Source: an uncultured Muribaculaceae bacterium
Lineage (GTDB): Bacteria > Bacteroidota > Bacteroidia > Bacteroidales > Muribaculaceae
Assembly (NCBI GenBank): GCA_947178235.1
Contig: CAMWXQ010000003.1
Coordinates: 1-20,843, forward strand
Length of the DNA: 20,843 nucleotides
Direction of reading: 5' to 3'
A program made the position numbers and the translations under genes. Positions 1 to 20,843 of this stretch are shown piece by piece. How positions within the stretch are numbered: position 1 is the first letter of the stretch; every line of letters begins with the position of its first letter. The notes under the pieces were generated by a model. The model had not been told where the DNA came from, ran no database searches, and worked only from the letters and a program-made list of their open reading frames with translations.

Positions 1-53
1 GCATCCGCGATTGCCTCTTGTCTCGGGGGCTCGGAGTTGTGTATATGAGACTG
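1..53 (-). other. Nextera i7-side adapter remnant (sequencing artefact)
   Basis: Read on the minus strand, 53-35 matches the Nextera mosaic end (CTGTCTCTTATACACATCT) at 16 of 19 bases. Bases 34-20 match the following CCGAGCCCACGAGAC at 14 of 15. Bases 19-12 read AAGAGGCA, which is the Nextera index N711 as I remember it, and 11-1 resemble the start of the flow-cell arm (ATCTCGTATGC, 9 of 11). The order and spacing of mosaic end, index and P7 arm fit exactly. This is not genomic DNA, so the coding frame of the neighbouring gene should not be read through it. Confidence 0.96.
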
Positions 54-229
54 ATCACATACTCGCCGCCGAATAGGACCTCGGACGAGTCGACCGGGGG
101 CCATGTGCGCTCCTCGCGGGCCGCGGGGTTGTAGCGCAGGTACATGACGGCGATCACGCACAGGATGAGTGCGTGGAAGAGCAGTGTGGCCGTGACGGCC
201 ACGATATGACGGCGTCTGTCGGGGGTCAT
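54..229 (-). CDS. TonB/TolA-like energy transducer, N-terminal fragment
   Basis: This is the first 58 or so codons of a gene cut by the end of the fragment. The product starts MTPDRRRHIVAVTATLLFHA and has one N-terminal membrane segment (about residues 8-28), followed by a short periplasmic stretch ending near FGGEYV. That fits the N-terminal anchor of a TonB-family protein, which carries the energy of the ExbB-ExbD proton channel to outer-membrane transporters. The ATG overlaps the exbD stop codon (ATGA, 229-226), which indicates translational coupling. The proline-rich spacer and the C-terminal TonB domain lie outside the window, so the assignment rests on the anchor and on gene order. The frame stays open into the adapter (1-53), but those residues are not real. 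Confidence 0.72.
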
Positions 230-681
230 TTTTCGGCGGTGTCAGCGGTTGACTTGGCCGACTCTGGGGCCGGCTTGGTGGCGAGGACCATTTTGAGATT
301 GGCGGCGGCGCCGCGGTCCAGAACCTTCACGAGTGTCCCGTAGGGGACAGCCTCGTCGGCGTAGACGGCCACGCAGTCGTCGGTTTCCTCCCCGGCTTCG
401 GAGCGGGCCTGCAAGAGAGCCCCTTCGAGAGCGTCGAGCTCGACGCGCACGGGCTCGGAGCCCGCGACGGAGACATAGAAGTCACCCTCGGCGTCGATGT
501 ACACGCGGGTCGAGGGCTTGATGGCTGTCTGGCGCGAGCTCTCGGGGAGATTGACTTCGAGGGCCGTGGGGAACACGACCGTCGAGGTGACCATGAAGAA
601 GATGAGCAGCAGGAAGATGACGTCGGTCATGGACGCCATCGAGAAGGCTGCCGTCATGCTGTGGTTGCGTTTGAGTGCCAT
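226..681 (-). CDS. exbD: ExbD/TolR-family biopolymer transport protein
   Basis: A 151-residue protein of the usual ExbD size and layout. It has a short cytoplasmic N-terminus, one membrane helix at about residues 18-36 (ASMTDVIFLLLIFFMVTS), and a periplasmic domain. Asp20 sits at the start of the helix in the position of the proton-carrying aspartate of ExbD/TolR. With ExbB it forms the inner-membrane proton channel that drives TonB. The gene begins 13 bases after exbB ends and overlaps the next gene by four bases, so exbB-exbD-tonB are read together. Only one exbD copy is present here, while many Bacteroidetes loci carry two. The tail after about residue 135 is charged and looks unstructured. 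TolR is the alternative name, but a following TonB-type gene favours ExbD. Confidence 0.93.
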   Translation of the reverse strand: MALKRNHSMTAAFSMASMTDVIFLLLIFFMVTSTVVFPTALEVNLPESSRQTAIKPSTRVYIDAEGDFYVSVAGSEPVRVELDALEGALLQARSEAGEETDDCVAVYADEAVPYGTLVKVLDRGAAANLKMVLATKPAPESAKSTADTAEK

Positions 682-694
682 TGGTCTCGGGGGG

Positions 695-1369
695 TCAGGC
701 GGGTTCGTTGAGGAGGTCCATGAACTCCATTGTCTTGGCTTCGAGGAGGTTCATGACCTTGTTGACGCGGGCCACGAGGTAGTTGTAGGCGAAGAGGGCA
801 ATGATGCCCACGATGAGGCCGGCGACGGTGGTGACGAGGGCGCCGTAGATGCCGTCGGCGAGGACCGAGATGTTGGCTGCGGTGCCTGCGGCGGCCAGGT
901 TGTAGAACGCCTTGACCATGCCCACGACGGTACCGAGGAATCCGAGCATCGGTGCGCCCGCGGCGGTCGTGGCGAGCCAGGGGAGACCCTTTTCGAGAGC
1001 GGCGATCTCGATGTTGCCCGTATTCTCGATGGTCACGAGCACATCCTGCATCGGGCGGCCGATGCGCGAGATGCCTTTGGAGATGAGGCGGGCGTAGGGG
1101 GTGTCGGTGCGGGCACAGAGATTGCGTGCGCTCTCGATCTCGCCGTCATGGATATAGTCCTTGATGCGCTCCATGAACGAGGCATCGTCGCGGCGTGCGC
1201 GGTTGATGACCATGGTGCGCTCCACAAATATATATATGCTGATGACGGAGAGGATGAGCAGGGGTATCATGATCCACCCGCCTTGGAGGGCGAGCTCCCA
1301 AACGGAGAGCTCCTGGACGGCGGGGGCCTGCACGGCCTCGGTGGCGATGGTTTCGACGGCTTGAAGCAT
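695..1369 (-). CDS. exbB: ExbB/TolQ/MotA-family proton channel protein
   Basis: A 224-residue inner-membrane protein. Hydrophobic segments lie at about residues 30-50 (GGWIMIPLLILSVISIYIFV), 130-155 and 170-197. The last two contain the family's conserved small-residue pattern (GLLGTVVGMV-like, seen as GFLGTVVGMVKAF, and later LVTTVAGLIVGI). ExbB forms the pentameric channel around the ExbD dimer and converts proton flow into TonB motion. The region before the first helix, about 28 residues, is alanine- and valine-rich and shows no strong cleavage site. The gene lies 85 bases after pdxJ on the same strand. That gap holds the TAGCTA repeat, and no TAnnTTTG promoter is visible in it, so it may be transcribed from the pdxJ promoter. 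Confidence 0.94.
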   Translation of the reverse strand: MLQAVETIATEAVQAPAVQELSVWELALQGGWIMIPLLILSVISIYIFVERTMVINRARRDDASFMERIKDYIHDGEIESARNLCARTDTPYARLISKGISRIGRPMQDVLVTIENTGNIEIAALEKGLPWLATTAAGAPMLGFLGTVVGMVKAFYNLAAAGTAANISVLADGIYGALVTTVAGLIVGIIALFAYNYLVARVNKVMNLLEAKTMEFMDLLNEPA

Positions 1370-1420
1370 AATGGAATCGGTATTTTGGGGGGTTGGGTGA
1401 TTGGTTTTTTGTGGAGGGGA

Positions 1421-1461
1421 TAGCTAAGATAGCTATTTTAGCTATTATAGCTATTTAGCTA
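1421..1461. repeat. TAGCTA nonamer repeat, locus A
   Basis: Five perfect copies of the self-complementary hexamer TAGCTA start at 1421, 1430, 1439, 1448 and 1456, a period of 9, 9, 9 and 8 bases. The three spacer bases are A/T-rich. The array overlaps the end of pdxJ: the pdxJ stop codon (1457-1455) is formed by the TAA of the last unit. It occupies part of the 85-base gap between pdxJ and exbB. Read in the direction of transcription it contains the 16-base core TAGCTAAAATAGCTAT, also present at loci B and C. Confidence 0.9.
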
Positions 1462-2174
1462 TTTTTGAGGCACTCCTTGTATCTCTTGATGGTCTCTTCG
1501 AGGCCGAGGTAGAGTGCGTCACAGATGAGGGCATGGCCGATGGAGACCTCGCTCAGACGCTGGATGTGGCGGTGGAACCATTCGAGATTCACGAGCGAGA
1601 GGTCGTGGCCGGCATTGACCCCGAGCCCGCAGCGCAGGGCAGCCTCGGCGGCTTCGACGAATGGGGCCACGGCCCGCTCGGGGTCGGTGGGGTAGAGGTC
1701 GGCATACGGTTTGGTGTAGAGTTCGATGCGGTCGGCACCCGTGCGGGCGGCGGCGCGGACAGCCCCGGGATCGGGGTCCACGAATATCGACGAGCGGATG
1801 CCCGCCTCGCGCAGACGTTCGACTATCGAGGTGAGGAACTCCATGTTGGGCTCCACGTCCCAGCCGGCACTGGACGTCAGCGCGCCCGGAGCGTCGGGGA
1901 CGAGCGTGACCTGCTCTGGGCGCACACGCAGCACGAGCTCCATGAAATCCTCCGAGGGGTAGCCCTCGATGTTGAACTCCGTGCGCACCAGGGGGCGGAG
2001 TTTGTAGACGTCGTCGCGTTTGATATGCCTCTCATCGGGACGGGGATGAACCGTAATACCCTGGGCACCAAAGCGCTCGCAGTCGGCGGCGACTTTCAGC
2101 AGGTCGGGGACATTCTCGCCGCGGGCGTTGCGCAGGGTGGCTATCTTATTGATGTTGACGCTGAGATTTGTCAT
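1455..2174 (-). CDS. pdxJ: pyridoxine 5'-phosphate synthase
   Basis: A 239-residue TIM-barrel enzyme that condenses 1-deoxy-xylulose 5-phosphate with 3-amino-2-oxopropyl phosphate to make pyridoxine 5'-phosphate in the DXP-dependent vitamin B6 pathway. Diagnostic motifs are [13 protein letters not shown] (residues 7-19), [11 protein letters not shown] (41-51, with His43, Arg45 and His50), FNIEGYP (67-73, with Glu70 as the likely acid/base) and [10 protein letters not shown] near residue 190, which holds the late conserved histidine. Length is normal. The start follows a TAAATTTG promoter element at 2276-2269, and the last codons run into the TAGCTA repeat. Position 10 is Lys where E. coli PdxJ has His, which I believe is usual for Bacteroidetes. 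Confidence 0.96.
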
Positions 2175-2224
2175 GCTTGAACAGATTTTATGCGGGGACG
2201 GGTGACGGATTAGGGAAAAATCCG

Positions 2225-2232
2225 TAACTTTG
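2225..2232 (+). promoter_or_regulatory. -7 promoter element (TAACTTTG) for the ACT-nadK operon
   Basis: TAACTTTG matches the Bacteroidetes -7 consensus TAnnTTTG. No clear TTTG -33 element is seen 17-23 bases upstream. Transcription would start around 2239, giving a leader of about 65 bases before the TTG start at 2305. Confidence 0.65.
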
Positions 2233-2268
2233 TGGGAAGGTTGGGCCCGCCCCGCGGATATTCAACTG

Positions 2269-2276
2269 CAAATTTA
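2269..2276 (-). promoter_or_regulatory. -7 promoter element (TAAATTTG) for pdxJ
   Basis: On the minus strand 2276-2269 reads TAAATTTG, a full match to TAnnTTTG. TTTC at 2300-2297, 20 bases upstream, is one base away from the -33 TTTG. Start of transcription is predicted near 2262, about 88 bases before the pdxJ ATG. This would place the pdxJ start downstream of the opposing start near 2239 on the plus strand, so the two leaders would overlap. Confidence 0.6.
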
Positions 2277-2304
2277 CTCAGAAAATCCTGAAAACTGAAA
2301 CATT

Positions 2305-2694
2305 TTGGCCGTAAAAGCACAACAAGACCCCACGGACGCCCCTCTCGCCCTCGCCGAGAGCCCCGACATCAGCCGCCTCTATCCCCCGCGGCTCGAATCG
2401 TCGCGGCTTCTGGCGATTTGCCTGCCGTCGGATTACAGCGCCTCGCGCATAGCCCGCGCCGTGGAGGATGCCGACGCCCAGCTGCTCAACCTCAATGTCA
2501 CGTCGGACACGCTGAGGCTCGACAACCGCGTTGTCTTTGAGCTGAGGGTCAACCACCGCTCGCCCCGTGCCGTGGCCCGCTCGCTCGAACGGTACGGCTA
2601 CGAGGTCGCTGACCTCCGCGCCGACGGCGAAACCCCCGCCGACACGGTCGTCGACGAGAGACTGGCCAATCTGATAAGGATGATGGAGGTATAG
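2305..2694 (+). CDS. small ACT-like domain protein upstream of nadK
   Basis: A 129-residue soluble protein. Residues about 33-105 (RLLAICLPSDYSASRIARAV ... VARSLERYGYEVADL) have the beta-alpha-beta pattern of an ACT-like regulatory domain. They resemble the C-terminal part of the CBS-domain proteins that sit next to nadK and pdxJ in many Bacteroidales. Here the CBS pair is absent: an in-frame TGA at 2296-2298 precedes the gene. The only start codons after it are ATT (2302) and TTG (2305). I chose TTG, giving a short, probably disordered N-terminus (MAVKAQQDPTDAPLA). A promoter element at 2225-2232 suggests it is expressed, and its codon use looks normal, so it is not obviously decaying. Its ligand is unknown. 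The family link is from memory of the CBS-ACT proteins and is inference. Confidence 0.7.
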   Translation: MAVKAQQDPTDAPLALAESPDISRLYPPRLESSRLLAICLPSDYSASRIARAVEDADAQLLNLNVTSDTLRLDNRVVFELRVNHRSPRAVARSLERYGYEVADLRADGETPADTVVDERLANLIRMMEV

Positions 2695-2700
2695 CCCGTA

Positions 2701-2733
2701 TAGCTAAATTAGCTAAAATAGCTATTGTAGCTA
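2701..2733. repeat. TAGCTA nonamer repeat, locus B
   Basis: Four perfect TAGCTA hexamers start at 2701, 2710, 2719 and 2728, an exact 9-base period. The array begins seven bases after the stop codon of the ACT-like gene and ends 27 bases before the nadK start. Bases 2710-2734 are identical to 11881-11905 (locus C), 25 of 25. Because each hexamer is its own reverse complement, any pair of units can form a stem. Confidence 0.9.
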
Positions 2734-2760
2734 TCACATAAGAATAAAAGAACCGAGACA

Positions 2761-3624
2761 ATGAAAGTAGCGATATTCGGCAAACGGCGCCAGAGCCCCG
2801 AGGATGTCGACCGCATAGTGAGGCTCGTGCGAAGCCTCGGAGAGCACGGCGTGTTCGTGGCCGTGCAGAGCCACTTCTATGACGCCATGGCCCAGGGCTT
2901 CGGGGTCCAGCTCGATGCCGACGATGTATTCGAGGGGGATCGCTTCACTGCCGACTATGCCATCTCGATCGGCGGCGACGGAACCTTCTTGCGCACGGCC
3001 AATGCCGTAGGCCCCAAGGAGATACCGATACTCGGCTTCAACACCGGGCACCTTGGGTTTCTGGCCGAAGAGAGCCTCGCCGACGCCTGTGGAGTCATCC
3101 ACAATCTCATCGAGGGACGCTACACCGTCGAGAGCCGCTCGATGCTCGAAGTGCGCACGGGGCTCGGCGGCCCGGCATACGCCCTCAACGAGGTCGCCAT
3201 CCTCCGCCACGACTCGGCCTCGATGATCACGGTCAACACCTATCTCGACGACATCGCTGTGGCTTCATACCAGGGGGACGGCCTCATAATCTCGACCCCC
3301 ACGGGCTCGACGGCATATAACCTCAGCGTCGGCGGCCCGATAGTACAGCCCACGGCCCCATGCTGGGTGCTTGCGCCCGTCGCTCCCCACGCCCTCACGA
3401 TGCGCCCCATGGTCGTGAGCGACAACCACATCATCGAGACCCTCGTCGAGAGCCGCGCCGACACATACCGCGTCAATCTCGACGGACGCCTCCTGGTCCT
3501 CCCCACCGACATCCGCCTCAATATCCGCCGCGCACCCTTCGCCATCAAGGTGGTCCACAGTCCGGGGCGTACATTCGTGGATACACTCAGCGCCAAACTC
3601 CTCTGGGGAATATCCAAGAGGTGA
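2761..3624 (+). CDS. nadK: NAD kinase
   Basis: A 287-residue cytoplasmic enzyme that phosphorylates NAD to NADP using ATP or polyphosphate. The GGDGT motif is at residues 71-75 (ISIGGDGTFLRTAN). It is followed by the FNTGHLGFLAE segment, the ALNE motif (LNEVAILR) and the glycine-rich nucleotide site GDGLIISTPTGSTAYNLSVGG. The C-terminal region carries RVNLDGR, which is usual for the family. Length is typical. The ATG at 2761 directly precedes the canonical MKVAIFGK start. No TAnnTTTG element is seen in the 66-base gap upstream, which holds repeat locus B, so it is probably co-transcribed with the ACT-like gene. Confidence 0.97.
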   Translation: MKVAIFGKRRQSPEDVDRIVRLVRSLGEHGVFVAVQSHFYDAMAQGFGVQLDADDVFEGDRFTADYAISIGGDGTFLRTANAVGPKEIPILGFNTGHLGFLAEESLADACGVIHNLIEGRYTVESRSMLEVRTGLGGPAYALNEVAILRHDSASMITVNTYLDDIAVASYQGDGLIISTPTGSTAYNLSVGGPIVQPTAPCWVLAPVAPHALTMRPMVVSDNHIIETLVESRADTYRVNLDGRLLVLPTDIRLNIRRAPFAIKVVHSPGRTFVDTLSAKLLWGISKR

Positions 3625-3671
3625 GCAGAACATTTGACGCCTCCCGCGTGTTAGGTTTCATAGATAATTAC

Positions 3672-3679
3672 TATCTTTG
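3672..3679 (+). promoter_or_regulatory. -7 promoter element (TATCTTTG) for the OmpA-like lipoprotein gene
   Basis: TATCTTTG matches TAnnTTTG. TTAG at 3651-3654, 17 bases upstream, is a weak -33 candidate. The leader to the ATG at 3722 would be about 35 bases and is A/T-rich. Confidence 0.65.
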
Positions 3680-3721
3680 CACACCGATTAACATATTTAA
3701 CTTAAAATTATAAAAGCGACA

Positions 3722-4429
3722 ATGAAACTGATCAAGACTCTCGGGCTTCCCGCCCTCGCAGTATGCGTGCTCGGCATGGGCATGACAGGATGCTCCTCCA
3801 TGACCAACACCGGCAAGGGCGCCCTCATCGGCGGTGGCGGCGGCGCAGGCCTCGGCGCAGGGCTCGGAGCCCTCATCGGTGGCGGCAAGGGCGCAGCCAT
3901 CGGTGCAGCCATCGGCGCAGCCGTCGGCACAGGCGCAGGTGTACTCATCGGCCAGAAGATGGACAAGCAGCAGAAGGAACTCGAACGCCAGCTCGCCGAG
4001 CAGGCCAAGATCGAGCAGACCACCGACGCCAATGGCCTCCAGGCCATCAAGGTGACCTTCGAGGGTGGTATCCTCTTCCCCACCAACGGCACAACCCTCA
4101 GCGCAGGCGCCAAGACTGACCTCTCCAAGTTTGCCGCTTCGCTCATCGCCAACCCCGACACCAACGTACAGATCTACGGCTACACCGACGACACCGGCTC
4201 GCTCGCCGTCAACCAGAAGGTCGCCACAGGCCGTGCCGACGCCGTACGCAACTACCTCCTCAACTCGGGCGTGGCAGCCAACCGCCTTTCGGCCGAAGGT
4301 CTCCCCATGCAGGACTACATAGCCTCGAACGCCACACCCGAAGGCCGTGCCCAGAACCGCCGCGTCGAGATCTACATCACCGCCAACGAGAAGATGATCC
4401 AGGAAGCCAACGACGGCACACTGAAATAA
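3722..4429 (+). CDS. OmpA-family lipoprotein with glycine zipper (YiaD-like)
   Basis: A 235-residue envelope protein. The signal peptide ends in a lipobox with Cys24 (GMGMTGCSS), so the mature protein is lipid-anchored, probably to the outer membrane. Residues about 32-77 form a glycine/alanine zipper of the YMGG type (GALIGGGGGAGLGAGLGALI and on), which can insert into or pack in the membrane. A short charged helix (KQQKELERQLAEQAKIEQ, about 80-97) follows, then an OmpA C-terminal peptidoglycan-binding domain (about 100-225). That domain contains VQIYGYTDDTG, a GRADAVRNYLLNSGV helix and NRRVEIYI. Together the parts suggest a link between outer membrane and peptidoglycan. It is a single-gene unit with its own promoter, and its stop is followed at once by the REP-like array. 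Confidence 0.92.
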   Translation: MKLIKTLGLPALAVCVLGMGMTGCSSMTNTGKGALIGGGGGAGLGAGLGALIGGGKGAAIGAAIGAAVGTGAGVLIGQKMDKQQKELERQLAEQAKIEQTTDANGLQAIKVTFEGGILFPTNGTTLSAGAKTDLSKFAASLIANPDTNVQIYGYTDDTGSLAVNQKVATGRADAVRNYLLNSGVAANRLSAEGLPMQDYIASNATPEGRAQNRRVEIYITANEKMIQEANDGTLK

Positions 4430-4432
4430 TAG

Positions 4433-4492
4433 GGCGACAGGCCGCCCCAACGATAGCAAAAAAGCACCCGCGGTATGCCGTCGCGCTGAGCG
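4433..4492. repeat. REP-like unit, copy 1
   Basis: A 60-base unit beginning GGCGACAGGCCGCCCCAACG and ending GTCGCGCTGAGCG. It starts four bases after the lipoprotein stop codon and is repeated nearly exactly at 4507-4567 after a 14-base spacer. The two copies differ at two substitutions and one extra A in the central A-run. Each unit contains short self-complementary pieces such as CGG-TAYG-CCG. It lies just upstream of a RAYT-like transposase gene, a typical setting for the REP sequences such enzymes mobilise. Confidence 0.8.
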
Positions 4493-4506
4493 GTAGGCGT
4501 ATACGT

Positions 4507-4567
4507 GGCGACAGGTCGCCCCAACGATAGCAAAAAAAGCACCCGCGGTACGCCGTCGCGCTGAGCG
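4507..4567. repeat. REP-like unit, copy 2
   Basis: A 61-base near-identical copy of 4433-4492. Its AAGCACCC at 4537-4544 is perfectly complementary to GGGTGCTT at 4580-4587 just outside the unit. The copy can therefore fold into a hairpin with an 8-bp outer stem and a structured 35-base interior. Copy 1 lacks that outside partner. Confidence 0.8.
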
Positions 4568-4620
4568 ATGGTGTATCGGGGGTGCTTGTCGTTCATTCAC
4601 CCTTGTTTTTTCTAATCGTG

Positions 4621-4638
4621 GCAGCCGCCTGCGGCTGC
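4621..4638. repeat. short perfect hairpin upstream of the RAYT-like gene
   Basis: GCAGCCGC-CT-GCGGCTGC is an inverted repeat with 8-base arms and a 2-base centre (in practice a 7-bp stem with a 4-base loop). It sits 16 bases before the transposase ATG. It could limit translation of the gene or be part of the element's end. No U-run follows, so a terminator is unlikely. Confidence 0.6.
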
Positions 4639-4654
4639 GTCCATCACCATTGCG

Positions 4655-5533
4655 ATGCCACGCTCCCGTATCCACGACTACAAACGCCCCTCCACATATC
4701 ACATCACCATCACCAAGGCACGCATGGCGCCCTCGTTTGGAGAGCTCCGCGGCGTCTTGCCCAATGTCTACGTCCACCGCACGCCTCTCGGGAACATAGT
4801 CGCCAACAATATCCGTCTGATCCCCGCTCTCGCGCCCGGGCTCGCGGTGTGGCAGTACATAGTGATGCCCGACCACCTTCATCTGCTCCTGCACGTCTCC
4901 ACAACTCTGCCGAATCACCTGGGAGAGTACATATCAAAATTCAAAAACGCCATACTCCGGGACTTCCGTGACGCGGGTGGGGATGATGCACCTATTTTCA
5001 CTCCCGACTACTATGACCGAATACTCTATCCGGGTAAGCCGTTAGGTGTGGTGTACGGTTACATACGCTCCAACCCTTACAGACTGGCCGTGAGGAGAGA
5101 ATTCCCCGAGTATTTCCGAAGGGTCAACCATCTGGACATTTGCGGGTGGCGGATGATGGCCTATGGCAACATACAGCTTCTCGACAACCCCTTCAAGGAG
5201 CAGGTCGTGGTCCATCGCCGTGATTCGCAGGCCGAGCGGGATGTCAAAAATGACCGATGGATGCATACGGTCTCCAACGGCGGTGTCCTTGTATCCCCCT
5301 TCATCTCGGCCGCCGAGCGGGAGGTGCGCACACAGGCCGAGGAGGCGGGAGGGAAAATCATTCACATAACCAATACCCCTTTCGGCGAGCGATTCAAGCC
5401 TGCCGAACATGACTTCGGGCTCTGCTGTGAGGGTAGGCTGCTTATACTCGCGCCTCTCAAACCTGTACCGCTTACGCGCTCCTGCTGTCTTGACATGAAT
5501 GCCTTCGCCGAGGCTTTGGCCGGGGACGTGTGA
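4655..5533 (+). CDS. REP-associated (Y1/HUH) transposase-like protein with extra C-terminal domain
   Basis: A 292-residue protein with two parts. Residues about 1-165 are a Y1_Tnp domain. YHITITKARM begins the fold, and VMPDHLHLLLHV holds the metal-binding HUH motif (His74-Leu-His76). It is followed by the helix LGEYISKFKNAILRDF and the YDRILYPGKPL segment. Tyr92 in the helix is one candidate for the DNA-attacking tyrosine; I cannot fix it from sequence alone. RAYT enzymes cut and join single-stranded DNA at REP hairpins, and REP-like units lie just upstream (4433-4567). Residues about 208-268 (NGGVLVSPFISAAEREV, then AGGKIIHITNTPFGERF and EGRLLILAP) form an additional alpha/beta domain that recalls DprA/LOG-type Rossmann folds. 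That second assignment is tentative. The gene is intact with normal codon use, so it is probably a resident gene. Confidence 0.85.
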   Translation: MPRSRIHDYKRPSTYHITITKARMAPSFGELRGVLPNVYVHRTPLGNIVANNIRLIPALAPGLAVWQYIVMPDHLHLLLHVSTTLPNHLGEYISKFKNAILRDFRDAGGDDAPIFTPDYYDRILYPGKPLGVVYGYIRSNPYRLAVRREFPEYFRRVNHLDICGWRMMAYGNIQLLDNPFKEQVVVHRRDSQAERDVKNDRWMHTVSNGGVLVSPFISAAEREVRTQAEEAGGKIIHITNTPFGERFKPAEHDFGLCCEGRLLILAPLKPVPLTRSCCLDMNAFAEALAGDV

Positions 5534-5555
5534 GGATTGGTTAGTGGGTCGGGGG

Positions 5556-5587
5556 TTTGGAGGTTTGGCGGAAAATGCGTAATTTTG
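5556..5587 (+). promoter_or_regulatory. promoter of the EamA transporter gene (TTTG / TAATTTTG)
   Basis: TTTG at 5556-5559 and TAATTTTG at 5580-5587 are separated by 20 bases, a good match to the Bacteroidetes -33/-7 arrangement. The predicted start near 5593 leaves a leader of about 38 bases and supports the ATG at 5631. The possible in-frame TTG at 5598 would lie almost at the transcript's 5' end. Confidence 0.75.
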
Positions 5588-5630
5588 TGGCGGGGGCTTG
5601 TGTGGCTCCCGTCATCACAGTTTCTGCACA

Positions 5631-6551
5631 ATGGAATCGCATCATTCTTCGGGCAAAGGGCGCATGTGGCCCTATCATCTGTGTGCCGCCGGTACGGTGA
5701 CGGCATGGGGCTTGTCGCTCGTGTCCACTCGCGTGCTCCTCGACCACGGACTGCATCCGATCGAGATATATATCTACCGCTTCACGCTCGCTTACCTCGC
5801 CCTGCTCTGTTTCTGCCACAAGAAAATCCTGTCCAACTCCATCAAGGATGAACTCCTGTTCCTGGCCTGCGGCCTCGTGGCTGGGTCGGTCTACTTCATC
5901 TCGGAGAATGTGGCTCTCGAATATACCCTCGTCACCAATGTCTCGCTCATCACTTCGCTGCCGCCGCTGCTGACGGTGCTGCTCGTCGGGCTTGTCTATA
6001 AACATAACCGCCCGGGGCGGGGGGCTTACGTCGGGAGCGTCGTGGCGTTCCTCGGTGTGGGGCTTGTGATCTTCAATTCGTCGTTCAACATGGCCCTCAA
6101 CCCGATCGGTGACCTGCTCTCGCTGCTCGCGGCATTCTGCTGGGCCATCTACGGGCTGATGCTCAAACCGCTCAATGCCCACTATACGGAACTTTTCATC
6201 ACCCGCAAGGTGTTCTTCTACGGCCTCTTGACGGGTCTGCCGTTCCTGTCCATCCAGCCCGAGATCGCCTCGCCGCTGATTCTGCTCGAACCTGTCTGCA
6301 TGGCGAATCTCCTTTTCCTCGCCCTCATCTGCTCGATGGGCGGCTATATATCGTGGGCATACGCCGTGTTGAAGCTCGGCCCCGTGACTACATCCAACTA
6401 CCTCTACTTCCAGCCGATCATCACGATGATCTTCGCCATGCTCACCCTCGGCGAGAAGGTGACGCCGACCGGGTATGCCGGGTGTGCGCTCATCCTGCTC
6501 GGCGTGTGGCTCGCGGACTATCTCCAAAAGAAACAACTGAGGACGAATTGA
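5631..6551 (+). CDS. EamA/DMT-family membrane transporter
   Basis: A 306-residue protein with about ten hydrophobic helices arranged as two EamA repeats of five. The first repeat begins at WPYHLCAAGTVTAWGLSLVS and the second at NPIGDLLSLLAAFCWAIYGL. The family exports or imports small metabolites such as amino acids and nucleotide sugars; the substrate cannot be told from sequence. The C-terminal repeat has the typical NYLYFQPIITMIFAMLTLGE motif that marks these drug/metabolite transporters. I chose ATG 5631 because it follows a good promoter (5556-5587) by a normal distance. The next gene starts 57 bases downstream with no clear promoter between, so the tricorn-type protease may be read from the same transcript. 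Confidence 0.92.
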   Translation: MESHHSSGKGRMWPYHLCAAGTVTAWGLSLVSTRVLLDHGLHPIEIYIYRFTLAYLALLCFCHKKILSNSIKDELLFLACGLVAGSVYFISENVALEYTLVTNVSLITSLPPLLTVLLVGLVYKHNRPGRGAYVGSVVAFLGVGLVIFNSSFNMALNPIGDLLSLLAAFCWAIYGLMLKPLNAHYTELFITRKVFFYGLLTGLPFLSIQPEIASPLILLEPVCMANLLFLALICSMGGYISWAYAVLKLGPVTTSNYLYFQPIITMIFAMLTLGEKVTPTGYAGCALILLGVWLADYLQKKQLRTN

Positions 6552-6608
6552 GGCTCTCCGCAATCCCCCGATTCGCCCGATATTCACTACCCAATACCTA
6601 TCCCGATT

Positions 6609-9600
6609 TTGAAGCCTTTCCTTGCACTTTCGCTTGCGCTTGCCTTCGGGGCGAGTGCGTCGGCCACGACTCCCCTGTGGATGCGCGATGTGGCCATTTC
6701 GCCTGACGGCCAGTCGATAGCGTTCACCTACAAGGGTGACATATATACCGTGCCCGCGGGTGGCGGGGCTGCCCACCGCGTCACCTCGGCCTCGTCCTAC
6801 GAGGCTTCGCCCGTATGGAGCCCCGACAGCCGCCGCATAGCCTATGCCTCGGACCGCGAGGGGTCGATGGATGTCTATGTCATCGACGCCGTGGGCGGAA
6901 CTCCCGAGCGCCTAACATCGCACTCGGCCAACGAAATCCCCGAGGCCTTCACCCCCGACGGGAAGAACGTCCTCTACTCCGCTGCCATCCAGGCCCCGGC
7001 GGCGAGCCGAATGTTCCCCTCGGCGCGCCTCACCCAGCTCTATTCGGTGGCCGCTGACGGCAATGGAGCGCCCACACAGGTGCTCGCCACCCCGGCCCGC
7101 TTCGTGGCCTTCACGGGTGACGGAGGCTCGTTCCTCTACCAGGATGTCAAGGGCATGGAGGATGAGTGGCGCAAGCACCACACCTCGTCGGTGACCCGCG
7201 ACATATGGCTCTACGATGCCTCGACCGGGCGCCACACCAATCTCACCAACCGCGGCGGCGAGGACCTCGACCCTGTCTTCGACCCCGCGACGCAGACCGT
7301 CTATTTCCTGTCCGAGCGCGAGGGGCGCAACATCAATGTCCACTCCTTCGCCCTCTCCGACCCCTCGAAGGTCTCGCAGGTGACAGACTTCAAGACCCAT
7401 CCCGTCCGATTCCTCAGCCGCGCGGACAACGGCACCCTCGCCTTCGGGCAGGACGGCGAGATCTATACCCTCGCCGCGGGCTCCAAGACCCCGGCCAAAG
7501 TCACGGTCGACATCACTGCCGACTATGACAACAGGCCCTTGATACGCCGTTTCTCGACCGGAGCGCAGGGGGCAGTCCCCTCGCCGGACGGCAAGCAGGT
7601 GGCCTTCATGAGCCGCGGCGACATCTTCGTGACCTCGGCCGATTATGCCACTACCAAGCAGGTGACATCGACCCCCTCGGGCGAGCGCGAGCCGTCGTGG
7701 GGAGCCGACAACCGCACCTTATATTATACGAGCGACCGCGACGAACATGACAATATCTACCGCGCACGCCTCTCGCGCAAGGATGACCCCAACTTCGCCA
7801 ACGCCGTTGCCATCGAGGAGACCGCCGTGTTCCCCGCCTCGGACGGCGTCGACCGCTCGCGTCCCCTCGTGTCGCCCGACGGCCAGAAGCTCGCCTTCGT
7901 CCAGGACCGCCGCAAGATTGCGGTCTTCGATCTGAAAACACGCAAGACAACCATGCTCACCAACGGCGAGACCTATACGGCCAACGACGCCGACATCGAG
8001 CTCGATTGGAGCCCCGACAGCGAGTGGCTCGTCGCCACCATCGACACCCACAAGCGTGACCCGTACTATGACATCGCCCTCTTCAACGCCACCACGGGCG
8101 AGATGGTGCGTGTCACCGACGACGCCTTCACCAACCACTCGCCCCGATGGGTGATGGGCGGCGACGCCGTCATCTTCCTCTCGGATCGCCACGGTATGCG
8201 CAACATGGCCTCGTGGGGGTCACAGGACGATGTGTTCATCGCCTTCACCAACCAGGAGGCCTATGACCGCTACATGCTCTCGCCCGAGGACTTCGAGATT
8301 CTGAAAGATGTCGAGAAGTCGCGCAAGAAGTCGAAGGCTGCCGCGACCGCCGCCGAAAAGGATAAGAAGAACGGCAAGAAGTCCAAAAAGGATGACAAGA
8401 AGAAGGCCGACGAGGCCGAGGAGGAGACCCCCGGGGATGCCGTCAAGGTCGAGCCCAAGGGATTCGACAAGCGTACCGTACGCCTCACCCCCTTCTCGTC
8501 GGACATCGCCGACGCATACGTCGATGACGACGGCGAGAACCTCTACTTCCTCTCCGAAGTCGAGGACGGCTACGACCTCTGGAAGAAGGATATGCGCGAG
8601 GGGGATGTATCCCTCTTCAAGAAGCTCGGCGCGGGTGCCGTAGGCCTCGCCCCCGACGCCAAGGGGAAGAGCCTCTTTATCCTCGGCCCGAAGATGATGA
8701 AGAAGATGGCCCTCGCGGGTGGCAAGATGGAGAATATCTCCTATTCGGGCACACAGAAAATCGACCTCGCCGCCGAACGCGAGTATATGTACAACTATAT
8801 GCTCCGCGAGGAGGCCAAGCGCTTCCTTGTCGAGGATATGTTCGGCGCCGACTGGCAGGGGCTCGGCGAGGCCTACCGCCGTTTCCTCCCGCACATCAAT
8901 AACAACTATGACTTCGTTGAGCTCGGCTCCGAGCTGCTCGGCGAACTCAACGTCTCGCACACCGGTGCCCGCTACTTCCCCGGAGGTGCCCGTGAACTCA
9001 CCGCGAGCCTCGGCCTCATCTATGACCTCGCCGATACCTCGGAGGGGCTGCGTGTCACCGAGGTGATCAAGGACGGACCCTTCGACAACGCCGCCTCGGC
9101 CATGGCCCCCGGCGCGGTCATCACCGCCATCGACGGCCTCAACGTCACCGCCGGGGCAGATCCCCTCGCACTGCTCGCCGGCCGTGCGCGCAAGAAGACC
9201 CTCGTCTCCTTCACCCTCCCCTCGGGCGCAAAGGTCGAGGAGGTGGTGATCCCGATCTCCACAGGGGCCGAGAACGGGCTGCTCTATGACCGATGGGTCG
9301 AGCGCAACCGCGCCACTGTCGACTCGCTCTCGGGCGGCCGCCTCGGGTATGTACACCTCCGCTCGATGAACGACCCCTCGTACCGCGCCATCTATGCCGA
9401 CGTCCTCGGCCGCTATGCCGACCGCGACGGCATCGTCATCGACACCCGATGGAACGGCGGCGGACGCCTCCACGAAGACATCGAGGTGCTGTTCAGCGGC
9501 CACAAGTATCTCGACCAGTATATCCGCGGTGTCAAGAGCGGCGAGATGCCCTCCAAGCGATGGCTGCGCCCCACCGTCATGATCACCGGCGAGGCCAACT

Positions 9601-9896
9601 ACTCGAACGCCCACGGAACCCCCTGGATGTACCGCAACCGCGGCCTCGGCAAGATCGTAGGTATGCCCGTGCCCGGGACCATGAGCTCGGTCAACTGGAT
9701 CGACTTCCAGGACGACTCGATGCTCTTCGGTGTCCCCGTCGTAGGCTTCGTGCCCGCCGAGGGTGGTTTCCTCGAAAACACCCAGCTCGAACCGGACGTC
9801 AAGGTTGTCAACGACCCCGCCGTGGCAGCCACCGGCCGCGACCAGCAACTCGAAGCCGCAGTGAAGACCCTGCTCGAAGATGTTAAAAAACAATAA
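6609..9896 (+). CDS. tricorn-type S41-family protease, secreted
   Basis: A 1095-residue protein starting at TTG. The start is fixed by the signal peptide it opens (MKPFLALSLALAFGASASA, cleavage near residue 19-20); no ATG fits. Residues about 20-560 are beta-propeller repeats of the TolB/PD40 type (SPDGQSIAF, SPDSRRIAYASDREG and others). A lysine-rich, disordered insert covers about 567-607. A helical core domain follows (about 720-800), then a PDZ domain (about 805-900) and the S41 peptidase domain (about 910-1080). The tricorn catalytic tetrad appears complete: Ser783-His784 (VSHTG), Ser999 (ANYSNAHG) and Glu1056 (FLENTQLEPD). Tricorn is cytoplasmic in archaea, but this homologue should act in the periplasm, cutting peptides fed through the propeller. 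Its substrates are unknown. Confidence 0.94.
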   Translation: MKPFLALSLALAFGASASATTPLWMRDVAISPDGQSIAFTYKGDIYTVPAGGGAAHRVTSASSYEASPVWSPDSRRIAYASDREGSMDVYVIDAVGGTPERLTSHSANEIPEAFTPDGKNVLYSAAIQAPAASRMFPSARLTQLYSVAADGNGAPTQVLATPARFVAFTGDGGSFLYQDVKGMEDEWRKHHTSSVTRDIWLYDASTGRHTNLTNRGGEDLDPVFDPATQTVYFLSEREGRNINVHSFALSDPSKVSQVTDFKTHPVRFLSRADNGTLAFGQDGEIYTLAAGSKTPAKVTVDITADYDNRPLIRRFSTGAQGAVPSPDGKQVAFMSRGDIFVTSADYATTKQVTSTPSGEREPSWGADNRTLYYTSDRDEHDNIYRARLSRKDDPNFANAVAIEETAVFPASDGVDRSRPLVSPDGQKLAFVQDRRKIAVFDLKTRKTTMLTNGETYTANDADIELDWSPDSEWLVATIDTHKRDPYYDIALFNATTGEMVRVTDDAFTNHSPRWVMGGDAVIFLSDRHGMRNMASWGSQDDVFIAFTNQEAYDRYMLSPEDFEILKDVEKSRKKSKAAATAAEKDKKNGKKSKKDDKKKADEAEEETPGDAVKVEPKGFDKRTVRLTPFSSDIADAYVDDDGENLYFLSEVEDGYDLWKKDMREGDVSLFKKLGAGAVGLAPDAKGKSLFILGPKMMKKMALAGGKMENISYSGTQKIDLAAEREYMYNYMLREEAKRFLVEDMFGADWQGLGEAYRRFLPHINNNYDFVELGSELLGELNVSHTGARYFPGGARELTASLGLIYDLADTSEGLRVTEVIKDGPFDNAASAMAPGAVITAIDGLNVTAGADPLALLAGRARKKTLVSFTLPSGAKVEEVVIPISTGAENGLLYDRWVERNRATVDSLSGGRLGYVHLRSMNDPSYRAIYADVLGRYADRDGIVIDTRWNGGGRLHEDIEVLFSGHKYLDQYIRGVKSGEMPSKRWLRPTVMITGEANYSNAHGTPWMYRNRGLGKIVGMPVPGTMSSVNWIDFQDDSMLFGVPVVGFVPAEGGFLENTQLEPDVKVVNDPAVAATGRDQQLEAAVKTLLEDVKKQ

Positions 9897-9924
9897 ACCT
9901 GACATCTTTCACGCAGAAAATCAC

Positions 9925-9932
9925 TACCTTTG
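9925..9932 (+). promoter_or_regulatory. -7 promoter element (TACCTTTG) for rplY
   Basis: TACCTTTG is a full match to TAnnTTTG. It lies 28 bases after the tricorn-type gene's stop. No good -33 TTTG is seen. Predicted start near 9939 gives a leader of about 100 bases before rplY. Confidence 0.7.
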
Positions 9933-9965
9933 CACCGCTTTTCGGGCCGTGGAGAGCCGCGTCCC

Positions 9966-10006
9966 TTCCCGTGTGATGGGAAATTAAGAAGCAATCTCCT
10001 TAATTT
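9966..10006 (+). promoter_or_regulatory. structured leader of rplY (possible autoregulatory site)
   Basis: Two hairpins fall in the rplY leader. TTCCC (9966-9970) pairs with GGGAA (9978-9982), and AAATTAAG (9981-9988) pairs with CTTAATTT (9999-10006). They share two bases, so they are partly exclusive. Leaders of ribosomal-protein genes often fold into a mimic of the protein's rRNA site; that role is inference here. Confidence 0.4.
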
Positions 10007-10040
10007 TGAGTAACACAACCCCAAAAAACCGATCCCAGAA

Positions 10041-10613
10041 ATGAAGACATTTCAGCTGACCGCCCAGACCCGCAACGACCTGGGCAAGAAGGCAGCCAAG
10101 GAGCTGCGCAAAGAGAACCTCATTCCCGTTGTCCTCAACGGCAATGGCAAGGAGGCAACCCACCTGACCGTCCGCCAGGACGACGTGCGCAAGCTCGTTT
10201 ATACCCCCGACATCTTCGCCATCGAGCTCACCGTTGACGGCAAGACCTCCATGGCCGTCCTCAAAGATCTCCAGTTCCACCCCGTGAAGGACACCATCCT
10301 CCACATGGACCTCCTCGCCGTAACCCCCGAGAAGCCCGTCACCATGGAGGTGCCCGTGCAGCTCGAAGGCCACGCCGAAGGTGTGAAGGCCGGTGGTAAG
10401 CTCAACCTCTCCATGAAGAAGCTCAAGGTGAAGGCTCCCTACACCGAAATCCCCGAGCGTCTCGTCATCAACGTCGACAACCTCGGCCTCGGCAAGACCC
10501 TCCAGGTAGGCGACCTCCACTTCGAAGGCCTCGAACTCATGAACGCCAAGAACGCCGTTGTCTGCGCCGTCCAGCTCACCCGTGCCGCCCGCGGTGCCCA
10601 GGCCAAGGCATAA
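10041..10613 (+). CDS. rplY: 50S ribosomal protein L25 (CTC/TL5 long form)
   Basis: A 190-residue protein that binds 5S rRNA in the large ribosomal subunit. The N-terminal L25 domain (about 1-92) starts MKTFQLTAQTRNDLGKKAAK and contains DLQFHPVKDTILHMDLLAV. The C-terminal TL5/CTC beta domain (about 95-185) includes VPVQLEGHAEGVKAGGKLNL and ends in a basic tail, RAARGAQAKA. Length matches the two-domain form common in Bacteroidetes, rather than the roughly 95-residue E. coli L25. The gene has its own promoter and leader upstream and a strong terminator downstream (10642-10694). It is therefore likely a one-gene transcript despite the neighbouring pth, a common partner. Confidence 0.96.
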   Translation: MKTFQLTAQTRNDLGKKAAKELRKENLIPVVLNGNGKEATHLTVRQDDVRKLVYTPDIFAIELTVDGKTSMAVLKDLQFHPVKDTILHMDLLAVTPEKPVTMEVPVQLEGHAEGVKAGGKLNLSMKKLKVKAPYTEIPERLVINVDNLGLGKTLQVGDLHFEGLELMNAKNAVVCAVQLTRAARGAQAKA

Positions 10614-10641
10614 TCGCCATCACCGAATCCACTCATCACAG

Positions 10642-10694
10642 CTCACAGACAACCTCCCCGCCCCCGCGGAGAGGCGTCTGTGAGTTGTCTTTTA
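10642..10694 (+). terminator. intrinsic terminator after rplY
   Basis: CTCACAGAC (10642-10650) is perfectly complementary to GTCTGTGAG (10676-10684). Inside, CCTC pairs with GAGG (10653-10656 with 10671-10674) and CCGC with GCGG (10658-10661 with 10666-10669) around a CCCC loop. TTGTCTTTTA follows. The in-frame ATG at 10680 upstream of pth lies inside this stem, a reason to reject it as the pth start. Confidence 0.88.
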
Positions 10695-10706
10695 TACATT
10701 CAGCCA

Positions 10707-11270
10707 ATGAAATTCCTCATCGTAGGCCTGGGCAATATCGGGCCCGAGTACGAGGCCACGCGCCACAATGCCGGATTCATCGTGGCCGACGCACTTGTCG
10801 ACAGTGTCTCGGGCACGTTCCAGACCGAGCGCTATGCCGACGTCGCCCGCATCCGCGTCAAGAATGCCCAGCTCACCGTCATCAAGCCCTCGACATACAT
10901 GAACCTCTCCGGCAATGCCGTGCGCTACTGGAAGGATAAGGAGGGTGTCGATGTCGACCAGATTCTGGTCATCGTCGACGACATCGCACTCCCCTTCGGC
11001 GCCATACGTCTAAAACCCTCGGGGAGCGACGCCGGCCACAACGGCCTCAAAAACATTGCCCAGATGCTCGGCACCCAGGCATACCCCCGCCTCCGCTTCG
11101 GCATCGGCAACAACTACCCCCGCGGTGGACAGATCGACTACGTACTCGGGATGTTCACACCCGAGGAGGCTGCCGCCATGGGCGAGCGCGTCAAGGTCGC
11201 CGTCGAAGCCGTCAAGACCTTCTGCCTCGCAGGCATGAATGTCGCTATGTGCCAGTTCAATAACAAATGA
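10707..11270 (+). CDS. pth: peptidyl-tRNA hydrolase
   Basis: A 187-residue cytoplasmic enzyme that frees tRNA from peptidyl-tRNA dropped by stalled ribosomes. It starts MKFLIVGLGNIGPEYEATRH with Asn10 and the catalytic His20 in their usual places. It goes on with KPSTYMNLSGNAV, the VDDIALPFGAIRLK segment with its catalytic-site aspartate, and SGSDAGHNGLKNI. The length is normal. ATG 10707 was preferred over an in-frame ATG at 10680 because the latter is within the rplY terminator and would add nine residues before the conserved start. No TAnnTTTG is evident in the short gap after the terminator, so its promoter is not identified. Confidence 0.96.
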   Translation: MKFLIVGLGNIGPEYEATRHNAGFIVADALVDSVSGTFQTERYADVARIRVKNAQLTVIKPSTYMNLSGNAVRYWKDKEGVDVDQILVIVDDIALPFGAIRLKPSGSDAGHNGLKNIAQMLGTQAYPRLRFGIGNNYPRGGQIDYVLGMFTPEEAAAMGERVKVAVEAVKTFCLAGMNVAMCQFNNK

Positions 11271-11273
11271 AAT

Positions 11274-11433
11274 GCGCTTCGCGCAGTTTAGGGTTTAGGG
11301 CCTTCGGCCTCGGGTTTAAAGTTTAAAGAACCTCAGTGCCGCTCTGAATCTAGTGTAATAAAAAACCGACTTAAACTTTAAACCTAAGGCCGAAGGCCCT
11401 AAACTTTAAACTTTAAGTTGAGCAAAGCGAAAC
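11274..11433. repeat. long inverted repeat between pth and the S4 gene (MITE- or REP-like)
   Basis: The arms 11293-11326 and 11371-11404 are reverse complements at 32 of 34 bases, separated by a 44-base A/T-richer loop. Each arm holds an inner GGCC-TTC-GGCC palindrome and a tandem GTTTAAA motif. Similarity continues outward in weaker form: GCGCTTCGCGCAGTTTA (from 11274) against the complement of TAAGTTGAGCAAAGCGA (11414-11430), with the right side carrying about eight extra bases. The element fills the 167-base gap between pth and the S4 gene almost completely. In RNA it would form a large hairpin that could end or slow transcription. No protein-coding frame of note lies within. Confidence 0.88.
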
Positions 11434-11437
11434 TTAA

Positions 11438-11863
11438 ATGTCAGAAACCCGCATAGACAAGTGGCTCTGGGCCATGCGAATCTTCAAGACCCGCACCATA
11501 GCCACCGAGGCCTGCAAGAAAGGCCGTGTGACCGTCGGAGGCACCCCCGTCAAGCCCTCGCGACCCTTGAAGGTCGGCGAGGTCGTCGATGTGCGCAAGC
11601 CCCCGGTGACCTACTCGTTCCGCGTCAAGGCCCTCGTGAACAACCGCCTCGGCGCCAAGCTCGTGCCCGAATACATGGAGAACATCACCCCTCAGAGCCA
11701 GCTCGACCTGCTCGACGTCGTGAAGATCTCCGGCTTCATCGACCGCCGCAAGGGGCTCGGCCGACCCACCAAGCGCGAAGGCCGCGAACTCGCCAACTTC
11801 ACCGACTCCCTCGCCGACGACGGATGGGACTTCGACTTCCTCGACGACGAGGACGAGGATTGA
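11438..11863 (+). CDS. S4-domain RNA-binding protein (Hsp15-like)
   Basis: A 141-residue protein. The N-terminal S4 domain (about residues 4-60) begins TRIDKWLWAMRIFKTRTIAT and has the KKGRVTVGGTPVKPSRPLKVG turn typical of Hsp15/HslR, which binds free 50S subunits carrying nascent chains. The remainder (about 60-141) contains GLGRPTKREGREL, seen in this family, and ends in a very acidic tail (DFDFLDDEDED). Function is probably ribosome rescue or RNA binding, by family. It lies directly after the long inverted repeat. I see no TAnnTTTG promoter within the gap, so its expression may depend on reading through the repeat from pth. Confidence 0.88.
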   Translation: MSETRIDKWLWAMRIFKTRTIATEACKKGRVTVGGTPVKPSRPLKVGEVVDVRKPPVTYSFRVKALVNNRLGAKLVPEYMENITPQSQLDLLDVVKISGFIDRRKGLGRPTKREGRELANFTDSLADDGWDFDFLDDEDED

Positions 11864-11880
11864 CGAACCATTGTGTCGAA

Positions 11881-11913
11881 TAGCTAAAATAGCTATTGTA
11901 GCTATAATGGCTA
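11881..11913. repeat. TAGCTA nonamer repeat, locus C
   Basis: Three perfect TAGCTA hexamers at 11881, 11890 and 11899 and one variant, TGGCTA, at 11908, an exact 9-base period. The array begins 17 bases after the S4 gene's stop and ends 39 bases before the next gene. Bases 11881-11905 are identical to 2710-2734 in locus B. Confidence 0.9.
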
Positions 11914-11952
11914 TTTCTTTAAATGCTAACACAATAATTAATTCTTTTCTTT

Positions 11953-13371
11953 ATGGTATTCCGTCTGTTGGTGTCGGTGTTTTTGGCGATGGCTGCCGGT
12001 GTGATGTATGGTGCCGGGGCGGCGCTGAGTGTGGATAAGGGCGAATGGGGCGGATGTGAGATGCATTCGTTCAAGCTCGATGGGCGCGACGGTCTCGTGG
12101 TAATACCCGAGAAGCCGCTCGAAGGGAATCCCTGGGTGTGGCGGCCGGCCTTCTTCGGCGCTTTCCCCGCCATCGACGAGGCACTGCTCCGCGAGGGGTA
12201 CCATATCGCTTACTATGACAACACCTATGAGTGGGCGCGCCCCGAGGCTATCGAATCGGGTCAGAAATTCTATGAGACAGTCATACGCGAGTATAATCTG
12301 ATGCCCAAGGCCGTCATGTACGGACTGAGCCGCGGCGGTTACTATTCGCTGCGCCGCGCCCAGCTCTACCCCGGGACTGTGGCGTGTCTCATACTCGATA
12401 ATCCTCTGGTCGACATCTTCGAGCTCCAACGCGACCCGGAGTGGTGGAGGGACGTGCACGAGAAGTGGCACCGCGAGGAGAATCCCATACTCCGTGGCGA
12501 GTTCGGGGAGAACGCCCTCTACAACCTCCATATCCCTGCCCGTCACAGGATACCCGTGCTTCTGCTCAGTGGCGGGTCGGATACCATTGTCCCATACGAG
12601 AACAACGGGCGCAAGATAGTCGACGTCTATCGTCGGTACGATGCCCCGGTCAAGTCAATAGTTCGCCCCGGCGCAGGCCATCATCCACATGGTCTGGACA
12701 ATCCGGCGGCAGTGGTTCCGTTCGTTAACTCCGCCATATCGGGCTCAGCCGAGCATGTAGGGCCGATAAGGGTCGCCTGTCTCGGCAACAGCATCACCGA
12801 GGGGGCGGGTACCTCCGATCCTGCCACCAAGGCATACCCCGCCGTGCTCCAAAGGCTTTTGGGCGACGGCTATGAGGTCAAGAACTTTGGCGTCAGCTGT
12901 TCTACCGCCACGCGGAAGGGCACCGATGCCGGCACGCCATTCTGGTACGGGGCCACAGAGAAGTGCCGCCAGGCAATGGAATATAACCCCGACATCGTCA
13001 TCCTCAAACTCGGTGGCAATGACAGCAAGGGGTACAACTGGGCGAACGGGGCTGACTTCCCCGCAGACTACCAGGAACTTATAGATATGTTCAAGTATCT
13101 CCCCTCGCTCCCGAAAATATACATCTGCCTGCCGTGCAAGGCCCGTGTGGACGACCCTCAGAAGATCTGGGGAATAGACGAGCGTGTAATCCTCGACGAG
13201 ATTACCCCGATGGTCCGCAAGGTGGCCCATGACAACCGCCTGGCAACGATAGACCTGCACGATGTCTACGACGGCGAGGAAGCAGTATGCTACACAGACA
13301 ACATCCATCCCACCGACCGTGGCGCGGAACTGATCGCGAGGCGCATCTGCGAGGTGATTACCCGTGAATAG
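11953..13371 (+). CDS. secreted fusion of an alpha/beta hydrolase and an SGNH/GDSL hydrolase
   Basis: A 472-residue protein with a signal peptide (hydrophobic residues about 3-24). Residues about 30-265 are an alpha/beta hydrolase. The nucleophile elbow GLSRGG has Ser126, the acid is probably Asp210 (SGGSDTIVP), and the base is His243 or His244 (GAGHHPHG). Residues about 270-472 are an SGNH hydrolase: block I LGNSITEG with Ser280, block III GGND with Asn356, and block V DNIHP with Asp449 and His452. Both active sites look complete. SGNH enzymes of this kind often remove acetyl or other acyl groups from glycans, and the alpha/beta half could be a second esterase or a peptidase. No polysaccharide-degradation genes lie beside it, so the substrate is not indicated. 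No clear promoter is seen; repeat locus C precedes it. Confidence 0.9.
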   Translation: MVFRLLVSVFLAMAAGVMYGAGAALSVDKGEWGGCEMHSFKLDGRDGLVVIPEKPLEGNPWVWRPAFFGAFPAIDEALLREGYHIAYYDNTYEWARPEAIESGQKFYETVIREYNLMPKAVMYGLSRGGYYSLRRAQLYPGTVACLILDNPLVDIFELQRDPEWWRDVHEKWHREENPILRGEFGENALYNLHIPARHRIPVLLLSGGSDTIVPYENNGRKIVDVYRRYDAPVKSIVRPGAGHHPHGLDNPAAVVPFVNSAISGSAEHVGPIRVACLGNSITEGAGTSDPATKAYPAVLQRLLGDGYEVKNFGVSCSTATRKGTDAGTPFWYGATEKCRQAMEYNPDIVILKLGGNDSKGYNWANGADFPADYQELIDMFKYLPSLPKIYICLPCKARVDDPQKIWGIDERVILDEITPMVRKVAHDNRLATIDLHDVYDGEEAVCYTDNIHPTDRGAELIARRICEVITRE

Positions 13372-13401
13372 CTCTGTGCGTCAAGCTATCGCGTCCATCC
13401 C

Positions 13402-13432
13402 TTGTGGGATTCCGAAAAAATGCGTAAATTTG
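13402..13432 (+). promoter_or_regulatory. promoter of the ftsY operon (TTG / TAAATTTG)
   Basis: TAAATTTG at 13425-13432 fully matches the -7 consensus, and TTG at 13402-13404 lies 20 bases upstream. The start near 13439 gives a leader of about 75 bases. The leader contains two overlapping stem options (GGGCG 13443-13447 with CGCCC 13463-13467, or GGCGG 13444-13448 with CCGCC 13451-13455), which may be chance in GC-rich DNA. This is the only clear promoter before the six-gene run that follows. Confidence 0.75.
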
Positions 13433-13513
13433 CATCTTGCTTGGGCGGTGCCGCCAGTGGTGCGCCCGTAGACCATAACTTACACGAATACCCGATAATC
13501 CACAGACATTTAT

Positions 13514-14512
13514 ATGGGACTTTTTGATTTATTCCGCAAGAAACCGGAGCCGGAGCAGGTCCAGACCCCAGAGGAGGAGAAGGAGACCCTCGACAAGGGG
13601 CTCGAAAAGACCAAGCGCGGCTTCTTCGACCGCATATCCCATGCCATTGCCGGCAAGTCGACCGTCGACGATGAGGTGCTCGACAACCTCGAAGAGGTGT
13701 TCGTGACCTCCGATGTGGGTGTCGACACGACCCTCCGCATCATCGACCGCCTCCAAAAGCGTGTCGCCCGCGACAAGTATGTCGGCTCGGCCGAGCTCAA
13801 CAATCTCCTCTGTGACGAAATCTCGGAGATGCTCGCCGAGAATGACAACACCGTCTCCTCGCAGGCCGACTTCACCGTCCCCGAGGGGCATCACCCCCAC
13901 GTCATCATGGTCGTGGGCGTGAACGGCGTGGGCAAGACCACCACGATCGGCAAGATGGCCGCGCGCTTCAAGGCCGCCGGCAACCGCGTCGTGCTCGGTG
14001 CCGCCGACACCTTCCGCGCCGCCGCCATCGAGCAGCTCGAAGAGTGGGGACGCCGCGCCGGTGTGCCTGTCATCAAGCAGCGCCTCGGTGCCGACCCCGC
14101 ATCGGTCGCATACGATACACTCCAAAGCGCCATCGCCAATGACGCCGACGTCGTCATCATCGACACAGCCGGCCGCCTGCACAACAAGAAGGGTCTGATG
14201 GACGAGCTCACCAAGGTGCGCAACGTCATGCAGCGCCTCGTCCCCGACGCTCCCCACGAAGTCCTCCTCGTGCTCGACGGCTCGACGGGGCAGAACGCCT
14301 TCGAACAGGCCCGCCAGTTCGTGGCCGCCACGCAGGTCAACGAGCTCGCCATCACCAAGCTCGACGGCACCGCCAAGGGTGGCGTCGTAATCGGCATCTC
14401 GGACCAGTTCAAGATTCCGGTCAAGTACATCGGCCTCGGCGAGAAGATCGAAGACTTGCAGGTCTTCGACAAGCGCGCCTTTGTCAAATCCCTCTTCGGC
14501 GACCAGAAGTGA
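13514..14512 (+). CDS. ftsY: signal recognition particle receptor FtsY
   Basis: A 332-residue SRP-type GTPase that receives ribosome-nascent chain complexes from Ffh/4.5S RNA at the inner membrane. The charged N-terminal region is short (about 30 residues), unlike the long acidic A domain of E. coli. The N domain spans about 30-120. The G domain has GVNGVGKT (residues 135-142), the DTFRAAAIEQL segment, DTAGRL and TKLDGTAKGG. The C-terminus IGLGEKIEDLQVFDKRAFVK is typical. It is the first gene of a tight run: its TGA overlaps the GTG start of rimO by four bases, so the two are translationally coupled. Confidence 0.97.
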   Translation: MGLFDLFRKKPEPEQVQTPEEEKETLDKGLEKTKRGFFDRISHAIAGKSTVDDEVLDNLEEVFVTSDVGVDTTLRIIDRLQKRVARDKYVGSAELNNLLCDEISEMLAENDNTVSSQADFTVPEGHHPHVIMVVGVNGVGKTTTIGKMAARFKAAGNRVVLGAADTFRAAAIEQLEEWGRRAGVPVIKQRLGADPASVAYDTLQSAIANDADVVIIDTAGRLHNKKGLMDELTKVRNVMQRLVPDAPHEVLLVLDGSTGQNAFEQARQFVAATQVNELAITKLDGTAKGGVVIGISDQFKIPVKYIGLGEKIEDLQVFDKRAFVKSLFGDQK

Positions 14513-15852
14513 GCGCTCCCGTAGTTGTGAAAGACCGTGTGGCCGTCTACTCGCTCGGCTGCTCGAAGAATCTCGTCGATGCCGAGAGGCTGATGAGGAT
14601 GTTCGAGAGCGCCGGCATCGCCGTGGCCTTCGAGCCCGACCTCGAGGGGGAGTGGTTCGATACCGACGACCGCATACACGTCGTCGTCAATACCTGCGGC
14701 TTCATCGGCGACGCCCAGGAGGAGAGCGTCAACGAGATACTCGCCTGGGCCGAGGCCCGCACCGCGGGTGACATCGACGGCCTCTACGTCATGGGCTGCC
14801 TCTCGCAGCGTTTCGCCGACGAGCTCCGTACCGAGATTCCCGAGGTGGACGCATGGCGCGGAAAGACCGACTGGGCCTCGCTCGTGGGGCTCATCACCTC
14901 GCGCCACCCCGGCTCGGCGCCGTGGGACCGCGTCCTCACCACCCCCCGGCACCACGCCTATATCAAGATTGCCGAGGGGTGCGACCGCATGTGCGCCTTC
15001 TGTGCCATCCCCCTCATCACGGGGCGCTACCGCTCGCGTCCCGTCGAGGAGATCGTCGAGGAGGCCCGCGCCCTCGTGGCCCGCGGCGTCCGCGAGCTCA
15101 ATGTCATAGCCCAGGACCTCACCTCGTACGGCAAGGACCTCTATGGCCGCGTCGAGATCGCCCGCCTCGTCGATGCCCTCGCCGATGTCGAGGGGGTCGA
15201 GTGGATACGCCTGCACTACGCATACCCCAATGAGTTCCCCATGGACCTGCTCGATGTCATGGCGCGCCGCCCGAACGTCTGCAAGTACCTCGACATAGCC
15301 CTCCAACACGCCTCCGACAAGGTCCTCTCCAACATGCGGCGCCACATCACCCTCCGCGAGACCGAGGAACTCCTGGCCGAGATACGCCGCCGCGTCCCCG
15401 GCATACACCTGCGCACCACCCTCATGACCGGATTCCCCGGCGAGGGCGAGGAGGAGTTCGCCGAACTGCTCGACTTTGTCCGCCGCCAGCGCTTCGAGCG
15501 CATGGGCGCCTTCGCGTACAGCGAGGAGCAGGGCACCTACGGCGCACTCCACTTCGAGGACAGCATCCCCCAGGAGGAGAAGGAGCGCCGCCGCGACCTG
15601 CTCATGGAGGCGCAGCAGGAGATCTCCGCCGAGATCCAGGCCGCAAAGGTGGGCAAGACCTTCAAGGTCGTCATCGACCGCGAGGAGCCCGACTACTACG
15701 TCGGCCGTACCGAATTCGACTCACCCGAGGTCGACCCCGAGGTCCTGGTCGAGAAGACCCGACCCCTCGCCCGCGGTGAGTTCTGTAACGTAACCATAAC
15801 ACAGGCCTATCCGTTCGAGCTGCTCGGGCGCGTGGCCGACGATGAGCGATGA
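14509..15852 (+). CDS. rimO: ribosomal protein S12 methylthiotransferase
   Basis: A 447-residue radical-SAM enzyme that adds a methylthio group to a conserved aspartate of ribosomal protein S12. The N-terminal UPF0004 domain holds Cys18 (YSLGCSKN), a second cysteine in VNTCGFIG and a third in VMGCLSQR; these bind the auxiliary iron-sulfur cluster. The radical-SAM cluster site is CDRMCAFC, with Cys158, Cys162 and Cys165. A C-terminal TRAM domain (about 375-445) binds the target. The SLGCSKNLVDAE motif separates it from MiaB. The start is GTG at 14509, chosen for the 4-base GTGA overlap with ftsY. Its own stop overlaps the next ATG (ATGA). Confidence 0.97.
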   Translation: MSAPVVVKDRVAVYSLGCSKNLVDAERLMRMFESAGIAVAFEPDLEGEWFDTDDRIHVVVNTCGFIGDAQEESVNEILAWAEARTAGDIDGLYVMGCLSQRFADELRTEIPEVDAWRGKTDWASLVGLITSRHPGSAPWDRVLTTPRHHAYIKIAEGCDRMCAFCAIPLITGRYRSRPVEEIVEEARALVARGVRELNVIAQDLTSYGKDLYGRVEIARLVDALADVEGVEWIRLHYAYPNEFPMDLLDVMARRPNVCKYLDIALQHASDKVLSNMRRHITLRETEELLAEIRRRVPGIHLRTTLMTGFPGEGEEEFAELLDFVRRQRFERMGAFAYSEEQGTYGALHFEDSIPQEEKERRRDLLMEAQQEISAEIQAAKVGKTFKVVIDREEPDYYVGRTEFDSPEVDPEVLVEKTRPLARGEFCNVTITQAYPFELLGRVADDER

Positions 15853-17060
15853 GCATATCCATACCCGCCGAGATGGCCATGGCGGCCGACCTCTGCGCCA
15901 GACACTACATACCCTTCGCCCTCTTCCGCCTCCCCTCGTCGGGCCGTGGAGGAGAGTGGCGTTTCATGGCATCCCTGCCCGAGCCGGACGGAACATCGCC
16001 CGTCAGCCTCGACGCCGATGCCTCCGCGCTCATGGATCCCGCCTCGGACTGCTTCTTCATCAGCCGCTACGGGGCCGACGAGCCTCACATGGCCGGGGTG
16101 CGCGCGCAGTTCGACGCCGAGGGGATAATCAGCCACCTCACCGCCAACCCCAACGTCCGATTCGGCGACTCGCAGGAGAAGACCGGACGCCGTAGCACCA
16201 ACTATGCAGCATGGCTCGAAGCCTTCAAGCGCGTCCGCGCCTTCGTGCAGGCCGAGGAGGGGAGCAAGGTTGTGCTCTCCCGCATGGTGGCCCTCTTCTC
16301 GGCCGTCACCCCCGTCGAAGTCGTAGACATGCTCGCCAGTGTGAATCCCCCGGGCCAGTTCACATACCTCTGTTTCACCCCAGAGAATGGCCTCTGGTAC
16401 GGATCGACCCCCGAGCTGCTGCTCGAACAGGCCCCCGGCGGCGAATACCGCACGATGGCCCTGGCCGGGACGCTCCCCGCCTCGTCCGACCTCCCGTGGG
16501 ATGCCAAGAACAAGGCCGAGCAGGCCATCGTCGCCGACTTCATCTGCGGTACGCTCGCGGACCTCGGCCTCGACGTCACACGCGGACGGCGCAAGACCCT
16601 CCAGACGGGCATAGTGCGCCACCTCTGCACCCCCATCAAGGCCACAGGCGCCGCACCCTTCGGCGAAGTGCTCGAAGCGCTCAATCCCACCCCTGCTGTC
16701 GCCGGTCTCCCCCGCGACGTCGCCATGGCCGTCATCGACGCCTCCGAGACCCATCAGCGCCGCTGCTATGCCGGTGCCGTCGGAGCCCGTGTCGCGGGCC
16801 GCACCCACGCCTATGTCAATCTCCGCTGCGGATTCGCCACCCCCGCCATAGACAACTCGTCGATGGCCGAGGGGCACCTGCACAACATCTTCGGTGGCGG
16901 AGGCATCATGCCCGACTCCGACGAGGAGACCGAGTGGTCCGAGGTGGACGCGAAGCTCGCCACCCTCATCGCCGTCCTCACCACCGGGCTCGACGACCCC
17001 GCCACGGCGTTCGACGTCTCGGACGTCTCGCTCACCGAGCATATCGACCTCCCCTTCTGA
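15849..17060 (+). CDS. menF: chorismate-binding enzyme, probable isochorismate synthase
   Basis: A 403-residue protein of the anthranilate synthase component I/isochorismate synthase fold. Landmarks are KVVLSRMVALF (the active-site lysine region), FCFTPENGLWYGSTPELLLE-like text, MALAGTLPA, the helix NKAEQAIVADFI, HLCTPIKATG, LNPTPAVAGLPRDVA and the end segment NIFGGGGIMPDSDEETEW. In Bacteroidetes such genes normally feed menaquinone synthesis, converting chorismate to isochorismate. Here menD and the other men genes do not follow. Salicylate or aminodeoxychorismate synthase are alternatives, but PTPAVAGLP suggests the MenF/EntC group. The ATG overlaps the rimO stop by four bases (ATGA). The next gene starts 34 bases downstream. 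Confidence 0.88.
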   Translation: MSISIPAEMAMAADLCARHYIPFALFRLPSSGRGGEWRFMASLPEPDGTSPVSLDADASALMDPASDCFFISRYGADEPHMAGVRAQFDAEGIISHLTANPNVRFGDSQEKTGRRSTNYAAWLEAFKRVRAFVQAEEGSKVVLSRMVALFSAVTPVEVVDMLASVNPPGQFTYLCFTPENGLWYGSTPELLLEQAPGGEYRTMALAGTLPASSDLPWDAKNKAEQAIVADFICGTLADLGLDVTRGRRKTLQTGIVRHLCTPIKATGAAPFGEVLEALNPTPAVAGLPRDVAMAVIDASETHQRRCYAGAVGARVAGRTHAYVNLRCGFATPAIDNSSMAEGHLHNIFGGGGIMPDSDEETEWSEVDAKLATLIAVLTTGLDDPATAFDVSDVSLTEHIDLPF

Positions 17061-17094
17061 ACCGCCACAACCAATCACCATCACCCCCTCAGCA

Positions 17095-18531
17095 ATGAAA
17101 AAAGGTTACCCCTTCCTCATCATACTCGCCGCCATCATCCTCGTCGCCGTCCTCTCCTTCCTACCCTTGGAGAAGTGGAGTGGGGGACGTGTCAAGGACT
17201 TCTCCCTCTTCTCCGACATCCTGCGCGAGGTCGGCGTCATGGGCCACACCGATCCCGACGACGAACAGGTCGACCCCGCCCTGCTCGAAGCCATGGCCGC
17301 CGAGGAGGCACACCTCAACGCCCCCGACTCGGTGCTCGCCCGCCCCGTCGACTCGATCATGCGCCCCGCCGTCGCCCCCCGCGTGGGCGACATCGTCATC
17401 ATCGAGGACTACACCGACCTCGGCCGCGGGCTCATACGCCTGCGCACGGCCATCCGCGAGGGTGGTATGGCCCGCATAGCCGTCGTGGGTGACAGCTGGA
17501 TCGAGGGTGACATCTTCACCCAGGACCTCCGCCACCTCATGCAGCAGGCCTACGGCGGCCAGGGTGTCGGCTACGTCTCGATGCACTCCGACTTTCCCGG
17601 CTTCCGCCGCTCCGTTAAGCAGGGGGGCAAGGGGTGGAAAACCTACATGGCCAACAAGAAGGCCGACCGCAAGTGGCTCACCCTCTCCGAGCAGTATGCC
17701 ATCCCCCAGGGCGAGGCCACGTCCACATACGAGGGCACCAAGCTCTTCGGCGGACAGACCGATGCCTGGGCCCGCTCGCGCTTCCTCTTCCTGGCCCCGC
17801 AGGGTGCCACCGTCGAGGTCAAAACCCCTGCGGGAGAGTGGGAGACACGCAATATTGCCCCCTCCGACTCCGTTGGGTGTATAGAAATCGCGGGAGCGGC
17901 CTCCGAACTGGCCCTGCGCACCTCCACGGCCTCGCTCGTGGGGCTCGGCGTATGGCTCGACGGCGCCTCGGGCATCAGCCTCGACTGCATGTCGTCGCGC
18001 GGATACTCGGGTGTGACCCTCTCGCATATCTCCACGGCGCTCTGCCGCGACATGGCCCGCTACGTGGATTACAGCCTCGTGGTGCTCGAATTCGGCGTCA
18101 ACGCCATGACCGCCTCGCAGACCAACTACTCGGTCTACTCCTCGCGCATGGTCGAGGTCATCAACCATGTGCGCGCCTGCTATCCCCGCGCCGACATACT
18201 CGTGATGGGTGTCGGGGACCGTGGCGTCAAGCAGGGTGGCTCGGTGGTCTCCATGTCCACCGCCCCCGCCATGATCGCCGCCCAGCGCGATGCCGCCCGC
18301 CGCGCCCACTGTCTCTTCTGGGACACCCGCGAGGCTATGGGCGGTGATGGTGCCGTCGTCTCGTGGAGCCGCGACGGGGACATCAACAAAGACTACATCC
18401 ACATGACCCACAAGGGTGGCGCGCGCCTCGCCGCCGAACTCTTCAAGGCCCTCAGCCGAGACATCGACGAGACAGCCTCCACACCCGCCGCCGACACCGA
18501 GGCGGAGACCCCCAATACCGAAGACCAATGA
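17095..18531 (+). CDS. membrane-anchored SGNH-type hydrolase/acyltransferase
   Basis: A 478-residue protein. An uncleaved-looking N-terminal helix (KKGYPFLIILAAIILVAVLS, about residues 2-22) should anchor it in the inner membrane with the rest in the periplasm. SGNH signatures are GDSW with Ser134, FGVN with Asn336 and DYIH with Asp433 and His436. Residues about 230-300 form a beta-rich insert, as in AlgX/AlgJ-like proteins. With the following SGNH and MBOAT genes it probably belongs to an envelope O-acylation system in which the MBOAT brings acyl groups across the membrane and SGNH proteins pass them to a glycan. I start at ATG 17095: the reading frame extends upstream into menF, but the membrane anchor begins here. 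The C-terminal 20 residues are acidic and Thr/Pro-rich. Confidence 0.88.
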   Translation: MKKGYPFLIILAAIILVAVLSFLPLEKWSGGRVKDFSLFSDILREVGVMGHTDPDDEQVDPALLEAMAAEEAHLNAPDSVLARPVDSIMRPAVAPRVGDIVIIEDYTDLGRGLIRLRTAIREGGMARIAVVGDSWIEGDIFTQDLRHLMQQAYGGQGVGYVSMHSDFPGFRRSVKQGGKGWKTYMANKKADRKWLTLSEQYAIPQGEATSTYEGTKLFGGQTDAWARSRFLFLAPQGATVEVKTPAGEWETRNIAPSDSVGCIEIAGAASELALRTSTASLVGLGVWLDGASGISLDCMSSRGYSGVTLSHISTALCRDMARYVDYSLVVLEFGVNAMTASQTNYSVYSSRMVEVINHVRACYPRADILVMGVGDRGVKQGGSVVSMSTAPAMIAAQRDAARRAHCLFWDTREAMGGDGAVVSWSRDGDINKDYIHMTHKGGARLAAELFKALSRDIDETASTPAADTEAETPNTEDQ

Positions 18532-19886
18532 CTGCAATCCGAAACATATACCCCTCCCTGCTCACTGCCCTCGCCGCATTAGCCATCCTCGCTCCCTGTG
18601 CCTCGGCCCAGGAGACCGTGGAGGCCGACTCGGTCGACCTCGCGGGGGTGGTCGAGATACCCGGCTCCCCCTCGGACGCCGACATCGACATACAGGTGCC
18701 CTCCTTCATCCGCCGCAGCGCCAACCACATACAGCTCAACGGCGCCGACTGGGCCCCGCTCCGCGCCGCCCTCGAAGGCTCGGCACGCCGCCCCGCATCG
18801 ATCGTGATGATCGGCGACTCGCATATCCAGGCCGACATATCGAGCGGCGTCACCCGCAGCCTGCTCCAATATGACTTCGGCAATGCCGGGCGCGGCCTCG
18901 TGTCACCCTTGAAGATGTCGGGCACCAACGAGCCCACCGACTACGCCTTCGAGAGCCGCAACTCATGGATTCCCGCCAAGCTGATGAGCCAGCCGTGGCG
19001 CCAGACCGTCGGATTCACGGGCACCTCGATACGCCCCTCGTCGGCCACCTCCGAGATCACATTCTCGACCTCGGAGCGCGCCGATGACGCCTACGACCCA
19101 TTCTCGTCGGTCACCATCTTCCACCAGGGCAAGATGACGGTCAACTCGGTCACCTCCGCGGGGCACTCCGTCCCCTTCCGTGCCATACCGTCGCACGACT
19201 ATACCCAGATTCTGCTCGAACGTCCCGTCAACTCCTTGACCGTTAACTTCACCTCGGGCGGCGACCTCACCATCTTCGGCGCAAGCCTCTCGGCCGACAC
19301 CCCGGGTGTATTCTACCACGCCATCGGCAACAACGGCGCGGCCTATGAGACATACAACCGCATCGGCAATGTCGGTGCCGGCATCGCGCCCCTCTCCCCC
19401 GACCTGGTCATAGTCTCGCTCGGCACCAATGAGGCCTTCGGCCGCTTCGACGCACAGAGCTTCACCCGCGCCGTCGACCGTCTCGTCACCAACATCCGCC
19501 AGGCCAATCCCCGCGCCCAGATACTCCTCACCACCCCGATGGAGTGCCAGCGCTCGGTCACCACCACCAAGAAGGTGCAGGTGAAGGGGAAGGCACGCAA
19601 GGGACGCAAGGCGCGTACACGCACCGTCAACCGCACATCGCGCACCTATGCCGTCAACCGCAACATCGCACCCATCCGCCAGGCCATACTCGACTATGGC
19701 AAACAGAACGGCATCGCCGTCTACGACTGGTATGACGTCGCCGGCGGCTCGGGCGCGAGCACATCATGGATCGACCGCGGCCTCTTTGCCAAGGACCGCG
19801 TACACCACTCCCGCCAGGGCTATGCCATCGAGGGGCGCCTCCTCTACGAGGCACTCATGGACGCCGTGCGCTCGGCGGGCAATTGA
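18528..19886 (+). CDS. secreted SGNH-type hydrolase/acyltransferase with basic insert
   Basis: A 452-residue protein with a cleavable signal peptide (IYPSLLTALAALAILAPCASA, cut before about residue 28). The SGNH motifs are IGDSH with Ser98, LGTNE with Asn301 and DRVHH with Asp423 and His426. Between blocks III and V is a strongly basic stretch (about residues 345-370, KKVQVKGKARKGRKARTRTV), unusual for this fold and possibly a contact to an anionic polymer. The ATG overlaps the preceding SGNH gene by four bases (ATGA), so the pair is co-translated. Overall design matches the upstream gene (about 25 residues of common pattern around each motif), so the two may be diverged paralogues acting together. 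Esterase or transferase activity cannot be told apart by sequence. Confidence 0.88.
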   Translation: MTAIRNIYPSLLTALAALAILAPCASAQETVEADSVDLAGVVEIPGSPSDADIDIQVPSFIRRSANHIQLNGADWAPLRAALEGSARRPASIVMIGDSHIQADISSGVTRSLLQYDFGNAGRGLVSPLKMSGTNEPTDYAFESRNSWIPAKLMSQPWRQTVGFTGTSIRPSSATSEITFSTSERADDAYDPFSSVTIFHQGKMTVNSVTSAGHSVPFRAIPSHDYTQILLERPVNSLTVNFTSGGDLTIFGASLSADTPGVFYHAIGNNGAAYETYNRIGNVGAGIAPLSPDLVIVSLGTNEAFGRFDAQSFTRAVDRLVTNIRQANPRAQILLTTPMECQRSVTTTKKVQVKGKARKGRKARTRTVNRTSRTYAVNRNIAPIRQAILDYGKQNGIAVYDWYDVAGGSGASTSWIDRGLFAKDRVHHSRQGYAIEGRLLYEALMDAVRSAGN

Positions 19887-19943
19887 ACAACTCGCTTATA
19901 CCTCTGACAATCCCGTTCTCTCTCCTAACTCCTATAATATAAG

Positions 19944-20800
19944 ATGAATCTCCTTGCCCCCTGGCTCGAACGGTTCAACATAGACCTCGCCAAGCTCATC
20001 GACCTCCTGGTCTATGACCCTGCGCAGCCGCTGCTGTTCAACACCGGGCTCTTCCTCATCCTCTTCGCCGTATTCCTGGCGTTCTACACCCTCCTGCGTC
20101 CGTGGCGCGGGGGGCGCATGATGCTCACCATAGCGTTCTCCCTCTACTTCTATTATAAGTCGTCGGGGCTCTGCTTCCTCATCCTGCTCGGTGTGGCCGT
20201 CTCCGACTGGCTCCTCGGCCTGGCCATGGGGAGTGCCCGCCGCCGATGGGTGCGCCGCCTCATCGTGGCGGTCAACCTCGCCGTCAATGTCGGGATGCTC
20301 GCATACTTCAAGTACTTCAACCTCATCCTCGACACCGTGGGGCGCATCTTCGAGACCCGCATCGACTTCTGGGACATCCTGCTCCCTGCCGGAATCTCGT
20401 TCTTCACCTTCCGCTCCATCAGCTACATCGTCGACCTCTACCGCGGTCACACGACCCCCTGCCGCAACCTGTTGGACTACACCTTCTTCCTCACCTTCTT
20501 CCCGCCCCTGCTCGCGGGCCCCGTGGTGAGGGCCAAGGATATGCTCCCCCAGGTGGCCGCCAATCCCCGTCCCGACCGCGCCATGACCTCCGAGGGCGTA
20601 TGGCTCATCATTCTCGGCATAGTCAAGAAGATGGTTATCGCCGACTTCATCTCGGGCAACTTCGTCGACCGCGTGTTCGACAATCCCGCTCTGTACAGCG
20701 GATTCGAGAACCTCATGGCCACCATCGGCTTCACCATCCAGCTCTACTGCGACTTCTCGGGCTACTCAGCCATGGCCATCGGCATCGCCCTTCTCATGGG
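19944..20800 (+). CDS. MBOAT-family O-acyltransferase (AlgI-like), N-terminal part
   Basis: The first 285 residues of a polytopic membrane protein, cut off where the adapter begins. About seven hydrophobic segments are visible. MBOAT/AlgI landmarks are LLPAGISFFTFRSISYIVD with the following LYRG, then FPPLLAGPVVRAKDMLPQ, and IQLYCDFSGYSAMAIGIALL. The catalytic histidine motif (usually within RRWHISLS) comes soon after this last segment in the family and is missing from the window. AlgI-type proteins take acyl groups, generally acetyl, from a cytoplasmic donor and hand them to periplasmic SGNH partners. Two such partners lie directly upstream (57-base gap, no promoter seen). Residues encoded beyond 20800 (CLLYKSDAADE) are adapter translation, not protein. 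Confidence 0.92.
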
Positions 20801-20843
20801 CTGTCTCTTATACAAATCGGACGCTGCCGACGAAAAGACTAGT
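20801..20843 (+). other. Nextera i5-side adapter remnant (sequencing artefact)
   Basis: Bases 20801-20833 match the Nextera i5-side read-through sequence (mosaic end CTGTCTCTTATACACATCT followed by GACGCTGCCGACGA) at 31 of 33 positions, the differences being at 20815 and 20819. The last ten bases would fall in the index region and are not identified. In the MBOAT frame it translates to a peptide almost identical to the well-known adapter artefact CLLYTSDAADE. Confidence 0.97.

Follow-up and report, generated by a model that had tools for sequence, protein, structure and literature searches.

The window analysed here, a 20,843-nucleotide stretch of DNA from an uncultured Muribaculaceae bacterium, holds three short arrays in which the palindromic hexamer TAGCTA recurs at 9-base steps at the ends of genes. 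Array A (1421..1461, minus strand) consists of five units with steps of 9, 9, 9 and 8 bases and encloses the stop codon of pdxJ (1455..2174, minus strand; PF03740), which precedes it in transcription order, while a MotA/TolQ/ExbB family gene (695..1369, minus strand; PF01618) lies downstream. Array B (2701..2733, plus strand), with four units at 9-base steps, starts 6 nt past the stop codon of a 129-aa gene of uncertain start codon and no family match (2305..2694, plus strand) and is followed by an NAD kinase gene (2761..3624, plus strand; PF01513 and PF20143). Array C (11881..11913, plus strand) comprises three units at 9-base steps ending at 11904, followed by TGGCTA (11908-11913), a decayed fourth unit, and it separates an S4-domain gene (11438..11863, plus strand; PF01479) from a Hydrolase/GDSL lipase gene (11953..13371, plus strand; PF13472; alternative called start 11989). 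All 12 TAGCTA hexamers of the window fall within these arrays, and the pattern TAGCTAN3TAGCTA was observed 8 times, compared with 0 in 100 dinucleotide shuffles. A first-pass annotation, made from the letters alone, had described the 9-base period at the three loci with a single 8-base step in array A, a 25-base identity between arrays B and C, and a core common to all three when read in the transcription sense. Our analysis bore out each of these descriptions: the identical 25 nt span 2710-2734 in array B and 11881-11905 in array C, and the shared core, TAGCTAAAATAGCTAT, is visible in the sequence. The accompanying description of the arrays as standing at the end of one gene and before a co-directional neighbor holds for all three in the window and weakens to a tendency in the 746 kb of the genome that we sampled, with 19 of 29 arrays lying in tandem gaps. 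A search for terminator-like sites (GC-rich hairpin plus T tract) in 1300-2800, the span of arrays A and B only, returned none. The window also contains a 42-nt inverted repeat (11285-11412), 90% complementary and with GTTTAGG/GTTTAAA heptamers, in the gap preceding the S4-domain gene. The ORF at 4655-5533, which has no Pfam match, resembles a divergent REP-associated tyrosine transposase, with an NF047646 score of 30.3 bits where the cut-off is 80. Ahead of it, a 60-nt segment is present twice in tandem, the copies being nearly identical (4433-4567).

Across the genome to which the window belongs (G000; 1.70 Mb [1,704 kb] in 331 contigs, 58% complete), the pair pattern TAGCTANNNTAGCTA matched 112 times and its reversed control 0 times, and 66 TAGCTA triples were found. 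Position statistics were obtained from 746 kb (contigs C1-C81, the two longest cut at 20 kb), with genes called by our own script. In this DNA, the hexamer total was not raised (122 seen versus 116 expected from composition), so that the signal resides in placement and phasing: 116 of the 122 hexamers were not wholly coding, though coding sequence occupied 616 of the 746 kb, and of the 82 steps no longer than 60 nt, 76 were exactly 9. These counts uphold the earlier proposal of a non-random element, as opposed to a sequence with no genome-wide excess or one equally frequent inside genes. The 29 arrays with at least two units included, besides those in tandem gaps, 4 that lay between divergent genes, 2 between convergent genes and 4 at the end of a contig, with no clear preference for a gap type in this genome alone. 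Sixteen of the 19 tandem-gap arrays lay closer to the stop codon before them than to the start codon after them, and the array frame showed no preference relative to that stop. Array density was uneven (25 in C1-C41, 474 kb, versus 4 in C42-C81, 272 kb), which may reflect bin mixing or regional bias. Other repeats were present in the same genome, namely YAATTRGNC arrays (6 triples) and a CTTATA-type 9-base family; period-7 AATTCTTA-type arrays and CTTATA-type 9-base arrays were observed in intergenic DNA of C9, C10, C15, C18, C33 and other contigs, often adjoining.

Triples of TAGCTA were detected in 6 of 118 relatives (G000 included) and in 7 of 99 family genomes, and none of 25 same-genus nadK loci (~3.5-3.9 kb each) carried two TAGCTA close together. 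A pattern scan of public genomes yielded at least 80 loci; among the matches listed, 49 were Bacteroidales by title, and 22 of the genomes concerned held 1-51 triples each. The genome family of the window is very probably Muribaculaceae: G028 has array flanks identical to those of a Muribaculaceae contig (L022 and L066), and G147 agrees in gene coordinates and upstream sequence with another Muribaculaceae genome (G130, through L068). For placement, we counted 61 arrays in 57 Bacteroidales loci, which had been selected for holding an array: 0 lay inside genes; convergent, tandem and divergent gaps had 15, 29 and 7, respectively, and the remaining 10 stood at the end of a locus. When these were pooled with G000, after the arrays of duplicate loci had been removed by hand (L066 of L022, L251 of L060), convergent gaps were overrepresented relative to the length expectation (17 versus 7.8; tandem 46 versus 48.8; divergent 11 versus 17.4; p 0.0012), and 36 of the 46 tandem arrays were nearer the stop. 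Two further array-bearing genomes, G125 (0 arrays in 400 kb sampled) and G120 (two in 291 kb), yielded too few arrays in the sampled DNA for usable position statistics. Three Prevotella and Bacteroidaceae loci (L063, L076, L094) have TAGCTA units inside longer CTATAGNNN-type 9-base arrays, and the words seem to intergrade. Outside Bacteroidales, 9-base TAGCTA arrays were observed, among the matches listed, in Serratia symbiotica (L086) and a Methanosarcina sp. (L117). Seven Bacillota-type contigs among the matches listed (L079, L083, L084, L095, L118, L123, L128) carry TAGCTANNN three times in succession, at a distance of 13-19 nt from the start of the gene that follows; we take the product of that gene to begin like a Phd/YefM antitoxin (NNFGKYL) and to continue like Uma2. 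This arrangement looks like an operator that uses the same word and period independently of the Bacteroidales arrays. A Phd/YefM antitoxin as the reader of the window's arrays was considered and set aside, G000 having one PF02604 match (20.9 bits, cut-off 29.8), the locus of which contains TAGCTA only once.

The spacers between hexamers bear on the possibility that the arrays are simple-sequence repeats, expanding and contracting by slippage like bacterial heptamer repeats and requiring no partner. The arrays are indeed short and tandem, their abundance is lineage-specific, and their edge units are decayed; long homogeneous TAGCTA arrays also arise by chance in unrelated genomes, as in S. symbiotica, where seven units share identical spacers, as expected from slippage. 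However, neighboring spacers in G000 were identical in only 3 of 39 cases (shuffled mean 2.96; 474 kb) while the hexamer stayed fixed, which argues against plain slippage, with a borderline opposite result in the small set from G120 (5 of 10 versus 2.4 shuffled, P 0.05). Moreover, unrelated words share the strict 9-base period, and the word tracks the protein clade described below, rendering slippage on its own quite improbable. None of 64 spacers began with G on either strand in 474 kb, and one did in 746 kb. As a correction to the first-pass annotation, the AAA spacer, the commonest in sense orientation, was not universal (10 of 47, G000).

A gene family was found to recur directly downstream of the arrays across species. 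Its product, a 184-aa four helix bundle suffix protein, matched the NCBIfam models TIGR04258 (62.4 bits) and TIGR02436 (31.2 bits, cut-off 24) above cut-off and PF05635 below it (24.8 bits, cut-off 33.8). An AlphaFold2 model of the TAGCTA-clade protein (pLDDT 92.6, pTM 0.87) gave 2gsc (Xcc0516) and 2rld (S23 family) as the best PDB folds, with probabilities of 1.00 and 0.99 and E values of only 0.02-0.25; searching PDB sequences by profile gave no match. By profile match and predicted structure, the partner is an S23/23S-rRNA-IVP-like fold, and no known DNA-binding motif was found in its helical scaffold. Relatives of the family numbered 5,913 at E<=0.001, and the neighbors of the partner genes, where inspected, were protein genes. 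The TAGCTA clade was represented by nine unique genes (>=70% identity; L324, L325, L326, L327, L361, L362, L363, L089, L124). All nine had a TAGCTA within ~250 nt upstream or just downstream, and eight had at least two units, L361 having a single unit. In most of them, the array lay ~35-100 nt upstream, and L362 had a downstream array only. In G040, the sole TAGCTA triple of the genome sits upstream of a TAGCTA-clade gene. The gene is absent from the window, no TIGR04258 match was found in the 58%-complete G000, and a TAGCTA-clade gene was present in only 4 of 14 examined genomes with at least five TAGCTA triples. A phage, plasmid or defense origin of the helix-bundle gene was considered and rejected: there was no match among phage records and none confirmed among IMG/VR contigs, a single match in the plasmid collection (from Prevotella nigrescens), and no PADLOC or PHROG match for three proteins.

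A rival reading is an RNA element, in which hairpins in the transcript would act at mRNA 3' ends, in stability or in processing, possibly bound by the helix-bundle protein, relatives of which are encoded in 23S rRNA intervening sequences. The arrays lie near gene 3' ends, those of the window fold better as RNA than shuffled sequences (z -6.1, -3.5 and -4.8 for the three arrays), CCTAGG arrays fold well too, and sense-strand spacers were A-rich in 16 of the 19 tandem arrays of G000. Yet divergent-gap arrays exist, other species lack the sense-strand bias (13 versus 10 arrays), cognate arrays of other words show little folding in several cases (L354, L345, L329, L367, L368, L337), and a search of the window against Rfam gave 0 matches. 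Mirrored spacer complementarity in G000 did not exceed its null (25 of 69 versus 28), leaving a long-hairpin reading unsupported; in the array flanks, complementary runs of at least 5 occurred in 30% of cases versus 14% expected, a difference that was not significant per position. We therefore regard the RNA element as distinctly unlikely. The first-pass annotation had offered it together with a cooperative protein-binding array, and of the two mechanisms the latter, with its putative binding, fits best, because the hexamers are invariant, the spacers are free, and mostly dyad-symmetric words track the protein clade.

More distant members of the family have other words at the corresponding position. 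Periodicity around the partner genes was measured in 50 unique family genes, comprising 30 from a search, 18 kept of 20 stretches chosen by hand from array-bearing and related genomes, and L089 and L124. Upstream regions passed the lag-9 threshold in 27 of the 50 genes and the lag-18 threshold in 17, compared with 0-2 at other lags, and the mean best window was 14.4 at lag 9 versus 9.1-10.4 at lags 5-20 except 9 and 18. Neither coding sequence nor shuffled sequence passed at lag 9 (0 of 50 each). The nadK flanks passed once in 92 (46 loci, both sides), the exception being a TAGCTA array in G125, and background gaps of at least 60 nt reached the threshold in 23 of 260 cases in G000, 0 of 177 in G125 and 5 of 124 in G120. 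The link between the TIGR04258 family and the 9-mer words is well supported.

The upstream position of many of these arrays suggests an operator, with the helix-bundle protein or another regulator serving as a transcription factor that controls its own gene through the upstream array and other genes through the dispersed ones. The distance of ~35-100 nt at most TAGCTA-clade genes, the dyad symmetry of the words, and the operator-like Bacillota arrangement of three TAGCTAN3 units before an antitoxin-like gene are all compatible with such a role. The dispersed arrays, however, follow stop codons or occupy convergent gaps rather than preceding starts, and regions downstream of TIGR04258 genes passed the lag-9 threshold too (13 of 32), making an operator function unlikely as an account of the arrays.

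Four words were recognized in the family, TAGCTANNN, YAATTRGNC, GACNNGTCN and GAGNNCTCN, each tied to its own protein clade. Within 300 nt upstream or 200 nt downstream, 29 of the 50 genes carried one of the four (TAGCTANNN 8, YAATTRGNC 7, GACNNGTCN 9, GAGNNCTCN 5); a further 9 had a different 9-base word, and 12 had no array by the criteria used. On a quick maximum-likelihood tree of the 50 proteins, from which the 21 genes without a four-set word were excluded for the count, the four words required 3 changes, the minimum, whereas 300 label shuffles required at least 12 (mean 16). Many branches of this tree are weak, and the TAGCTA clade has an SH-aLRT support of 100. The correspondence extends to paralogs within one genome: in G029, TAGCTA (TAGCTANNN), TATAGGCCC-type and GACNNGTCN arrays stand upstream of three different paralogs and two more show none, and the paralogs of G185 have AATGGGTCT-, TTAAGGCCC- and TCTAGA-type words. 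Dyad symmetry in the flanking arrays exceeded that of column-permuted controls (z 6.4 over 52 mutually non-independent arrays), 17 of the 52 doing so singly at the 5% level.

The words were also dispersed through the genomes that carry the corresponding genes. Triples of GACNNGTCN occurred in 22 of the 99 family genomes, reaching 63 in one (G028) with 0 for the reversed control, and YAATTRGNC triples occurred in 15 of 99. Carriers were defined, after inspection of the arrays, as genomes in which a gene had been seen flanked by the word, and matches in those flanks were subtracted. Arrays elsewhere in the genome were found in 8 of 8 carriers versus 14 of 91 others for GACNNGTCN, 5 of 7 versus 8 of 92 for YAATTRGNC, and 2 of 4 versus 4 of 95 for TAGCTA; the p-values of these comparisons are indicative only, because carrier status was set after inspection. 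When arrays were compared instead with the presence of any family gene, p was 0.008 for GACNNGTCN, 0.05 for YAATTRGNC, 0.003 for any of the three words and 0.36 for TAGCTA, arrays of the last being present in 5 of 57 genomes with such a gene and 2 of 42 without. Of the 42 genomes without a family match, 3 had YAATTRGNC and 4 had GACNNGTCN arrays. A named, finished replicon provided a further example: P. nigrescens NZ_CP082843, the sole match in the plasmid collection, has a TIGR04258 gene (43.8% identity) with a CCTAGG 9-mer array at its end (lag 9 scores 14 of 18, and the remaining lags from 6 to 13 score 8-10) and none upstream. CCTAGG occurs 9 times in 400 of the 568 kb, with 9-base arrays at ~36084, 201851 and 260404; according to the record's incomplete gene table, all three lie in convergent gaps, one of them adjoining the TIGR04258 gene.

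Such dispersal recalls REP elements moved by a Y1 transposase (RAYT), and the RAYT-like ORF at 4655-5533, through its weak NF047646 match, would be the candidate in the window. The palindromes do lie near gene 3' ends, as the stop-proximal position of most tandem arrays in G000 and in the pooled set illustrates. Against this, two TAGCTA within 40 nt were seen at 0 of 23 Y1_Tnp loci (13 genomes), lag-9 arrays in 0 of 26 Y1_Tnp flanks, and no Y1_Tnp match was found in G125, a genome of 51 triples. The association was tested and not found, and we rejected this origin as extremely improbable.

Our preferred reading, which we consider probable, is that the window arrays are copies, dispersed and lacking the gene, of a repeat with a 9-base period, and that the cognate protein of this repeat belongs to one TIGR04258 clade. 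Binding of the protein to its own word would be cooperative and probably oligomeric, with one unit for every 9 bp. Gene and arrays would then probably constitute a selfish repeat-protein pair, analogous to REP-RAYT with an unrelated protein, and the arrays would be spread or maintained as a selfish system. Copies may be tolerated in intergenic DNA away from promoters, and persistence in such places would explain why they accumulate behind stop codons and within convergent gaps. More tentatively, the S23-like four-helix-bundle proteins of Bacteroidales, of which every clade would read a 9-base dyad word of its own and spread or maintain the arrays of that word, with several distinct systems per cell, might represent a new class of selfish repeat-protein system. 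If so, one small helical scaffold would carry, in nature, a series of protein-DNA specificities matched to one another; should the proteins indeed read these words, their clades would supply a ready-made set of evolved specificities. The protein family, common and with no known function, would gain a partner that is concrete and can be tested, and there would be a possible origin for one class of the intergenic repeats of gut Bacteroidales. The same reading carries a warning that such arrays may be footprints of an element instead of host regulation.

Among known systems, the met boxes of MetJ are tandem operators of ribbon-helix-helix repressors, made of contiguous short palindromes at a fixed period that are bound cooperatively. 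The 9-mer arrays share the contiguous palindromes and the fixed period, but MetJ-type operators lie in the promoters of their regulon, where the 9-mer arrays mostly do not. In REP/BIME sequences with their RAYT proteins, intergenic palindromes are dispersed, enriched toward the 3' ends of genes and paired with a cognate family of single-gene proteins, as in the TIGR04258 9-mer system; a REP, however, is a 20-40 nt hairpin served by an HUH/Y1 transposase, whereas here a 9-base tandem word is paired with an S23-like helix bundle. The first-pass annotation knew of no named element of this form, in agreement with our search of the open-licence PMC literature, which found none and no report of a TAGCTA intergenic repeat or of a four helix bundle suffix pairing. 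A Flavobacterium study mentions, in the available excerpt, four helix bundle proteins and tandem repeats (PMC5524665). According to the available excerpts, heptamer repeats form short, lineage-specific intergenic tandem arrays, some conserving only part of the unit (PMC4679880, PMC4692102): TAACTGA, in Beggiatoaceae, cyanobacteria and five Bacteroidetes, is non-palindromic, stands for the most part immediately ahead of start codons, and has RNA-binding partners that are only suggested (PMC4679880), and GGGANTN repeats occur in Xanthomonas (PMC4692102). These differ from the present arrays in having a period of 7 rather than 9 bases, and the excerpts describe no protein clade that tracks the word (PMC4679880, PMC4692102). 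The S23/23S rRNA intervening-sequence proteins (PF05635, TIGR02436) have their fold in common with the partner protein. An intervening sequence of Coxiella that encodes an S23 protein has been called a selfish element, in the excerpt available (PMC4990558). The partner genes described here differ from those of intervening sequences in lying, where inspected, between protein genes, in bearing the TIGR04258 suffix, and in being flanked by 9-mer arrays.
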